Below, piece by piece: positions 1 to 64,000 of a DNA stretch of 64,000 bases; positions within the stretch are counted from its first letter, which is position 1; each line of letters starts with the position of its first letter. This DNA is from a bacterium (GTDB lineage Bacteria; Bacillota; Bacilli; Lactobacillales; Streptococcaceae), in the NCBI GenBank assembly GCA_905221295.1, contig CAJNCP010000001.1:186001-250000 (forward strand), in the 5' to 3' direction. The notes under the pieces are model-generated. The model was not told the DNA's origin. It did not search any database and was given only the letters and a program-made list of their open reading frames with translations. A program made the position numbers and the translations under genes.

Positions 1-629
1 ATGTTTTAACAGTTTCTCAGATTCACTCGTTATCTAAAATGATCTCTTTTCAAGTATTAAGAGTACCAGGATTTTTAGAACGTAGGTTTAAGCATGGGGA
101 AATTATGTTTGATGAGACAATCAACGAAACATCACAATGGTTTCAATTATCTCCAGAAACAATAAAAAGCATCTTAGATGATTTTATACATAATAAAGGT
201 GACTTTATAAAAGATGAGACTCCTCTATTAATTGCAGATAAAGATAGATTGAATAAACTATCGGAGGTATTAGCTGATAAAATTTGGTTAATTTATTTCA
301 ATAATTCTAGTGTTCCATTTATTACGAGTGACTCTCCAGTTGTGATGTATAATTTTATTAGAAATTCAGTTTCTTACGCTGACAACGGGGTGGGAAGAGA
401 GGATATATTTATCTATTATCCATTATCCAGTAAAATTCTTATTAAAATAGTACCAAGGAACTTTTTGGGAGGAATTATGAAAAATTTGAATAACACATTA
501 AGATTTCTTTCAAATGCTGATATTTCATTTATAAATTTAGTTAATGATTTTCAAGTCAGGCATGCTGAGAAACAGATATTTGTTTATCCAGACTTCATGG
601 ATTCCTTAAAGACTATTTCTAATACATAA
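1..629 (+). CDS. 3' part of a DUF4238-like protein (5' end outside window)
   Basis: The reading frame is open from the window edge, so the first in-window ATG at 39 is probably not the start and the gene is cut by the window. The visible part is about 208 residues. It has a conserved-looking ITSDSPV segment followed by a hydrophobic beta-rich stretch with FIYYPLSSK, which resembles the DUF4238 family (function unknown, scattered and often strain-specific in bacteria). There is no signal peptide or membrane segment in what can be seen. The family assignment comes from motif resemblance only. The gene is AT-rich compared with the housekeeping genes downstream, which fits an accessory gene. Confidence 0.5.
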   Translation, partial: VLTVSQIHSLSKMISFQVLRVPGFLERRFKHGEIMFDETINETSQWFQLSPETIKSILDDFIHNKGDFIKDETPLLIADKDRLNKLSEVLADKIWLIYFNNSSVPFITSDSPVVMYNFIRNSVSYADNGVGREDIFIYYPLSSKILIKIVPRNFLGGIMKNLNNTLRFLSNADISFINLVNDFQVRHAEKQIFVYPDFMDSLKTISNT

Positions 630-756
630 CCAAAATAACTTGATATTTTTCATTTTTATATCAAGATATAAGGCACTTGTCTCTCATAGTTCGTTTTTAA
701 AAAAATTTAAAGGATGATGGAGGTAATTTATTCGCTCATTTTTAAGGTACAACATT

Positions 757-777
757 GTTTCCATATTTCCTGGAAAC
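757..777 (+). other. Short inverted repeat upstream of the YbgA-like gene
   Basis: GTTTCC and GGAAAC are separated by 9 bases, just before the ribosome-binding site of the gene at 799. It could fold in the leader RNA. There is no T-run, so it is not a terminator, and its function is unknown. Confidence 0.3.
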
Positions 778-798
778 GGATAGAAAGTAAGGAGAAAC

Positions 799-1203
799 AT
801 GGAACAAATTAACCAAAAATCCCAGTGCCAGCAACTCTGGGCTAGGAACAAATACCTCGTTTTGAGCCATTCCAGCAATATTTATAATGAGATTCGCCAA
901 TACTTGAAGAACGAAGAGGTGGAGGTAAGTCATGTTCAAGAACTGATCGGCCGTGCTTGCCAGATTCCAGAACACAGGGGTCAGGTTTGCAATGCCTTTC
1001 AGCATATTTGGGGCTATTTCAAAAAGAAAGCGACAGATGTTGAGTGCAAGGACTATATGCTCTTGCTGGATCGCTACCGCTTTGGTCAAGTTTCCAAGGA
1101 AGACTTGATTGCTAAAACTCGAGAGTTGCTTGAACGCTATCCCAATACCTACTTACAACATTCGACATTACTGAAAGGAGACTCCCATGAGACTTTGGCA
1201 TGA
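799..1203 (+). CDS. YbgA-like DUF1722 protein
   Basis: A 134-residue soluble protein matching the YbgA (DUF1722) domain: an LWARNKYLVLSHS start, a central helical region with HIWGYFKKKAT, and a C-terminal LLERYPNTYLQ segment. The biochemical function of the family is not settled. In E. coli, ybgA lies directly upstream of the photolyase gene phrB. Here the domain stands alone and overlaps the next gene by 17 bases, and that gene is a pyrimidine-dimer-glycosylase-like protein, so the two are very likely cotranslated and a DNA-damage role is plausible by context. The ATG at 799 follows a GGAG ribosome-binding site. The family call is fairly firm; the role is inferred. Confidence 0.7.
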   Translation: MEQINQKSQCQQLWARNKYLVLSHSSNIYNEIRQYLKNEEVEVSHVQELIGRACQIPEHRGQVCNAFQHIWGYFKKKATDVECKDYMLLLDRYRFGQVSKEDLIAKTRELLERYPNTYLQHSTLLKGDSHETLA

Positions 1204-1552
1204 GGCTTTGATTTCACAACTTCCCCGTCCTCAACTTTTGGGGCAACATCGAGAGTGCTGTGCCCTGCGTGGTAATGGCTGGGGCAAAAAGCATGCGACG
1301 GTGGACTATGTTTTTACCCACTCGCCCTATCGACTCTATGCCTATCATCGCTTGATCATGGAGGAGATGGCTATCCGTGGCTACAATGTCAGTCCGGAGT
1401 GGCTGGACAAGAACTACCGTGGCAAAACCTGTCCTCCTTATGAAGACTTGCCTGAGGAGAACCTAGGTAATCCCATCTATAGTGAGCATGATGCAGCCTA
1501 CTACGAGGGGTGTCTGGCTAATCTCCGAGAGAAGGGGATAGAGTTGGAGTAA
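1187..1552 (+). CDS. Endonuclease V-like (pyrimidine dimer DNA glycosylase family, TIGR02328) protein
   Basis: A 121-residue protein starting MRLWHEALISQLPRPQLLGQ, followed by HRECCALRG and GWGKKHATVDYVF. This is the signature of the small T4 endonuclease V-like family found in many bacteria, in which T4 denV cuts the glycosyl bond at UV-induced pyrimidine dimers. The conserved N-terminal residues, an Arg-rich helix and a downstream YH(R)LIMEEM helix are visible. Enzyme activity of the bacterial branch is not proven from sequence. The start at 1187 lies inside the YbgA-like gene, with an AAAGGAG ribosome-binding site, so the genes form a translationally coupled pair. Confidence 0.7.
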   Translation: MRLWHEALISQLPRPQLLGQHRECCALRGNGWGKKHATVDYVFTHSPYRLYAYHRLIMEEMAIRGYNVSPEWLDKNYRGKTCPPYEDLPEENLGNPIYSEHDAAYYEGCLANLREKGIELE

Positions 1553-1611
1553 TAGTAAGGATTATCTCTAATTTAGAATTCTTCTCATAATTTTTTCGAA
1601 TAATAAAAATG

Positions 1612-1645
1612 AGACCTGTAGGATTTTTCTAAGGTCTTCTTTTTA
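1612..1645 (+). terminator. Rho-independent terminator
   Basis: AGACCT pairs with AGGTCT across a 14-base loop and is followed by a T-rich tail. It closes the YbgA/endonuclease V-like operon. Confidence 0.6.
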
Positions 1646-1708
1646 TGGGTATTAGAATTTACTTTTAATAACTTTTGAGTTATAATTGAGTTGGAAAGAG
1701 GCTACTTG

Positions 1709-2074
1709 GTGCATACGATTTACTTCTATAAGGACAAAAATGGAAACGAACCAGTCTTAGATTACATGAGAGAATTGGCTAGAAAGAAGAGTAAGGATAG
1801 TCGCATCAAACTCAATAAACTAAACGACTATATTGAGTTGCTTAGTCAGCATGGAACCAGAGCAGGTGAACCCTATATCAAACATTTGGAAGATGAGATT
1901 TGGGAACTAAGACCTCTGAGAGATCGAATTTTATTTGTGGCTTGGTTTGATGGGAGTTTTATTCTTTTACATCATTTTGTTAAAAAGACTCAAAAGACTC
2001 CTAGAAGAGAAATTGAAAAAGCTAAGCGTGAACTGAAAGACTTAAAAGAAAGAGGGTTAAGTGATGAAGAATAG
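1709..2074 (+). CDS. RelE/HigB-type toxin (Gp49-like family)
   Basis: A 121-residue basic protein (from the GTG at 1709) with the fold signature of phage Gp49/HigB-like RelE-superfamily toxins: [13 protein letters not shown] at the N-terminus, a helical hairpin, [17 protein letters not shown] in the core strands and [20 protein letters not shown] at the C-terminus. Members are usually ribosome-dependent mRNA endonucleases. A TTG at 1691 is possible, but GAAAGAGG sits 8 bases before the GTG at 1709, so I chose GTG. Its 3' end overlaps an XRE-type antitoxin gene by 11 bases in the toxin-first order typical of HigBA. Activity is inferred. Confidence 0.75.
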
Positions 2075-2357
2075 TGCCATTGGAAGTAATTGGAAGGATG
2101 TCCGCTCTGAGCTCTTTAGCAAGGAGGAAATCCTTGAAAGTGATATGCGAGTGGCTATTATGAGTGAGTTGATAGAAGCTAGACATGAGCAAGGAATCAG
2201 TCAGAAAAAGCTAGAAGAACTCAGTGGAGTGAGCCAGCCTGTTATAGCTAGAATGGAGACAGGCAAGACCAGTCCTCAGTTGGATACAGTCTTAAAAGTT
2301 TTAGCCAGTTTAGGAAAGACACTAGCAGTCGTTCCACTTGAACAGGGAAAAGGTTGA
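2064..2357 (+). CDS. XRE-family antitoxin (HigA-like)
   Basis: A 97-residue protein with a helix-turn-helix in its C-terminal half: [23 protein letters not shown], then [19 protein letters not shown]. It should neutralise the preceding toxin and repress the shared promoter. The ATG at 2064 is 7 bases from AGAGGG; a GTG at 2061 is the alternative. The start lies inside the toxin gene, so the pair is translationally coupled. The N-terminal [15 protein letters not shown] segment is typical of antitoxins paired with Gp49-like toxins. Confidence 0.75.
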
Positions 2358-2358
2358 T

Positions 2359-2441
2359 AGGGATGAAATTCCTTGGATTTCTAAAATCATCCACAGGGGA
2401 ATTTTACCTCCCGTCCGCACTTTTTAAGGGAAATATCAAAA
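2359..2441 (+). repeat. Dispersed repeat, copy 1 (about 83 bp)
   Basis: This stretch recurs at 6221-6304 with 9 differences over 83 positions by hand alignment. It contains GGATGA...TCATCC, which can pair as a stem, then a TTTTACCTCCCG block. It lies just after the toxin-antitoxin pair and does not match the BOX consensus I remember. Identity of the repeat family is unknown. Confidence 0.7.
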
Positions 2442-2479
2442 TTACCAAAGGATAACTAACCTATAGTCTTTTCTAATAC

Positions 2480-2516
2480 CAAGCCATAGTCACTGATGAG
2501 AATCATCAATGGCTTG
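2480..2516. other. Strong hairpin (possible terminator)
   Basis: CAAGCCAT pairs with ATGGCTTG, with an inner GATGA/TCATC stem. The following TTTG is a weak T-tract, so this may be an inefficient terminator for the toxin-antitoxin pair or part of the adjacent repeat. Confidence 0.45.
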
Positions 2517-2564
2517 TTTGAGCATTCCAACTAAAAGACAACATAAAGCAAGCTATACAAGGGA

Positions 2565-2595
2565 TTTGAGATGTTTTTCTCAAGTCTTTTTCTTT
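2565..2595 (+). terminator. Probable terminator ahead of metE
   Basis: TTGAGA pairs with TCTCAA across a T-rich loop and is followed by TCTTTTTCTTTT. It lies just upstream of the MET-box, separating the upstream transcription unit from metE. Confidence 0.5.
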
Positions 2596-2608
2596 TGTTC
2601 AAAAAAGT

Positions 2609-2629
2609 GATATAGTTTCAAACTATATC
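2609..2629 (+). promoter_or_regulatory. MET-box (MetR/MtaR-type operator) of metE
   Basis: A perfect palindrome TATAGTTTCAAACTATA at 2611-2627, extended by GA/TC outside. It matches the streptococcal MET-box bound by the LysR-type methionine regulator MetR/MtaR. It lies about 80 bases before the metE start, where it would activate metE-metF transcription in methionine shortage. Confidence 0.88.
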
Positions 2630-2709
2630 AAAGCCTAATTATTTACAATTATACAGACAGTTTCTTTTCTGTTAAGATAGTTTCAACAACAAATTTTGGA
2701 GGACACATC

Positions 2710-4959
2710 ATGTCAACTACGATCATCGGTTTCCCTCGTTTGGGTGAATTCCGCGAATTAAAATTTACAACTGAAAAATACTTTAGAAAAGAAATCTCAG
2801 AAGAAGAACTCTTGGCTGCGGCTAAAGAATTGCGTGCGAAACACTGGAACATTGTCAAAGAAAAAGGCATCACTGAAATCCCATCAAATGACTTTTCTCA
2901 CTATGACAACTTTTTAGATGCAGCTTTCCTTTTCAACGTGGTACCTGCATCCGTTCAAAACTTGGACTTGTCAGACCTTGAGCGTTACTTTGCTTTGGGA
3001 CGTGGTTACCAAGGAGAGAAAGGGGACGTGCGTGCCCTTCCGATGAAGAAATGGTTCAACACCAACTACCACTACATCGTGCCTAAATTTGAAAAAGACA
3101 CTCAAGTTAAATTGGCAGGTCACAAGATCTTCGATGAGTTCCAAGAAGCCAAAGAACTTGGATTGAACACTCGTCCTGTCCTTGTAGGTCCATTCACTTT
3201 CCTTCAATTATCAGACTTTGAAGAAGGCGTGAAAGCTGAAGACTTTGTAGATAGCTTAGTAGCTGCTTACCAAGAAGTTTTTGCTAAATTGGCTGAACTT
3301 GGTGCAACTCGTATCCAATTGGACGAAGCAGCTCTTGTCAAAGATTTGACAGCTGAAGAAAAAGCTCTCTTCTTGAACCTCTACAACAAACTCTTGGCTG
3401 ACAAGAAAGGTCTTGAAGTCTTGCTTCAAACTTACTTTGGTGATGTTCGTGACGTCTACGCTGATCTTGTGAATTTGCCAGTAGATGCCATCGGTCTTGA
3501 CTTCGTTGAAGGTAAGAAAACTCTTGAACTTGTTAAAGGTGGTTTCCCAGCTGACAAGACTCTCTATGCCGGTATTGTCAATGGTAAAAACATCTGGCGC
3601 AACAACTACGAAAAGAGCTTGGCTGTTCTTGAGCAAATCCCAGCTGAAAACATTGTTTTGACAAGCTCATGCTCACTTCTTCATGTGCCATTTACAACAG
3701 CTAACGAAGAATTTGAACCAGCTATCTTGAACCACTTTGCCTTTGCAGTTGAAAAATTGGATGAGATTCGTGATTTGGATGCTATCCGCAATGGTCAAGG
3801 CGCAGAAGCTCTTGCAGCTAACAAAGAACTCTTTGCGACTGAACGTGTTGGTGAAAATGCAGAACTTCGTGCGCGTATCGCTGGATTGACTGACGCAGAC
3901 TACACTCGTTTGCCAGCCTTTGCGGAACGTGAAGCCATCCAAGAAGAAGCATTCAAACTTCCAGCTCTTCCAACAACAACCATTGGTTCATTCCCTCAAA
4001 CTAAGGAAGTCCGTGCCAAACGTTTGGCCTTCCGTAAGGGAGAGTTGTCACAAGAAGAATACGACGCTTTCCTTGCTGAAACCATCGACGAATGGATCAA
4101 ATGGCAAGAAGAAGTTGGATTTGACGTGCTTGTACACGGTGAGTTCGAGCGTAACGACATGGTTGAGTACTTCGGTCAAAACTTGTCAGGTTACCTCTTC
4201 TCTAAGAATGGTTGGGTACAATCATACGGTATGCGTGGGGTGAAACCACCAATCATCTGGGGCGATGTCACTCGTCTTAACCCAATCACTGTGAAATGGT
4301 CTAGCTACGCACAAAGCCGTACTGACAAACCTGTTAAAGGTATGTTGACTGGACCTGTTACCATCCTTAACTGGTCATTCCCACGTGAAGACATTTCTAT
4401 CAAGGATTCAACTCTTCAAATCGCTCTTGCCATCAAGGATGAAGTTCTTGACCTTGAAGCTGCAGGTGTGAAAATCATCCAAATCGACGAGGCTGCTCTT
4501 CGTGAGAAATTGCCACTCCGTCGTAGCGACTGGTACGAAGACTACCTTGACTGGGCTATTCCAGCCTTCCGCTTGGTACACTCTACAGTTGCGCCAGATA
4601 CTCAAATCCACACTCACATGTGTTACTCAGAATTTACAGATATCATCCCAGCTATCGACAACATGGATGCGGACGTTATTTCCTTTGAAGCAAGCCGTTC
4701 AAACCTTGAAATCTTGGACGAACTCAAAGCGAAAAACTTCCAAACAGAAGTGGGACCTGGGGTATACGATATCCACTCACCTCGTGTGCCAAATGAAGGC
4801 GAAATCGACCACACAATCGATGCTATTCTTGCTAAAGTACCAAGCAAGAAAGTTTGGATCAACCCTGACTGTGGTTTGAAAACACGTGGTATTCCAGAAA
4901 CAAAAGAAAGCTTGATCCGCCTTGTCGAAGCAGCAAAAGCTGCGCGTGAGAAATTGTAA
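2710..4959 (+). CDS. metE: Cobalamin-independent methionine synthase
   Basis: A 749-residue enzyme that transfers a methyl group from 5-methyltetrahydrofolate (polyglutamate) to homocysteine. The family has two similar barrel domains. The C-terminal half carries the zinc ligands: HTHMCYSEF near residue 635 and PDCGLK near 720. The N-terminal half starts with [17 protein letters not shown] sequence (here [17 protein letters not shown]). Length is normal for the family. TGGAGGA precedes the ATG at 2710. metF follows about 90 bases downstream in the same direction and supplies the methyl donor, so the two probably form an operon under the upstream MET-box. Confidence 0.97.
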
Positions 4960-5053
4960 GATTAGATTTCTCGCTTGACACTGACTGATCAAGGAACTGC
5001 TTGGCCCTAGCTGGCTCAGCAATCATGAAATCAAAAAGAAAAGGATAATGACT

Positions 5054-5920
5054 ATGTCACGCCAAACACCGTCACTTTCATTTGAAGTGTTCCCTCCAAA
5101 CCCAGCTGTGGGTAATGATAAAATTATTTCAGCCTTGCAGGATATGCGGGAGCTGACACCGCACTTTATCAGTGTGACTGCCAGCAATAATAAATTTAAT
5201 ATCAAGGAAACAACGGTTCGTTTGGCTGACTTTATCCAGAATGACTTGGCGATTCCAACTATTGCCCACTTGCCAGCTATCTATCTGACCAAGGACAAGG
5301 TTGCTGAAACCATTGCAGACTTGGATAAGGTTGGGGTACAGAAAATCTTGGCCTTGCGTGGGGATATTATCCCTGATGTGGAACCACAAAAGGATTTCCG
5401 CTACGCAACGGATTTGATCGAGTTCATCAAGGAACAAGCCCCTCACTTTGATATTATTGGCGCTTGCTACCCAGAGGGGCACCCTGACTCTCCAAACCAG
5501 ATCTCGGATATTCAAAATCTCAAGAAGAAAGTGGACGCAGGCTGTTCAAGCCTTGTAACGCAACTTTTCTTTGACAATGAGCGTTTCTATGATTTTCAAG
5601 ATAAGTGTACCTTGGCGGGGATTGATGTTCCCATTCATGCGGGGATCATGCCCATTCTTAACCGTAATCAAGCGCTTCGTCTCCTGAAAACGTGTGAGAA
5701 TATCCACCTTCCACGTAAATTTAAGGCCATCTTAGACAAGTATGAGCATGACCCTGAGTCGCTCAGAGCAGCAGGACTTGCCTATGCTGTGGATCAGATT
5801 GTGGACTTGGTAACCCAGGATGTTGCAGGTGTACATCTCTACACCATGAACAATGCTGAAACAGCAAAATACATCCACCAAGCAACCCATGCCTTGTTTA
5901 ACCATCAGTCTTTAGGATAA
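5054..5920 (+). CDS. metF: 5,10-methylenetetrahydrofolate reductase
   Basis: A 288-residue FAD-dependent enzyme that reduces methylenetetrahydrofolate to 5-methyltetrahydrofolate, the substrate of MetE. Conserved segments include SFEVFPPNPAVGNDKI at the N-terminus, ILALRGDIIPD (the RGD/E loop), GACYPEGHPDS and VTQLFFDNERFYDF, then GIMPI. ATG at 5048 and 5054 are in frame; AAAGGA is only 2 bases from the first but 8 from the second, so I chose 5054. A terminator follows at 5930. It completes the methionine module with metE. Confidence 0.96.
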   Translation: MSRQTPSLSFEVFPPNPAVGNDKIISALQDMRELTPHFISVTASNNKFNIKETTVRLADFIQNDLAIPTIAHLPAIYLTKDKVAETIADLDKVGVQKILALRGDIIPDVEPQKDFRYATDLIEFIKEQAPHFDIIGACYPEGHPDSPNQISDIQNLKKKVDAGCSSLVTQLFFDNERFYDFQDKCTLAGIDVPIHAGIMPILNRNQALRLLKTCENIHLPRKFKAILDKYEHDPESLRAAGLAYAVDQIVDLVTQDVAGVHLYTMNNAETAKYIHQATHALFNHQSLG

Positions 5921-5929
5921 TAAAAAGCA

Positions 5930-5966
5930 AACCATTCTTCTCAGGTGAGGGGAATGGTTCCTTTTT
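5930..5966 (+). terminator. Terminator after metF
   Basis: AACCATTC pairs with GAATGGTT across a 14-base loop and is followed by CCTTTTTA. Confidence 0.8.
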
Positions 5967-6102
5967 AATAGAAAAGCCCGCACTTTTTAAGAAAAATATG
6001 ATAAAATAGACTCTGTACGTACTTGATACAAAGATGAGGGTATTTAGGTTGTAGAAGTTTGTTTAAAGTGGATTATTTTTTAAACAAAATATGATAATAG
6101 GT

Positions 6103-6204
6103 GTCTCAAAAAACACGAACGGAGTGAGTATTTAAAAGATATTTCACGCTATAGTGGTATCCTAGGAATAACTCTGTTATTTTCTAGGACGGAATTTTTG
6201 AGAC
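6103..6204. mobile_element. Short non-coding element with 10-bp terminal inverted repeats (RUP-like MITE candidate)
   Basis: GTCTCAAAAA at 6103-6112 and TTTTTGAGAC at 6195-6204 are perfect inverted termini around 82 bases of non-coding sequence. The total of 102 bp is close to the 107 bp reported for RUP, a pneumococcal miniature element mobilised by an IS630-type transposase. I could not confirm the RUP consensus or the TA duplication on both sides, so the assignment is tentative; the terminal repeats themselves are clear. Confidence 0.5.
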
Positions 6205-6220
6205 TTCAGGCTTTAAAATT

Positions 6221-6304
6221 AGGGATGAAATTCCCTGGATTTCTAAAATCATCCACTGGATAATTTTACCTCCCGTTCGCACTGTGTCAGTGAAATATCA
6301 AAAA
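6221..6304 (+). repeat. Dispersed repeat, copy 2 (about 83 bp)
   Basis: Second copy of the repeat at 2359-2441, in the same orientation, with 9 differences. Its end (CCCG..CGCACTGTGTC) resembles the sequence just before the structured leader of prmA near 32618-32635. A shorter match (CCCGCACTTTTTAAG) is at 5976-5990. The repeat may therefore be a front part of a longer mosaic element. Confidence 0.65.
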
Positions 6305-6338
6305 AATTCTTAATTGAATTTTGGTCTCATTTCTTAGG

Positions 6339-6436
6339 AAAAAGATAAGCTTCCTTGCACTCATCGAGTGCGGCGTCACCTTCCTATTTTTCTACAGAAA
6401 TGTTCGGCAAGCCGAACCGTCCAAAATATCTTGATT
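6339..6436 (+). ncRNA. Structured leader element, copy A (upstream of pnp)
   Basis: Begins with AAAAAGATAA and ends with TATCTTGATT, whose AAGATA and TATCTT can pair and close the structure. Between them are a hairpin GCACTC/GAGTGC (6357-6371), a TTCCTATTTT block at 6381, and an extra perfect hairpin TTCGGC-AA-GCCGAA (6403-6416). The spacing from the first block to TTCCTATTTT is 42 bases, nearly the same as in copies B and C. It may be a cis-regulatory RNA or a repeat family; I do not recognise it. Confidence 0.5.
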
Positions 6437-6462
6437 AATTGAACACGCCTACAACTCTGTGG

Positions 6463-6549
6463 AAAAAAATAAATCTACCTAGGAGCAGTCGCTCCGTCGT
6501 TCGATTTCCTATTTTCCTTTGAGTTGCTTAACGGCTTAGTATCTTGATC
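6463..6549 (+). ncRNA. Structured leader element, copy B (upstream of pnp)
   Basis: Tandem partner of copy A. It has an A-rich start, a hairpin GGAGC-AGTC-GCTCC (6482-6495), TTCCTATTTT at 6506 and an end TATCTTGATC at 6540. First block to TTCCTATTTT is 43 bases, and TTCCTATTTT to the end block is 34 bases (33 in copy C before prmA). It ends 45 bases before the pnp start codon. Function is unknown; position suggests control of pnp expression. Confidence 0.5.
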
Positions 6550-6594
6550 TTTGTAGGCAAGGCGTATAATTTCATCAATCCAAAGGGGATTAAA

Positions 6595-8808
6595 ATGACA
6601 AAACAAGTGTTTCAAACGACTTTTGCGGGTCGTGAGTTAATCGTAGAGACTGGTCAGGTTGCTAAGCAAGCAAATGGCGCAGTTGTCGTGCGTTACGGTG
6701 AGTCAACTGTATTGACTGCGGCCGTTATGTCTAAGAAGATGGCAACTGGGGATTTCTTCCCTCTTCAAGTCAACTACGAAGAAAAAATGTATGCGGCTGG
6801 GAAGTTTCCTGGTGGCTTTATGAAACGTGAAGGACGTCCTTCAACAGATGCGACTTTGACAGCGCGTTTGATTGACCGTCCAATCCGTCCTATGTTTGCG
6901 GAGGGGTTCCGTAATGAAGTCCAAGTCATCAACACAGTGCTTTCTTACGATGAAAATGCCTCTGCTCCAATGGCAGCTATGTTTGGTTCATCATTGGCAC
7001 TTTCTATCTCAGATATTCCGTTTGACGGACCTATTGCTGGGGTACAAGTGGGCTATGTCGACGGCCAAATCATCATCAACCCTAGTCAAGAACAAGCAGA
7101 GCGTTCGCTTCTTGAATTGACAGTAGCTGGGACCAAACACGCTATCAACATGGTTGAGTCTGGTGCCAAAGAATTGTCAGAAGAAATCATGTTGGAAGCT
7201 CTTCTGAAAGGGCATGAAGCTGTTAAAGAATTGATTTCCTTCCAAGAAGAAATCGTTGCTGCGGTCGGTAAGGAAAAAGCAGAAGTGGAATTGCTTCATG
7301 TAGACGCTGACTTGCAGGCTGAAATCATCGCAGCCTACAACAGCGACCTCCAAAAAGCGGTCCAAGTAGAAGAAAAATTGGCTCGTGAAGCTGCAACTCA
7401 AGCAGTTAAAGACCAAGTGACTGCTGTTTACGAAGAAAAATATGCAGACCACGAAGAATTTGACCGTATCATGCGTGATGTGGCTGAAATCTTGGAACAA
7501 ATGGAACACGCTGAAGTGCGCCGTTTGATTACAGAAGATAAGGTACGTCCTGACGGTCGTAAGGTTGATGAAATCCGTCCTTTGGATGCGGTTGTTGACT
7601 TTCTTCCTCGTGTGCACGGTTCAGGTCTCTTTACTCGTGGGCAAACTCAAGCCCTTTCAGTCTTGACCTTGGCTCCGATGGGAGAAACTCAAATCATCGA
7701 TGGTTTGGATCCAGAGTACAAGAAACGCTTTATGCACCACTATAACTTCCCTCAATACTCTGTAGGGGAAACTGGTCGTTATGGTGCACCAGGTCGTCGT
7801 GAAATTGGTCATGGGGCTCTTGGTGAGCGTGCCCTTGCTCAAGTCTTGCCAAGTTTGGAAGAATTTCCATACGCGATCCGCTTGGTAGCAGAAGTCTTAG
7901 AATCAAACGGTTCTTCTTCTCAAGCTTCTATCTGTGCGGGAACGCTTGCCCTTATGGCTGGTGGTGTGCCAATCAAGGCGCCAGTAGCAGGGATTGCTAT
8001 GGGTCTCATCTCAGATGGAAATAACTACACTGTTTTGACAGATATCCAAGGTTTGGAAGATCACTTTGGAGACATGGACTTCAAGGTTGCCGGTACTCGT
8101 GAGGGGATTACAGCTCTTCAAATGGATATCAAGATCCAAGGGATTACTGCTGAAATCTTGACTGAGGCTCTTGCTCAAGCCAAGAAAGCGCGTTTTGAAA
8201 TCCTTGATGTGATTGAAGCAACCATTCCAGAAGTTCGTCCAGAATTGGCTCCAACTGCTCCGAAAATTGATACCATCAAGATTGATGTCGACAAGATCAA
8301 GATTGTCATCGGTAAGGGTGGAGAAACCATCGACAAGATTATCGCTGAAACAGGCGTTAAGATTGATATCGACGAAGAAGGAAATGTGTCCATCTACTCT
8401 AGCGACCAAGATGCCATTAACCGAACCAAAGAAATCATCGCTGGCTTGGTTCGTGAAGCCAAAGTGGATGAAGTTTACCATGCTAAAGTTGTTCGTATCG
8501 AGAAATTCGGTGCCTTTGTCAATCTCTTTGACAAGACAGATGCCCTCGTTCACATCTCAGAAATGGCTTGGACTCGTACCAACCGTGTCGAGGACTTGGT
8601 AGCTATCGGTGATGAAGTCGACGTTAAGGTTATCAAGATTGATGAAAAAGGCCGTGTTGATGCTTCTATGAAGGCTCTTCTTCCTCGTCCACCAAAACCA
8701 GAACACGATGAAAAAGGTGAAAAGTCTGAACGTCCTCACCGTCCACGTCATCACAAGGACCACAAACCTAAGAAAGAAGTTACAGAAACACCAAAAGATT
8801 CAGAATAA
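6595..8808 (+). CDS. pnp: Polyribonucleotide nucleotidyltransferase (PNPase)
   Basis: A 737-residue 3'-5' phosphorolytic exoribonuclease. Domain order: RNase PH-like domain 1, helical domain, RNase PH-like domain 2 ([28 protein letters not shown]), KH domain ([15 protein letters not shown]) and S1 domain ([14 protein letters not shown]...VHISEMAW), then a basic, His-rich tail. It takes part in RNA decay and tRNA 3'-end turnover and acts as a trimer in the cytoplasm. The open frame extends to a TTG at 6544, but AAAGGGG lies 6 bases before the ATG at 6595, which gives the usual family start [10 protein letters not shown]. The 5' region holds two tandem structured elements. cysE follows 15 bases later. 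Confidence 0.97.
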
Positions 8809-8823
8809 GAAAAGGAGAAATGT

Positions 8824-9441
8824 ATGGGATGGTGGCGCGAAACCATTGATATTGTAAAAGAAAATGATCCAGCGGCACGCAACAGTTTGGAAGTTTTGCT
8901 GACTTATCCAGGCGTCAAGGCCTTAGCTGCTCACCGTCTCTCGCATTTTCTATGGAATCATGGCTTCAAACTCCTGGCTCGAATGCACAGTCAGTTTTGG
9001 CGCTTTTGGACCCAAATCGAGATTCATCCGGGTGCCCAGATTGACTCAGGTGTCTTTATCGACCACGGTTCAGGTCTGGTGATTGGAGAGACGGCGATTG
9101 TTGAGACGGGAGTTCTCCTCTATCATGGTGTGACTCTTGGGGGAACAGGGAAAGACTGTGGCAAACGCCATCCGACTGTCCGTCGAGGCGCGCTCATCTC
9201 TGCTCATGCTCAAGTTATTGGCCCAGTGGAAATCGGTGAAAATGCCAAAGTCGGTGCTGCTGCAGTAGTCGTGGCAGACGTACCTAGTGATGTGACAGTT
9301 GTCGGTATTCCAGCTAAGATTGTTCGCGTTCATGGACAGAAGGATGAACCAACGATCCACGAAGTCGAAGAAAAACGAGAGTACTACGTCAATAAACTAG
9401 AGCAGGCTAGAGAAGCCAGTCACAGATCGTCGGGGTTGTAG
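8824..9441 (+). CDS. cysE: Serine O-acetyltransferase
   Basis: A 205-residue enzyme making O-acetylserine from serine and acetyl-CoA, the first step of cysteine synthesis. An N-terminal helical region is followed by a left-handed beta-helix of hexapeptide repeats, with the family motifs IHPGAQIDSGVFIDHG (catalytic His-Asp region), GVTLGGTGKDCGKRHP and VVGIPAKIV. GGAG precedes the ATG. The last codons overlap the remnant of a nucleoside phosphorylase gene in another frame, so the extreme C-terminus (ASHRSSGL) may be sequence captured when that gene was lost. It lies between pnp and cysS, suggesting a cysteine-related operon. Confidence 0.95.
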   Translation: MGWWRETIDIVKENDPAARNSLEVLLTYPGVKALAAHRLSHFLWNHGFKLLARMHSQFWRFWTQIEIHPGAQIDSGVFIDHGSGLVIGETAIVETGVLLYHGVTLGGTGKDCGKRHPTVRRGALISAHAQVIGPVEIGENAKVGAAAVVVADVPSDVTVVGIPAKIVRVHGQKDEPTIHEVEEKREYYVNKLEQAREASHRSSGL

Positions 9442-9704
9442 AGAGTAGTAATGCCTTTTATCGAGAAACGCCTGATAAGGTCAAGCGTCGCTTGGCTGCT
9501 GGAGCCAAAGTGGTGGACATGGAAGCTTCAGCTATCATGGCTTGGAGTCAATTTCGCAAGAGTAAAGTCTATCAGTTCTTCTACACAGCTGACTATGTGG
9601 ATCATCATAACCGAACCTGGGATGCTCGCCATGAAGAGCGGACAGCTGATGCCATGACTTTTTTCACTATCGCTTTGACAATAGCAAAGGAACTAGAAAG
9701 GTAA
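9424..9704 (+). pseudogene. C-terminal remnant of a nucleoside phosphorylase
   Basis: A frame without a plausible start encodes about 90 residues: SSNAFYRETPDKVKRRLAAG, then AKVVDMEASAIMAWSQF and a helical end TFFTIALTIAKELER. The VDMEASA segment is the ribose-binding signature of uridine/purine nucleoside phosphorylases (PNP/UDP superfamily). Only the last third of a normal 250-residue protein remains, and it begins inside the 3' end of cysE in a different frame. A TTG at 9492 could start a 70-residue product but has no good ribosome-binding site. I read it as a decaying gene after a deletion that joined it to cysE. Confidence 0.75.
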
Positions 9705-9712
9705 CTACAAGA

Positions 9713-10234
9713 ATGGCAGTATATTTTTACGGCTGTATCACCATGGATGGCTACTTGGCAGACACCCAGCACAGGATAGACTGGCTGCATCAGCTTGGTT
9801 CTGTAGAGGATACAGGCTATGATGATTTTTACAGGCAAATGGATATCACCATCATGGGCAAGCGGACCTTTGAGGAAATCCAAGATTTACAAGATGTAGA
9901 AAGTTTTTATCAAGCTACGGAAAACTATGTCTTTACGCATGATAGGCACCTGTCTGTCAGCAATTACCAGCCAGTAGCTGGGGATGTGGTGGACTTTGTT
10001 CAGCAGATTGACAAAGGCAAAAATGTCTTTGTGATTGGTGGTAATTCCTTGGTAGGACCGCTCTTGGATGCGAATCTTTTCGACCACCTCATTATTCAGA
10101 TAGCACCCCTTATCCTAGGAAAGGGGGTTCCCCTCTTTACCCAAGAGGAGGGGCAGCGCTTTTACCAACTGGATAGCCTCAGACAATTTGGCCCTTTTGC
10201 AGAGCTGGTTTTCAGCCGAAAAAGTCAGAAATAG
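9713..10234 (+). CDS. Dihydrofolate reductase family protein (RibD C-terminal-like)
   Basis: A 173-residue protein of the DHFR-like/RibD_C family: YFYGCITMDGYLADTQHRIDWL at the N-terminus, ITIMGKRTFEEI in the cofactor region, VFVIGGNSLVGPLLDANLFDHL (glycine-rich NADP-binding segment) and LILGKGVPLF. These are NADPH-dependent reductases of unknown substrate, related to YwjB/YyaP types. The start ATG follows AAAGG at some distance. It lies between cysE and cysS, probably cotranscribed, but nothing in the sequence links it to cysteine metabolism. Confidence 0.8.
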   Translation: MAVYFYGCITMDGYLADTQHRIDWLHQLGSVEDTGYDDFYRQMDITIMGKRTFEEIQDLQDVESFYQATENYVFTHDRHLSVSNYQPVAGDVVDFVQQIDKGKNVFVIGGNSLVGPLLDANLFDHLIIQIAPLILGKGVPLFTQEEGQRFYQLDSLRQFGPFAELVFSRKSQK

Positions 10235-10251
10235 AGAAGGGAGTGGACTGC

Positions 10252-11595
10252 ATGATTAAAATTTACGACACCATGTCTCGTGATTTGCGAGAATTTGTCC
10301 CAATCGAGGACGGAAAGGTTAAGATGTATGTTTGTGGGCCAACCGTTTACAACTATATCCACGTGGGGAATGCTCGTTCAACGGTAGCCTTTGATACCAT
10401 TCGTCGCTACTTTGAATATCGTGGCTACGAAGTTTCCTATATTTCCAATTTTACGGATGTGGATGATAAGATTATCAATCGTGCCAAAGAAGAAGGCATC
10501 ACGCCTCAAGAAGTTGCGGACAAGTACATCGCTGCCTTTCGTGAGGATGTGACAGCCTTGGGCGTGAAACCTGCGACTCGTCATCCGCGTGTTGTAGAGT
10601 TTATGGCGGACATCATCCGCTTTGTGGAAGACTTGATTGGAAAAGGATTTGCCTACGAGAGCCAAGGGGATGTCTATTTCCGTGTGGAAAAATCCCACAA
10701 CTATGCTAAATTGGCCAATAAAACCTTGGAAGATTTGGAGCTAGGTGCTTCAGGTCGTACCGATGAAGAAACAGCTCGCAAGGAAAATCCTGTAGACTTT
10801 GCCCTTTGGAAAGGTGCAAAACCAGGCGAGATTTCTTGGGACAGTCCTTGGGGAACTGGTCGTCCGGGCTGGCATATCGAGTGTTCAGTCATGTCGACAG
10901 AGATTTTGGGAGATACCATTGATATCCACGGTGGTGGAGCCGACCTTGAGTTTCCGCATCACACCAATGAAATTGCCCAGTCAGAAGCAAAAACAGGCAA
11001 GACTTTCGCCAACTACTGGATGCACAATGGCTTTGTCAATATCGATAATGTCAAGATGTCTAAATCCTTGGGCAACTTCATTACGGTACACGATGCCCTC
11101 AAAACCATCGATGGTCAAGTGCTTCGTTTCTTCTTTGCCACTCAGCATTACCGCAAGCCTATCAACTTTACAGAAAAAGCAGTGCGGGATGCAGAGACTA
11201 ATCTCAAGTATCTGAAGAACACTTACGAGCAACCATTTACTAGAAATGTAGATGCTCAAGAGTTGAAAGTCTTTAAAGATAAGTTTGTTGCAGCCATGGA
11301 TGAGGATTTCAACTCTGCCAATGGTATCACAGTTGTCTTTGAAATGGCCAAATGGATCAATTCAGGCAACTATGATGCTGCTGTCAAGCAAGCTCTTGCG
11401 GCCATGTTGGAAGTCTTCGGAATTGTCTTTGTTGAGGAAGTTTTGGATGCAGAAATTGAAGCCTTGATTCAAAAACGTCAAGAAGCGCGTGCCAATCGTG
11501 ACTTTGCGACAGCAGATCAAATCCGTGACCAATTGGCTGCTCAAGGAATTAAGCTCCTTGACACCAAGGATGGAGTGAGGTGGACTCGTGATTGA
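10252..11595 (+). CDS. cysS: Cysteinyl-tRNA synthetase
   Basis: A 447-residue class I aminoacyl-tRNA synthetase charging tRNA-Cys. The HIGH-type motif is seen as HVGNARS near residue 38, zinc-binding residues as MYVCGPTVYNYIH and GWHIECSVMS, EFPHHTNEIAQSEA, and the KMSKS loop as NVKMSKSLGNF. The C-terminal helical anticodon region ends with DTKDGVRWTRD. The GTG at 10243 is in frame, but AGAAGGGAG lies 9 bases before the ATG at 10252, which is the family start MIKIYDTM. Its stop overlaps the mrnC start by 8 bases. Confidence 0.97.
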   Translation: MIKIYDTMSRDLREFVPIEDGKVKMYVCGPTVYNYIHVGNARSTVAFDTIRRYFEYRGYEVSYISNFTDVDDKIINRAKEEGITPQEVADKYIAAFREDVTALGVKPATRHPRVVEFMADIIRFVEDLIGKGFAYESQGDVYFRVEKSHNYAKLANKTLEDLELGASGRTDEETARKENPVDFALWKGAKPGEISWDSPWGTGRPGWHIECSVMSTEILGDTIDIHGGGADLEFPHHTNEIAQSEAKTGKTFANYWMHNGFVNIDNVKMSKSLGNFITVHDALKTIDGQVLRFFFATQHYRKPINFTEKAVRDAETNLKYLKNTYEQPFTRNVDAQELKVFKDKFVAAMDEDFNSANGITVVFEMAKWINSGNYDAAVKQALAAMLEVFGIVFVEEVLDAEIEALIQKRQEARANRDFATADQIRDQLAAQGIKLLDTKDGVRWTRD

Positions 11596-11974
11596 TGTCA
11601 ATCTCATTAACGGGATTGCGCTTGCCTTCGAAGGAGATGCGGTTTATTCCATGTATATCCGTCGCCATCTCATCCTTAAAGGCATGACCAAACCCAACAA
11701 ACTCCACCAAGAGGCGACTAAGTATGTGTCAGCCAAGGCTCAGGCTCGCTTGATTTCCCTCATGTTGGAAGAGCAAGTCCTGACGGAAAAAGAAGAAGAA
11801 ATCTACAAACGTGGCCGCAATACCAATAGTCACACAAAGGCTAAAAATGCAGATGTCGTGACTTATCGTATGTCCACGGGATTTGAGGCGGTCATGGGCT
11901 ATCTCCATCTGACTGAGAATGTGGAGCGTCTAGAGACCTTGATTTCTTGGTGCATCCAAAAAGTGGAGGGCTAG
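11588..11974 (+). CDS. mrnC: Mini-ribonuclease III
   Basis: A 128-residue stand-alone RNase III catalytic domain lacking the double-stranded-RNA-binding domain. The catalytic motif is ALAFEGDAVYSMYIRRHLI, with a second acidic helix at GFEAVMGYLHL. In Firmicutes this enzyme matures the ends of 23S rRNA as a dimer. The GTG start at 11588 lies inside the cysS 3' end, so the two are translationally coupled; the cysS-mrnC order is common in Firmicutes. Confidence 0.93.
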   Translation: MIDVNLINGIALAFEGDAVYSMYIRRHLILKGMTKPNKLHQEATKYVSAKAQARLISLMLEEQVLTEKEEEIYKRGRNTNSHTKAKNADVVTYRMSTGFEAVMGYLHLTENVERLETLISWCIQKVEG

Positions 11975-11977
11975 GAT

Positions 11978-12847
11978 ATGATTGCAAAGGAATTACAGGA
12001 CTGGTTTCCTGAAGCTCAGATTTCAGATCAGCCGATTGAGAAACCAGGCTATCTTACTCTCCCTTTAGCCTCTCAGCAGTGGATTTTACTGGAGGAAGCT
12101 GGGCTCAGCGAGCGTGAAAAGCAGCTGGTTGCCCTTTTGACCCAGCAAGAGCAGGCTCGTTCGCTCAATCCTTGGTATCCCTATCTGATTGAGGGGAAGG
12201 GGCAGGCACCGCAAGCTTTCAAAAAGATTCAGCTGGTTTATTGCCATCTATCCTATTACCAACAGGAAAATCTAGCCTCTTGGCTAGACATGATGCGGAC
12301 TCTTTTTCCCAACTGCCAGACAGTGCTACAGGTCGGGGCTCAGGATTATGTATTTGTGCTTCAACAAGATAAGTACAGCTCTGTTCGCTCAATCTTATCT
12401 GATACGATTGAAGCGGTTGAGTATGACTTTGGCCTTCGTCTGTCGATCATGTTGGGGCAGGTGTGGTCTCAGACAGGCTATCAGGCCCTATCAGACTTGA
12501 TCAAAGCGGAGCGGGATTTGTTTAAGACATGGTGGCGTCAGGGTCACCAAGGTGTACACACCTTTTCCCAACTCTATCTTTGGAGTATGGGAGAAAGACT
12601 AGTAGACCTGAAGGTAACCAAGGAATGCCTGCACCAGATGATCTTGGATCAGGATCAGATTCAGGAAATTATTCTCTCCCTTTGGGAAAACAGTGCTATT
12701 CTGACCAAAACAGCCCAGCAACTCTATCTGCACCGCAATTCTCTCCAATACAAGATTGACAAATGGGAAGAATTGACAGGGCTACAGTTGAAGGAGTTGA
12801 CCGACCTTACCCTATGTTATCAGTTGATTTTACCAGATATTCTCTAA
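11978..12847 (+). CDS. PucR-type helix-turn-helix regulator
   Basis: A 289-residue protein with a C-terminal PucR-like HTH_30 domain: ILTKTAQQLYLHRNSLQYKIDKWEELTG. The preceding 200 residues are a poorly conserved sensory region without membrane segments. Members act as transcription activators of catabolic genes or as regulators related to CdaR. It starts four bases after mrnC and precedes the sugar ATPase gene msmK, so it may regulate msmK or a sugar operon elsewhere. That link is inference from position only. GGAGG lies upstream of the ATG. Confidence 0.75.
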   Translation: MIAKELQDWFPEAQISDQPIEKPGYLTLPLASQQWILLEEAGLSEREKQLVALLTQQEQARSLNPWYPYLIEGKGQAPQAFKKIQLVYCHLSYYQQENLASWLDMMRTLFPNCQTVLQVGAQDYVFVLQQDKYSSVRSILSDTIEAVEYDFGLRLSIMLGQVWSQTGYQALSDLIKAERDLFKTWWRQGHQGVHTFSQLYLWSMGERLVDLKVTKECLHQMILDQDQIQEIILSLWENSAILTKTAQQLYLHRNSLQYKIDKWEELTGLQLKELTDLTLCYQLILPDIL

Positions 12848-12892
12848 AGTTTTGTGCAAGTTGCACAGAACTTTTTAATTTTTTTGGTCACC

Positions 12893-12927
12893 TTGCCATA
12901 GAAATGTAAAGCGTTTTCATCTATAAT
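12893..12927 (+). promoter_or_regulatory. msmK promoter region with cre-like site
   Basis: A TATAAT -10 box lies at 12922-12927. GTAAAGCGTTTTCA at 12906-12919 agrees with 12 of 14 positions of the CcpA cre consensus TGNAARCGNWWWCA (mismatches at the first two) and sits between the -35 region and the -10 box. A good -35 is not obvious (TTGCCA at 12893 is 23 bases away). Carbon catabolite control of msmK is plausible. Confidence 0.6.
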
Positions 12928-12960
12928 GAAACTATCAAAATACAAAAGGAGTTCACCTCA

Positions 12961-14091
12961 ATGGTAGAATTAAATCTTAAAAATATCTACAAAAAATATC
13001 CAAATAGCGAACACTACTCAGTTGAAGACTTCAACTTGGACATCAAAGATAAAGAGTTTATCGTTTTCGTAGGTCCTTCAGGATGTGGTAAATCAACAAC
13101 TCTTCGTATGATTGCTGGTCTTGAAGACATCACAGAAGGTACTGCATCTATCGATGGCGTGGTTGTCAATGACGTAGCTCCAAAAGACCGTGACATCGCC
13201 ATGGTATTCCAAAACTACGCTCTTTACCCACACATGACTGTATATGACAACATGGCTTTCGGTTTGAAATTGCGTAAATACAGCAAGGAAGATATCGACA
13301 AACGTGTGCAAGAAGCAGCAGCAATCCTTGGTTTGAAAGAATTCTTGGATCGTAAACCTGCTGACCTCTCAGGTGGTCAACGTCAACGTGTTGCCATGGG
13401 TCGTGCCATCGTCCGTGATGCAAAAGTGTTCTTGATGGACGAACCTTTGTCAAACTTGGATGCCAAACTTCGTGTATCGATGCGTGCTGAAATTGCGAAA
13501 ATCCACCGTCGTATCGGAGCTACAACTATCTACGTAACTCACGACCAAACAGAAGCGATGACTCTTGCAGACCGTATCGTTATCATGTCAGCAACTAAGA
13601 ACCCAGCTGGTACAGGTACTATCGGACGTGTAGAACAAATCGGTACCCCTCAAGAAGTTTACAAAAATCCAGTTAACAAGTTCGTTGCAGGATTTATCGG
13701 AAGCCCAGCTATGAACTTCATCAATGTGAAATTAGTTGGTGGTGAAATTGTTTCTGACGGTTTCCGCTTGAAAGTTCCAGAAGGAGCTTTGAAAGTTCTT
13801 CGTGATAAAGGCTACGAAGGTAAAGAATTGATCTTCGGTATCCGTCCAGAAGATGTGAATGCAGAACCTGCTTTCCTTGAAACATTCCCAGAATCAGTTG
13901 TTAAAGCAACTATCTCTGTATCAGAATTGCTTGGTTCAGAATCTCACCTTTACTGCCAAGTTGGTAAAGATGAATTTGTTGCAAAAGTGGATGCTCGTGA
14001 CTACTTGCAAACAGGTGCAACAGTTGAACTTGGATTTGACTTGAACAAAGCGCACTTCTTCGACGTAGAAACTGAGAAAACAATCTACTAA
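12961..14091 (+). CDS. msmK: Multiple-sugar ABC transporter ATPase
   Basis: A 376-residue ATPase of the MalK/UgpC type. Walker [10 protein letters not shown] near residue 38, Q-loop QNYALYPHM, signature [15 protein letters not shown], Walker [16 protein letters not shown] and the H-loop THDQTEAM are all visible, followed by a C-terminal regulatory TOBE-like domain from about residue 235. In streptococci MsmK energises several carbohydrate importers that lack their own ATPase. It stands alone here with its own promoter and terminator, which fits that shared role. Confidence 0.95.
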
Positions 14092-14110
14092 GATGAATAA
14101 ATAGAATAGC

Positions 14111-14147
14111 AAAGCACTGCAGAATTTCTCTTGCAGTGCTTTTTCTT
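14111..14147 (+). terminator. Terminator after msmK
   Basis: AAAGCACTGCA pairs with TGCAGTGCTTT over 11 bp across a 10-base loop and is followed by TTCTTTT. Confidence 0.92.
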
Positions 14148-14239
14148 TTAAATGCATAGGCTAGGCATGAAAACAGGCTTTTCTAGTTTTAATATTCTAA
14201 AAAAAGTGATAAAATGGTAGGAAGAATTGGAGAGAATAA

Positions 14240-16456
14240 ATGCCGAAAGAAGTGAATTTGTCGGGCGATGAGGTTGTCGCTTTAACGCAAAAATATTTAT
14301 CGAAAGAAGATGTTGCTTTTGTACATAAAGCCTTGGTTTACGCAGTTGAATGCCACAGTGGTCAGTACCGTAAATCTGGCGAGCCCTATATTATTCATCC
14401 CATTCAGGTGGCAGGGATTCTGGCTAAGCTCAAGCTGGATGCCGTAACCGTTGCCTGCGGTTTTTTGCATGACGTTGTTGAAGACACAGATGCGACACTG
14501 GATGATTTGGAGAGAGAGTTCGGTCATGATGTTCGGATTATCGTTGACGGGGTGACCAAGCTTGGTAAGGTTGAGTACAAATCACTCGAGGAACAATTGG
14601 CTGAAAATCACCGCAAGATGCTTATGGCCATGTCTGAGGATATCCGTGTTATCTTGGTTAAATTATCGGACCGTTTGCACAATATGCGGACTCTCAAACA
14701 CCTGCGAAAGGACAAGCAAGAACGGATCTCCAGAGAAACCATGGAAATTTATGCACCACTTGCTCATCGTCTAGGGATTTCCAGTGTCAAGTGGGAGTTG
14801 GAAGATCTATCTTTCCGTTATCTCAATCCAACTGAGTTTTACAAGATCACCCACATGATGAAGGAAAAACGCAGAGAACGTGAGGCTTTGGTCGACGAAG
14901 TCGTAACCAAGTTGGAAGAGTACGCTACCGAACGCAATCTAAAAGGGAAAATCTATGGCCGTCCCAAGCATATCTACTCTATCTATCGCAAGATGCAGGA
15001 TAAGAAGAAACGCTTTGAGGAGATTTATGACCTGATTGCCATTCGCTGTATCTTAGATACCCAGAGTGATGTCTATGCCATGCTGGGTTATGTGCATGAA
15101 CTTTGGAAACCTATGCCAGGCCGCTTCAAAGACTATATCGCCAATCGTAAGGCCAATGGTTACCAGTCTATCCATACGACTGTCTATGGACCAAAAGGAC
15201 CGATTGAATTCCAGATTCGTACCAAAGAAATGCACGAAGTTGCTGAGTACGGGGTTGCGGCTCACTGGGCTTATAAGAAAGGAATCAAAGGTCAGGTCAA
15301 CAGCAAAGAGTCTGCGATTGGTATGAACTGGATCAAGGAAATGATGGAATTACAAGACCAGGCTGACGATGCCAAGGAATTTGTCGAGTCTGTTAAGGAA
15401 GAGTATCTGGCGGAGGAGATTTACGTCTTTACTCCAGATGGTGCAGTTCGCTCCCTTCCAAAAGATTCAGGCCCGATCGACTTTGCCTATGAAATCCATA
15501 CCAAAGTCGGTGAAAAAGCGACTGGTGCCAAGGTCAATGGCCGTATGGTTCCACTGACAACCAAGCTCAAGACAGGGGATCAGGTTGAAATTATCACCAA
15601 CCCCAACTCCTTTGGTCCGAGTCGTGACTGGCTAAACATGGTCAAGACCAGCAAGGCGCGCAACAAGATTCGTCAGTTTTTTAAAAATCAAGACAAGGAA
15701 TTATCCGTTAACAAGGGCCGTGAAATGTTGATGGCCCAGTTCCAAGAAAACGGCTATGTAGCCAATAAGTTTATGGACAAGCGTCACATGGACGAGGTCC
15801 TTCAAAAGACCAGCTACAAGACAGAGGAAGCCCTCTATGCAGCCATTGGTTTTGGAGAAATTGGCGCTATTACCGTCTTTAACCGTCTGACCGAAAAGGA
15901 ACGCCGCGAGGAAGAACGTGCCAAGGCCAAGGCGGAAGCAGAAGAACTTGTCAAAGGTGGCGAAGTTAAGGTCGAAAACAAAGAAACCCTCAAGGTCAAG
16001 CATGAGGGTGGTGTGGTCATTGAAGGTGCTTCAGGTCTCCTAGTTCGGATTGCCAAGTGTTGCAATCCCGTTCCGGGTGACGATATTGTTGGCTATATCA
16101 CCAAGGGCCGTGGTGTGGCCATTCACCGCGTGGACTGTATGAACCTTCGCGCTCAAGAAAACTACGAGCAACGTCTCCTTGATGTGGAATGGGAAGACCA
16201 ATACTCAAGCAAGGAATATATTGCTCACATCGATATCTATGGCCTCAACCGTACAGGGCTTTTGAACGATGTTTTACAAGTTCTCTCAAACACGACCAAA
16301 AATATCTCAACCGTTAATGCTCAGCCAACTAAGGATATGAAATTTGCCAATATCCATGTGTCCTTTGGTATCTCAAATCTCTCAACTCTAACGACAGTAG
16401 TTGATAAGATTAAAAGCGTGCCAGAGGTCTACTCTGTCAAACGGACCAATGGCTAA
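14240..16456 (+). CDS. relA: Bifunctional (p)ppGpp synthetase/hydrolase (Rel)
   Basis: A 738-residue stringent-response enzyme. Domains in order: HD hydrolase (HPIQVAGIL; GFLHDVVEDTDAT, metal-binding HD near residue 77), synthetase (KGKIYGRPKHIYSIYRKM; YQSIHTTVYGPKG), TGS (IYVFTPDGAVRSLPKDSGP), a zinc-finger/helical part (RIAKCCNPVPGDDIVGYI) and a C-terminal ACT domain (IDIYGLNRTGLLNDVLQVLS). The intact HD motif says it can both make and hydrolyse the alarmone. GGAGAG precedes the ATG. dtd follows 18 bases later, a typical Firmicute pairing. Confidence 0.97.
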   Translation: MPKEVNLSGDEVVALTQKYLSKEDVAFVHKALVYAVECHSGQYRKSGEPYIIHPIQVAGILAKLKLDAVTVACGFLHDVVEDTDATLDDLEREFGHDVRIIVDGVTKLGKVEYKSLEEQLAENHRKMLMAMSEDIRVILVKLSDRLHNMRTLKHLRKDKQERISRETMEIYAPLAHRLGISSVKWELEDLSFRYLNPTEFYKITHMMKEKRREREALVDEVVTKLEEYATERNLKGKIYGRPKHIYSIYRKMQDKKKRFEEIYDLIAIRCILDTQSDVYAMLGYVHELWKPMPGRFKDYIANRKANGYQSIHTTVYGPKGPIEFQIRTKEMHEVAEYGVAAHWAYKKGIKGQVNSKESAIGMNWIKEMMELQDQADDAKEFVESVKEEYLAEEIYVFTPDGAVRSLPKDSGPIDFAYEIHTKVGEKATGAKVNGRMVPLTTKLKTGDQVEIITNPNSFGPSRDWLNMVKTSKARNKIRQFFKNQDKELSVNKGREMLMAQFQENGYVANKFMDKRHMDEVLQKTSYKTEEALYAAIGFGEIGAITVFNRLTEKERREEERAKAKAEAEELVKGGEVKVENKETLKVKHEGGVVIEGASGLLVRIAKCCNPVPGDDIVGYITKGRGVAIHRVDCMNLRAQENYEQRLLDVEWEDQYSSKEYIAHIDIYGLNRTGLLNDVLQVLSNTTKNISTVNAQPTKDMKFANIHVSFGISNLSTLTTVVDKIKSVPEVYSVKRTNG

Positions 16457-16474
16457 GATCTAGAAAGGATTTTT

Positions 16475-16918
16475 ATGAAAATCGTCGTTCAACGAGTTAA
16501 GAAAGCTCAAGTGAGTATTGAAGGTCAGGTTCAGGGAAAAATCAATCAGGGGCTCTTATTGTTGGTCGGTGTAGACCCAGAGGACCGAGAGGAAGATTTG
16601 GACTATGCTGTCCGAAAGCTCGTCAACATGCGAATTTTTTCTGATGCAGAAGGTAAGATGAATCTGTCTATCACGGATATCAAGGGGGAAATCCTCTCTA
16701 TTTCTCAGTTTACCCTCTTTGCGGACACTAAGAAAGGCAATCGTCCAGCCTTTATAGGAGCAGCTAAGCCTGATAGGGCATCAGACTTTTATGACGCTTT
16801 TAATCAAAAACTAGTACAAGAAGTGCCCGTTCAGACAGGTATCTTTGGAGCAGATATGCAGGTTGAGCTGGTCAATGACGGACCAGTCACCATCATTCTT
16901 GATACTAAAAATAGATAA
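16475..16918 (+). CDS. dtd: D-aminoacyl-tRNA deacylase
   Basis: A 147-residue enzyme that removes D-amino acids (and Gly from tRNA-Ala) from mischarged tRNAs. The signatures are [35 protein letters not shown] (SQFTL motif) and the C-terminal [10 protein letters not shown] (cross-subunit GP motif). Length is normal. It is cotranscribed with relA. Confidence 0.96.
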
Positions 16919-16920
16919 GA

Positions 16921-16949
16921 AAACCAAGCCAGCTGGCTTGGTTTTTGTT
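16921..16949. terminator. Bidirectional terminator after dtd
   Basis: AAACCAAGCC-AGCT-GGCTTGGTTT with T-tracts on both strands (TTTTTG on plus, TTTTC on minus). It can end both the relA-dtd unit and the convergent small membrane-protein gene. Confidence 0.9.
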
Positions 16950-17362
16950 TATAGACACTCCCAGAAAGAGATGTGTTTGTCGTAAAAGTCTGGATAGTTT
17001 TCTCTTAGGTGGCTAGCCGTTATATAATATAAAGTAGAATGACAGGAAGTAAAGACTGGAGTAAGAGAGTAGAAATATTGAGGGCCAGTGATGGCTAAAA
17101 AGACAAATAATAGAAGGTCAACGGAGAGAATCGCTAAGTAATAAAGGCGAATTTTTTTGTTCATCTGAGGATAAATCTCAGAGAAATGTTTTTTGAGTCG
17201 GAAGACCAAGCGAGACAGCAGTAGTCCCTGAGCAAGGATGAAAATGAAGCAAAAAATCAGGCCTCTCTCCAAAGAAAGTTCGTATCGGGGTCTGAAAGTT
17301 ACCAACAGTAGCAAATCGCTGACTGCAATGGCTGCAAAATGGATTCTAAAGAGTTTTTTCAT
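16949..17362 (-). CDS. Small four-helix membrane protein of unknown function
   Basis: A 137-residue protein with about four hydrophobic segments (residues 8-23, 34-54, 73-92 and 95-115) separated by a basic loop VFRLKKHFSE. No catalytic motif is visible and I do not recognise a family. The start follows GGGAGG. It is convergent with dtd and is transcribed alone. Confidence 0.6.
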   Translation of the reverse strand: MKKLFRIHFAAIAVSDLLLLVTFRPRYELSLERGLIFCFIFILAQGLLLSRLVFRLKKHFSEIYPQMNKKIRLYYLAILSVDLLLFVFLAITGPQYFYSLTPVFTSCHSTLYYITASHLRENYPDFYDKHISFWECL

Positions 17363-17430
17363 AGGAAGACCTCCCTCTTTTATCTAGCTTCATTCTACAT
17401 CAAACGAATGGGACTTACAAGCAAAATGAC

Positions 17431-17462
17431 AAAAAATTCCTGAAAGGAATTTCTTTCAGGAA
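17431..17462 (-). terminator. Terminator after psaR
   Basis: TTCCTGAAAG pairs with CTTTCAGGAA across a 6-base loop, followed on the minus strand by TTTTTT. Confidence 0.88.
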
Positions 17463-17469
17463 TAAGGGC

Positions 17470-18120
17470 TTAGTTGATTTTTTCGACATAGAGTTGTTTG
17501 GCGATATCGATGCTAACTTGGAGATCTTCACCTTTGTTGACCAGTGTAAAAGTATTGGAAAAATTATCAAACTGCTTGACCTGGATTTGGTCACCGATAT
17601 GAATCTCATGCTTTTCTAAGTATTTAAGCAAGTCAAAGCTATCGTGAACCCGAGTCAGGAGATAGGTGCCGGCTTCTTTGGTATCTGCTAGAGGTAGATT
17701 GTTGATTTCAACCAAGAGCTCTCCCTTAGCTGGGATGGTTCCTCCGTGGGGACAGGTTTTAGGGAAACCCAGCAGTTTATCCAGTCTCTCTACGAAAAGA
17801 TCGGATACAGTGTGCTCTAGGACCTCAGCTTCTTCGTGGATCTGATCGCTGGTATAGTCGAGATGGTGAACTAGAAAGACTTCAATCAACCGGTGTTTGC
17901 GATAGAGCTCGGAGACTAGTTTGAGGCCAATATCTGTCAATAGATAGCCATTCTCCTTGTCCTTGAGGATGAGATTTTCACTTTTCATGCGTTTGATCAT
18001 CTCTGTTACAGCAGGCGGAGAGACTTGCATACGGGTAGCAATTTCTTTATTGGTGATTTTCTGCATCTCCGTACCGATTTCATAAATACATTTTAGGTAG
18101 TCTTCTTTATTTGGCGTCAT
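17470..18120 (-). CDS. psaR: Manganese-dependent repressor of the DtxR family (PsaR)
   Basis: A 216-residue metalloregulator that represses psaBCA when manganese is sufficient. The N-terminal winged helix is MTPNKEDYLKCIYEI...TNKEIATRMQVSPPAVTEMIKRM; the metal-binding/dimerisation domain includes RLDKLLGFPKTCPHGG; an SH3-like FeoA domain ends the protein. The frame is open to 18147, but GAGG lies 7 bases from the ATG at 18120, which is the family start. It sits downstream of tpx at the end of the psa locus, each gene followed by its own terminator. Confidence 0.95.
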   Translation of the reverse strand: MTPNKEDYLKCIYEIGTEMQKITNKEIATRMQVSPPAVTEMIKRMKSENLILKDKENGYLLTDIGLKLVSELYRKHRLIEVFLVHHLDYTSDQIHEEAEVLEHTVSDLFVERLDKLLGFPKTCPHGGTIPAKGELLVEINNLPLADTKEAGTYLLTRVHDSFDLLKYLEKHEIHIGDQIQVKQFDNFSNTFTLVNKGEDLQVSIDIAKQLYVEKIN

Positions 18121-18161
18121 TCGTTTCCTCTTGTCTTTTCTCTCCATCTAGTATATCAAAA

Positions 18162-18186
18162 AAAGCTAGATTTCTCTAGCTTTCTG
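18162..18186 (-). terminator. Terminator between tpx and psaR
   Basis: AAAGCTAGA pairs with TCTAGCTTT around a 4-base loop, followed on the minus strand by a run of seven T. Confidence 0.88.
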
Positions 18187-18203
18187 TCATAATGCTTGTG
18201 ATT

Positions 18204-18698
18204 TTAGTCTAGTTCTTTAACTGCAGCAATAGCAGCTTCAAAGTCTGGCTCCGTGTTGATATTGTCAACGTATTCTACATAACGGATGACATTGTCAGTA
18301 TCGAGAACAAAGACGGCACGTGCAAGGAGATGCCATTCGTTGATCAAGAGGGCATAATCGCGCCCGAAAGAATGGTCAAAGTAGTCTGATAGCATGATGG
18401 CATTGTCAAGACCTTCAGCCCCACACCAGCGTCCTTGGGCAAATGGTAGGTCCATAGAAACAGTAAGAACGACGGTGTTGTCGAGGTTAGCTAGTTCTTG
18501 GTTGAATCGACGTGTTTGTGTTGAGCAGATGCCAGTATCGATAGAAGGGACAACGCTCAAGACTTTTTTCTTTCCATCAAAGTCAGATAGCGTTTTTTTA
18601 GAGAGATCGGTTGTTGTAAGAGAAAAGTCAAGTGCCTTGTCTCCGACTTGCAGTTGTTTACCTGTAAAGGTTACAGGATTTCCGAGAAAAGTGGTCAT
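18204..18698 (-). CDS. tpx: Thiol peroxidase (PsaD)
   Basis: A 164-residue atypical 2-Cys peroxiredoxin reducing hydrogen peroxide with thioredoxin. The peroxidatic cysteine is in [17 protein letters not shown] (T..C motif). The family's usual second, resolving Cys region appears around [18 protein letters not shown]. It follows psaA, as in the pneumococcal psa locus (psaD is an alternative name), and a terminator after psaA indicates partial uncoupling from the operon. A thioredoxin gene is at 39952. Confidence 0.95.
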
Positions 18699-18779
18699 GA
18701 AACTACTCCATTCTTTTTTCTTTTATTTTACCGAGAATTGTCAGGTTTTTCCAATGATTTGACTGGAAAATGAAAACAA

Positions 18780-18812
18780 AAAAACGCCAGTTCATGCGAG
18801 AACGACGTTTTT
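18780..18812 (-). terminator. Terminator after psaA
   Basis: Minus-strand ACGTCGTTC pairs imperfectly with GAACTGGCGT around TCGCAT, followed by a run of T. Confidence 0.8.
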
Positions 18813-18819
18813 TAATGGA

Positions 18820-19749
18820 TTATTTTGACAAACCTTCAGCAATCTTGTCAAGGTTGTATTTCATCATGTTGTAGTAGCTGTCGCCTTCTTTACCTTCTTC
18901 AGCGATTGAGTCAGTAAAGATTTGTGCGTAGATTGGGATATTTGTGTCTTGTGAAACAGTCTTCATTGGACGGTCATCGACACTTGATTCAACAAAGAGT
19001 GATGGAACTTTTGTTTGGCGAAGTTTTTCAACCAAGGTCTTGATTTGTTCAGGTGTACCCTCTTCTTCCGTGTTGATTTCCCAGATGTAGGCACTTGGGA
19101 CACCGTAGGCTTTAGAGAAGTATTTGAAGCATCCTTCGCTGGTTACGATGAGTTTCTTCTCAGCAGGGATATTGTTAAATTTCTCTTTGGCTTCCTTGTC
19201 CAGTTTGTCTAGTTTTTCAGTATATTCTTTGAGATTTTTTTCGTAGAATTCCTTGTTGCTAGGGTCCTTGGCAATGAGCTGTTTAGCGATATTTTTAGCA
19301 TAAATCATCCCATTTTCAAGGTTGAGCCAAGCGTGTGGGTCTTCTTTGCCTTTCTCGTTTTGGCCTTCAAGGTAGATGATGTCTACACCGTCGCTGACTG
19401 CAAAGTAGTCTTTGTTTTCAGTTTTCTTGGCATTTTCTACCAATTTTGTAAACCAAGCATTGCCACCTGTTTCAAGATTGATACCGTTATAGAAAATCAA
19501 ATCAGCTTGAGAGGTTTTCTTAACATCTTCAGGAAGTGGTTCGTATTCGTGTGGGTCTTGACCAACAGGAACGATACTGTGAAGATCAATCTTGTCACCA
19601 GCGATATTTTTGGTAATATCAGCGATGATTGAGTTTGTAGCAACAACTTTTAGTTTTTGACCAGAAGCAGCATCTTTTTTTCCGCTAGCACATGCTACAA
19701 GTGCAATGACGGAAAGAAAGAGTACAAGCAATGTACCTAATTTTTTCAT
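18820..19749 (-). CDS. psaA: Manganese-binding ABC lipoprotein (PsaA)
   Basis: A 309-residue cluster A-I substrate-binding lipoprotein. The signal peptide ends in lipobox LVAC with Cys20. Metal ligands of the family are visible: a His in [11 protein letters not shown], a His in [13 protein letters not shown], Glu in the [13 protein letters not shown] region and Asp in the [16 protein letters not shown] region. It binds Mn(II) outside the membrane and delivers it to PsaC. It is the last gene of psaBCA, with GGAGG before the ATG. Confidence 0.97.
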
Positions 19750-19775
19750 TAGATTCCTCCAGAAGGGTTTCCCCG

Positions 19776-20624
19776 TTATTTAATGATTTTTTTGTTTTTC
19801 AGTTTCAAGTATCGTTGCTTAGGAGAGATAAAGAAACTGATTAGAAAGAAGCTGGCGGATGTGAGCACGATGCTGGATCCTGCTGCGAGATTGAAACTAT
19901 AGCCGATAAAGAGCCCTACAACAGAAGCCAGAGCTCCTAGGCCTGATGAAAGAAAAATCATGCTCTTTAGGCTATTAGCATAAAGATAAGCCGTCGCAGC
20001 TGGGGTGATCAACATGGCCACGATAAGAATGGTTCCGACACTTTGCATGGCAGTGACTGACACAAGGGTCAAGAGCACCATGAGCAGATAGTGGTAGAAA
20101 TTAACGGGCATTCCCATGGCTTTAGCCAGGAGCTCGTCAAAGGATGTAATCAATAGTTGTTTAAAGAAAATCCCGATAATCAAGAGAATCAATGCCCCCA
20201 CACCAATGGTAATCCACATGTCCGTATCTTGTACAGCGAGGATATTCCCAAAAAGGATATGGAAGAGGTCTGTCGAACTCTTGGCAACACTAATCAAGAT
20301 GACACCTAGGGCTAAGAAAGATGAAAAGGTAATACCAATGGCAGTGTCACTCTTGATGATAGAGTTTCCCTTGATGTAGGTAATGATGATGGAAGCCATC
20401 AAACCAAAGATGATCGCTCCAATAAAGAAATCAATTCCCAGGATAAAGGAAAGGGCTACGCCAGGCAAAACTGCGTGAGAGATGGCATCTCCCATGAGAG
20501 ACATTCCACGCAGGATGATAAAACATCCCACAGCTCCAGCAACAACTCCGATGACAATAGCTGTGATCAAGGCGTTTTGTAGGAAATGGAAATTTTGCAA
20601 TCCATCGATAAATTCTGCTATCAT
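19776..20624 (-). CDS. psaC: Manganese ABC transporter permease (PsaC)
   Basis: A 282-residue membrane permease of the ABC-3 (ZnuB-like) family with 8-9 hydrophobic segments, including [25 protein letters not shown], the family loop motif. It forms the channel for Mn(II) delivered by PsaA and driven by PsaB. Its start codon overlaps the psaB stop by 3 bases, so the two are translationally coupled. Confidence 0.96.
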
Positions 20625-21343
20625 AGGTCACCTCCATTGAAAAAGAGTTTGCTACCGTAGGCCTTTTTGAGATTGGCCTCGGTAAAGGTTTCTTCGGTCG
20701 GACCAAGGTCTATTAATTCTCGATTGAGAAGCAAAACTTGGTCGAAATAATGGGGGACTTTACTGAGGTCATGATGGACGATGAGAACTGTTTTACCAGC
20801 TTTTTTAAGGTCTCTCAGCGTATTCATGATAATCTCTTCACTGATCGAGTCAATCCCGGCAAAAGGCTCATCTAAAAAGATGTAGTCAGCTTCCTGCACT
20901 AAGCAACGGGCAATCAAAACACGTTGGAATTGTCCTCCTGAGAGCTGGCTGATTTGGCGATCAGCATAGTCTGAGAGCCCAACGATTTCAAGTGCCTCTG
21001 CCACTTTTTTCCAGTGGCTGGCCTTTAAAGTATGAAAAAGCGGGATAGATGGATAGAGTCCCAGTGAGACACATTCCTTGACCTTGATAGGGAAATTGTA
21101 GTCGATATGGATTTTTTGCTCGACATAGGCAACTCGATGTAAAGATTTCTTGACTTCTTTGTCGTCGAGAAAGGCCTGACCTTCATGTGGGATAATTCCC
21201 AACATACCTTTTAATAAAGTTGATTTTCCAGCACCATTTGGACCAATAATTCCGGTAATCGTTGGTCCTTGGAGCACTAGTGAGATATCCTTTAGTGCCA
21301 ACGTTTCTTTGTAGGAGACACTGAGGTGTTCAATACGTATCAT
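20621..21343 (-). CDS. psaB: Manganese ABC transporter ATPase (PsaB)
   Basis: A 240-residue ATPase: Walker [14 protein letters not shown], signature [15 protein letters not shown], Walker [13 protein letters not shown] and switch His in VHHDLSKV. It energises PsaC. The frame is open to 21376, but GGAGG precedes the ATG at 21343 and [11 protein letters not shown] is the normal start. It is the first gene of psaBCA, with the PsaR-type operator about 40-60 bases upstream. Confidence 0.96.
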
Positions 21344-21383
21344 AACAAATTCCTCCCTCCCGTATTTAATATACATTAAAAAA

Positions 21384-21405
21384 AAAATTAAGTCAAGTTA
21401 ATTTT
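21384..21405 (-). promoter_or_regulatory. PsaR-type operator upstream of psaB
   Basis: A palindrome AAAATTAA-GTCAAG-TTAATTTT between the psaB start and the divergent pepO gene. It resembles the AT-rich operators of streptococcal Mn repressors (ScaR/SloR/PsaR type). Binding would explain Mn-dependent repression of psaBCA and might also affect pepO. Confidence 0.75.
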
Positions 21406-21513
21406 TAATAAAATAACAATAAAATGAAAGATACAAGAAATTTATTTTTGATTGCATTCCCTAGATTTTTTTGCTAAGCTAAGAATAAGTGAAAAAATGA
21501 AAGCGAGAACAAG

Positions 21514-23406
21514 ATGACACGTTATCAAGACGATTTTTATGATGCAATCAATGGAGAATGGGAAAAAACAGCTGTCATTCCAGCTGATAAATCTCGAACA
21601 GGTGGCTTTATTGACCTTGATGAGGAAATTGAAGAGTTAATGTTGGAAACTACGGACAAGTGGTTGGAAGGCGAAGATGTTCCAGAGGACGCTATCCTCG
21701 CAAATTTTGTTAAGTACCATCGTATGGTACGTGATTTTGATAAGAGGGAAGCAGATGGAATCAAGCCTGTCCTTCCTCTGCTCAAGGAATACCAAGATTT
21801 GGAGAGCTTTGCAGATTTTACTAGTAAACTGGCAGAATTTGAACTAGCTGGTAAACCAAACTTCCTTCCATTTGGTGTATCGCCAGACTTTATGGATGCC
21901 AGAACCAATGTTCTCTGGGCCAGTGCACCAGGGACGATTTTACCAGATACAACTTATTACGCTGAAGACCATCCTCAGCGTGAGGAACTCTTGACTCTTT
22001 GGAAGGAAAGTAGCGCAAATCTTCTCAAAGCCTATGATTTTTCAGATGAGGAAATCGCAGACTTACTAGAGAAACGATTGGAATTGGACCGTCGCATTGC
22101 GGCTGTGGTGCTTTCTAACGAAGAAAGTTCAGAATATGCCAAACTCTACCATCCATATGCTTATGAAGATTTCAAGAAATTTGCTCCTGCCCTACCTTTG
22201 GATGATTTCTTCCAAGCAGTGATTGGACAGAATCCAGACAAGGTTATCGTAGATGAGGAACGTTTCTGGCAAACAGCAGAGCAATTCTATAGTGAAGAAG
22301 CGTGGCCTTTGCTTAAGGCAACCTTGATATTAGCTGTGGTGAATCTTTCAACCAGCTATCTCACAGACGAGATTCGTGTCTTGTCAGGTGCCTATGGACG
22401 TGCCCTTTCAGGTGTTCCAGAAGCTCAGGACAAGGTCAAGGCAGCCTATCACTTGGCCCAAGGTCCTTTCAAGCAAGCTCTTGGTCTCTGGTATGCGCAT
22501 GAAAAATTCTCCCCAGAAGCTAAGGCTGATGTAGAGAAAAAAGTGGCGACTATGATCGATGTTTATAAGGAACGTTTGGCTAAGAACGACTGGCTCACTC
22601 CTGAAACGCGTGATAAGGCCATTGTCAAACTCAATGTCATTAAGCCTTATATTGGTTATCCAGAAGAGCTACCAGCCCGCTACAAGGACAAAGTAGTGGA
22701 TGAAACTGCCAGCCTCTTTGAGAATGCCCTAGCCTTGGCGCGTGTGGAAATCAAGCATAGCTGGAGCAAGTGGAACCAACCAGTTGACTACAAGGAGTGG
22801 GGCATGCCAGCACACATGGTTAATGCCTACTATAATCCTCAGAAGAACTTGATTGTCTTCCCAGCGGCCATTTTACAGGCTCCATTCTATGACTTGCATC
22901 AGTCGTCCTCAGCTAACTACGGAGGGATTGGTGCTGTTATTGCCCACGAGATTTCTCATGCCTTTGACACAAATGGTGCTTCTTTTGATGAAAATGGTAG
23001 TCTCAAGGATTGGTGGACAGAAAGCGACTATGCTGCCTTTAAAGAAAAAACGCAGAAAGTCATTGACCAGTTTGATGGGAAAGAATCTTACGGCGCAAAA
23101 ATTAACGGAAAACTAACTGTATCAGAAAACGTTGCCGACCTAGGAGGGATCGCCGCAGCCCTTGAAGCTGCTAAGAGAGAGCCAGACTTCTCTGCTGAAG
23201 AATTCTTCCACAACTTTGCTCGTATCTGGCGTATGAAAGGCCGTCCGGAGTTGATGAAACTCATGGCCAGTGTCGACGTGCACGCGCCTGCTAAACTCCG
23301 TGTCAACATCCAAGTACCAAACTTCGATGACTTCTTTACAACTTATGATGTCAAAGAAGGCGACGGTATGTGGCGTTCACCAGAGGACCGTGTGATTATT
23401 TGGTAA
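21514..23406 (+). CDS. pepO: Endopeptidase O, M13 metallopeptidase
   Basis: A 630-residue neprilysin-like zinc endopeptidase. The metal motif HEISH is at residues 478-482, the third ligand Glu is in ENVADLGG, and the substrate-binding NAYYNP motif precedes them. There is no classical signal peptide, as in other streptococcal PepO, which nevertheless is found outside the cell and binds host plasminogen and fibronectin in pneumococcus. It is transcribed divergently from psaBCA across a 170-base AT-rich region holding the PsaR-like operator. Confidence 0.95.
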   Translation: MTRYQDDFYDAINGEWEKTAVIPADKSRTGGFIDLDEEIEELMLETTDKWLEGEDVPEDAILANFVKYHRMVRDFDKREADGIKPVLPLLKEYQDLESFADFTSKLAEFELAGKPNFLPFGVSPDFMDARTNVLWASAPGTILPDTTYYAEDHPQREELLTLWKESSANLLKAYDFSDEEIADLLEKRLELDRRIAAVVLSNEESSEYAKLYHPYAYEDFKKFAPALPLDDFFQAVIGQNPDKVIVDEERFWQTAEQFYSEEAWPLLKATLILAVVNLSTSYLTDEIRVLSGAYGRALSGVPEAQDKVKAAYHLAQGPFKQALGLWYAHEKFSPEAKADVEKKVATMIDVYKERLAKNDWLTPETRDKAIVKLNVIKPYIGYPEELPARYKDKVVDETASLFENALALARVEIKHSWSKWNQPVDYKEWGMPAHMVNAYYNPQKNLIVFPAAILQAPFYDLHQSSSANYGGIGAVIAHEISHAFDTNGASFDENGSLKDWWTESDYAAFKEKTQKVIDQFDGKESYGAKINGKLTVSENVADLGGIAAALEAAKREPDFSAEEFFHNFARIWRMKGRPELMKLMASVDVHAPAKLRVNIQVPNFDDFFTTYDVKEGDGMWRSPEDRVIIW

Positions 23407-23410
23407 GACA

Positions 23411-23439
23411 AAAACCAAGGAAATTATCCTTGGTTTTTT
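23411..23439. terminator. Terminator between pepO and the convergent MBL gene
   Basis: AACCAAGG pairs with CCTTGGTT across AAATTAT and is followed by TTTTG. It lies six bases before the stop of the convergent metallo-hydrolase gene. Confidence 0.88.
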
Positions 23440-23444
23440 GTTTG

Positions 23445-24074
23445 CTAGAAAAAGGGATTAAAGGTCTTTTCGTGAGCGATCGTCGTAGCTGGACCATGCC
23501 CAGGGTAGACATCGTAGTTAGGAAGAGTAAAGAGTTGCGTCTGAATGCTATGGAGGAGTTGTTCCGTGCTACCTGTAGGAAGGTCTGTCCGTCCGATGGT
23601 TTCTCGGAATAGAGCATCTCCCGTCAAGACTAGATGAGCATCAGGAAAGACCAGGGAAACACCGCCAATAGAGTGCCCTGGGGTCGGTAGAACTGTAAAA
23701 CGAAATTCCTCAAGCTGGTATTCCTCATGAAAGACAAAGGTGTGCTCTGCTGGTTTTGCGACCACATCTGCCATATCATCGTGACGAGGGAGACCAGAGA
23801 GATTATCGACTGGAGTATAAAGCCAAGATGCTTCACTCTCTGCTACATAAACTGGAGGATTTCCAAAAGTTTCACGAACCAAGTCCAGACTCATAATATG
23901 GTCGTAGTGGGTGTGGGTCAGGAGAATCGCACAGACGGGTTTGTTGATTTTCTCAATAGTCTTGCGAATAGCTTCCCAATGGCTACCTGGGTCAACCACA
24001 ATCAGCTGTTGGTCTCCTTCCAGATAATAAGTGTTTTCATAGGCAACGGGATTCACGGTTTTATGGATTTTCAT
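23445..24074 (-). CDS. Metallo-beta-lactamase-fold hydrolase (glyoxalase II-like)
   Basis: A 209-residue binuclear-metal hydrolase: LLTHTHYDHIMSLD (HxHxDH, here THTHYDHI), downstream metal His in PTPGHSIGGVSLVF, Asp in LTGDALFRETIGR and a final His in YPGHGPATTIAHEK. These are features of glyoxalase II and related thioester or quorum-lactone hydrolases. Without the C-terminal substrate domain of true glyoxalase II, the substrate is unknown. The start follows AGAGG. It is transcribed alone, toward pepO. Confidence 0.85.
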   Translation of the reverse strand: MKIHKTVNPVAYENTYYLEGDQQLIVVDPGSHWEAIRKTIEKINKPVCAILLTHTHYDHIMSLDLVRETFGNPPVYVAESEASWLYTPVDNLSGLPRHDDMADVVAKPAEHTFVFHEEYQLEEFRFTVLPTPGHSIGGVSLVFPDAHLVLTGDALFRETIGRTDLPTGSTEQLLHSIQTQLFTLPNYDVYPGHGPATTIAHEKTFNPFF

Positions 24075-24525
24075 AGGATTTCCTCTTTTAAAGAATGTGC
24101 TGATATCAGTATAACACAGAAGAGAAGTCTTAGGGGATTAGAAGATCCGTCTTTTTTGATTAATGGGCTGCTATCTTTAGTTTCATTTTAAACCATTATA
24201 ATTAAAAGTTTCAAAATGAAACCAGTCCACTTAAGTAAACACCTCGTTAATACTGAATTTTTCGACTCTTAAATACTGAAACGGGTTAATCATTACTGAG
24301 CAGAAAAGAGTAGCAAAGAAATGAGCTGTCTCCAAATATTAGAATTATCTGCCTAACTTTCGGGGTACGGATTAGATTGCATTTTTAGTTCAGAACAACA
24401 AAAAAACTTATAAATCAAGGTTTTAGCTGTTGATGTTTATTCCCTTACACGGACTTTTACATTGAGAACCAATTAGTTTTGAAGTCCCTTTACTTAGGAA
24501 CTAAAGAAAAATAGAGTTAGATAGC
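24075..24525. other. 451-base intergenic region without a recognised gene
   Basis: AT-rich, no supported gene on either strand. GTTTCA-AAA-TGAAAC near 24208-24222 is a small inverted repeat. I see no clean terminator for the oxidoreductase operon that ends at 24526. Part may be old insertion-sequence debris, but I recognise no end. Confidence 0.4.
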
Positions 24526-25372
24526 TCACTGTTTGGTTTGAAACAATTTGATTTTATCATTGCGGTAAAGGATTAAATCTTGAGCTTTTTCAAGTGTATA
24601 GCCTTTTTCAGATACTGACTTCACTTTCTTCTCATCAAAATAGTAGCCAGTCAAACCAGTGATTTCTTCTGATAAGGTAAGGTAGTAGCCTGTTTCAATC
24701 CCTTCATCTAGATCTTTTGAAAGTGACTTCATCAAGCGCCCAAAGAGAGATTTTTTCGTCTTTTCGTCACTGGAATCATTTCCCAAGTTAGTTGAGATGA
24801 GTCCTGGATGATAGGCATTAACAGTGATATTTGAACCTCTTAAAAAGAACTCTCTGGCTAGATAGCGTGTCATCCAAATGGTGTAGAGCTTCGAATTATT
24901 ATAAGCTAATCCTGGATTGTATTCTTTCTCAAATCCAAAATCCAAATCCTTGACCTTGGCAAAATGATGCATATAGGAAGAAGTATTAATGACACGGCTG
25001 TCAACCGCTTTTTCTAACAAGGGACTTAGCTCAGTTGTTAAAATATAGGGAACCAGAACGGATAACATAAATGTCAACTCGACATTTTCAGCACTCGCTT
25101 TTCGTTCTTTTCCAGCATACAGGCCTGCGTTGTTAAACAAGACATCAATACTTTGAAAGTCTCGCTTGATTTCCTCTACAAATCGATAAACATCGTCTAA
25201 TTTTGAAAACTCTGCCTCTCAAGGAAACTGCCCGAACCTCTTGAGTAGCCAATTCCAGCTTTTGAGGATTGCGACCATGGAGGATGACCTGATGGCCTTC
25301 ACTGGCTAATTTCTTTGCCAAATGTTTACCGATACCGTCAGTAGCACCTGTAATCAGAATCGTTTTGACCAT
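24526..25372 (-). pseudogene. Short-chain dehydrogenase/reductase, frameshifted
   Basis: The first frame (start 25372) gives [19 protein letters not shown], the Rossmann TGxxxGIG motif, and then turns to nonsense after about residue 50. The second frame resumes with [12 protein letters not shown] and runs through VLFNNAG, YNNSKLYTIWMTRYLA (the SDR Tyr-x-x-x-Lys site is present as YNNSK) and NAYHPGLISTNLG to 24526. The two parts join near 25214-25218, where GAGAGG on the minus strand suggests one extra base. As read, no full enzyme can be made. Its start lies one base from the end of the upstream hydrolase pseudogene, in one operon with an MDR-type dehydrogenase and an Rrf2 regulator. Confidence 0.85.
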
Positions 25373-25373
25373 C

Positions 25374-26210
25374 TTAGTCCTCCAAGAAAGTTTTTAATTC
25401 TTTTGAAAATTCGTCTGCAAATTGGAAAATCGAACCGTGACCAGCATGTGGATAGATGATGAGCTTACTATCTTTTATTTTCTCATGCATATCATAAGAA
25501 TTTTCTGTTGGAACCTGCATATCCTTATCTCCGTTGACGATTAAGGTTGGTTGAGTGATAAATTTTAGGTCGTCTTGAGGGTCTTTCCCCCAACGTTTAA
25601 TAGCTTTGAGTTGAGTTAGGAATCCTGGTACGTTCATGTCTTTATCCGTAAATTCCTTGGTTCGCACCCCCATTCGTCCGAGGACTTTCAAAGCTTCGAT
25701 TTTCCCTTGTTCATCATGACTATAGAAAATATAGCGTTTAGGATCGATGCGCTCGAGTCCCGCTTTAAACATATAGTTAAAGGTTTTCCCTGTTACCTTA
25801 TCAACCTCTTTTCCACCTCGAGGTCCTGTTCCAGCTAAGATTAAACGGTTGACCAAATTAGGTTTGATTCGGATGATTTCTTGTGCAATCATACCTCCCA
25901 TTGAAAGACCTAGGAGGTTGATTCTATCGTAACCAAGGGCTTAAATAAAGGCAATTGTCTGCTCAGCCATTCCAGGAATCGTCGGAGCCACTTTTCCTTG
26001 ACTAGCACCGACACCAGGAAGGTCGGCCACAATCACATGGTGCTTTTCAGCAATTAAGTCCAAGAGTTTTGGATCCCAGTTGTCGAGAGTTGCCCCCAAA
26101 TGGACCAGCATCAGAAGAGGTAGTTTTGATTTGCCTTTGCTGAGTTCGCGATAGGCGATTTTGTTCCTGTCGACTGTGATGTATTGAGTTTTAGTTGTAA
26201 GATATGACAT
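25374..26210 (-). pseudogene. Alpha/beta hydrolase broken by one stop codon
   Basis: MSYLTTKTQYITVDRNKIAY starts the protein, followed by MLVHLGATLDNWD and VIVADLPGVGAS, then an in-frame TAA at 25941-25943 (GCCTTTATT-TAA-GCCCTTGG). The same frame continues with ALGYDRINLLGLSMGGMIAQE (nucleophile elbow GLSMGG) to the final catalytic His in PHAGHGSIFQF. A single base change, for example AAA to TAA, explains it. A 175-residue fragment could start at the downstream ATG within GLSMGG, but it would lack half the fold. RBS-like AAAGGGAAAC lies before the ATG. Confidence 0.88.
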
Positions 26211-26223
26211 TGTGTTTCCCTTT

Positions 26224-27228
26224 TTATTTCTTAAAGCTGAGGACTGTTTTTCCACGTGAGCGACCATTAGCTACCTTGTCTAAGGCGCTATTTACCTTTT
26301 CAAATGGATAGACTGTATCGATAGAGGGTTTGATTTCTAATTTACTAAAGAGGTCAGCTATCTCTTGTAATTGAGCGCCGTTGCTTTCTACAAAGATAAA
26401 ATGGTAGTGAGCGCCGTATTTGTCAGCCATCTTATCAAATTTGCGACCTGCTAAGCCAAGAATAATCTGTTTCCATTTTGGTAGATTCATACGTTTGGCA
26501 AAGGCACCGTTTGGCATGGCACGAAGGGACACAAGGTGACCACCTTTTTTCATAATAGACATTTGTCTTTCAGTTTCAGCCCCACCAAGAGTATCTATAA
26601 CATAATCCACTTGCCTAACAGTTTTTGTATAATCCTCTGTTTTGTAATCGATAAAGCGGTCTGCTCCGAGGTTCAATACACGCTCAGCGCTATCTCCAGA
26701 ACCGTTGGTAATGACCTTCAAACCTTTGGCTTTGGCAATCGGAATGGCCATTCCACCGACACCTCCAGTACCACCAGAGATAAAGATAGTCTTGCCAGCT
26801 TGAGCGCCCATGAGGTCAAGAGCCTGCATGATAGTCAAGGCAGTAAGAGGAACAGTAGCAGCTTCCTCGTCTGATAGATAGTCTGGAACCTTGGCTAGTG
26901 CCTGACTATCGACAGCTACGTATTCTGCAAAGGCGCAAATATGGTCAAGCGGTAGACGTCCAAAGACACGGTCCCCTACTTGAAAGTTCTCGACCTTCTT
27001 GCCAATGCTTGCAACGATTCCAACAACTTCATTACCTGCAGTTTGAGGGAGCTTGTAAGGGACAATCATCTTGACCTCTCCACGAGAAATCATGTTATCC
27101 AGAGAATTGACACCAGCTGCAGAGACTTTGACTAAGACTTGTTTGTCTGTAATACTTGGTTTAGCGACTTCTGTGATGTTCAGTGTGATATTGTTTTTGT
27201 TATAAGTAGTATGTTGTGCGACTTTCAT
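26224..27228 (-). CDS. Zinc-less medium-chain dehydrogenase (quinone oxidoreductase-like)
   Basis: A 334-residue MDR-family NAD(P)H-dependent oxidoreductase. It has an N-terminal GroES-like catalytic domain (GVNSLDNMISRGE; PQTAGNEVVGIV) and a Rossmann domain with IFISGGTGGVGGMAI near residue 150. The structural-zinc cysteine cluster is absent, which places it with quinone/zeta-crystallin-type reductases. It follows an Rrf2-type regulator and is preceded by a clear 25-bp palindrome, a probable operator. It is the first structural gene of an operon with two broken downstream genes. Confidence 0.85.
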   Translation of the reverse strand: MKVAQHTTYNKNNITLNITEVAKPSITDKQVLVKVSAAGVNSLDNMISRGEVKMIVPYKLPQTAGNEVVGIVASIGKKVENFQVGDRVFGRLPLDHICAFAEYVAVDSQALAKVPDYLSDEEAATVPLTALTIMQALDLMGAQAGKTIFISGGTGGVGGMAIPIAKAKGLKVITNGSGDSAERVLNLGADRFIDYKTEDYTKTVRQVDYVIDTLGGAETERQMSIMKKGGHLVSLRAMPNGAFAKRMNLPKWKQIILGLAGRKFDKMADKYGAHYHFIFVESNGAQLQEIADLFSKLEIKPSIDTVYPFEKVNSALDKVANGRSRGKTVLSFKK

Positions 27229-27260
27229 AAGTTTCTCTTTTCTTTTTTAATACGATTCAA

Positions 27261-27285
27261 TATACTTGCATCTGATACAAGTATA
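27261..27285 (-). promoter_or_regulatory. Operator 1 of the Rrf2-type regulator
   Basis: A 25-base palindrome whose arms TATACTTG and CAAGTATA are perfect and whose interior (CATCTGATA) is nearly so. It lies between the regulator gene and the dehydrogenase gene and shares 11 of 16 core positions with the site upstream of the regulator. Confidence 0.7.
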
Positions 27286-27319
27286 TGTTGTTTCCAATAA
27301 AAACTGACTTGCTATCAAA

Positions 27320-27751
27320 TCAGTTTCGGACTTGTTTGGCTTGTTTATATAAATTGTCAATGACATCTTCTAAAGTTTGATTTGCTAATTCCTTCTCTAG
27401 TTGAGATTCGGCACTAGCGAAAAGCGGTGAAACTGCTCCTTGGATATGTTTTCCAACGGGGCAATCAGGGTTGCTATTTTGGTGAACAGGAAATAAGCTA
27501 ATATGATTGATTTCTTGAGTTGCATAATAGATCTCAAGTAAAGTCATTTCCTTTGGAGATTTACTGAGTTGATAGCCGGTTTTTCCTTGCTGGGAACTAA
27601 TCAAGCCTGCATTTTTCAAAAGGGCAATCACCTTTCGAATGTAACTAGCATTGGTCCCAACACTGGTAGCCAGTGCTTGAGAACTTAGGGTTTCCTTGCT
27701 CTCGCTAATCATTGTTAGGATATGTAAAGCAACTGAGAATTTTGTATCCAT
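27320..27751 (-). CDS. Rrf2-family transcription regulator
   Basis: A 143-residue winged-helix regulator: FSVALHILTMI, then LSSQALATSVGTNASYIRKVIALLKNAGLI (DNA-binding helix) and GYQLSKSP. Only one cysteine (PDCPVGKHIQ) is present, so it cannot hold the three-Cys Fe-S cluster of IscR/NsrR; a single-Cys redox or electrophile sensor is possible. It heads the oxidoreductase operon, and matching palindromes lie in its own promoter and before the next gene, which suggests autoregulation. Confidence 0.85.
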   Translation of the reverse strand: MDTKFSVALHILTMISESKETLSSQALATSVGTNASYIRKVIALLKNAGLISSQQGKTGYQLSKSPKEMTLLEIYYATQEINHISLFPVHQNSNPDCPVGKHIQGAVSPLFASAESQLEKELANQTLEDVIDNLYKQAKQVRN

Positions 27752-27768
27752 ATAAACTCCTTTAGTTA

Positions 27769-27803
27769 ACCTGTATCTAGCACAAGAACAAGTATATCAC
27801 AAT
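27769..27803 (-). promoter_or_regulatory. Promoter and operator 2 of the Rrf2-type gene
   Basis: On the minus strand TTGTGA, 17 bases, then TAGATA with an upstream TG form a promoter. The element CTGTATCTAGCACAAG at 27771-27786 overlaps the -10 box and resembles the core of operator 1, so binding would block transcription. Confidence 0.6.
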
Positions 27804-27943
27804 TAAAAAGAAAAGCAAGACTTTTGTTTTTAATTTTAAATAATTTTTTGAAGAGTGTCATAAGATTAAAGATGTCTGGAAAGGGTGTTCGCAACATTAT
27901 TTCTTGACGATCTTTTGGTAGAATAAAAGTAGGGAGGATACAA

Positions 27944-27967
27944 AAAAGCCTTGAAACCAAGGCTTTT
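27944..27967 (-). terminator. Terminator after tRNA-Lys
   Basis: AAAAGCCTTG pairs with CAAGGCTTTT around 4 bases, with a T-run on the minus strand, 15 bases after the tRNA. Confidence 0.9.
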
Positions 27968-27981
27968 CCTGTTGATTTAGA

Positions 27982-28054
27982 TGCCCCCTGCAGGGCTCGA
28001 ACCTGCGACCCATAGATTAAGAGTCTACTGCTCTACCAACTGAGCTAAGGAGGC
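27982..28054 (-). tRNA. tRNA-Lys (anticodon CTT)
   Basis: A 73-base cloverleaf: acceptor GCCTCCT/AGGGGGC with discriminator A, D-arm GCTC/GAGC, anticodon stem GTAGA/TCTAT with loop CTCTTAA (anticodon CTT), T-arm GCAGG-TTCGAGC-CCTGC. CCA is not encoded. It lies directly downstream of the 6S RNA gene and ends at its own terminator, so the two may share a transcript. Confidence 0.96.
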
Positions 28055-28061
28055 AAAGAAA

Positions 28062-28250
28062 AAGCTGTATTGGTGCCGAAACTTCACGGTTTGTATTGAA
28101 CCCGCGCAATTAAGCAGGTGGGCAACTCGCTCTAACTGAAGCTGTTTCCGTGTGAGACGGCCTACATGCTGTTAGAAGACTTTTGTTTCCCTAATAATAC
28201 AAAAAATAGTCGGTCAACACTTAAGTGTGAAGTCGTACACCACAGCGTTT
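28062..28250 (-). ncRNA. ssrS: 6S RNA
   Basis: About 190 bases that form a long imperfect rod. The ends pair as GCTGT(G)GGTG..CGACTTCAC with GTGAAGTTTCGGCACC..ACAGC, and the middle is an open, A/T-rich bubble (TATTATTAGGGAAACAAAAG). The form and length fit 6S RNA, which mimics an open promoter and traps the housekeeping RNA polymerase. The position between rarA and tRNA-Lys is, as far as I recall, also that of 6S in pneumococcus. A promoter sits just upstream. No covariance search was possible. Confidence 0.75.
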
Positions 28251-28260
28251 CTATGTTTAT

Positions 28261-28288
28261 ATGATACCACTTTTTCAAAAAAAATCAA
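28261..28288 (-). promoter_or_regulatory. Promoter of 6S RNA
   Basis: Minus-strand TTGATT, 16 bases, TATCAT. A start point near 28253 agrees with the 5' end of the paired structure. Confidence 0.6.
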
Positions 28289-28317
28289 GAGGAAAATGCA
28301 ATTATTTGAAAAGGATT

Positions 28318-29589
28318 TCACAAGTCCCGTAATTTATCAATGGTTTCCTTGCGTTGCGCCAAAGCCCGTTCGTATTTGCCAGTATCTTCCGGAGTGAAGT
28401 AGTGCTGGTCTTTGATTTTTTCTGGCAGATAGTCTTGCTTGACCCAGTTTCCAGGATAGTTGTGCGGATAGAGATAGTTTTGCGCATTCCCAAGTTCCTT
28501 GCTTCCACTGTAGTGTCCATCGCGCAGGTGTCGTGGAATGGGCAAGTGACCTGATGTTTTGAGGTCAGCAAGAGCCTTATCCATAGCCACATAGGCTGAG
28601 TTGGATTTGGGAGAAAGGGCCAAATCAATCACCACATTGGAAATGAGGATGCGAGCTTCGGGGAATCCAATCTTTTGAGCAGCATCTAGAGCAGTTACGG
28701 TATGAATCTGGGCTTCAGGATTGGCCAAACCGATATCTTCATAAGCAATAACAGTCAAGCGACGAGCGAGACTAGGAAGATCCCCAGCCTCAATCAAGCG
28801 GGCTGCGTAGTGGAGACTGGCATCGACATCCGAGCCGCGGATGGATTTTTGCAGGGCAGAAAGGACATCATAGTGCCCATCCCCGTCTTTGTCCATGGTA
28901 ATGTAACTCCTCTGCAGGCTATTTTCCATGATATCAAGAGTGATATGGCGGATACCCTTGTCATTCTCAGGAGTGGAGAGAACAGCCAAGTCCAGTGAGT
29001 TAAAGGCAGAACGCAGGTCTCCGTTTGTAGAGGTTGCGATGAAATCAAGGACATCCTCATCTAGTTCTACTGGGAAATCAAAACCACGCTCAGGGTCAGT
29101 TAGGGCGATTTGAATCGCTTCTTTGACATCTTGATTGGACAAGGGTTCGAGTTCAAAAATCTGGACACGGCTACGGATGGCAGGAGTGACAGAAAAGAAG
29201 GGATTTTCAGTCGTAGCGCCAATCATGATGACCAGACCACTTTCCAAGAGTGGCAGAAGAAAGTCTTGCTTGGTCTTATCGAGACGATGAATCTCGTCCA
29301 GTAACAGGACTAATCCTCCAGAGAATTTAGCCTCTTCAGCGATTTCTTGGAGACGTTTTTTACTATCAACAGTGGCATTGAAGGTCCGAAAGGCATACTT
29401 GGTCGTTCCAGCGATGGCTGAGGCAATACTGGTTTTGCCGATTCCTGGAGATCCGTAGAGAATCATGGAGGACAGACGATTGGCTTCCACCATGCGACGG
29501 ATAATTTTTCCTGGTCCGACCAGATGCTTCTGACCGATGACCTGGTCGATGGTTTTTGGGCGCATGCGAAGCGCGAGATTGTCTGGCAT
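28318..29589 (-). CDS. rarA: Replication-associated recombination protein A
   Basis: A 423-residue AAA+ ATPase of the RarA/MgsA/WRNIP1 family, acting at stalled replication forks. Walker A is ILYGSPGIGKTSIASAI, Walker B is LVLLLDEIHRLDKTKQD, sensor 1 is MIGATTENPFFS, and the C-terminal tetramerisation region includes ARRLTVIAYEDIGLANP and LPIPRHLRDGHYSGSKELG. An ATG at 29607 is in frame, but AAAGGA precedes the ATG at 29589, giving MPDNLALRMRP. It is followed by the 6S RNA gene. Confidence 0.94.
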   Translation of the reverse strand: MPDNLALRMRPKTIDQVIGQKHLVGPGKIIRRMVEANRLSSMILYGSPGIGKTSIASAIAGTTKYAFRTFNATVDSKKRLQEIAEEAKFSGGLVLLLDEIHRLDKTKQDFLLPLLESGLVIMIGATTENPFFSVTPAIRSRVQIFELEPLSNQDVKEAIQIALTDPERGFDFPVELDEDVLDFIATSTNGDLRSAFNSLDLAVLSTPENDKGIRHITLDIMENSLQRSYITMDKDGDGHYDVLSALQKSIRGSDVDASLHYAARLIEAGDLPSLARRLTVIAYEDIGLANPEAQIHTVTALDAAQKIGFPEARILISNVVIDLALSPKSNSAYVAMDKALADLKTSGHLPIPRHLRDGHYSGSKELGNAQNYLYPHNYPGNWVKQDYLPEKIKDQHYFTPEDTGKYERALAQRKETIDKLRDL

Positions 29590-29704
29590 AGCAGTCCTTT
29601 CTAACATGGATTTTCTGATGTATATGTGGTAAGATGGTAGTATCTATTTTAGCATATTTCCGAGCAATCGGGGCGATTAAAGAGTCGCATAGAAAGAGGA
29701 CAAA

Positions 29705-30175
29705 ATGGCAACATACGGATTTTTAGATGTTTTAGAGGAAGAATTGGAGAAGAACTTTCCCTTTGACTTTGAGATTAGTTGGGACAAACGCAACCACGCG
29801 GTTGAAGTGAGTTTTCTCTTGGAAGCACAAAATGCTGCAGGGGTGGAGATGGTGGACGAGGACGGAGAGGTGTCATCAGACGACATTCTCTTTGAGGAAG
29901 CGGTACTCTTTTACAATCCTGCCAAGTCAACCGTCAATGAAGAAGACTATCTGACTGTCATCCCTTACCTGCCTAAAAAAGGTTTTTCACGTGAGTTTTT
30001 AGCTTATTTTGCCCTTTTCCTTAAAGATACTGCCGAGGTTGGGCTGGATGCGCTCATGGACTTTTTGGAAGATCCAGAAGCAGAAGAATTTGTCATGGAA
30101 TGGAACCAAGAAGTATTTGAAGAAGGAAAAGTTGGCTTGGAAGAAGGAGAGTTTTATCCTTATCCGAGATACTAG
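29705..30175 (+). CDS. DUF3013 family protein
   Basis: A 156-residue, very acidic cytoplasmic protein. FDFEISWDKRNHAVEVSFLLE and VIPYLPKKGFSREFLAYFALFL are the recognisable DUF3013 segments of streptococci and lactococci. No function is known. AGAGG precedes the ATG. It is probably cotranscribed with the membrane-protease-like gene 20 bases downstream. Confidence 0.75.
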   Translation: MATYGFLDVLEEELEKNFPFDFEISWDKRNHAVEVSFLLEAQNAAGVEMVDEDGEVSSDDILFEEAVLFYNPAKSTVNEEDYLTVIPYLPKKGFSREFLAYFALFLKDTAEVGLDALMDFLEDPEAEEFVMEWNQEVFEEGKVGLEEGEFYPYPRY

Positions 30176-30194
30176 AGACTAGGGGAGAAAGTAT

Positions 30195-31256
30195 ATGAAG
30201 AAAATAGGCTTGTCTTTTATTTCTGGTCTGTCCTTTGTTTTTTTAATGCTGGGATTTGTTTTTGGGACGATTGCCTTTAAAGAGCTAGATTTCTCGTTAG
30301 TCTTTGTTCCAGGCTATCTATTTACTTTTTTCAGCATTTATCTGATATTTATCCTTCATGAGCTAGGTCATGCATTTTGCGGTTACCTGACAGGCTATCG
30401 CCTGGTGGCTTTTGGATTAGGAAACTTTCTTTTGACCAAAAAGTCAGGCAAGTTTCATCTGAGTCGAACAGCCGTTCTGAAAAATGTTGGTGCTCAGTAT
30501 ATTGGATTAAAAGAAGATGAAAGTGATCAAAGGATCATCCTGATGCTTGCAGGAGGCTTGATTGTCCATCTTGGTTTGATTTTATTGGCGCTATTGTATG
30601 GAATTTTGACAGCTAACTGGTATTTTGCAGCTACTTGGATTTGTCTAAATCTATCTTTTCTTCTCATCAATGCTAAGCCAGTTGGGATTACCGATGGAGC
30701 GAAAATCTGGGAATTGCTACAACACCCTGAAAATACCAAATACGCCTACTCGGTGTTGAGGCATTCTGCCCAGACCTTGCTAGCTCCTCAAGAGTATGAT
30801 TTGAAAGACTTTATCATTCCTGTTGATGAGGATGCAAGAGGGAGTTTTGCTGAAAGCATTCAGATTTTTCAGGGACTAGTTTTCATATTCGATGGTCAGA
30901 TAGAGACTGCCAAAAAACACTTTCAGTCTTTATTAGATAAAACAGACAATCCGATGTCTCAAACTCTTTCCCAATTATACCTTCTCCAAATTGCCTTGCT
31001 TGAAAGGGATTATGAGAAAGCAGAAGAATATGCAAGTAATCGAGGAGTCAAGTCCTTCTTATCTCTAAAAATGGCAGATACGCAGATAATGCAAGCCTGG
31101 TACCAATTTCTGGTAAAGAAAGATATGGATCAGACTGACAAGGCTATAAAAATTGCTAGAAAAAACATGGTGACCAGCCGTTTGGTGCGGGATGAGAAAC
31201 GTTATTATGAAAACTGGTTAGCAGAGTTGGAGAAAGAATTATCCGAAGGAGTCTAA
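30195..31256 (+). CDS. M50-like intramembrane metalloprotease with helical repeat tail
   Basis: A 353-residue protein with membrane segments at about 7-28, 38-62, 117-138 and 143-162. The zinc motif HELGH is at residues 55-59 within the second segment, and NAKPVGITDGAKI at 161-173 fits the third-ligand motif of site-2 proteases (NxxPxxxxDG). From about residue 180 the protein is soluble and helical, with TPR-like pairs (AESIQIFQGLVFIFDGQIETAKKHF; YEKAEEYASNRGV). Site-2 proteases cleave membrane-bound regulators or signal peptides; the target here is unknown. It sits between DUF3013 and NUDIX genes and starts after GGGGAG. Confidence 0.7.
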   Translation: MKKIGLSFISGLSFVFLMLGFVFGTIAFKELDFSLVFVPGYLFTFFSIYLIFILHELGHAFCGYLTGYRLVAFGLGNFLLTKKSGKFHLSRTAVLKNVGAQYIGLKEDESDQRIILMLAGGLIVHLGLILLALLYGILTANWYFAATWICLNLSFLLINAKPVGITDGAKIWELLQHPENTKYAYSVLRHSAQTLLAPQEYDLKDFIIPVDEDARGSFAESIQIFQGLVFIFDGQIETAKKHFQSLLDKTDNPMSQTLSQLYLLQIALLERDYEKAEEYASNRGVKSFLSLKMADTQIMQAWYQFLVKKDMDQTDKAIKIARKNMVTSRLVRDEKRYYENWLAELEKELSEGV

Positions 31257-31257
31257 T

Positions 31258-31686
31258 ATGGAAATAGAAATTTCTGATTTTACAGGTTGCAAAATTGCCC
31301 TCTTTTGTGGTGATAAGCTCCTAACTATCTTACGCGATAATAAATCAGGTATTCCATTCCCTAATACCTGGGAACTGCCAGGTGGTGGCCGTGAAGGGGA
31401 TGAAAGTCCTTTTGAGTGCGTGGCGCGTGAAGTTTATGAAGAACTGGGGATTCGTCTGACTAAAGATTGTCTGATTTGGAGTAAGGTGTATCCAAGTATG
31501 CTTTTTGAGGGGAAGGAGTCCGTCTTTCTAGTTGGCAAGTTGGCTCAGGAACAATTTGACAAGATTGTCTTTGGTGACGAAGGACAGGGATACAAACTGA
31601 TGAGTATTGAGGAATTTCTTGGCTCAGATAAGGTTGTACCCCAGTTGCAGGATAGAGTGAGGGATTATTTGGAGGAAATAAAATGA
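31258..31686 (+). CDS. NUDIX hydrolase
   Basis: A 142-residue protein with a full Nudix box: GGGREGDESPFECVAREVYEELGI, which fits GX5EX7REUXEEXGU. It hydrolyses a nucleoside diphosphate linked to another group; the substrate cannot be told from sequence. It starts one base after the upstream protease-like gene with GAAGGAG as ribosome-binding site, and its last codon overlaps the next gene by 4 bases, so the genes form a tight operon. Confidence 0.88.
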   Translation: MEIEISDFTGCKIALFCGDKLLTILRDNKSGIPFPNTWELPGGGREGDESPFECVAREVYEELGIRLTKDCLIWSKVYPSMLFEGKESVFLVGKLAQEQFDKIVFGDEGQGYKLMSIEEFLGSDKVVPQLQDRVRDYLEEIK

Positions 31687-32051
31687 TTTTTGCAATTGCA
31701 ACAACGACGTTAAATAAGGAAGTTAAACGCAAACTAAAAACTGGACAATATTCTAGAGAAGAAGCTACATTCATCTATATGGAATATTTAAAGTTAAAGA
31801 AGCAGAGAGAAAGTGGTACGAAAGTAGCTGGGATTTCTATGGCTGTTATTTGGGTATTAATGCTTGTTATACCCTTACTGAGTGGTAGAGGTCTCGTACT
31901 GCCCCTTTCAGTATATTTTTTATTTTTGATACTGTTTGCAGGAATTGTTCTATTTGTTTATTATCTTATGTTTGGTATTTTTAAACAGCAGATTCATAGC
32001 GCAATGAAAGAACACTATACAGATGTGATTGAGGAATTTGAGGGTCAGTAA
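31683..32051 (+). CDS. Small membrane protein of unknown function
   Basis: A 122-residue protein with a soluble N-terminal 50 residues containing TTLNKEVKRKLKTGQYSREEAT, then two hydrophobic segments (about 51-70 and 76-98) and a short acidic tail. It has no recognisable family. It overlaps the NUDIX stop by 4 bases (ATGA), so it is cotranslated with it. Confidence 0.6.
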   Translation: MIFAIATTTLNKEVKRKLKTGQYSREEATFIYMEYLKLKKQRESGTKVAGISMAVIWVLMLVIPLLSGRGLVLPLSVYFLFLILFAGIVLFVYYLMFGIFKQQIHSAMKEHYTDVIEEFEGQ

Positions 32052-32109
32052 AACAGCGTGTGGAAGAGCATAGGAAGCGAGTTGAGAGAATGAATTTGGA
32101 GGTATTAGT

Positions 32110-32583
32110 ATGATTCAGATTATCCGAGCAGGAGCAGAGGATTTAGAAACCGTAATTGCAATTCAAAGAGCTAGCTTTAAGGCTGTCTATGAAAAATACC
32201 AAGATGAGTATGATCCTTATCTCGAGGATCGTGAACGAATCAAGTGGAAATTGGTTGAGCGTCCTAATAGCTATTACTACTTTGTGAAAGAAAAGGACGA
32301 AAATATCGGATTTTTACGAGTTCAGACCAATGAAGAATTGACGGAGGCTTGGTTGGGAACGGCAGCGATTTTGCCCCAGTATCAAGGAAAAGGTTATGGT
32401 TCTGAGGGATTGAGATTGCTGGAAAAGGAATTTCCGACGATTAAGCAGTGGGATTTATGTACGGTATTACAGGATGCGGGCATGGTCGCTTTTTATGAGA
32501 AAAATGGTTACCATCAAACTCATATCGAGCCTGAAAAAGAAGGTATGGATATGGTTTACATGAATAAAATGATTGATAAATAG
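32110..32583 (+). CDS. GNAT-family N-acetyltransferase
   Basis: A 157-residue GNAT protein: IQIIRAGAEDLETVIAIQ at the start, acetyl-CoA loop in AAILPQYQGKGYGSEGLRLLE (QGKGYG) and the terminal strand MVAFYEKNGYHQTH. The acceptor is unknown. GGAGG precedes the ATG. It ends the small operon before the structured leader of prmA. Confidence 0.88.
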   Translation: MIQIIRAGAEDLETVIAIQRASFKAVYEKYQDEYDPYLEDRERIKWKLVERPNSYYYFVKEKDENIGFLRVQTNEELTEAWLGTAAILPQYQGKGYGSEGLRLLEKEFPTIKQWDLCTVLQDAGMVAFYEKNGYHQTHIEPEKEGMDMVYMNKMIDK

Positions 32584-32635
32584 AAAGGATGGTTCGGTTA
32601 AATTTCTAAACTGAACCCGCCCTAAACACTGTGCC

Positions 32636-32720
32636 AAAAAGATAAACTTCTCTTAGACACAAGCGTCTTCAGAGAGTTTCCTATTTTGGTTTTGTGTTTT
32701 ACGGGCTTGGTATCTTAATT
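32636..32720 (+). ncRNA. Structured leader element, copy C (directly before prmA)
   Basis: AAAAAGATAAA at 32636, then a stem CTCT-AGAC/GTCT-AGAG, TTCCTATTTT at 32678 (42 bases from the start) and TATCTTAATT at 32711-32720, ending exactly at the prmA ATG. The preceding GAACCCGCCCTAAACACTGTG also resembles the bases before copy B at 6440-6460. No normal ribosome-binding site precedes the prmA start, so the element may itself govern translation. Confidence 0.5.
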
Positions 32721-33671
32721 ATGGAAACATGGCAAGAGTTAAAAGTTACAGTGAAGCGCGAGGGAGAGGAGCTGGTCTCCAATCTCTTGATTGAGTTAGG
32801 GGCGCAAGGTGTTGCGATTGAAGATAGTATGGACTATGTGGGGAATGTCGACCGTTTTGGTGAGATTTTCCCAGAGGTTGAGCAACAAGAAGAAATCATA
32901 GTGACCGCCTACTATCCGAATACGGTTGATGTAGCAGTGGTTGAGGCAGATTTGCAGGCTCGCCTAGCAGAATTGACAGATTTTATGGATTTGGGAGATG
33001 TCAAGATGGGTACAACAGCCTTGGCTGAGGAAGACTGGGCAGACAACTGGAAGAAATATTATGAACCAGCTCGCATCACTCATGATTTGACCATCGTGCC
33101 ATCATGGACAGACTATGAGGCGACTGCGGGAGAAAAGATTATCAAGCTGGATCCAGGCATGGCTTTTGGTACTGGGACGCATCCAACGACCAAGATGAGC
33201 CTCTTCGCCTTGGAGCAGGTCCTTCGTGGGGGGGAAACGGTTTTAGATGTGGGGACTGGATCAGGTGTCCTTTCTATTGCCAGCTCGCTTCTGGGTGCTA
33301 AGGAAATCTTCGCCTATGACTTGGATGATGTGGCAGTTCGGGTGGCTCAGGAAAATATTGAACTTAATCCTGGCATGGAAAACATCCACGTTGCTGCTGG
33401 AGATTTGCTCAAGGGTGTGGAGATTGAGGCAGATGTCATCGTGGCTAATATCTTGGCGGATATTCTCATTCACCTGACAGAGGATGCTTATCGCTTGGTC
33501 AAGAATGAAGGCTACCTGATTATGAGTGGGATTATCAAGGACAAGTGGGATATGGTGCGCGAGTCAGCTGAGTCAGCTGGATTTTTCCTTGAAACTCACA
33601 TGATTCAAGGGGAATGGAATGCCTGTGTCTTTAAGAAAACCAAGGATATTTCTGGTGTGATTGGAGGCTAG
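32721..33671 (+). CDS. prmA: Ribosomal protein L11 methyltransferase
   Basis: A 316-residue S-adenosylmethionine-dependent enzyme that trimethylates ribosomal protein L11. It has an N-terminal substrate-recognition domain ([17 protein letters not shown]), the [11 protein letters not shown] linker, and a SAM-binding domain with [25 protein letters not shown] and VANILADIL. The frame is open to 32694, but the ATG at 32721 gives the family start. A conserved structured element ends at the start codon. rsmE follows immediately, as in other streptococci. Confidence 0.96.
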
Positions 33672-33672
33672 C

Positions 33673-34416
33673 ATGCAACAGTATTTTGTCAAAGGTAGTG
33701 CAATCTCTCCTGTGACCATTGAAGACAAGGAAACCAGCAAGCATATGTTTCAGGTTATGCGCTTAAAAGAAGATGAAGAGGTGACCTTAGTATTTGATGA
33801 TGGCATCAAGCGTTTGGCGCGCGTGCTGGATGTAGAAGCTCGTCAGTTTGAGTTGGTTCAAGAATTAGCTGACAATGTGGAACTGCCAATCCAAGTGACT
33901 ATCGCATCAGGTTTTCCTAAGGGAGACAAGCTGGAGTTTATCACTCAGAAAGTAACAGAACTCGGTGCCAGCCAAATCTGGGCCTTTCCTGCCGAATGGT
34001 CCGTTGCTAAGTGGGATGGTAAGAAATTGGGTAAAAAGGTTGAAAAACTAGAAAAAATCGCCCTTGGAGCAGCAGAGCAAAGCAAGCGTAATCTGATCCC
34101 AAGTATCAAGCTTTTTGAGAAAAAAGCAGATTTTCTAGCCCAACTGGACCAGTTTGACTCTATCATAGTGGCCTATGAAGAATCAGCAAAAGAAGGGGAA
34201 GCCGCTGCGCTACTGCAAGTAGTTTCTGGTCTTGAAAAAGGAGCCAAATTGCTCTTTATCTTTGGCCCAGAAGGCGGTCTCTCACCTGCAGAAATTGAGA
34301 GTTTTGAAGCTAAAGGAGCCGTTTTGGCAGGCCTAGGTCCTCGTATTTTGCGAGCAGAAACAGCGCCGCTTTACGCCCTATCAGCCCTTAGTGTTTTAGT
34401 AGAATTAGAGAAATAA
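33673..34416 (+). CDS. rsmE: 16S rRNA (uracil-1498-N3)-methyltransferase
   Basis: A 247-residue SPOUT-class methyltransferase. The N-terminal PUA-like domain is followed by the knotted domain with TEFVTELGASQIWAFP-like sequence (here KVTELGASQIWAFPAEWSV), LLFIFGPEGGLSPAEIE and LGPRILRAETAPLYALSAL. It methylates U1498 in the small-subunit decoding region. A TTG at 33661 is in frame, but GGAGG lies 5 bases before the ATG at 33673. It is coupled to prmA. Confidence 0.96.
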   Translation: MQQYFVKGSAISPVTIEDKETSKHMFQVMRLKEDEEVTLVFDDGIKRLARVLDVEARQFELVQELADNVELPIQVTIASGFPKGDKLEFITQKVTELGASQIWAFPAEWSVAKWDGKKLGKKVEKLEKIALGAAEQSKRNLIPSIKLFEKKADFLAQLDQFDSIIVAYEESAKEGEAAALLQVVSGLEKGAKLLFIFGPEGGLSPAEIESFEAKGAVLAGLGPRILRAETAPLYALSALSVLVELEK

Positions 34417-34426
34417 GAGGAAGAAA

Positions 34427-36223
34427 ATGGAACAAAAACACCGTTCAGAATTTCCAGAGAAGGAACTTTGGGATTTAACAGCCCTATACCAAGACCGTGA
34501 GGATTTCTTGCGTGCAATCGAGAAAACGCGCGAAGATATCAACCAATTTAGCCGTGATTACAAGGGCAATCTTCATACTTTTGAGGATTTCGAGAAGGCC
34601 TTTGCGGAATTGGAGCAAATCTATATCCAGATGAGTCATATCGGCAATTACGCCTTTATGCCTCAGACGACAGACTATAGCAATGAAGAGTTCGCCAATA
34701 TCGCCCAAGCTGGGATGGACTTTGAGACAGATGCCAGTGTAGCCTTGACCTTCTTTGACGACGCCTTGGTGGCTGCAGACGAGGAAGTCTTGGACCGTTT
34801 GGGTGAGCTGCCACACTTAACGGCAGCCATTCGTCAGGCCAAAATCAAAAAAGCTCACTATCTAGGGGCTAATGTGGAAAAGGCTTTGACAAATCTGGGT
34901 GAAGTTTTCTACAGTCCACAGGACATTTATACTAAGATGCGAGCTGGGGACTTTGAGATGGCTGACTTTGAAGCCCATGGCAAAACCTACAAAAACAGCT
35001 TTGTGACCTATGAAAATTTCTACCAAAACCACGAGGACGCTGAGGTTCGTGAGAAATCTTTCCGCTCCTTCTCAGAGGGACTTCGTAAGCACCAAAATAC
35101 GGCTGCAGCAGCCTATTTAGCCCAAGTCAAGTCTGAAAAACTCTTGTCAGATATGAAGGGCTACGACTCAGTCTTTGATTATCTCCTAGCTGAGCAAGAA
35201 GTGGACCGTGCCATGTTTGACCGCCAGATTGACCTCATCATGAAGGATTTTGCGCCAGTTGCTCAGAGATACCTTAAGCATGTTGCCAAGGTGAATGGTC
35301 TTGAAAAGATGACCTTTGCAGACTGGAAATTGGATTTGGACAGCGCTCTTAATCCTGAAGTGACTATTGACGACGCCTATGACTTGGTCATGAAGTCAGT
35401 AGAACCTTTGGGACAAGAATATTGTCAGGAAGTTGCTCGTTATCAAGAGGAACGATGGGTGGACTTTGCTGCTAATAGTGGCAAGGATTCTGGTGGTTAT
35501 GCAGCGGATCCATATCGCGTGCACCCTTATGTCCTCATGAGCTGGACTGGTCGTTTGAGTGATGTCTATACCTTGATTCATGAAATTGGGCATTCTGGTC
35601 AATTTATCTTTTCAGACAATCACCAAAGCTACTTTAATGCCCACATGTCGACCTACTACGTTGAAGCGCCATCAACCTTCAATGAATTGCTTTTAAGTGA
35701 TTACTTGGAGCACCAATCTGATGACCCGCGTCAAAAACGTTTTGCCCTTGCTCACCGCTTGACAGATACCTACTTCCATAATTTCATCACCCACCTCTTG
35801 GAAGCAGCCTTTCAGCGTAAGGTTTATACATTGATTGAAGAAGGGGAAACCTTTGGAGCAAACAAACTCAACAGCATTATGAAGGAAGTCTTGACAGATT
35901 TCTGGGGAGATGCCATTGAAATTGACGACGATGCGGCTTTGACTTGGATGCGCCAAGCCCACTATTACATGGGCTTGTATAGCTACACCTACTCTGCTGG
36001 CCTTGTCATCTCAACAGCTGGTTACCTTCATCTGAAACATTCAGAAACTGGAGCTGAAGACTGGCTTAATCTCCTTAAATCAGGTGGTAGCAAGACACCG
36101 CTTGAGTCAGCCATGATTATCGGTGCTGATATTTCAACAGACAAACCGCTCCGTGATACCATCCAGTTCTTGTCTGATACAGTTGACCAGATTATCGCCT
36201 ATAGTGCTGAGTTGGGAGAGTAG
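34427..36223 (+). CDS. pepF: Oligoendopeptidase F (M3 family)
   Basis: A 598-residue cytoplasmic zinc peptidase degrading oligopeptides. The HEIGH motif is at residues 385-389 (LIHEIGHSGQFIFS), and the third ligand Glu is in VEAPSTFNELLLSDYL. The C-terminal AGLVISTAGYLHLK is conserved. Streptococcal versions are also called PepB. It starts 10 bases after rsmE, with AGAGG upstream, so it belongs to the prmA-rsmE operon. Confidence 0.94.
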   Translation: MEQKHRSEFPEKELWDLTALYQDREDFLRAIEKTREDINQFSRDYKGNLHTFEDFEKAFAELEQIYIQMSHIGNYAFMPQTTDYSNEEFANIAQAGMDFETDASVALTFFDDALVAADEEVLDRLGELPHLTAAIRQAKIKKAHYLGANVEKALTNLGEVFYSPQDIYTKMRAGDFEMADFEAHGKTYKNSFVTYENFYQNHEDAEVREKSFRSFSEGLRKHQNTAAAAYLAQVKSEKLLSDMKGYDSVFDYLLAEQEVDRAMFDRQIDLIMKDFAPVAQRYLKHVAKVNGLEKMTFADWKLDLDSALNPEVTIDDAYDLVMKSVEPLGQEYCQEVARYQEERWVDFAANSGKDSGGYAADPYRVHPYVLMSWTGRLSDVYTLIHEIGHSGQFIFSDNHQSYFNAHMSTYYVEAPSTFNELLLSDYLEHQSDDPRQKRFALAHRLTDTYFHNFITHLLEAAFQRKVYTLIEEGETFGANKLNSIMKEVLTDFWGDAIEIDDDAALTWMRQAHYYMGLYSYTYSAGLVISTAGYLHLKHSETGAEDWLNLLKSGGSKTPLESAMIIGADISTDKPLRDTIQFLSDTVDQIIAYSAELGE

Positions 36224-36297
36224 ATACTTATTCCGTGAGGAATTCGTCGGCGAATATGTTAGACTAGTTAGGAATAATCTATCAAAGAGGAAATAAT

Positions 36298-36945
36298 ATG
36301 AAAAATAAGCCCCTACTAGTGACTGTTGCAGTCTTGTCTTTAGTTAGTCTTGTTGCTTGTAGCAGTCCAAAGAAAGAGTCCCGTATGTCATCATCTTCGG
36401 AATCTAGTTCCACTAGTGTGGTGAAAGAGACTACAGAATCGAGTAGTAAGATAAAGGAAAAAATATCAGATGGTGATCAGAGTCCTGAAGAAACTAAACG
36501 AATCGGTTCAGCAGATTATGGATATGTCAACATCCCGAGTGACTGGAAAAAATATGAATATGAAGAAGGTGGAGATAACATCCAATACATAGATCAGAGT
36601 GGTACTAATGCTATTATTTTAAATGCCTCCAATAGAGAAAAAGCAAATGTAGCTGAAGGAGAGGAATTTAGTGCTGAGATGATGGCTCAAAGATTTGAAA
36701 GTGCCATGAAAGGAAAAAATAAAGTTGTTAAGGTTTCAAGATCTTCTGCTACTGTTGGAGGAAACGATGCAATTCAAGTAAATATGAGTCTTAAATCAGG
36801 AAATTATACTATTCTTTGGACGTTCAAAAAGGATGATAAGGTGTATATGATTTCGTGTGTTTGCGATGAAAAAACAATAGCTCAATTGACAACTTATGTC
36901 AAAGAGACTTGGAGCTTTGATGGAACAGGTGCTGTGTCGGATTAA
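36298..36945 (+). CDS. Serine-rich putative lipoprotein
   Basis: A 215-residue secreted protein: signal peptide with lipobox LVAC, Cys21, then a Ser/Thr-rich linker to about residue 60, then a C-terminal domain with GSADYGYVNIPSDWKKYEYEEGG and TILWTFKKDDKVYMISCVCDEKT. The domain resembles small surface domains with a PsbP-like fold, but I do not recognise a family. AGAGG precedes the ATG. It is followed by an IS3 remnant and may be end-of-operon or alone. Confidence 0.7.
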   Translation: MKNKPLLVTVAVLSLVSLVACSSPKKESRMSSSSESSSTSVVKETTESSSKIKEKISDGDQSPEETKRIGSADYGYVNIPSDWKKYEYEEGGDNIQYIDQSGTNAIILNASNREKANVAEGEEFSAEMMAQRFESAMKGKNKVVKVSRSSATVGGNDAIQVNMSLKSGNYTILWTFKKDDKVYMISCVCDEKTIAQLTTYVKETWSFDGTGAVSD

Positions 36946-36993
36946 TGAAGAGTGTCAGGTAGCTGTACTGACCCCAAAAGCTAGATAAATAAT

Positions 36994-37242
36994 TTAAGAA
37001 AAGGATTTAGTTCTGTATTGCACAGGACTAAGTCCTTTTAGTTTGACTTTAATTCGTTTATTGTTGTAGTAATCAATATAGTCTACAATGGCTTGTTCCA
37101 ATTGCTTAAGCGACTGAAACGACTTCTCATAACCGTAAAACATTTCCGATTTCAAAATACCGAAGAAGGACTCCATCATACCATTGTCTAGGCTGTTACC
37201 CTTGCGTGACATGGATGCTTGAATTCCATTACTCTCTAGGAA
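36994..37242 (-). pseudogene. IS3-family transposase orfB, C-terminal remnant
   Basis: FLESNGIQASMSRKGNSLDN, then GMMESFFGILKSEMFYGY and the C-terminal YNNKRIKVKLKGLSPVQYR. This is the end of the rve integrase core, including the Glu of the DDE triad in MESFFG. A stop codon lies just upstream of the FLESN segment, at the junction with unrelated sequence. Confidence 0.85.
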
Positions 37243-37288
37243 TCATAGTAAGTCGAGCGAGCTAAACGAGCTGTTTCAAGAAGTAAAT

Positions 37289-37825
37289 CTAGTCGAAATC
37301 CTCCTGAAACCATTTCTCTAACTGTCTCTGCCTTTCTCGCTCTAAGGCTTCGTCCCTTTCCTCTAACTCTTTTAACTTTTTTAGGTAGGCCACCTCAGTC
37401 CGTAAGAGTTCATTCTCCTCCTGAAATCGCTCTGATTCTGTCATTTCTTCCCAAGTTTTCTTTCGTTTACGTCCCATTTTAGCTGGTCTCCCTCTTGTTT
37501 TCTCAACAATAGTATACCCGTTTTTCTTGTATTGTGCCAGCCAATTTGTCAACAGTGAACGGTCGGGTAAAGCAGAATCTAAAGCTACACTTCTTTGTGA
37601 ACGACCTTCCAGCAAGACTTTATCTATCATTTCTTGTTTTAATTCTGGAGAATAATAACGATTCTTCACTTTTTTGACGATCTCTATTCCATAATGGTCA
37701 ATTAATTTCACCATGTACTTTAGACCAGAAACATTCACACCAAATCTTTTTGAAAGCTGTTTGAAGCTTTGTCCTTGCTTTCTAAGTTCATAGATTTGAA
37801 CTTTATCTTCATAACTCAATTTCAT
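37289..37825 (-). CDS. IS3-family (IS150-type) transposase orfA
   Basis: A 178-residue protein from the ATG at 37825 ([18 protein letters not shown]). It has two helix-turn-helix blocks ([41 protein letters not shown]) and a leucine-zipper end ([25 protein letters not shown]), as in IS150 orfA. It is intact, but orfB is lost, so the product could only act as a DNA-binding partner or inhibitor. Confidence 0.85.
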
Positions 37826-37832
37826 AATAAAA

Positions 37833-37873
37833 CACCCCAAAAGTTAGATTTTTTCTGTCTAACTTTTGGGGTG
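37833..37873. terminator. Long hairpin at the IS end
   Basis: CACCCCAAAAGTTAGA pairs perfectly over 16 bp with its complement 9 bases later. It lies in the leader of orfA, where it may keep outside transcription from entering the transposase gene, and it could also end transcription of the lipoprotein gene at 37911. Confidence 0.6.
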
Positions 37874-37910
37874 CAGGTCATTTTAGGTGATTTTTTCATG
37901 CTTTAAAGAT

Positions 37911-38891
37911 TTATTCAAATTTTCCTTTATTGGCTTCATTTGAAGCTTTCATGCTAATTTGTAAAAGGTTGGCGAGATTTTCATTATCAAGGCTAGCTTC
38001 TCCATTATTATCCACTTTTATGGCGAGGTAATGAGTGTTGCGATCAAGATAATCCATTCCCTCTAAGTCGACATAGTTATTCGCTTTAAAATCAAGCGCC
38101 GCTAATTGATAAACAAATCGAATGTTTAGAGCTTTAGCATAGTCTGTTTCAAGAACCTTTTGTTGTTCTTCTACCAGTCCTTGAAAGAATTCGAGACTGT
38201 CTGTGTGATAGGATGCTTTGACTTCATATTGGTAAGTATCTACAGATGGGGACATAAATTTCAAATAAACCAAGTCGCCTTCTACCTTATAGTCCTCAAG
38301 AGTATAGGCACCTGCTTTTCCTAATGCATTGGTGTTGACCTTGAAAAACATTGGTGCATAAATTTTGAGAGGATATTTTTCTCCCTTATACTCAAAGATG
38401 GTATCATTTGAAAAATTCGGACGGACTTTAGTTAACTCAGGGACTAAATATTCGTTCCAAACTTTATCAAATAACTCTTCTTGATTGCTTGCGCCCGATG
38501 CTTTCACAACTAGGTCAAGATTTTCTTGATTGACAAAGACGGCATCCACTAATTTGAGGGCTGTTTGAACCTTAGGATCAGAAATTTCTTTTTTCTTTTT
38601 CTCGAGATTTTCAACTGCTTCTTTAGTGCGATCTAAAGTTTTATTAAATTGACTGCCACTGTTTGTTTCAACAAAGGTTCTCTCATAGTTGGTAGGTGCA
38701 ACTTTGACATTCCAGTCAAATGAAGCAGCAGGACCAGTTACATCTTTCTTATGGTAGGTTGCTGTCTCTGTATTTGTAGTAGCTTCTGTATTGCTTGTAG
38801 CAGTGGTTGATGGTTTAGATGAACAGCCGACGAGGCCAAATGCTAAAATCGTTGCAGTGGTTAGAAAATAAACTCTAAACTTTTTTCTCAT
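37911..38891 (-). CDS. Putative lipoprotein of unknown function
   Basis: A 326-residue protein from the ATG at 38891 (an upstream ATG at 38909 is possible). Signal peptide with lipobox LVGC, Cys23, then a Thr-rich linker and a charged helical region (RTKEAVENLEKKKKEIS), then a mixed domain to the end. I do not recognise a family; large streptococcal lipoproteins of this type are often uncharacterised. It stands alone between the IS remnant and the aquaporin gene. Confidence 0.7.
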   Translation of the reverse strand: MRKKFRVYFLTTATILAFGLVGCSSKPSTTATSNTEATTNTETATYHKKDVTGPAASFDWNVKVAPTNYERTFVETNSGSQFNKTLDRTKEAVENLEKKKKEISDPKVQTALKLVDAVFVNQENLDLVVKASGASNQEELFDKVWNEYLVPELTKVRPNFSNDTIFEYKGEKYPLKIYAPMFFKVNTNALGKAGAYTLEDYKVEGDLVYLKFMSPSVDTYQYEVKASYHTDSLEFFQGLVEEQQKVLETDYAKALNIRFVYQLAALDFKANNYVDLEGMDYLDRNTHYLAIKVDNNGEASLDNENLANLLQISMKASNEANKGKFE

Positions 38892-39129
38892 GGTAGTCTC
38901 CTTTTCCAAAAACGTTTATTGTATATTATCAATTATACCATTCTCTTCATTTTTTTGTATGATTTATTAGAAAAAGCTTTTATTGATGACTGCATACTTT
39001 TAAGCAAGTATTTGAAAGCTTCCGACATTCTTGAAGGATAATCTCCAGAGGATTTTTATCAATTTTTACTTGTAATAGTCTTTAATAGAAATTCAGTGCG
39101 TTTTCAAGAAAATTTTCCAATCAAATTTC

Positions 39130-39158
39130 TTGAAATCCTTTCCTTCTTCTGATAGACT
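39130..39158 (+). promoter_or_regulatory. Promoter of the aquaporin gene
   Basis: TTGAAA at 39130-39135, 17 bases, TAGACT at 39153-39158. Confidence 0.55.
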
Positions 39159-39188
39159 AATACATAGTTTGAAAAAAGGAGACTTATC

Positions 39189-39857
39189 ATGAAAAAATTT
39201 GTTGCTGAATTAATCGGTACATTTATGCTTGTGTTCATCGGAACAGGAGCTGTTGTTTTTGGAAATGGTATTGAAAGTCTTGGACACCTTGGAATTGCTT
39301 TTGCCTTTGGTTTGGCAATTGTAGTTGCAGCTTTCTCAATCGGAACTGTTTCAGGTGCTCACTTGAACCCAGCTGTTTCGATCGCTATGTTTGTAAACAA
39401 ACGTTTGTCATCTTCAGAGCTTGTAAACTACATCCTTGGACAAGTAGTTGGAGCTTTCCTTGCGTCAGCTGCAGTATTCTTCCTCTTGTCTAACTCAGGA
39501 ATGTCAACTGCAAGTCTTGGTGAAAATGCCTTGGCAAACGGTGTCACTGTCTTTGGTGGTTTCTTGTTTGAAGTCATCGCAACTTTCTTGTTTGTCTTGG
39601 TTATCATGACTGTAACATCAGCAAGCAAAGGAAATGGCGCGATTGCTGGTTTGGTAATCGGTTTGTCCTTGATGGCTATGATTCTTGTGGGATTGAACAT
39701 CACTGGACTTTCAGTAAACCCAGCTCGTAGCTTGGCTCCTGCTGTCTTGGTAGGTGGCGCAGCCCTTCAACAAGTTTGGATTTTCATCCTTGCACCAATC
39801 GTTGGTGGTGTTCTTGCAGCTCTTGTTGCAAAAAACTACCTTGGAACAGAAGAATAA
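39189..39857 (+). CDS. Aquaporin (MIP family)
   Basis: A 222-residue channel with six membrane segments and two NPA motifs: SGAHLNPAVSIAMF near residue 60 and LSVNPARSLAPAVL near 180. The short size and the second motif ...NPARS resemble water-selective aquaporins (AqpZ type) rather than glycerol facilitators. In some oral streptococci such channels also pass hydrogen peroxide. The gene is monocistronic with its own promoter; trxA lies convergent. Confidence 0.9.
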   Translation: MKKFVAELIGTFMLVFIGTGAVVFGNGIESLGHLGIAFAFGLAIVVAAFSIGTVSGAHLNPAVSIAMFVNKRLSSSELVNYILGQVVGAFLASAAVFFLLSNSGMSTASLGENALANGVTVFGGFLFEVIATFLFVLVIMTVTSASKGNGAIAGLVIGLSLMAMILVGLNITGLSVNPARSLAPAVLVGGAALQQVWIFILAPIVGGVLAALVAKNYLGTEE

Positions 39858-39914
39858 GAAATGAAAAAAGAGTCCTGTTCTCAGTTTGAGGAACATGGCT
39901 TTTTCTATGCAAAC

Positions 39915-39945
39915 AAAAAGCACTCCCTTTTGGAATGGGAGTGTT
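39915..39945 (-). terminator. Terminator after trxA
   Basis: CACTCCC pairs with GGGAGTG around a 9-base loop, with a T-run on the minus strand. Confidence 0.85.
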
Positions 39946-39951
39946 TCGTGA

Positions 39952-40266
39952 TTAGCTCAATTCAGCAACGATAGCCTTGATTTGTTCTGCTGTGTGAACA
40001 CCTGCAACCTGTTTCACAACTTGGCCGTCTTTTTTGAAGAGAAGGGTTGGGATAGACATGATCCCAAATGCACGAGCTGTGTTTGGATTTTCATCTACGT
40101 CCATTTTAACGATTTTCAAGACATCTTCTGAAAGTTCTTCAGACAATTTGTCCAAGATTGGACCTTGCATACGACATGGACCACACCAAGTTGCCCAGAA
40201 GTCTACCAAGACCAAACCGTCTTTTGTTTCTTGTTCAAATGTTGCATCTGTAATTGCTTTTGCCAT
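39952..40266 (-). CDS. trxA: Thioredoxin
   Basis: A 104-residue thioredoxin with active site WCGPC (FWATWCGPCRMQ) and the cis-Pro SIPTLLFKKDG. It reduces disulfides and supplies electrons to the thiol peroxidase. GGAG precedes the ATG. The DUF4649 gene lies 15 bases upstream in the same direction. Confidence 0.96.
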   Translation of the reverse strand: MAKAITDATFEQETKDGLVLVDFWATWCGPCRMQGPILDKLSEELSEDVLKIVKMDVDENPNTARAFGIMSIPTLLFKKDGQVVKQVAGVHTAEQIKAIVAELS

Positions 40267-40281
40267 TGTATTTCTCCTTTT

Positions 40282-40503
40282 TTAGTTATATTGGCTTAAA
40301 TCTTGTTTCATGAGATAGAAGAAGACATCTCCATAAGTCCCATGGTAGTCCAAATCATGACCATTGTAAGTTAATTTTTGGACAGTGTAGTAATCCGCGA
40401 CGCCGATAAGGCAGGCTTGTTGAGAACGTTCAAAGTCTTGATATGACTCGAAAGTCATGGTTCTCTCTTGCTTGCTGGCGTCTAGGTAGGTAATTTCGAT
40501 CAT
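40282..40503 (-). CDS. DUF4649 family protein
   Basis: A 73-residue protein with the DUF4649 signature: MIEITYLDASKQERTMTFES and VQKLTYNGHDLDYHG. Function unknown. It is transcribed from the minus strand directly upstream of trxA, and a TTGCGCACGCAA operator lies about 70 bases before its start, the same motif found in the MarR-LrgAB intergenic region. Confidence 0.75.
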   Translation of the reverse strand: MIEITYLDASKQERTMTFESYQDFERSQQACLIGVADYYTVQKLTYNGHDLDYHGTYGDVFFYLMKQDLSQYN

Positions 40504-40570
40504 ATAAAACTCCTTTATTCAATCTTGACTTTATTGTACTCCTTGAACAGAGGAATGTCAAGAAAAATGA

Positions 40571-40582
40571 TTGCGCACGCAA
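40571..40582 (-). promoter_or_regulatory. MarR-type operator, copy 1
   Basis: TTGCGCACGCAA (arms TTGC/GCAA) in the gap between the MarR-type gene and the DUF4649 gene. A second copy, TTGCGCATGCAA, is at 41052. Both are preceded by ATGA. Confidence 0.6.
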
Positions 40583-40601
40583 CTTTTTTTAAAAAATCTG
40601 A

Positions 40602-40982
40602 TTAAGAAATGAAGTCAAGGCTCATTTCCAGTCTTTCTTCGACAGCCTTTTGCAGGTAAGCTAGGGTTGTCTGTCCCTCGTCAGTCAGGCAGATAAAGCT
40701 AGCCCGTCTATCCTGATCGCAACATCTGCGACTAAGCAAACCACAGTTTTTCTCTTCTAGTCGAGCCACCATTCGAGAAACAGCGCTCGGACTGAGATGG
40801 AGTTTATCTGGCAGGTCAATCTGCCGTAAAGATTTTTCATCAGCTAGGTCCAGATAGTAGAGCAGGTAAAACTCTTTCAAGGTCAGTCTTTGTTCACTCT
40901 GCTGGGCAATAGTTTCTTCCAACAAGGCTTCCATTTCCTTTTGACGGCGGTTGTAGTCAAACCACTTTTCCAAATAGGTCAT
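40602..40982 (-). CDS. MarR-family transcription regulator
   Basis: A 126-residue winged-helix protein: LTLKEFYLLYYLDLADEKSLRQIDLPDKLHLSPSAVSRMVARLEEK, then RASFICLTDEG in the wing. The frame is open to 41063, but GAAAGGAG precedes the ATG at 40982. Its promoter overlaps the inverted repeat at 41052, and the divergent lrgAB-like genes start from the same region, so it likely represses itself and lrgAB. Ligand unknown. Confidence 0.85.
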   Translation of the reverse strand: MTYLEKWFDYNRRQKEMEALLEETIAQQSEQRLTLKEFYLLYYLDLADEKSLRQIDLPDKLHLSPSAVSRMVARLEEKNCGLLSRRCCDQDRRASFICLTDEGQTTLAYLQKAVEERLEMSLDFIS

Positions 40983-41051
40983 TGCTTTCTCCTTTCTTTT
41001 CAAAGTAAAAATCACAAAGTCATTACTGACTGTCTTTGTATCATAAGATGA

Positions 41052-41094
41052 TTGCGCATGCAATGATTATACTACTTTTAGCTAATCCTTGCAA
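41052..41094 (-). promoter_or_regulatory. MarR-type gene promoter with operator copy 2
   Basis: On the minus strand TTGCAA, 17 bases, TATAAT (41066-41071) with TTGCGCATGCAA at 41052-41063 just after the -10 box. Same motif as at 40571. Binding would block this promoter. Confidence 0.65.
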
Positions 41095-41121
41095 GAAAGA
41101 AAAATTTCGATATTTCCTTGA

Positions 41122-41136
41122 AATTTTCTGAAAAAA
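41122..41136 (+). promoter_or_regulatory. CodY-box-like sequence upstream of lrgA-like gene
   Basis: AATTTTCTGAAAAAA matches 13 of 15 positions of the CodY consensus AATTTTCWGAAAATT. It overlaps a possible -35 box TTGAAA (41118) of the divergent gene. Chance matches are common in AT-rich DNA. Confidence 0.35.
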
Positions 41137-41178
41137 GAGTAAACTGGTATGCAAGAAGTCTATTTCGTGGAGTTTAGG

Positions 41179-41553
41179 ATGAAATTATATGTTCAATTAA
41201 TGATTCTCTTTGTGATTTCTCTAATCGGCGAGGGAATCTCCAGTTTCTTTCATCTGCCCATCCCAGGCAGTATTATCGGTTTGATTATTCTTTTTCTAGC
41301 CCTGCAGTTCAAGTGGCTAAGGACCAGGCATGTCAACATGGTGGGGAATTTTCTGTTGGCTAATATGACCATTCTCTTTTTGCCGCCAGCAGTGGGTATC
41401 ATGGAAAAGTTTGATGTGATTGCCCCCTATCTCTTGCCCATCGTCTTAATTGTCTTTTTTGCAGCTGTCATCAATATTATCCTCATCGCCCTAGTGGTTC
41501 AGTTTATCAAGCGACGGTTTGAGGGAGATTATGAGAAAGGAGAAGCCAAATGA
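41179..41553 (+). CDS. lrgA: CidA/LrgA family holin-like protein
   Basis: A 124-residue membrane protein with four hydrophobic segments, including IPGSIIGLIILFLALQF (LPGSIIG-type motif) and ANMTILFLPPAVGIM. CidA/LrgA proteins oligomerise and modulate murein hydrolase activity and, in some bacteria, pyruvate uptake with LrgB. The frame starts at 41149, but GGAG lies 6 bases before the ATG at 41179. lrgB overlaps by 4 bases. Whether this pair is Cid-like or Lrg-like cannot be told from sequence alone. Confidence 0.85.
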   Translation: MKLYVQLMILFVISLIGEGISSFFHLPIPGSIIGLIILFLALQFKWLRTRHVNMVGNFLLANMTILFLPPAVGIMEKFDVIAPYLLPIVLIVFFAAVINIILIALVVQFIKRRFEGDYEKGEAK

Positions 41554-42245
41554 GTGAATTTGTTTCCAATCCCCTGTTTGGGATTGCTCTGTCTATCCTA
41601 GCTTATCTAGTGGGAATGTTGATTTACAGGCGTTTCCCCCATCCATTGACAACGCCCTTGCTTTTGTCGGCAATTTTCATTATCCTCCTTCTTAAGGCGA
41701 CGGGTATTTCTTACCAAGATTACTACCAAGGTGGGGTTTATCTGAACAACTTGATTGTCCCATCGACCGTGGCTCTAGGGATTCCGCTTTATAAGAGTTT
41801 TCACCTGATGAAGCACCATGCTCGGAGTATTCTCTTTGGTAGTCTGCTAGCAGCAGTTGTCAATACTAGCTTCACTGCTATAGTGGCGAAAATCTTTGGC
41901 ATGGACTTTTTCCTAGCCATTTCTCTCTTTCCCAAGTCAGTAACAACCGCAATGGCAGTGGGAATCACAGAAAAATTGCAAGGTTTGACGACTGTAACCT
42001 TGGTTGTCGTAGTGGCGACTGGGATCTTGACTAGTGTTATCGGACCAACCCTTTTGAAGTGGTTGAAAATTGACGATCCAGTTGCAGTGGGACTTTCTCT
42101 TGGAGGAACAGGGCATGCTGTCGGAACGGGAACGGCCTTTCGATACGGCTCTGTAGCAGGCGCCATGGGTGGTTTAGCTATCGGTGTCACCGGAATTCTC
42201 TATGTCTTTGTTAGCCCCATTATAGCCAGTTTGATATTGAGTTAA
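41550..42245 (+). CDS. lrgB: LrgB/CidB family membrane protein
   Basis: A 231-residue membrane protein with about seven hydrophobic segments. Family motifs: LFPKSVTTAMAVGI, GTGHAVGTGTAFRYGSVAGAMGGLAIGVTG near the C-terminus. It functions with LrgA in cell-death/lysis control or metabolite transport. It starts by ATGA overlap with lrgA, so translation is coupled. Confidence 0.9.
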   Translation: MSEFVSNPLFGIALSILAYLVGMLIYRRFPHPLTTPLLLSAIFIILLLKATGISYQDYYQGGVYLNNLIVPSTVALGIPLYKSFHLMKHHARSILFGSLLAAVVNTSFTAIVAKIFGMDFFLAISLFPKSVTTAMAVGITEKLQGLTTVTLVVVVATGILTSVIGPTLLKWLKIDDPVAVGLSLGGTGHAVGTGTAFRYGSVAGAMGGLAIGVTGILYVFVSPIIASLILS

Positions 42246-42275
42246 AAAGCAAGGAAGTTAAGTTCCTTGCTTTTT
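42245..42275. terminator. Terminator after lrgB
   Basis: AAAAGCAAGGAA pairs with TTCCTTGCTTTTT around GTTAAG, with T/A runs on both sides, so it may serve both converging units. Confidence 0.88.
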
Positions 42276-42296
42276 CTAATTGTATTTTGTAGAGAT

Positions 42297-43844
42297 TTAC
42301 TTTTCTTTGCTTAAATGAATGATTTGGTCGTAGTGTTTTAAGTCTTCTTCTGTGTAGTGATGAATGACTTCAATGACAGTCTGAGGTAGGGAGAAGAGGA
42401 GGTCGCTAATCTTTCTGCTATTCTCTAAGTCAAGATTGGCCTTAATCTCATCAGCCAAGATGAGTTGGCTGTCGTGATAGAGCGCGCGAGCGATTTCGAG
42501 ACGTTGTTTCTCGCCACCAGACAGGCTATCGTTGCTGAGAGTTCGATTTTTCAAATGTTCTAAACCAGTTGTCTTGAGGATATGATTCAACCTTTCTTGC
42601 TTTTTAGTCATTCCTAGAAGGATATTGTCTTCCAGAGACAGCGTGTCAAAGTAATGACTATCTTGGAGGATATAGGAGCTGATGCTGGTGATTTCTTGGA
42701 GTGATAGGCTTTGGCCAGCAAATGAAATCCGTCCACTGGTCGGAGACACCTCTCCATGAATGATATTGAGTAAGGTCGTTTTTCCGGAGCCACTTTCCCC
42801 GATAATAGCTATTTTTTCTCCTTGCTTGATGTACATGGAAAGAGGGGATAAAAGAACCTGTCCTTCTTTTACTAGAGAGATGTTTTCTAGTTGGATTGGA
42901 AAAATATTTTGGAAGGTTCTAGCAGAAATAGGACTAGAATTTGTCAAAAGTACTTGGTACTTTTCACAGAGGTATTGTGTCGCCTTGCGAGTATTTGTAA
43001 AGTAGGCTAATTCTTGGAATTGATAGCCAATATTGTGGGAAACGAGATAAATGGCTACAAAACTAGCTGCGTTTAAATAACCATAATAGGTCATGAAACC
43101 ACCGATGACGATAGGGGCAACGGAGCAAAAGGCATCGATGCTATTGATAAAGAGACTGTTTAGGGTACGTTGTTTCTCATATCCTATTTCCGCATCCATA
43201 CTAGCCTGTAACTGATTTTGATAGCGAGCAAAAAAGAAGTCCTGTCCCTGATAATGGCGAATCTGTTGGTTACCCTTGATAAAGTTTGTGAGGCTAGCTA
43301 GGTAGCTTTGATTGATTTTTGATTGCTCTTCAGAAAGTGAGTCCAAGCGTTTTGAACCGATGGCACTGCAAAGGACGGGAAAGGAGTAGAAGAGAATAAA
43401 AATCAAGCCTAGGTAAAAATTAGTCCACAGGGCATAGAGGATGGAGACAGTTGTGAAGCCAAGAGAAGAAATAATGATAACGGTCGGCTCAATATAGCTC
43501 TTTTCTAACTGGTTGACGTCGTTTTCTAAATCAGACAAAATATCCTTTTCAGAAATATCATAACTGCTGAGGAATCGCTTGAAAATAGCACTTTTAATTC
43601 CATATTTGAAATCAGTAATCAAACGAGCATAGTAATAGCGTTTTCCAGCCAGCCCTAGTAAGAGGATGAGGTTTCCAAGAATCCCCAGAATCAAAACTTT
43701 CCAAAGAAGTTCCAGTTCTTGATTGGTAAAACTAGCAACGATACTCTGAATGAGCGCTGGCGTAATAATCGCTTCCAGCCATGTGATTGCAATCGAAAAG
43801 AAGTAAAGTGTTAAGTGTTTCTTTGTGACATAGGTTCTTAGCAT
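42297..43844 (-). CDS. ABC transporter, fused permease and ATPase
   Basis: A 515-residue half-transporter: an N-terminal membrane domain of about six segments (residues 10-290) and an ATPase domain with Walker A GESGSGKTTLLN, signature LSGGEKQRLEIARAL and Walker B ILADEIKANLD. It belongs to the exporter type that pumps drugs, lipids or peptides as a dimer. A His where the switch loop expects it (EVIHHYTEE) is seen. No substrate gene is adjacent. AGGAGG precedes the ATG. Confidence 0.88.
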   Translation of the reverse strand: MLRTYVTKKHLTLYFFSIAITWLEAIITPALIQSIVASFTNQELELLWKVLILGILGNLILLLGLAGKRYYYARLITDFKYGIKSAIFKRFLSSYDISEKDILSDLENDVNQLEKSYIEPTVIIISSLGFTTVSILYALWTNFYLGLIFILFYSFPVLCSAIGSKRLDSLSEEQSKINQSYLASLTNFIKGNQQIRHYQGQDFFFARYQNQLQASMDAEIGYEKQRTLNSLFINSIDAFCSVAPIVIGGFMTYYGYLNAASFVAIYLVSHNIGYQFQELAYFTNTRKATQYLCEKYQVLLTNSSPISARTFQNIFPIQLENISLVKEGQVLLSPLSMYIKQGEKIAIIGESGSGKTTLLNIIHGEVSPTSGRISFAGQSLSLQEITSISSYILQDSHYFDTLSLEDNILLGMTKKQERLNHILKTTGLEHLKNRTLSNDSLSGGEKQRLEIARALYHDSQLILADEIKANLDLENSRKISDLLFSLPQTVIEVIHHYTEEDLKHYDQIIHLSKEK

Positions 43845-43972
43845 AAAGAGTAGACCTCCTAATCAATATACAGTAATCAGTCTTAAAGTTATTATACTCC
43901 TTTTTATCCACATTTTCAGACAAAATATCTAAAAGAAAAGGTCTAGCGATACAGAGTTGCTAGACCTTTAAC

Positions 43973-44701
43973 TTATTGCAAGTTAACCTTGTTTTTCAAG
44001 ATGTAGTAGGTTCCGAGGTAGTAGATGGCCGATAAAAAGAGATTGCGCAAGATTTCTGTACCAGCCATCACGTTAAAGTCATTTTCAATTCTGAAGAAGA
44101 GAGAAACATAACCAATGACGATGGCAATGACGATATAGGCTAAAATTCCCATAGCTGTTCGATATTCGTTAAAGAGTTGTCCGATAGAGATGGAGAGGTA
44201 AATGGATAAAATCCATGCGATTGATCCGACAAATAGTGATAGGGCATACAGCCAGCCGTAGCTGAGGTAAGGGGAAATGAAGTTATAGAGGGCAGTGAAG
44301 TCTTTTTCAATTGGTGTTAAGAAGATGATGATCAATATACTCAAGATAAAGACGATATAGCTTAAGATCGACCAGACAAGGCCACCTAAAAGTTTTGCGA
44401 TGATGATTTGGTGCTCAGAGACAGGCAAGGTCAAGGTCAAGTAACCTTGGCGGTCATAAACACTACCCTTGAATCTTCGGATGATTAAAAAGATTGTTGC
44501 AATCCAAAGAGTGACGCTGAGTCCTCCAAAGACTAGTACTAAAAAGAAGATGAAATAAGCAGCATTGTTAGGATTGTAACTCTGGCTAAGACTGCTAATA
44601 AAAGCTCCAATCAAAACTGAAATTGCAAGTACAGCACCGTAGAGTGCCAGATACCATTTATTGACATTTTTAAATTCATAACGAACTAGATTCCAAAACA
44701 T
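43973..44701 (-). CDS. ABC-2-type transporter permease
   Basis: A 242-residue membrane protein with six hydrophobic segments and the typical start MFWNLVRYEFKNVNKWYLALYG. It forms a YtrA-type operon with the upstream ATPase and GntR regulator. Substrate unknown; similar systems respond to cell-envelope stress or export peptides. Confidence 0.8.
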   Translation of the reverse strand: MFWNLVRYEFKNVNKWYLALYGAVLAISVLIGAFISSLSQSYNPNNAAYFIFFLVLVFGGLSVTLWIATIFLIIRRFKGSVYDRQGYLTLTLPVSEHQIIIAKLLGGLVWSILSYIVFILSILIIIFLTPIEKDFTALYNFISPYLSYGWLYALSLFVGSIAWILSIYLSISIGQLFNEYRTAMGILAYIVIAIVIGYVSLFFRIENDFNVMAGTEILRNLFLSAIYYLGTYYILKNKVNLQ

Positions 44702-44716
44702 AATAATCTCCTTTGC

Positions 44717-45412
44717 TTAGGCTTTAAATTCCTGGCGGAAGAGCTGGTCAATTGATTCACCTGACTCGTAACGAATATCATCAACATTTCCTTGGCGGAC
44801 GACTTTTCCGTCTTTGAGGAAGATGATCTCATCCAAGATTGGCTCAATATCTGAAATCAAGTGGGTTGAAATCAGCACCGTAGAGGTTGGTGAGTAGTTA
44901 TTGATGATGGTATTGAGGATATAATCACGGGCCGCCGGATCCACGCCTCCGATAGGTTCGTCCAGAACGTAAAGGCGGGCTTCACGGCTCATAACCAAGA
45001 TGAGTTGGACCTTTTCCTTGTTCCCTTTTGATAGTTTCTTGAGGCGACTGTTTTCATCAATACCGAGATCGTCTAAAAGGTGTTGGGCTCTTTCGAGATT
45101 GAAATCCTGATAGAAGGTTTTAAAATAGGTTAGAGCATCCTTAACCTTCATCTCTTCATTGAGGTAGGTTGTGTCTGGCAGATAGGAAACGATCGCCTTG
45201 GTAGCAGGACTTGGATCCTGTCCATTAATGAGGACACGTCCTTTATTTGGTTGAAGGAGACCATTGATTAGTTTGATCAAAGTTGTTTTTCCGGATCCGT
45301 TTGGTCCAAGGAGCCCGACAATCTTTCCGGCTGAGATTTCTAGTGAGATATTGTCAAGTGCTGCAGTTGCTCCATATGATTTTGATACATTTTCAAGTGC
45401 TAGTAGTGTCAT
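44717..45412 (-). CDS. ABC transporter ATPase (YtrB-like)
   Basis: A 231-residue ATPase: Walker A GPNGSGKTTLIKLINGL, signature LSKGNKEKVQLILVMS (a variant, LSKGNKE, common in ABC-2 ATPases), Walker B LYVLDEPIGGVDP and His in STHLISDI. It powers the downstream permease. It lies 4 bases after the GntR-type regulator. Confidence 0.88.
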   Translation of the reverse strand: MTLLALENVSKSYGATAALDNISLEISAGKIVGLLGPNGSGKTTLIKLINGLLQPNKGRVLINGQDPSPATKAIVSYLPDTTYLNEEMKVKDALTYFKTFYQDFNLERAQHLLDDLGIDENSRLKKLSKGNKEKVQLILVMSREARLYVLDEPIGGVDPAARDYILNTIINNYSPTSTVLISTHLISDIEPILDEIIFLKDGKVVRQGNVDDIRYESGESIDQLFRQEFKA

Positions 45413-45416
45413 AGTC

Positions 45417-45782
45417 TTAAACTCCTTTAATATAGTCGCTTAATACATTTGGCAGTTCTTCTTTTTTGTAGCCAAATTGAAGCATGCAAGAGACGAATTG
45501 TTGCAGTTGCTCCTCGGAAAGTTGTTTGCGAGACTGAAGGATGAGGTCCAAATCCTCGGTGACAAATCGACCAGTTGTCCGCTTGCTATATACAAATCCT
45601 TCACGTTCGAGGTCAGACAAGGCGCGCTGAATGGTATTAGGATTGACCCCAGCCTCGCTCGCCAAATCTCTCACGGTAGGGAGCTGTTGGTTGGGTTCCA
45701 GCTCATGGGAAACAATCTGTAGTTTGATTTTTTCCATAATCTGTAAATAAATCGGTTTTGTATTATCAAATGACCAGGACAT
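45417..45782 (-). CDS. GntR-family regulator (YtrA subfamily)
   Basis: A 121-residue protein with a GntR winged helix: IYLQIMEKIKLQIVSHELEPNQQLPTVRDLASEAGVNPNTIQRALSDLEREG, with only a short C-terminal dimerisation helix, as in YtrA. Tandem ATGs at 45785 and 45782 exist; GGAG is 6 bases from the second, so I chose it. It is the first gene of the ABC operon and probably represses its own promoter through the inverted repeat over its -10 box. Confidence 0.88.
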   Translation of the reverse strand: MSWSFDNTKPIYLQIMEKIKLQIVSHELEPNQQLPTVRDLASEAGVNPNTIQRALSDLEREGFVYSKRTTGRFVTEDLDLILQSRKQLSEEQLQQFVSCMLQFGYKKEELPNVLSDYIKGV

Positions 45783-45802
45783 CATAGTCTCCTTTCTTTG
45801 CC

Positions 45803-45848
45803 TTTATTGTTCTAATTAAATAATACAATAAAACAAAAAACTTGTCAA
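45803..45848 (-). promoter_or_regulatory. Promoter and operator of the GntR-ABC operon
   Basis: On the minus strand TTGACA (45843-45848), 17 bases, TATTAT (45820-45825). TTTATTGT at 45803-45810 and ACAATAAA at 45825-45832 form an inverted repeat with 14 bases between the arms, overlapping the -10 box: the form expected of a YtrA-type operator. Confidence 0.7.
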
Positions 45849-45866
45849 GTAAAAATAAGAATTGTT

Positions 45867-45894
45867 TTGGGAATTGCTCAAAAAATGGTATAAT
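45867..45894 (+). promoter_or_regulatory. Promoter of nrdR-dnaB-dnaI
   Basis: Extended -10 TGGTATAAT at 45886-45894, with a weak -35 TTGGGA 16 bases upstream. Confidence 0.6.
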
Positions 45895-45922
45895 GAAAAG
45901 AAAACGACAAGGAGGGAAATGC

Positions 45923-46396
45923 ATGCGTTGTCCAAAATGTGGGGCTACCAAGTCTAGTGTTGTTGATAGTCGACAAGCCGAAGAAGGAAATACCATCCGT
46001 CGAAGACGTGAGTGCGACGAGTGTCAGCATCGTTTTACAACCTATGAACGAGTAGAAGAAAGAACGCTGGTTGTTGTCAAAAAAGACGGTACACGAGAGC
46101 AGTTTTCGAGAGATAAAATCTTTAATGGGATTATTCGCTCAGCCCAGAAACGCCCTGTTTCGAGTGATGAAATCGGCATGGTGGTCAATCGCATCGAGCA
46201 AAAACTCCGTAGTCGCAGTGAGAATGAGATCCAAAGTGAATATATTGGTTCTTTAGTCATGGAAGAATTGGCGGAGCTGGATGAGATTACCTATGTTCGT
46301 TTTGCCAGTGTTTATCGTAGCTTTAAGGATGTGAGTGAGTTGGAGAGTCTGCTCCAGCAAATCACCCAGTCCTCTAAGAAGAAAAAGGAAAAATAG
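45923..46396 (+). CDS. nrdR: Transcriptional repressor NrdR
   Basis: A 157-residue repressor of ribonucleotide reductase genes. The zinc ribbon is [17 protein letters not shown]...CDECQHRF (four cysteines), followed by the ATP-cone domain [21 protein letters not shown]. It senses the ATP/dATP ratio. The frame is open from 45842, but AAGGAGGG lies 7 bases before the ATG at 45923. dnaB follows immediately after the stop. Confidence 0.96.
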
Positions 46397-47560
46397 ATGA
46401 AACCAAATGACCGTTTTTCTTTTCTAAAGAATAATCGGGTGTCGCAAGATACCTCTTCTCTGGTGCAGTGCTACCTCCCGATTATCGGTCAGGAGGCGCT
46501 GAGCCTCTATCTATATGCCATTACCTTTTGGGATGGTGGACAAAAGGAACACCTCTTTGCTAATATTCTTAATCATTTGAACTTCGGGATGAATACGCTC
46601 CTCCAGTCTTTTAAAATCTTATCTGCTGTGGATTTATTGACTCTTTATCAGAAGAAAGAAAGCTATGAATTGCAGCTTCATTCTCCCCTTTCAAGTCAGG
46701 AATTTTTAAGTCATTCTGTCTATAGCAGATTATTAGAGAGAAAGATTGGGGATACAGCTGTTTCTGCCATGAAACAGGCACCGAGTGAGGGAGAAGCACT
46801 CTCTGTTTCTTTGAGCCAAGTATTTCCAACCCTGACTGAAGAAGTGACACCAAGCGAGTCTAAAAGCAAGTTAAAAAATGATTTTGACTTGGAACATTTC
46901 CAGCGGCTGATGGCTCGAGATGGCCTGCGTTTTGAAAATGAGCAGGCGGATGTTCTGGAATTGTTTGCCATTGCAGATGAAAAAAAATGGACCTGGTTTG
47001 AAACCTATCAACTAGCCAAGGCGACAGCTGTGGCTCAGGTTATTTCAGTCAAACGCATGCGTGAAAAGATTGCGCAAAAGCAGGTTTCTTCTGACTTTAG
47101 CCCCAAAGAAATGGCCATTATTAGGGAAGCTAAAAATAAAATTCCCCAGGATTTTTTGCAAGTCCTCAAACAAGAGCGCAAAGGGTACATCACCCAAAGT
47201 GAAAGAGAACTCCTTCACCAGATGACGTCTTTAGGTTTGTTGGACGAAGTCATCAATATCGTCTTGCTTCTAACCTTTAACAAGGTTGATTCGGCTAATG
47301 TCAATGAAAAATATGCTATGAAGGTCGCAAATGACTATGCTTATCAAAAAATTCGGACAGCAGAAGAAGCTGTGCTTCGGATTCGAGAGCGTCAGCAAAA
47401 AGGGCAAGAAGACCAAAAATCGAAAACTAGCTCGACTAAGACCAATGTTCCCAAGTGGAGTAATCCAGAATATAAAAATCAAACCAGTGAGGAGACTCGT
47501 CTGGAACTAGAACGTAAAAAACAAGAAATGTTAGCCCGATTAGAAGAAGGAGGAGACTAG
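46397..47560 (+). CDS. dnaB: Primosomal/replication initiation protein DnaB (Gram-positive type)
   Basis: A 387-residue protein of the Firmicute DnaB/DnaD-like group, a helicase-loading and membrane-attachment protein, not the helicase itself. It has an N-terminal winged-helix domain with QCYLPIIGQEALSLYLYAI and C-terminal DDBH domains with SPKEMAIIREAKNK and a C-terminal region including MKVANDYAYQKIRTAEEAV. It starts directly after nrdR and ends directly before dnaI; the three form one operon. Confidence 0.93.
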   Translation: MKPNDRFSFLKNNRVSQDTSSLVQCYLPIIGQEALSLYLYAITFWDGGQKEHLFANILNHLNFGMNTLLQSFKILSAVDLLTLYQKKESYELQLHSPLSSQEFLSHSVYSRLLERKIGDTAVSAMKQAPSEGEALSVSLSQVFPTLTEEVTPSESKSKLKNDFDLEHFQRLMARDGLRFENEQADVLELFAIADEKKWTWFETYQLAKATAVAQVISVKRMREKIAQKQVSSDFSPKEMAIIREAKNKIPQDFLQVLKQERKGYITQSERELLHQMTSLGLLDEVINIVLLLTFNKVDSANVNEKYAMKVANDYAYQKIRTAEEAVLRIRERQQKGQEDQKSKTSSTKTNVPKWSNPEYKNQTSEETRLELERKKQEMLARLEEGGD

Positions 47561-48457
47561 ATGGAAAGTGTTGGTGACGTTATCAAACGTCAGACAAGTC
47601 GTTTTCAGTATCAGGACCTAGTCCAGCAGATAATGAAGGACCCAGATGTGGCGGCTTTTATCCAGAAAGAATCCCTCAGCCCAGAGGAGTTGAATCGTAG
47701 CATCTCCAAGTTCAACCAATATATCACAGAACGGGACAAGTTTCTTCGTGGGGATGCGGACTATATAGCGCGTGGCTACAAGCCTATCTTGGTTATGAAT
47801 CACGGCTATGCGGATGTGTCTTATGAAGAAACACCAGAACTAATCGCGGCAGAAAAAGAGGCTGCAATTAAGAATCGCCTTAAGTTGATCAATCTACCAG
47901 CCAGTCTCAAGAAAGCGAAATTGGCTCAGATTGACCTGGATGATCTAGGACGTTTGCCGATTTTTGAGAGACTCTATGCCTTTGTTGACCTTTACCCTAG
48001 CATCCGAAAAGGCCTCTATCTTTATGGAGATTTTGGTGTCGGAAAGAGTTTCATGATGGCGGCCCTAGCTCACGACTTATCTGAAAAACGTGGGGCTTCA
48101 ACGACGATTCTCCACTATCCAAGTTTTGTCATTGATGTGAAAAATGCCATCGGTGAAGGCTCTGTGAAGACCTTGGTGGATGACATCAAGTTAGCAGAGG
48201 TCTTGATCTTGGATGATATTGGCGCAGAGCAGTCGACTCCTTGGGTGCGTGATGAGATTCTCCAAGTCATTCTTCAGTACCGCATGCAGGAAGATTTGCC
48301 AACTTTCTTTACTTCCAACTTTAATTTCCAAGATTTGGAAAAACATTTTGCCAAAGGAAAGAATGGAAATGATGAGACTTGGGAAGCTAGACGGGTCATG
48401 GAAAGGATCCGCTATTTAGCAGAGGAAACGAGACTAGAAGGAGAAAATCGCCGATGA
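47561..48457 (+). CDS. dnaI: Primosomal protein DnaI (helicase loader)
   Basis: A 298-residue AAA+ ATPase that loads the replicative helicase. The N-terminal helicase-binding domain is followed by Walker A GDFGVGKSFMMAALAHDL near residue 160 and Walker B VLILDDIGAEQSTPWVRDE; sensor TFFTSNFNFQDLEKHF is also visible. It is cotranscribed with dnaB, its functional partner. It overlaps the next gene by 4 bases. Confidence 0.95.
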   Translation: MESVGDVIKRQTSRFQYQDLVQQIMKDPDVAAFIQKESLSPEELNRSISKFNQYITERDKFLRGDADYIARGYKPILVMNHGYADVSYEETPELIAAEKEAAIKNRLKLINLPASLKKAKLAQIDLDDLGRLPIFERLYAFVDLYPSIRKGLYLYGDFGVGKSFMMAALAHDLSEKRGASTTILHYPSFVIDVKNAIGEGSVKTLVDDIKLAEVLILDDIGAEQSTPWVRDEILQVILQYRMQEDLPTFFTSNFNFQDLEKHFAKGKNGNDETWEARRVMERIRYLAEETRLEGENRR

Positions 48458-49167
48458 CAGAAACCATTAAACTGATGAAAGCTCATACTTCAGTTCGTCG
48501 CTTTAAGGAGCAGGAAATTCCTCAAGCAGACTTGGAAGAGATTTTGACTGCTGGACAAATGGCGTCATCTTGGAAAAATTTCCAATCCTACTCTGTGATT
48601 CTTGTACGCAGTCAAGAGAAGAAAGATGCTCTTTATGAATTGGTTCCTCAGGAAGCCATTCGCCAGTCAGCTGCCTTTTTGCTCTTTGTCGGTGACTTGA
48701 ACCGAGCTGAAAAGGGAGCAAGCCTTCATACGGACACTTTCCAACCCCAAGGAGTGGAAGGTCTCCTCATCACGTCTGTGGACGCTGCGCTTGCTGGGCA
48801 AAATACCTTGCTTGCGGCTGAGAGTCTGGGATATGGTGGTGTGATTATCGGTTTGGTCCGTTACAAGTCGGAAGAAGTGGCAGAGCTTTTTAATTTGCCT
48901 GACTATACCTACCCCGTTTTTGGGATTGCCCTTGGCGTGCCAAACCAACAACATGATGTCAAACCAAGACTGCCTTTGAACCAAGTAGTTTTTGAAGAAG
49001 AATACCAAGAACAGCCAGTTGAAGCGATTTTGGACTATGACAAAGTTCAGGCAGACTATGCTGGTGCGCGTGCGACGACTTCTTGGAGTCAACGTTTGGC
49101 AGAGCAGTTTGGTCAAGCCGAACCTAGTTCAACTCGGAAGAATCTAGAACAGAAAAAGTTATTGTAG
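48454..49167 (+). CDS. NADPH-dependent nitroreductase-like oxidoreductase
   Basis: A 237-residue FMN flavoprotein of the NfsA/FRP type: TSVRRFKEQEIPQADLEEIL, then AGQMASSWKNFQSYSVILV, GLLITSVDAALAGQNTLLAAESLGYGGVIIG and VFGIALGVPNQQHDVKPRLP. It reduces nitro-compounds or quinones; the physiological substrate is unknown. It overlaps the dnaI stop by 4 bases (ATGA) and is therefore carried in the replication operon, with der downstream. Confidence 0.88.
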   Translation: MTETIKLMKAHTSVRRFKEQEIPQADLEEILTAGQMASSWKNFQSYSVILVRSQEKKDALYELVPQEAIRQSAAFLLFVGDLNRAEKGASLHTDTFQPQGVEGLLITSVDAALAGQNTLLAAESLGYGGVIIGLVRYKSEEVAELFNLPDYTYPVFGIALGVPNQQHDVKPRLPLNQVVFEEEYQEQPVEAILDYDKVQADYAGARATTSWSQRLAEQFGQAEPSSTRKNLEQKKLL

Positions 49168-49180
49168 AAAGTGAGAAAAC

Positions 49181-50491
49181 ATGGCCTTACCAACTATTGC
49201 CATTGTGGGACGTCCCAATGTTGGGAAATCGACCCTATTTAATCGGATCGCTGGTGAGCGAATCTCAATTGTAGAAGATGTCGAGGGTGTGACACGTGAC
49301 CGTATCTATGCAACGGGTGAGTGGCTCAATCGTTCCTTTAGTATGATTGATACGGGAGGGATTGACGATGTCGATGCTCCCTTTATGGAGCAAATCAAGC
49401 ACCAAGCAGAAATTGCAATGGAAGAAGCCGATGTCATCGTCTTTGTGGTGTCTGGGAAAGAAGGGATCACAGATGCGGACGAGTACGTAGCCCGTAAACT
49501 CTATAAAACCCATAAGCCTGTTATCCTAGCGGTTAACAAGGTTGACAACCCTGAAATGCGAAATGATATTTTTGATTTCTATGCGCTAGGCTTAGGTGAA
49601 CCGTTGCCAATTTCGTCTGTCCACGGTATTGGTACGGGTGATGTACTGGATGCCATCGTTGAAAATCTACCACACGAAGTTGAAGAAGAAAATCCGGATG
49701 TCATTAAATTCAGCTTAATTGGTCGTCCAAACGTTGGAAAATCAAGTTTGATCAACGCCATTTTGGGTGAAGACCGCGTGATTGCCAGTCCCGTAGCTGG
49801 AACAACGCGCGATGCCATTGACACTCATTTTACAGATGCTGATGGTCAAGAGTTTACCATGATTGATACAGCTGGTATGCGGAAGTCTGGTAAAGTCTAC
49901 GAAAATACGGAGAAATATTCTGTCATGCGTGCCATGCGTGCCATTGACCGTTCTGACGTGGTCTTGATGGTCCTCAATGCCGAAGAAGGTATTCGTGAGT
50001 ACGACAAGCGTATCGCAGGTTTCGCCCACGAAGCTGGTAAAGGAATAATCATCGTGGTCAACAAGTGGGATACCCTTGAGAAAGACAACCATACAATGAA
50101 AAACTGGGAAGAAGATATCCGTGAGCAGTTCCAATACTTGCCTTACGCCCCGATTATCTTTGTATCAGCTTTGACCAAGCAACGTCTCCACAAATTGCCT
50201 GAGATGATCAAGCAAATCAGCGAAAGTCAAAACACCCGTATCCCATCAGCTGTCTTGAACGATGTGATTATGGATGCCATTGCTATCAATCCAACACCGA
50301 CAGACAAAGGAAAACGCCTCAAAATCTTCTACGCTACCCAAGTAGCAACCAAGCCACCAACCTTTGTCATCTTTGTCAACGAAGAAGAACTCATGCACTT
50401 CTCTTACCTGCGTTTCTTGGAAAATCAAATCCGCAAGGCCTTTGTCTTTGAAGGAACACCGATTCACTTGATCGCGAGAAAACGCAAGTAA
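49181..50491 (+). CDS. der: Ribosome biogenesis GTPase Der (EngA)
   Basis: A 436-residue GTPase with two G domains: [13 protein letters not shown] (residue 9 on) with VNKVD and, in the second, [13 protein letters not shown] with VNKWD, then a C-terminal KH-like domain ending [10 protein letters not shown]. It assists 50S subunit assembly. The G3 motifs DTGG and DTAGM are present. It follows the nitroreductase gene by 13 bases and ends at a terminator. Confidence 0.97.
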
Positions 50492-50521
50492 CCCTTGCTT
50501 ATTTTCCAATAAGAATAACTT

Positions 50522-50549
50522 AAAAGAAGACTTCATAGTCTTCTTTTTT
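50522..50549 (+). terminator. Terminator after der
   Basis: AAAAGAAGACT pairs with AGTCTTCTTTT around TCAT/ATA, followed by TTTTTT. Confidence 0.88.
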
Positions 50550-50626
50550 CTACCTAAAAGGGGAGAAAAGAACCTATCAAATTGGAGGAGAATCTGTCAT
50601 CAAAATTCAATCATTTTCCTAGCTTT

Positions 50627-50682
50627 TGTAATCTATTTGTAATGAAAATGCACTTTCTTTGTAAAAATCAAAATGCTATAAT
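50627..50682 (+). promoter_or_regulatory. WalR (VicR)-type box and promoter of the TPM-domain gene
   Basis: TGTAAT-CTATT-TGTAAT at 50627-50643 is a perfect direct repeat with the 11-base period of WalR/VicR sites (TGTWAH-N5-TGTWAH). An extended -10 TGCTATAAT ends at 50682. The box would sit near -55, a normal place for activation by the essential WalRK system, which controls cell-wall genes. Confidence 0.7.
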
Positions 50683-50718
50683 TCCTTAAATCAATTTTCC
50701 TTTATCAGGGAGGTTATT

Positions 50719-51588
50719 ATGAAAAAAAGCAGATTATTTAAACATAGTTTGTTGGTTCGCTTGCTTGGGTTGCTGATGGTCTTTCTCTTCTTGTCAGCAT
50801 TCACAGCACCTGAAAAACCTGAGTACGGGATCTATGACCCGGATCACTATCTAACGGATGATACTATTCGTCTGATTCGGGGATTGAACAATGTCAATAG
50901 TAAAAAATCAGAAAAATTCCAGATGGGTGTTTACGTTGTGAAAAGCCTAGATGGAGAAACAATTGAAACTGTAGCCAATGAAACAGCTAGAGCTTGGAAG
51001 ATTGGCTATTCGGGAGATAACAATGGTGCCTTGGTCGTCATAGCAGTCCAAGATAGAAAATCACGGATTGAAACCAGTAATAATGTGGCCAGTAAAATCA
51101 CTGACTATCAGACTCACAGGTTCTTGACAACAGCACGCCCTTACTTTCAAAAGGGAGACTACAACAATGGAGTTCTCTCAATAGTCAATAATCTCAACTA
51201 CATGTTCTATAGTGGATCGAGTACATCTGCTTCAAGTTCTAGAAGTAGCTACGGCTATACTACCAACTCTAGTCGCTTAAGGGAACTTGAAAGGTATGCT
51301 GGTGAGAGCAGTTCTTCGAGACGGCATCGAAAAAGCAGTTCGAGCGACGGAGTTATCGGATTTGGAGTTCTCATTTACTTCATTGTGATGATTATCGGCT
51401 TTATTTTTGGAGGCCGTGGTGGTTCACGTGGAGATGATTCTGGCGGAGGTTGGTGGGGTGGTGACTCATCAGATTCAGGATCCTCTTGGTCTGATTCAGG
51501 TTCTTCTTGGTCTGACTCTGGCTCCGATTCATCTGGGGGCTGGGACGGCGGTGGCTTTGATGGCGGCGGTTCGTCTGATAGTTGGTAA
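50719..51588 (+). CDS. TPM-domain protein with Gly/Ser/Asp-rich tail
   Basis: A 289-residue exported protein. A signal/anchor segment (about residues 11-30) is followed by the TPM (TLP18.3/Psb32/MOLO-1) domain, about 33-155: YGIYDPDHYLTDDTIRLIRGLN and NNGALVVIAVQDRKSRIETSNNV. After a Ser-rich linker comes a second membrane segment (GFGVLIYFIVMIIGFIFGG) and a repeat tail of SSWSDSG units ending GGSSDSW. TPM proteins are often paired with LemA, which is the case here. Function unknown, but a WalR-type box in front suggests a cell-wall role. The start follows AGGGAGG. Confidence 0.82.
   Translation: MKKSRLFKHSLLVRLLGLLMVFLFLSAFTAPEKPEYGIYDPDHYLTDDTIRLIRGLNNVNSKKSEKFQMGVYVVKSLDGETIETVANETARAWKIGYSGDNNGALVVIAVQDRKSRIETSNNVASKITDYQTHRFLTTARPYFQKGDYNNGVLSIVNNLNYMFYSGSSTSASSSRSSYGYTTNSSRLRELERYAGESSSSRRHRKSSSSDGVIGFGVLIYFIVMIIGFIFGGRGGSRGDDSGGGWWGGDSSDSGSSWSDSGSSWSDSGSDSSGGWDGGGFDGGGSSDSW
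51460..51540 (+). repeat. 21-bp coding repeats in the TPM-gene tail
   Basis: Repeats of the type TCTTGGTCTGATTCAGGTTC encode SSWSDSG. Such short repeats can vary in number between strains. Confidence 0.6.
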
Positions 51589-51794
51589 CTCATCACAGAT
51601 AGATACGAATAGGATGAGGCTACTCTAAAGTTGGCACAACTGACTCTTTAATCAAGAGTAAGATACTAAACCTTTGGGAAATTGATTTAAAAGAGGAAAC
51701 TAGTCTTAAGAGATCTAGTTTGAGTCTTCTGAGATAGGATTTCATTGAGTTAATTCTCAGAAAAGTTGATAAAAGAAAGTGTTAAGGTTTTGAC

Positions 51795-52391
51795 ATGAAA
51801 CAAAGTAAAGTAATTCTCTCTATAGTGGCTGTTTTCTTTGGGCTACTCGTATTAGGAAGCTGTTCGGCTGTAACGACCTATAATGGTTTGGTAGCTGAAC
51901 AAACCAAGGTGGAGCAGGCTCAGGCAGATGTTTCGACAGCCCTCCAACGTCGATCAGATTTGATTGGTAACTTGGTCGAGTCTGTCAAAGGACAAATGAA
52001 TCATGAAACCGAAGTCTTTACCAAGATTGCGGATGCTAGAGCTAAAATCGGTAGTAGCTCAGTAACTTCGGAAGAAAACCAAAAGGCTCAGGGAGAATTG
52101 AGCTCCGCTATTTCCCGTTTGATTTCCTTGACGGAGAATTATCCAGAACTCAAGAGTAATCAAAATGTTGAGCAACTAATGGTGGAACTTTCAGGAAGTG
52201 AAAATCGTATCTTTGTAGCACGTAAGGATTATAACAAGGTCGCAGCCGAGTACAATCAAAAACTGAGAAGTTTTCCAACCGTGCTCTTTGCGAATATGAT
52301 GAACTTTAAAGAAGCTGAAACCTTCAAAGAAACAGAAGAAGCCAAGACAGTTCCTAAGGTCGATTTTGGAACATCTTCATCTAGCCAATAA
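51795..52391 (+). CDS. LemA family protein
   Basis: A 198-residue LemA protein, here with a lipobox (VLGSC, Cys23) after the membrane segment. It is helical and contains VEQAQADVSTALQRRSDLIGNLVESVKGQMNHE, the LemA signature, and ENRIFVARKDYNKVAAEYNQKLRSFPTVLFANMM. Function is unknown. It lies 206 bases downstream of the TPM gene in the same direction, as in other bacteria where LemA and TPM genes are neighbours. Confidence 0.9.
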   Translation: MKQSKVILSIVAVFFGLLVLGSCSAVTTYNGLVAEQTKVEQAQADVSTALQRRSDLIGNLVESVKGQMNHETEVFTKIADARAKIGSSSVTSEENQKAQGELSSAISRLISLTENYPELKSNQNVEQLMVELSGSENRIFVARKDYNKVAAEYNQKLRSFPTVLFANMMNFKEAETFKETEEAKTVPKVDFGTSSSSQ

Positions 52392-52448
52392 AGTGAATCA
52401 GTCTATGAATAAAGAGATTTCTCTAGCATGACTAGTAATTTCAAACTC

Positions 52449-52478
52449 AAACCTGGAAAGCTTTTTCCAGGTTTTTTT
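52449..52478 (+). terminator. Terminator after lemA
   Basis: AAACCTGGAAA pairs with TTTCCAGGTTT around a short loop, followed by TTTT. Confidence 0.9.
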
Positions 52479-52514
52479 GGTATAATAAAATAAAAAGAAA
52501 TCTTGGAGAAAGCT

Positions 52515-52853
52515 ATGCTAGAAAGATTTCTGCAACTATTAATTTTGTCACCTTACTTTTATTTTTTTCATTGGATTGAGAAGGCGGATAAAGATAGTAA
52601 ATATTTCGTGTTTTTCTATTACTTTTATTGGATTTATCTCCCTTTTTGGGCTTTATTCAGTATCGCTTTTACAATTTTTTCTTTGTTGATTTTCAATTTT
52701 ATCTTGAAAAATCCCATGGATCTAACAAGATGGGGGATATGGATTCTTTTAGTCTTTTTGTCTCTTGTGAATGACTGGAAAGTCTATGTCTGCCTGAAGA
52801 GAATGTTCAAGCTGAGACAGATCAATAACAGAGACTCATCACAGAATAGCTAA
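52515..52853 (+). CDS. Small membrane protein of unknown function
   Basis: A 112-residue protein from the ATG at 52515 (GGAG 6 bases before; a TTG at 52503 is less likely). Three hydrophobic segments (residues 5-20, 32-60 and 72-92) and a basic tail KRMFKLRQINNRD. It lies 19 bases before another small membrane-protein gene. No family recognised. Confidence 0.6.
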   Translation: MLERFLQLLILSPYFYFFHWIEKADKDSKYFVFFYYFYWIYLPFWALFSIAFTIFSLLIFNFILKNPMDLTRWGIWILLVFLSLVNDWKVYVCLKRMFKLRQINNRDSSQNS

Positions 52854-52872
52854 TTTTTAGAGGAGGTTTAAG

Positions 52873-53163
52873 ATGTCAAAGGTAAGGCAGTTTATGTATA
52901 GCTATTACAAAATCTATATTCTTACGATTTGCCTTCTCTGGTTCCTCATGTTTTTCCTTCCTTGGGATTGGCAAATAGGAGGAGTTTCAGTATATTATTT
53001 CGTTATGAAAAAACTCTTTGTGGTTTTTGGAGTTTTATCCATCCTGTACTCCGTGCTGATTAAAAAAATCAGTCTTCTCATCTTTGGCATCATCTTTTGC
53101 ATGGCCTTCTGGATCAATCTCTTTTTGTACTTTGGCTTATTGCCGGCATTTTTGGGAAATTAA
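52873..53163 (+). CDS. Small membrane protein of unknown function
   Basis: A 96-residue hydrophobic protein with three membrane segments, MFFLPWDWQIGG between the first and second. AGGAGG precedes the ATG. It is probably cotranscribed with the preceding small membrane protein and ends at a terminator. No family recognised. Confidence 0.6.
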   Translation: MSKVRQFMYSYYKIYILTICLLWFLMFFLPWDWQIGGVSVYYFVMKKLFVVFGVLSILYSVLIKKISLLIFGIIFCMAFWINLFLYFGLLPAFLGN

Positions 53164-53178
53164 ACATTAAAAATTGGT

Positions 53179-53208
53179 GGACTAGACTAACTTCTAGTCC
53201 TTTTTTCT
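53179..53208 (+). terminator. Terminator after the small membrane-protein genes
   Basis: GGACTAGA pairs with TCTAGTCC around CTAACT, followed by TTTTTTC. Confidence 0.85.
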
Positions 53209-53243
53209 TCCTTTTTAAAATAGTTGGAGATATGAAAATAATT

Positions 53244-53272
53244 TTGTTGACGGGCGATCTGTATGATATAAT
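53244..53272 (+). promoter_or_regulatory. Promoter of the HEAT-repeat gene
   Basis: TTGTTG at 53244-53249, 17 bases, TATAAT at 53267-53272. Confidence 0.65.
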
Positions 53273-53306
53273 AAGTTCCGTAAACAGAAGATTAAGGGAT
53301 TTAAAA

Positions 53307-54062
53307 ATGGCGAAAAAAGTTAAGGACTATTATGACCTGGCTTATGCTAGGGATTTGAGTCGACGGTTGCAAGAAGCGTCCCCTGCCTTTGATGGACAAA
53401 AATTTAGCTTATTGCTAGAAAAAGACTTGGAAGAGTTGGAGTTTAGCCGGCGTCAAGAATTCTTGGCTAAAAGTATCAAAGAATGTCTTCCCCTATCTTA
53501 TCAGGACTCTCTCAAGGTTTTTGAGAAAATTTTGGGTCCCGAGTTAGAGGGTGGTTTAGGTATGTTCTCAGAAGGATATTGGCTTTGGCCAATCGGAAAA
53601 TATGTAGAGCTATATGGGGATAAGGAATTTGAATTGAGCGCGGCCTTTAGTAAGGAACTCACCAAGCGATTTACTGGAGAATTCTCCATGAGACCCTTGC
53701 TGGCTCGCTATCCTAAGGCTACAATGGCTTTGCTGTTAGAATGGAGCCAGGATGAAAACTTGCGCGTTCGTAGACTTGCCAGCGAATGTATGCGTATCCG
53801 TCTGCCTTGGGCTAAGAGACAAACCGTGGTGTTAGATTATTTTGAGGATTTCACCACTATTTTGACCAATCTAAAAGATGATAGAGATAAGTCTATTCAA
53901 AAAAGTGTAGCCAATAATTTAAATGATTTATACAAGGAAGACCCTGATAAGTTTGAAAGGATACTTCAAACTTGGCAGAAGGAGGATGTAAGTCCAAGTT
54001 GTGCCTGGATCATCAAGCATGCATCACGAACAAAAAATAAAAAAATGCCGACAGAAGATTGA
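53307..54062 (+). CDS. HEAT-repeat protein, DNA-alkylation-repair-like
   Basis: A 251-residue, all-helical protein from the ATG at 53307 (AAGGGA 7 bases before; the open frame reaches much further upstream, but through the promoter and the previous gene). It includes LRVRRLASECMRIRLPWAKR and KDDRDKSIQKSVANNLNDLYKEDPDKFERILQTW, typical of HEAT-like repeats of the AlkD-related group (DNA alkylation repair). Whether it has glycosylase activity cannot be judged. It has its own promoter and terminator. Confidence 0.75.
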   Translation: MAKKVKDYYDLAYARDLSRRLQEASPAFDGQKFSLLLEKDLEELEFSRRQEFLAKSIKECLPLSYQDSLKVFEKILGPELEGGLGMFSEGYWLWPIGKYVELYGDKEFELSAAFSKELTKRFTGEFSMRPLLARYPKATMALLLEWSQDENLRVRRLASECMRIRLPWAKRQTVVLDYFEDFTTILTNLKDDRDKSIQKSVANNLNDLYKEDPDKFERILQTWQKEDVSPSCAWIIKHASRTKNKKMPTED

Positions 54063-54187
54063 AAAAAGTGGATTTCAGAGATGTCTTTTCCTTTGTAAAG
54101 TAAGGATTCTTTCTTGAAAAATGAGAGTAAATATGCTACAATTAAAAGAACATTCTAAAATCTTCAGAATAAAAAGTAAGGAAAATA

Positions 54188-56701
54188 ATGGCTAATATTT
54201 TAAAAAAAATCATCGAAAATGATAAAGGTGAAATAAGAAAATTAGAAAAAATGGCAGACAAGGTCATGTCCTATGAAGAACAAATGGCAGCCTTGACCGA
54301 TGAAGAACTGCAAGCAAAAACGGTTGAATTTAAGGAACGCTATGCAAATGGTGAAACGCTAGATCAACTCTTGTACGAAGCATTTGCGGTTGTCCGTGAA
54401 GGGGCTAAACGTGTTCTTGGACTCTTCCCTTATAAGGTTCAGGTCATGGGTGGGATTGTTCTTCACCACGGAGATGTACCTGAGATGCGTACTGGTGAAG
54501 GGAAGACCTTGACAGCGACCATGCCAGTTTATTTGAATGCTTTGGCTGGTCAGGGTGTCCACGTAGTTACAGTCAATGAATACCTGTCTGAGCGTGATGC
54601 TACTGAAATGGGTGAACTCTATTCATGGCTTGGTTTATCAGTAGGAATCAACTTGGCAGCTAAATCTCCAATGGAGAAAAAAGAAGCTTACCTTTGTGAT
54701 ATTACCTATTCAACTAACTCAGAGATTGGTTTCGACTACCTTCGTGACAACATGGTCGTTCGTGCAGAAAACATGGTACAACGTCCACTCAACTATGCCT
54801 TGGTCGATGAGGTTGACTCGATTTTGATTGATGAAGCCCGTACTCCTTTGATTGTTTCAGGTGCCAATGCAGTTGAGACTAGCCAACTCTACCACATGGC
54901 GGATCATTTTGTGAAGTCTTTGGATAAAGATGACTATATTATTGACATTCAGTCTAAGACGATTGGTTTGTCTGATTCTGGGATTGACAAGGCTGAGAGC
55001 TATTTCAAACTGGAAAATCTCTATGATGTCGAAAACGTAGCTCTTACCCACTTTATCGACAATGCCCTCCGTGCCAACTATATCATGATTCTTGATATCG
55101 ACTATGTGGTTAGTGAAGAACAAGAAATCTTGATTGTCGACCAATTTACAGGTCGTACCATGGAAGGTCGCCGTTACTCTGATGGCTTGCACCAAGCCAT
55201 CGAAGCCAAAGAAGGTGTGCCAATCCAAGATGAGACCAAGACTTCAGCTTCTATTACCTACCAAAACCTCTTCCGTATGTATAAGAAATTGGCAGGGATG
55301 ACAGGTACTGGTAAAACAGAAGAAGAAGAGTTCCGTGAAATCTATAACATTCGTGTTATCCCAATCCCTACTAACCGTCCAATCCAACGTATTGACCACT
55401 CAGACCTTCTCTATGCAAGTATCGATGCCAAATTCAAGGCTGTTATTGAGGATGTGAAGGCGCGTTACCAAAAAGGTCAACCTGTCCTGGTTGGTACAGT
55501 TGCCGTTGAAACCAGTGATTATATTTCTAAGAAATTGGTAGCAGCAGGCGTTCCTCACGAGGTTTTGAATGCGAAGAACCATTATAGAGAAGCTCAAATT
55601 ATCATGAACGCTGGTCAACGTGGTGCAGTTACTATTGCAACCAACATGGCCGGTCGTGGTACCGACATTAAGCTGGGTGAAGGTGTTCGTGAACTTGGTG
55701 GACTGTGTGTTATCGGTACAGAGCGCCACGAAAGTCGCCGTATTGATAATCAGCTTCGTGGACGTTCAGGACGTCAAGGAGACCCAGGTGAGTCACAATT
55801 CTACTTGTCTCTTGAAGATGATTTGATGAAACGTTTTGGTTCAGAACGTTTGAAAGGTGTCTTTGAACGCCTCAACATGTCTGACGAAGCCATCGAATCT
55901 CGCATGTTGACGCGTCAGGTTGAAGCAGCTCAAAAACGTGTAGAAGGAAACAACTACGACACACGTAAACAAGTCCTTCAATACGATGACGTTATGCGTG
56001 AACAACGTGAGATTATCTATGCGCAACGTTATGATGTCATTACAGCAGACCGTGACTTGGCACCAGAGATCCATGCTATGATCCGTCGTACAATTGGACG
56101 TATCGTGGATGCACATGCACGTTCTAAGGAAGATGAAAAATTGGAAGCAATCTTGAACTTTGCTAAGTATAACTTGCTTCCAGAAGATTCAATTTCTCTT
56201 GCAGACTTAGCTGGTCTGTCAGACCAAGCTATCAAAGATGCCCTCTACCAACGTGCTTTGAAAGTTTACGATAGTCAAGTTGCGAAATTGCGTGATGAAG
56301 AATCAGTTAAGGAATTCCAAAAAGTACTGATTCTCCGCGTAGTAGATAACAAGTGGACAGACCATATTGATGCTCTTGATCAGTTGCGAAATGCTGTTGG
56401 TCTTCGTGGATATGCCCAAAACAACCCGGTTGTAGAATATCAAGCAGAAGGTTTCCGCATGTTTAACGACATGATCGGATCGATTGAGTTCGATGTGACC
56501 CGCTTGATGATGAAAGCGCAAATCCACGAACAGGAACGTCCTCAAACTGAACACAATATCAGTACAACTGCGACTCGTAATATCGCAGCGCAGCAGACTC
56601 AGCTTCCAAAAGATGTGGACTTGAGCCAAATCGGACGAAATGACCAATGTCCATGTGGATCTGGTAAGAAATTCAAGAACTGTCATGGTAAGAGACAATA
56701 A
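54188..56701 (+). CDS. secA: Preprotein translocase ATPase SecA
   Basis: An 837-residue motor that pushes preproteins through SecYEG. The Walker [15 protein letters not shown] near residue 102, the DEAD-like [16 protein letters not shown] near 207, the second nucleotide-binding motif [28 protein letters not shown] and the C-terminal zinc motif [14 protein letters not shown] are present. The housekeeping SecA1 of streptococci is of this size. It is the first of a run of essential genes; the ATG follows AAGG. Confidence 0.97.
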
Positions 56702-56780
56702 TATGAGATAAGATACAGGCGGATACCTGGTGAAAATACATTTTTGCTTGGTGTCCGTTTGCTTTATAAGGAGATGAATC

Positions 56781-57812
56781 ATGGTATTTACAGCTAAAAG
56801 TCCTAAAATTAACATTGAAGAAGTTCGCGCCTTGTCTAAATTAGAAGGAGTGGCTCTTGCGAGAAAAAACCGACGTGATCAGGAATTGGAAGCCATCATC
56901 CGTGGGGAAGACCAGCGTATTCTCTTGGTGATTGGACCATGTTCATCTGATAACGAAGAAGCAGTTCTCGAGTATGCCAAGCGCTTGTCTGACTTACAAG
57001 AAGAAGTCAAAGACCGTATCTTTATGGTGATGCGGGTCTATACAGCCAAACCTCGTACCAATGGAGATGGTTATAAGGGCTTGATTCATCAACCGAATGC
57101 GACAGAAGCTCCTAGCTTGATCAATGGGATCAAGGCTGTTCGTCAGCTACACTACCGTGTGATTACCGAGACTGGTATGACAACAGCGGATGAGATGCTT
57201 TATCCTGAAAATCTTCCGCTGGTGGATGATTTGATTTCTTATATGGCTGTTGGAGCTCGTTCTGTAGAGGATCAACAGCACCGTTTTGTAGCGAGCGGAG
57301 CAGATTTCTCAACAGGATTTAAAAATCCAACATCTGGAAATCTCAATGTTATGTTTAATGGGATTTATGCGGCGCAAAATAAGCAGAGCTTTCTCTTCCT
57401 TGGCAAAGAGGTGGAGACGACTGGAAATCCTTTGTCTCATGCCATTCTTCGTGGTGCCTTGAATGAATATGGGAAAAATATTCCTAACTACTACTATGAC
57501 AATTTGATGGATACTATTGCCCAGTATGAAAAGATGGGCTTGGAAAATCCCTTTATCATCATTGATACCAATCATGACAATTCAGGCAAGCAGTACATGG
57601 ATCAAATCCGTATCGTTCGTCAGACCTTGATCAACCGTGACTGGAATGAGAAAATCAAGAAATACGTTCGTGGTTTTATGATTGAGTCCTATCTGGAAGA
57701 TGGACGTCAAAATGAGCCAGAAGTTTTTGGCAAGTCTATTACAGATCCGTGTCTCGGCTGGGACAATACGGAAGCTCTTGTTCGCGAAATCTACCAAACA
57801 CTAGGAGAATAA
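56781..57812 (+). CDS. DAHP synthase, class I, paralogue 1
   Basis: A 343-residue 3-deoxy-D-arabino-heptulosonate 7-phosphate synthase, the first enzyme of the shikimate pathway. Motifs: [14 protein letters not shown], the phosphoenolpyruvate/metal-site loop [30 protein letters not shown] and [13 protein letters not shown]. No ACT or chorismate-mutase-like regulatory domain is attached. AAGGAG precedes the ATG. A very similar paralogue follows 1 base after its stop; the gene names aroF/aroG are used inconsistently in streptococci, so I leave it blank. Confidence 0.93.
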   Translation: MVFTAKSPKINIEEVRALSKLEGVALARKNRRDQELEAIIRGEDQRILLVIGPCSSDNEEAVLEYAKRLSDLQEEVKDRIFMVMRVYTAKPRTNGDGYKGLIHQPNATEAPSLINGIKAVRQLHYRVITETGMTTADEMLYPENLPLVDDLISYMAVGARSVEDQQHRFVASGADFSTGFKNPTSGNLNVMFNGIYAAQNKQSFLFLGKEVETTGNPLSHAILRGALNEYGKNIPNYYYDNLMDTIAQYEKMGLENPFIIIDTNHDNSGKQYMDQIRIVRQTLINRDWNEKIKKYVRGFMIESYLEDGRQNEPEVFGKSITDPCLGWDNTEALVREIYQTLGE

Positions 57813-57813
57813 G

Positions 57814-58845
57814 ATGGCATTTATCGAAAAAGGTCAAGAAATAGATATTGAAGCAATCAAGGCTGTAACTCAGCTGTCACCTGAAGTCTTGCGTTATAAG
57901 GAAGCGCGAGATCGAGAGTTGGCAGCCATCATCTCAGGTGAGGACGACCGAATTCTTTTGGTGATGGGACCTTGCTCTTCTGACAATGAAGAGGCTGTTT
58001 TGGAATATGCCCGCCGTTTAGCTGACTTGCAGAAAAAAGTTGCGGATAAAATCTTTATCGTCATGCGTGTCTATACAGCCAAACCTCGTACAAATGGAGA
58101 TGGCTATAAGGGCTTGATTCATCAGCCAAATGCTAGCGAGGCTCCTAGTCTCATCAATGGTTTGCAAGCTGTTCGTCAGCTGCACTACCGTGTGATTACC
58201 GAAACGGGCTTGACGACAGCTGATGAGATGCTTTATCCGTCAAATCTCATTTTGGTTGATGATCTGGTCAGCTACCATGCTGTAGGAGCTCGTTCAGTAG
58301 AAGATCAGGAACACCGCTTTGTAGCCTCTGGGATTGATGCTCCAGTTGGGATGAAAAATCCGACATCTGGTAACCTTGGGGTTATGTTTAATGCTATCTA
58401 TGCAGCTCAAAACAAGCAAACCTTCCTTTACCATGGTCAAGAAGTAGAAACTTCAGGAAATCCTTTGGCCCACGTTATCCTTCGTGGCGCCATGAACGAA
58501 TATGGTAAAAATGAACCCAATTTCTACTATGAAACCCTCTTAAATGCCATCAATTGCTATGAGACTATGGGACTTGAAAATCCCTTTATTATCATCGATA
58601 CCAATCATGACAATTCGGGCAAGCAGTATATGGAACAAATTCGCATTGTTCGTCAAGCCTTGCTGAATCGTGACTGGAATGAAAAGATTAAAAAGACGGT
58701 TCGAGGCTTTATGATCGAATCTTACCTAGCAGACGGTCGCCAAAATCAACCAGAGGTTTTTGGTTGCTCCATAACTGACCCTTGTCTAGGTTGGGAAAAT
58801 ACAGTAGCCTTGGTAGAAGAAATTTATACTACCTTAACAAAATAA
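57814..58845 (+). CDS. DAHP synthase, class I, paralogue 2
   Basis: A 343-residue protein of the same family and the same length as the preceding gene: [31 protein letters not shown] and [19 protein letters not shown] are shared nearly word for word. It differs in the N-terminal 35 residues and in positions likely to affect feedback control, so the pair may be inhibited by different amino acids (Phe, Tyr). It starts one base after paralogue 1. The pair is a tandem duplication old enough to be diverged. Confidence 0.93.
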
Positions 58846-58856
58846 GTGAAAAGGAT

Positions 58857-58883
58857 GGAGTTGGGGGAATCTCAGCTCCTTTT
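58857..58883 (+). other. Hairpin upstream of acpS
   Basis: GGAGTTG pairs with CAGCTCC around GGGGAATCT and is followed by TTTTA. It could act as a weak terminator or cover the only GGAG-like sequences before acpS, lowering its translation. Confidence 0.5.
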
Positions 58884-58889
58884 ATGAGT

Positions 58890-59252
58890 ATGATAGTTGG
58901 ACACGGAATTGACATCGAAGAATTGGCTTCGATAGAAAATGCAGTTACACGACGTGAGGGCTTTGCTAAGCGCGTGCTGACCCCTAAAGAAATGGAGCGT
59001 TTTACCAGTCTCAAAGGGCGCAGACAGATCGAATACTTGGCAGGCCGCTGGTCGGCTAAGGAGGCCTTTTCCAAGGCTATGGGGACAGGAATTGGCAAAC
59101 TGACCTTTCAGGATTTGGAAGTTTTGAACAATGAACGAGGGGCTCCCTATTTTAGTCAGGCGCCATTTTCAGGAAAAATTTGGCTGTCAATCAGCCATAC
59201 AGATCAGTTTGTGACAGCCAGTGTCATTTTGGAGGAAAATCATGAAAGCTAG
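58890..59252 (+). CDS. acpS: Holo-[acyl-carrier-protein] synthase
   Basis: A 120-residue 4'-phosphopantetheinyl transferase that activates acyl carrier protein. [16 protein letters not shown] (Asp of the metal site in GIDIEE), [21 protein letters not shown] (conserved WSAKEA with Glu) and [15 protein letters not shown] are visible. The frame reaches upstream to 58782, and an ATG at 58884 is in frame, but MIVGHGID is the normal start. It overlaps the alr start by 11 bases. Confidence 0.93.
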
Positions 59253-60345
59253 TCCACATAGACCAACCAAGGCTCTGATTCATCTGGGAGCTATTCGACA
59301 AAATATTCAGCAAATGGGGGCTCATATCCCACAAGGAACGCTCAAGTGGGCAGTGGTCAAGGCCAATGCCTATGGTCATGGGGCTGTTGCCGTTTCCAAG
59401 GCTATTCAGGATGATGTTGATGGATTTTGCGTTTCCAATATTGATGAAGCCATCGAACTTCGTCAGGCTGGACTTAGTAAGAAAATCCTCATTTTAGGAG
59501 TTTCTGAGCTAGAAGCTGTTTCTCTTGCTAAAGAATACGACATCACCTTGACTGTGGCTGGATTGGAGTGGATTCAAACACTCTTAGCTAGGGAGACAGG
59601 CCTAGCAGGCTTATCGGTTCACCTCAAGATTGATTCAGGAATGGGACGGATTGGTTTTAGAGAGGCCAGTGAAGCTGAGCAGGCTCAAGCCTTGCTTCAA
59701 CAACACGGTGCTCGCGTTGAGGGGATTTTTACCCACTTTGCGACTGCAGATGAAGAATCAGATGCCTATTTTAATACCCAGTTAGAACGATTTAAAACTA
59801 TTTTGACGAGTATGAAGGATGTTCCAGAGTTGGTTCATGCCAGTAACTCGGCAACGACCCTCTGGCATGCAGAGACTATTTTCAATGCGGTTCGTATGGG
59901 AGATTCCATGTATGGTCTCAATCCAAGTGGAGATGTCTTAGACTTGCCTTATGACTTGACTCCAGCCTTGAGTTTGGAATCTGCACTTGTTCATGTCAAG
60001 ACAGTTCCAGCTGGAGCTTGCATGGGCTATGGAGCGACTTATCAAGCCGATAGTGAACAAGTCATTGCGACGGTGCCAATCGGCTATGCGGATGGTTGGA
60101 CACGTGATATGCAGAATTTCTCCGTCTTGGTAGATGGACAAGCTTGCCCAATCGTCGGACGAGTATCTATGGACCAAATTACCATTCGTCTGCCTAAGGT
60201 TTACCCGCTAGGAACAAAAGTAACCCTGATCGGCACAAACGGTGACAAGGAAATCACAGCAACTCAGGTAGCGACCTACCGTGGAACCATTAATTATGAG
60301 GTGGTTTGCCTCCTCAGCGACCGCATTCCGAGAGAATATTATTAA
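59242..60345 (+). CDS. alr: Alanine racemase
   Basis: A 367-residue PLP enzyme that makes D-alanine for peptidoglycan and teichoic-acid modification. The PLP lysine is in [14 protein letters not shown] near residue 40, and the second catalytic tyrosine is in CMGYGATY near residue 263. Length is normal. GGAGG lies 6 bases before the ATG at 59242, inside the acpS 3' end, so acpS and alr are coupled, as in other Firmicutes. Confidence 0.97.
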
Positions 60346-60362
60346 AAAGAAAGGAGTGGAGC

Positions 60363-62378
60363 ATGAATCTACATCAACCCTTGCATGTCTTGCCTGGTGT
60401 GGGGCCAAAGTCAGCAGAGAAATACGCTAAACTAGGAATTGAAAACTTGCAAGACCTCTTGCTCTACTTTCCTTTCCGTTATGAAGATTTCAAAACCAAG
60501 CAGGTGCTGGAACTGGAAGATGGCGAAAAGGCTGTTCTTTCTGGTCAAGTCGTGACTCCTGCCAGTGTCCAGTATTATGGTTTCAAGCGCAATCGCCTGC
60601 GCTTTAGCCTCAAGCAGGGAGAAGTCGTTTTTGCGGTGAACTTCTTTAACCAGCCCTATCTGGCTGATAAGATAGAGTTGGGATCAACCCTTGCTGTTTT
60701 TGGAAAATGGGATCGTGCCAAGGCTAGTCTGACAGGGATGAAGGTCCTGGCTCAGGTGGAAGATGACCTCCAGCCTGTCTATCGTTTGGCTCAGGGAATC
60801 AGTCAGGCCAGTCTGGTCAAGGTTATCAAGACGGCCTTTGATCAGGGTCTGGACCTCTTGATTGAGGAAAATCTGCCCCAGTCTTTGCTGGACAAATACA
60901 AACTCATGTCCCGTTGTCAGGCAGTCCGAGCTATGCATTTTCCTAAGGATTTGGCAGAATACAAGCAGGCCCTTCGCCGTATCAAGTTTGAGGAACTCTT
61001 TTATTTCCAAATGCAATTGCAGACGCTTAAGTTTGAAAATAGAGTTCAGGGAAGCGGTTTGGTTCTGGATTGGTCTCAGGAAAAAGTTGCGGCTGTTAAA
61101 GAAAGTCTGCCATTTGCCCTGACTCAAGCTCAGGAAAAGAGTTTGCAGGAAATTTTGACCGACATGAAGTCCGACCATCACATGAATCGTCTCCTACAAG
61201 GGGATGTGGGGAGCGGAAAAACGGTGGTTGCTGGCTTGGCTATGTTTGCGGCGGTGACAGCTGGTTATCAGGCTGCCCTAATGGTACCAACAGAAATCCT
61301 CGCAGAGCAACATTTTGAGAGTTTACAGAACCTCTTTCCAGACTTGAAACTGGCTCTCTTGACAGGTTCCTTGAAAGCTGCAGAAAAGAGAGAAGTCTTG
61401 GAGACTATTGCCAAGGGTGAGGCTGATTTGATTATCGGAACCCACGCTCTGATACAGGATGGGGTGGATTATGCTCGTCTGGGCTTGATTATCATCGATG
61501 AGCAGCACCGTTTTGGTGTGGGGCAAAGGCGTATTTTACGGGAAAAAGGCGACAACCCAGATGTCCTCATGATGACGGCGACTCCTATTCCACGGACGCT
61601 GGCTATCACAGCATTTGGAGATATGGATGTTTCCATTATCGATCAGATGCCAGCAGGCCGAAAACCTATTGTGACACGCTGGCTCAAGCATGAGCAATTA
61701 CCTCAGGTGCTGACTTGGTTAGAGGGAGAAATTCAAAAGGGTTCGCAAGTCTATGTCATCTCTCCCCTGATTGAAGAATCAGAAGCTCTGGATCTGAAAA
61801 ATGCCATTGCCTTATCTGAGGAGTTGACAGCTCATTTTGCTGGCAAGGCAGAAGTAGCCCTCCTACATGGCAAGATGAAGAGTGATGAAAAAGACCAGAT
61901 TATGCAGGAGTTCAAAGAGCGAAAAACGGATATTCTGGTTTCGACGACGGTTATTGAGGTTGGGGTCAATGTTCCCAATGCGACTGTCATGATTATCATG
62001 GATGCAGACCGGTTCGGTCTCAGCCAGCTTCACCAGCTCAGAGGTCGTGTCGGTCGGGGGGACAAGCAGTCTTACGCTGTTCTTGTGGCTAATCCTAAGA
62101 CTGACTCTGGGAAGGATCGCATGCGCATCATGACAGAAACGACCAATGGATTTGTCCTTGCGGAGGAAGATTTGAAAATGCGCGGATCAGGTGAGATTTT
62201 TGGAACCAGACAGTCAGGTCTGCCAGAGTTTCAAGTGGCTGATATTATCGAAGACTTTCCGATTCTAGAAGAAGCCAGGAAGGTTGCCAGCTACATTGGT
62301 TCGATAGAAGGATGGAAAGAGGATCCAGAATGGCGGATGATTGCTCTCCATCTAGAAAAAAGAGAACATCTGGATTAA
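60363..62378 (+). CDS. recG: ATP-dependent DNA helicase RecG
   Basis: A 671-residue fork-reversal helicase. The N-terminal wedge (OB) domain contains LPGVGPKSAEKYAKLGI; the helicase core has Walker A LLQGDVGSGKTVVAGLA, DEQH box IIIDEQHRFGVGQR, TATPIPRTLA, VEVGVNVPNATVMIIMDADRFGLSQLHQLRGRVGRG, and the C-terminal TRG-like motif. It branch-migrates stalled forks and Holliday junctions. The frame is open to 60306, but AAAGGAG precedes the ATG at 60363. Confidence 0.96.
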   Translation: MNLHQPLHVLPGVGPKSAEKYAKLGIENLQDLLLYFPFRYEDFKTKQVLELEDGEKAVLSGQVVTPASVQYYGFKRNRLRFSLKQGEVVFAVNFFNQPYLADKIELGSTLAVFGKWDRAKASLTGMKVLAQVEDDLQPVYRLAQGISQASLVKVIKTAFDQGLDLLIEENLPQSLLDKYKLMSRCQAVRAMHFPKDLAEYKQALRRIKFEELFYFQMQLQTLKFENRVQGSGLVLDWSQEKVAAVKESLPFALTQAQEKSLQEILTDMKSDHHMNRLLQGDVGSGKTVVAGLAMFAAVTAGYQAALMVPTEILAEQHFESLQNLFPDLKLALLTGSLKAAEKREVLETIAKGEADLIIGTHALIQDGVDYARLGLIIIDEQHRFGVGQRRILREKGDNPDVLMMTATPIPRTLAITAFGDMDVSIIDQMPAGRKPIVTRWLKHEQLPQVLTWLEGEIQKGSQVYVISPLIEESEALDLKNAIALSEELTAHFAGKAEVALLHGKMKSDEKDQIMQEFKERKTDILVSTTVIEVGVNVPNATVMIIMDADRFGLSQLHQLRGRVGRGDKQSYAVLVANPKTDSGKDRMRIMTETTNGFVLAEEDLKMRGSGEIFGTRQSGLPEFQVADIIEDFPILEEARKVASYIGSIEGWKEDPEWRMIALHLEKREHLD

Positions 62379-62460
62379 GCTTTCTCTAAGGAAAACTTAA
62401 GCTAGCTTTTAGGTTTGGGTCTTATACTAGAGTCATCAAAAAGAAACGAGGACTCTCACA

Positions 62461-62532
62461 TGACTATTAAAGTAACCTACCAAAAGAAGTTTCAAACCGT
62501 CAAACAAGAGAAAGGAGCTAGCACTTATTGAT
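62461..62532 (+). CDS. Possible 23-residue peptide
   Basis: An ATG at 62461 after GAGG (8 bases) starts a 23-codon frame beginning MTIKVTYQKK and ending KGASTY. A -10-like TATACT is at 62423, about 35 bases upstream, and a clean terminator starts 3 bases after the stop. The product is basic and has no signal peptide. It has its own transcription signals, which is why I list it, but it could be a chance frame. Nothing suggests a function. Confidence 0.4.
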
Positions 62533-62533
62533 T

Positions 62534-62559
62534 AAAAAAGAGCGGGAACGCTCTTTTTG
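62534..62559 (+). terminator. Terminator after the short peptide frame
   Basis: AAAAAGAGCG-GGAA-CGCTCTTTTT, a perfect stem with a 4-base loop and a T-run. Confidence 0.92.
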
Positions 62560-62631
62560 TTTTAAAACTACTTTCAGACGATAGGTTTGAGGGAAGAGAA
62601 TCTAAAATCACTTTCTATTTAGCATTCTTTC

Positions 62632-62677
62632 TTGCATTGCTTTCCTAGATATGCTACAGTTGTGATAGCGATTACAA
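62632..62677 (+). promoter_or_regulatory. Promoter and cre site of the CE7 esterase gene
   Basis: TTGCAT (62632-62637), 17 bases, TACAGT (62655-62660). TGATAGCGATTACA at 62663-62676 matches 13 of 14 positions of the cre consensus TGNAARCGNWWWCA. It lies just after the -10 box, where CcpA would block transcription. Confidence 0.75.
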
Positions 62678-62694
62678 AACTAAAGGAGCATGCT

Positions 62695-63678
62695 ATGAAA
62701 AATCCAGCTTTACTAGAAGAAATCAAGACCTATAAAGGACGGGATGAGGTTCCAGAAGACTTTGATACTTTTTGGGATGAAGAGGTCAAAAAAGTTTCAT
62801 CTCTTCCAGCCTACCAGTTGGAGGAGAGAGATTTTCATATTCCACAAGTCAAGTGTTATGAGCTGACCTTTGAAGGAACCAATGAAGGCAAGGTCTATGC
62901 ACGCGTCGTCCTTCCAAAGAGTGAGGAGAAAGTTCCGTTAATCTTCCATTTCCATGGTTATATGGGACGTGGTTGGGACTGGACCGACATGCTGGCCTTC
63001 ACTGTGGCTGGTTACGGTGTTGTTTCCATGGACGTTCGTGGCCAGTCGGGCTATTCGCAAGATGGCTTGCGCTCTCCTTTGGGAAATACCGTTAAGGGAC
63101 ATATCATCCGTGGTGCTGTTGAAGGTCGAGACCAGCTCTTTTATAAGGATGTCTATCTGGATATTTACCAGTTGATCGAAATTATTGCAAGTCTGCCACA
63201 GGTAGATGAGGAAAGACTTTCTAGCTATGGTGCCTCACAAGGCGGTGCTTTAGCCCTGGTTGCAGCAGCACTCAATCCTCGGATTCAGAAAACAGTTGCC
63301 ATCTATCCCTTCTTGTCAGACTTTAGACGAGTGCTTGAGATTGGCAATACCAGTGAAGCCTATGATGAACTCTTCCGTTATTTTAAGTTTCACGATCCCT
63401 TCCACGAAACAGAGGAGGAAATCATGGTGACCCTTGCCTATATCGATGTGAAAAATCTTGCCCATCGTATTCAAGGTGAGGTCAAGATGATTACGGGCTT
63501 GGACGACGATGTTTGCTATCCTATAACCCAGTTTGCGATTTACAATCGTCTGACTTGCGATAAGGCCTATCGTATCATGCCTGAGTATGCTCACGAAGCC
63601 ATGAATGTCTTTGTCAATGACCAAGTCTACAACTGGCTCTGTAGTAGTGAGATTCATTTCTCCTATGTAAAAAAATAA
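62695..63678 (+). CDS. Acetyl xylan esterase / cephalosporin C deacetylase (CE7 family)
   Basis: A 327-residue esterase: nucleophile in SYGASQGGAL (Ser181), acid Asp in TGLDDDVCYP (about 270-272) and His in YAHEAMNVF (His300), plus the N-terminal DEVPEDFDTFWDEEVKK lobe typical of CE7. The family removes acetyl groups from short sugar chains and cephalosporin C; the natural substrate here may be acetylated oligosaccharides. AAAGGAG lies 7 bases before the ATG at 62695. A cre site and promoter lie directly upstream. Confidence 0.92.
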   Translation: MKNPALLEEIKTYKGRDEVPEDFDTFWDEEVKKVSSLPAYQLEERDFHIPQVKCYELTFEGTNEGKVYARVVLPKSEEKVPLIFHFHGYMGRGWDWTDMLAFTVAGYGVVSMDVRGQSGYSQDGLRSPLGNTVKGHIIRGAVEGRDQLFYKDVYLDIYQLIEIIASLPQVDEERLSSYGASQGGALALVAAALNPRIQKTVAIYPFLSDFRRVLEIGNTSEAYDELFRYFKFHDPFHETEEEIMVTLAYIDVKNLAHRIQGEVKMITGLDDDVCYPITQFAIYNRLTCDKAYRIMPEYAHEAMNVFVNDQVYNWLCSSEIHFSYVKK

Positions 63679-63683
63679 GTTTA

Positions 63684-63710
63684 AGAGAGCCTTGAGCTCC
63701 CTTTTTGTTT
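63684..63710 (+). terminator. Weak terminator after the esterase gene
   Basis: GAGAGC pairs imperfectly with GCTCCC around CTTGA and is followed by TTTTTG; only 4-5 pairs hold. Confidence 0.5.
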
Positions 63711-63812
63711 TCCAAAATCGAAAAGTACTTTCAGGAAACTTGAAATATTGAAATAGTTTTAAAAGTAAAATCTATTCTATATCAATTTAGCTATAAAGTT
63801 CAAAGTTTATTG

Positions 63813-63960
63813 TATAATGAGGGAAAGGTATTATGCGAAAGGAGGAAACTTTCCGCTGTTTGGTCAGAGAGTAAGAGCAGTGGACGTTTGAAGAATGGGA
63901 GGTCTCATTCAGTCGGTTACTTTCTTTTTACTTGTTTAGTTGGAGGAACTAAAAATTTTA
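63813..63960 (+). other. Leader region of an unseen downstream gene
   Basis: TATAAT at 63813 is followed at 63833 by a possible 13-codon frame MRKEETFRCLVRE (with GAAAGG before it) ending at 63874, then a purine-rich stretch with GAGAGTAAG and GCAGTGGACG, and a GGAGGA at 63942. The next gene's start is not clear before the window ends: ATT at 63955 is in frame with an open frame, and ATG at 63993 is the only ATG there. It may be a structured or attenuated leader; I recognise no T-box terminal consensus in what is shown. Confidence 0.4.
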
Positions 63961-64000
63961 AGAAAAAAAGAAAGCGCTTTATTTACGAAGAATATGAAAG

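Follow-up and report, generated by a model that had tools for sequence, protein, structure and literature searches.

In T4, RNA structure between the Shine-Dalgarno (SD) sequence and the start codon cuts a distance of 27 nt in gene 25 to 11 nt and one of 22 nt in gene 38 to 5 nt, and destabilising this structure lowers initiation, as described in PMC3014915. Among the interspersed repeats described in PMC3049150, BOX is built of boxA, boxB and boxC modules with a mean copy number of 122, and RUP and SPRITE have GC contents of about 27.5% and 28.1% with 110 and 30 copies in Streptococcus pneumoniae, respectively, SPRITE being an 18-bp duplex plus a U tract. According to the same source these repeats are almost absent outside S. 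pneumoniae/mitis, with BOX relatives in S. suis.

The window analysed here, i.e. the whole 64,000-nt stretch of a streptococcal contig, contains three copies of a structured element, two in tandem upstream of pnp and one at the start of prmA, where it lies between the SD and the AUG. The three copies are genuine members of a dispersed, structured repeat family of Streptococcus.

Copies in the window and distribution of the family

The original prediction placed the copies at 6339, 6463 and 32636 on the basis of shared sequence blocks. The sites and blocks were confirmed in the sequence, and a covariance model gave 71, 80 and 97 bits for the three copies; it was built from 29 copies including these three, so that the window matches are partly by construction, and the next best match in the window scored 16.9 bits. 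The starts required revision: in the 29-copy alignment and the covariance model the unit begins with AATTGAAC or AACTGAAC, about 27 nt upstream of each predicted start, and is about 110-125 nt long. The copies and the SD of pnp are located as follows.

6312..6434, plus strand: first of the two pnp copies (copy 1), of the long subtype, which has one more hairpin between P1b' and P1a' (cmsearch, 71.2 bits)
6437..6547, plus strand: copy 2 upstream of pnp, in tandem, its end 47 nt from the pnp ATG (cmsearch, 80.2 bits)
6582..6589, plus strand: ordinary SD of pnp, AAAGGGGA, 3' of both copies (sequence; ATG 6595-6597)
32609..32718, plus strand: copy 3, the element between the prmA SD and AUG (cmsearch, 97.2 bits)

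The longer second spacing in copy 1 was, as predicted, due to the extra hairpin. With up to 98% identity to its S. oralis and S. mitis counterparts, the window prmA protein points to a streptococcus of the mitis group. The pnp copies, which lie between the preceding gene and pnp, belong to the same family and stand outside the split-site class defined below, the ordinary pnp SD being downstream of both; as repeats, they may influence how the upstream transcript ends. Their tandem number varies: the window has two, S. pneumoniae 19F three. The idea that the copies contain a promoter for pnp was rejected, as the scan gave one promoter-like site, on the minus strand, with 2.0 expected.

Consistent with the prediction that the element is no recognised riboswitch or leader, no Rfam family scored above gathering at the element: a search of positions 6250-6600 against Rfam release 15, with E-values up to 10, returned four matches, all far below gathering. 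Among eight element loci searched, the sole gathering-level match was the S10-Clostridia leader (RF03136) at L020:1027-1133, which lies upstream of an element copy in a streptococcal locus and does not overlap it. The only gathering-level Rfam match within the window was a tRNA gene at 27982-28054 on the minus strand.

A pattern of the conserved blocks was present in 17 of the 41 genomes searched (the nearest ones, the same genus and other genera), with none among the 16 from outside the genus and none for the reversed control. With a covariance model of four hand-set helices (P1a, P1b, P2 and P3), matches were obtained in 115 of 118 Streptococcus genomes, from one to at least 32 per genome; the three genomes without a match were G005, G006 and G019. 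Order-wide, 59 of 198 genomes were matched, 27 within the genus and 32 spread over 13 other genera, at weaker scores (best E-value per genome 2.4e-9), of which those with E-values near 0.001-0.01 may be due to chance. Matches numbered 17 in S. pneumoniae 19F, 17 in S. mitis 321A, 14 in S. infantis SO and 26 in Streptococcus sp. HSISM1.

Membership in the known pneumococcal families was rejected. RUP and SPRITE differ from the element in copy number (17 in S. pneumoniae 19F), in GC content (0.34-0.46 for the copies of that strain), in sequence and in their helices. For BOX, 17 copies stand against 122, and the best match to a BOX primer sequence in any of the 202 elements covered 14 of 22 bases.

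Fold and covariation

The element folds into a long irregular hairpin of helices P1a, P1b, Pc, P2 and P3 with a possible tail pseudoknot. In the prmA copy the parts are located as follows.

32619-32622 with 32703-32706, plus strand: P1a, GCCC:GGGC (helices 1-2 of the covariation test; positions from the sequence)
32624-32629 with 32694-32699, plus strand: P1b, AAACAC:GTGTTT (two-sided changes at 6/6 pairs)
32634-32639 with 32684-32689, plus strand: Pc, CCAAAA:TTTTGG (absent from the alignment model; two-sided changes at 6/7 pairs)
32640-32643 and 32680-32683, plus strand: conserved internal loop AGAT/CCTA, closed by Pc
32711..32716, plus strand: conserved 3' tail TATCTT (sequence; prmA ATG 32721-32723)

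That the fold is kept by compensatory changes was borne out in an alignment of 59 matches, drawn from the window and four streptococcal genomes. In this alignment 87.3% of the cells were paired, and changes on both sides were found at 27 of the 32 pairs, in 410 cells as compared with 131.9 +/- 11.2 in shuffles. The covariation score was 0.528, against 0.164 +/- 0.009 when shuffled and at most 0.144 when the partners were slid. Strong covariation resided in P1a, P1b and Pc, with 92-97% of cells paired. The alignment had been fitted to P1a, P1b, P2 and P3, which favours those helices; Pc was outside the fitted model, yet 94% of its cells were paired. The stems named in the original prediction (GCACTC/GAGTGC, GGAGC/GCTCC and AGAC/GTCT) do pair, but they correspond to the apical helix P3, which had the weakest support (69% of cells paired), and the helices with strong covariation were not listed in it.

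An internal loop, AGAU opposite CCUA, is conserved between Pc and P2, and the strands flanking it, together with the tail, rank among the most conserved parts of the element. The predicted pairing of AAGATA with TATCTT was retained in part: as a tail pseudoknot, AGAUA:UAUCU, it was paired in 87% of cells, but changed on both sides at one of five pairs, and it is thus plausible but weakly supported. Folding energies of the single window copies were unexceptional (z -1.5, -1.2 and -0.05), so the case for the fold is based on comparison and not on stability.

At the split sites described below, G-U cells outnumbered A-C cells by 47 to 17, as is expected of RNA made from that strand; the other copies did not show this (44 to 111). 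The bias weakens once similar copies are removed, being 33 to 14 at a 90% similarity filter (p 0.008), 21 to 11 at 80% (p 0.11) and 14 to 3 at 70% (p 0.013). As 149 of the 202 matches lie outside split sites, maintenance of the fold probably has a further cause as well.

Split ribosome-binding sites

Genomic settings were compared in the alignment above together with a larger set of 151 matches, 150 of them aligned, from 86 loci hand-picked among 124 (L001-L094, L175-L204), most overlapping loci being left out. From 209 aligned matches, seven with identical surroundings were dropped, orthologous copies being kept, and the 202 non-identical matches were sorted by a mechanical frame rule according to what comes after the tail. 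In 53 start-adjacent copies the ATG of a long frame lay 0-6 nt past the tail, which leaves no room for an SD there. In 22 stop-adjacent copies, which are antisense, the stop codon of a convergent frame lay 1-4 nt past the tail; the genes concerned include rpsO, rpsG, rpsH and rplS, and in at least one case (L183) the frame is probably spurious. Like the pnp copies, these belong to the same family in another arrangement, and both kinds may function in mRNA 3' ends or as spacers, or have no role. The remaining 127 matches form one mixed class; among those inspected were tandem arrays and copies that precede genes having an SD of their own, such as the window pnp. The expectation in the original prediction that copies would be tied to gene starts thus held for 53 of the 202 matches, and the other 149 were not directly before a start codon.

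Upstream of the element, at most 50 nt away, GAAAGG was present in 52 of the 53 start-adjacent copies, the remaining one having GGAAGGAG, as compared with none of the 22 stop-adjacent and 6 of the 127 remaining copies (together 6/149). The classes had been sorted by the downstream side only, so this result is independent of the sorting. GAAAGG is complementary to CCTCCTTTCT, the 3' end of the 16S gene in loci of two related genomes. At the start-adjacent copies the strong SD thus stands at a distance from the AUG, with none close to it, which is the arrangement of T4 genes 25 and 38. For prmA, the original prediction gave the position of the copy correctly, but missed that it separates the SD from the AUG:

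32582..32589, plus strand: SD of prmA, AGAAAGGA (sequence; ATG 131 nt further on)
32591..32617, plus strand: hairpin H0, GGTTCGGTT/AACTGAACC, which includes the 5' end of the element (9-pair helix)

GAAAGG adjoined the element directly in 21 copies and was 16-30 nt from it in 31 copies, in which the extra stretch pairs with the 5' end of the element as hairpin H0. The longest helix of H0 averaged 8.4 pairs, against 4.9 with shuffled and 6.5 with swapped upstream pieces, values which neither control attained (0/1000 each; 29 distinct copies, split sites only).

In the sample, 14 genes had split sites: dnaJ, prmA, deoD, parC, carB, purB, era, uvrA, alaS, prfA, purE, a pyruvate-dehydrogenase-type E2, an E1 beta, and the gene of L221, which had no NCBIfam match at 1e-20. 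Names were assigned by NCBIfam from the complete protein for prmA and from pieces no longer than 200 residues for the others, and several scores are therefore below the full-length cut-off. In S. pneumoniae 19F, 5 of the 17 copies were at split sites, in front of dnaJ, prmA, parC, carB and deoD. The covariance-model search that had been proposed for streptococcal genomes returned many matches with covarying pairs; the suggested link to RNA and the ribosome was not supported, since the genes after start-adjacent copies are mixed, and a ribosomal or RNA-gene regulon was rejected. A leader peptide was likewise rejected: TTG occurred near the element start in 32 split-site copies, with a frame of 4 codons in 21 and of 8-35 codons in 11.

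Occupied and empty sites were compared for two genes. Among 80 named prmA loci, 51 carried the element, with the model match ending 2 nt short of the ATG, and 29 did not. GAAAGGA was found at -150 to -100 in all 51 loci with the element and in none of the 29 without it. SD-like letters at -20 to -4 were found in one of the 51, and a near SD was present in 26 of the 29. For parC, 40 genomes were hand-chosen from the 118, lower-scoring ones being favoured. The 20 loci with the element or a remnant all had GAAAGG at -61 to -182, and one of them had near SD-like letters; of the 20 element-free loci, 12 had near SD-like letters and 8 had none, so that at parC the lack of a near SD does not distinguish the loci that carry the element. 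These eight were L297, L298, L321 and five with only weak purine stretches. Where the element is absent, most of the prmA and many of the parC orthologues have ordinary SD spacing. By eye, L297 (G019) and L298 (G012) had a distant GAAAGG and another apparent structured spacer before the AUG, and L300 (G072), counted as having a near SD, also had GAAAGG at -33 plus an apparent hairpin. These spacers appear unrelated to the element, and split sites may have more than one origin. Also by eye, the parC remnant L329 had lost nearly all of its inside and retained the SD, H0, P1a, the tail and the AUG, and P2/P3 were lost in L316 and L330.

The chain distance from SD to AUG was 109-145 nt (mean 128) for the 21 distinct 9-mers at split-site starts. 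For the folding test a single copy was taken for each start 9-mer, which gave 21 of the 53 copies, with 20 mononucleotide shuffles each; several of the 9-mers represent the same gene in different species. In the predicted ensembles the shortest path from SD to AUG took a mean of 11.5 steps, as compared with 18.2 when the spacer was shuffled (p 5e-6), and it was longer than in the shuffles at 2 of the 21 starts (L072 and L091). The AUG was predicted to be paired less often than in the shuffled spacers (0.44 versus 0.60, p 0.013), and the SD was not clearly freer across the 21 starts (p 0.07). Where the SD touches the element and H0 is absent, a hand count gave 20-26 nt outside helices between SD and AUG, which remain unpaired unless the tail pseudoknot forms.

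We consider it probable, on these predicted folds and comparisons, that the covarying hairpin of the prmA copy, a member of a Streptococcus-wide family, holds the distant SD and the AUG within reach of one initiating ribosome. The 30S subunit would then use the distant SD, and the fold would stand in for the normal spacer, joining its two ends so that the gene stays translatable. A wider reading is unlikely, namely that the element is a portable RNA bridge, a spreading repeat settling in ribosome-binding sites and preserving gene function by folding SD and AUG onto each other, whose shared AGAU/CCUA loop ties the translation of parC, dnaJ, alaS, era, prfA and others to one folding state or bound factor.

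Origin, alternative explanations and known systems

Near-identical units on different contigs of one genome (G296, L335-L351), tandem arrays and occurrence in both orientations indicate a spreading repeat. Copies also recur in equally spaced sets, five in G068 and four in G015; the two sets inspected (L240 and L294) adjoin the end of the 16S gene, and the copies at 1980-2089, 2225-2346, 2358-2484 and 5612-5721 of L240 (G068), as well as those of L294 (G015), are next to or inside clusters of rRNA genes. In G034, from another family of the order, all 33 matches were on one strand, and the seven regions inspected (L275-L281) held tandem arrays with as many as eight units of 121 nt. These arrays follow the end of a gene on the other strand and start at its stop codon or close to it. 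The separators between these units (TTAAACC, TTAAAAT) resemble, by eye, the gene end at the array border, in the manner of a target duplication. No clear terminal inverted repeats of the MITE type were seen by eye. Plasmid carriage was rejected, as two distant searches, one of them by blast with a G247 copy, gave no plasmid match. The split-site copies would have been domesticated from such a spreading repeat.

The same signs of spread would also suit a selfish hairpin, whose fold is needed only for the repeat to move, in the form of single-stranded DNA or RNA, and whose position between SD and AUG reflects a target preference that the host tolerates by SD-independent initiation; in 75 of the 202 matches the 3' end does adjoin a start or stop codon. 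We regard this as improbable, because the distant GAAAGG is present in all 51 prmA and all 20 parC loci with the element, H0 at split sites shows better pairing to the element end found at the same locus than to ends taken from elsewhere, and the G-U/A-C bias is seen at split sites. A cis-regulatory RNA, in which a single ligand or factor bound by the AGAU/CCUA loop would switch a scattered regulon at the level of translation, is about equally improbable: the strong conservation of the loop-flanking strands and the tail, and the copies directly before the start codons of many genes, speak in its favour, but the loop is shared by tandem arrays, by some of the copies in rRNA spacers and by the antisense copies beside stop codons, the downstream genes have no obvious common pathway, and the parC remnant L329 kept its split site and lost the loop.

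For copies outside split sites, a role as transcription terminator or stabiliser of mRNA ends (A-tract, hairpin and U-tract when read in either direction), which has been suggested for other intergenic palindromes, is conceivable, though we would not favour it. The 22 copies next to convergent stop codons, e.g. of rpsO, rpsG, rpsH and rplS, and the G034 arrays after stop codons are consistent with it; against it, split-site copies need read-through for expression of their gene, and the terminator scan of the pnp region gave a single site, on the minus strand, with 0.4 expected.

If the bridging of SD and AUG by the element is true, the rule of short SD-AUG spacing fails for a set of core streptococcal genes (parC, dnaJ, alaS, era, prfA, prmA and others), the starts of such genes may be misjudged by gene finders, and a repeat would be shown to have become part of a ribosome-binding site. 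The orthologues with and without the bridge offer a natural experiment on how far the ribosome tolerates a folded spacer.

Neither the family nor any repeat between SD and AUG is described in the available text of PMC2267715, PMC3014915, PMC11109978, PMC8632094, PMC4448216, PMC3733652, PMC4960207 and PMC3049150. Both are likely new to the literature, as represented mostly by open-access main texts, and the supplement of PMC11109978 may list streptococcal repeats. With BOX, RUP and SPRITE of S. pneumoniae, as described in PMC3049150, the element shares the character of a small, interspersed, structured intergenic repeat of tens of copies, but its range of 115 of 118 streptococcal genomes is unlike their near limitation to S. 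pneumoniae/mitis. EFAR of the enterococci, named in PMC3733652, is likewise a palindromic intergenic repeat of the same order. MRSC-65-2 and its kin resemble the element as covarying long hairpins of many copies, oriented freely with respect to genes, and differ from it by a UYCCGG repeat and, in some instances, a transposase gene nearby, as reported in PMC11109978.

By analogy, the split-site copies would represent the arrangement of T4 genes 25 and 38 in the form of a repeat family. In both, the SD and AUG are too distant, and an intervening RNA helix restores a working distance in T4 (PMC3014915), as is predicted here. The split site of T4 gene 25 is conserved among close relatives, according to the same source. 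The T4 cases span 22 or 27 nt in single genes (PMC3014915), whereas the streptococcal sites span 109-145 nt and belong to a repeat family found at 14 genes in the sample. The streptococcal element further differs from the T4 structures by its conserved internal loop and, in many cases, an additional hairpin.
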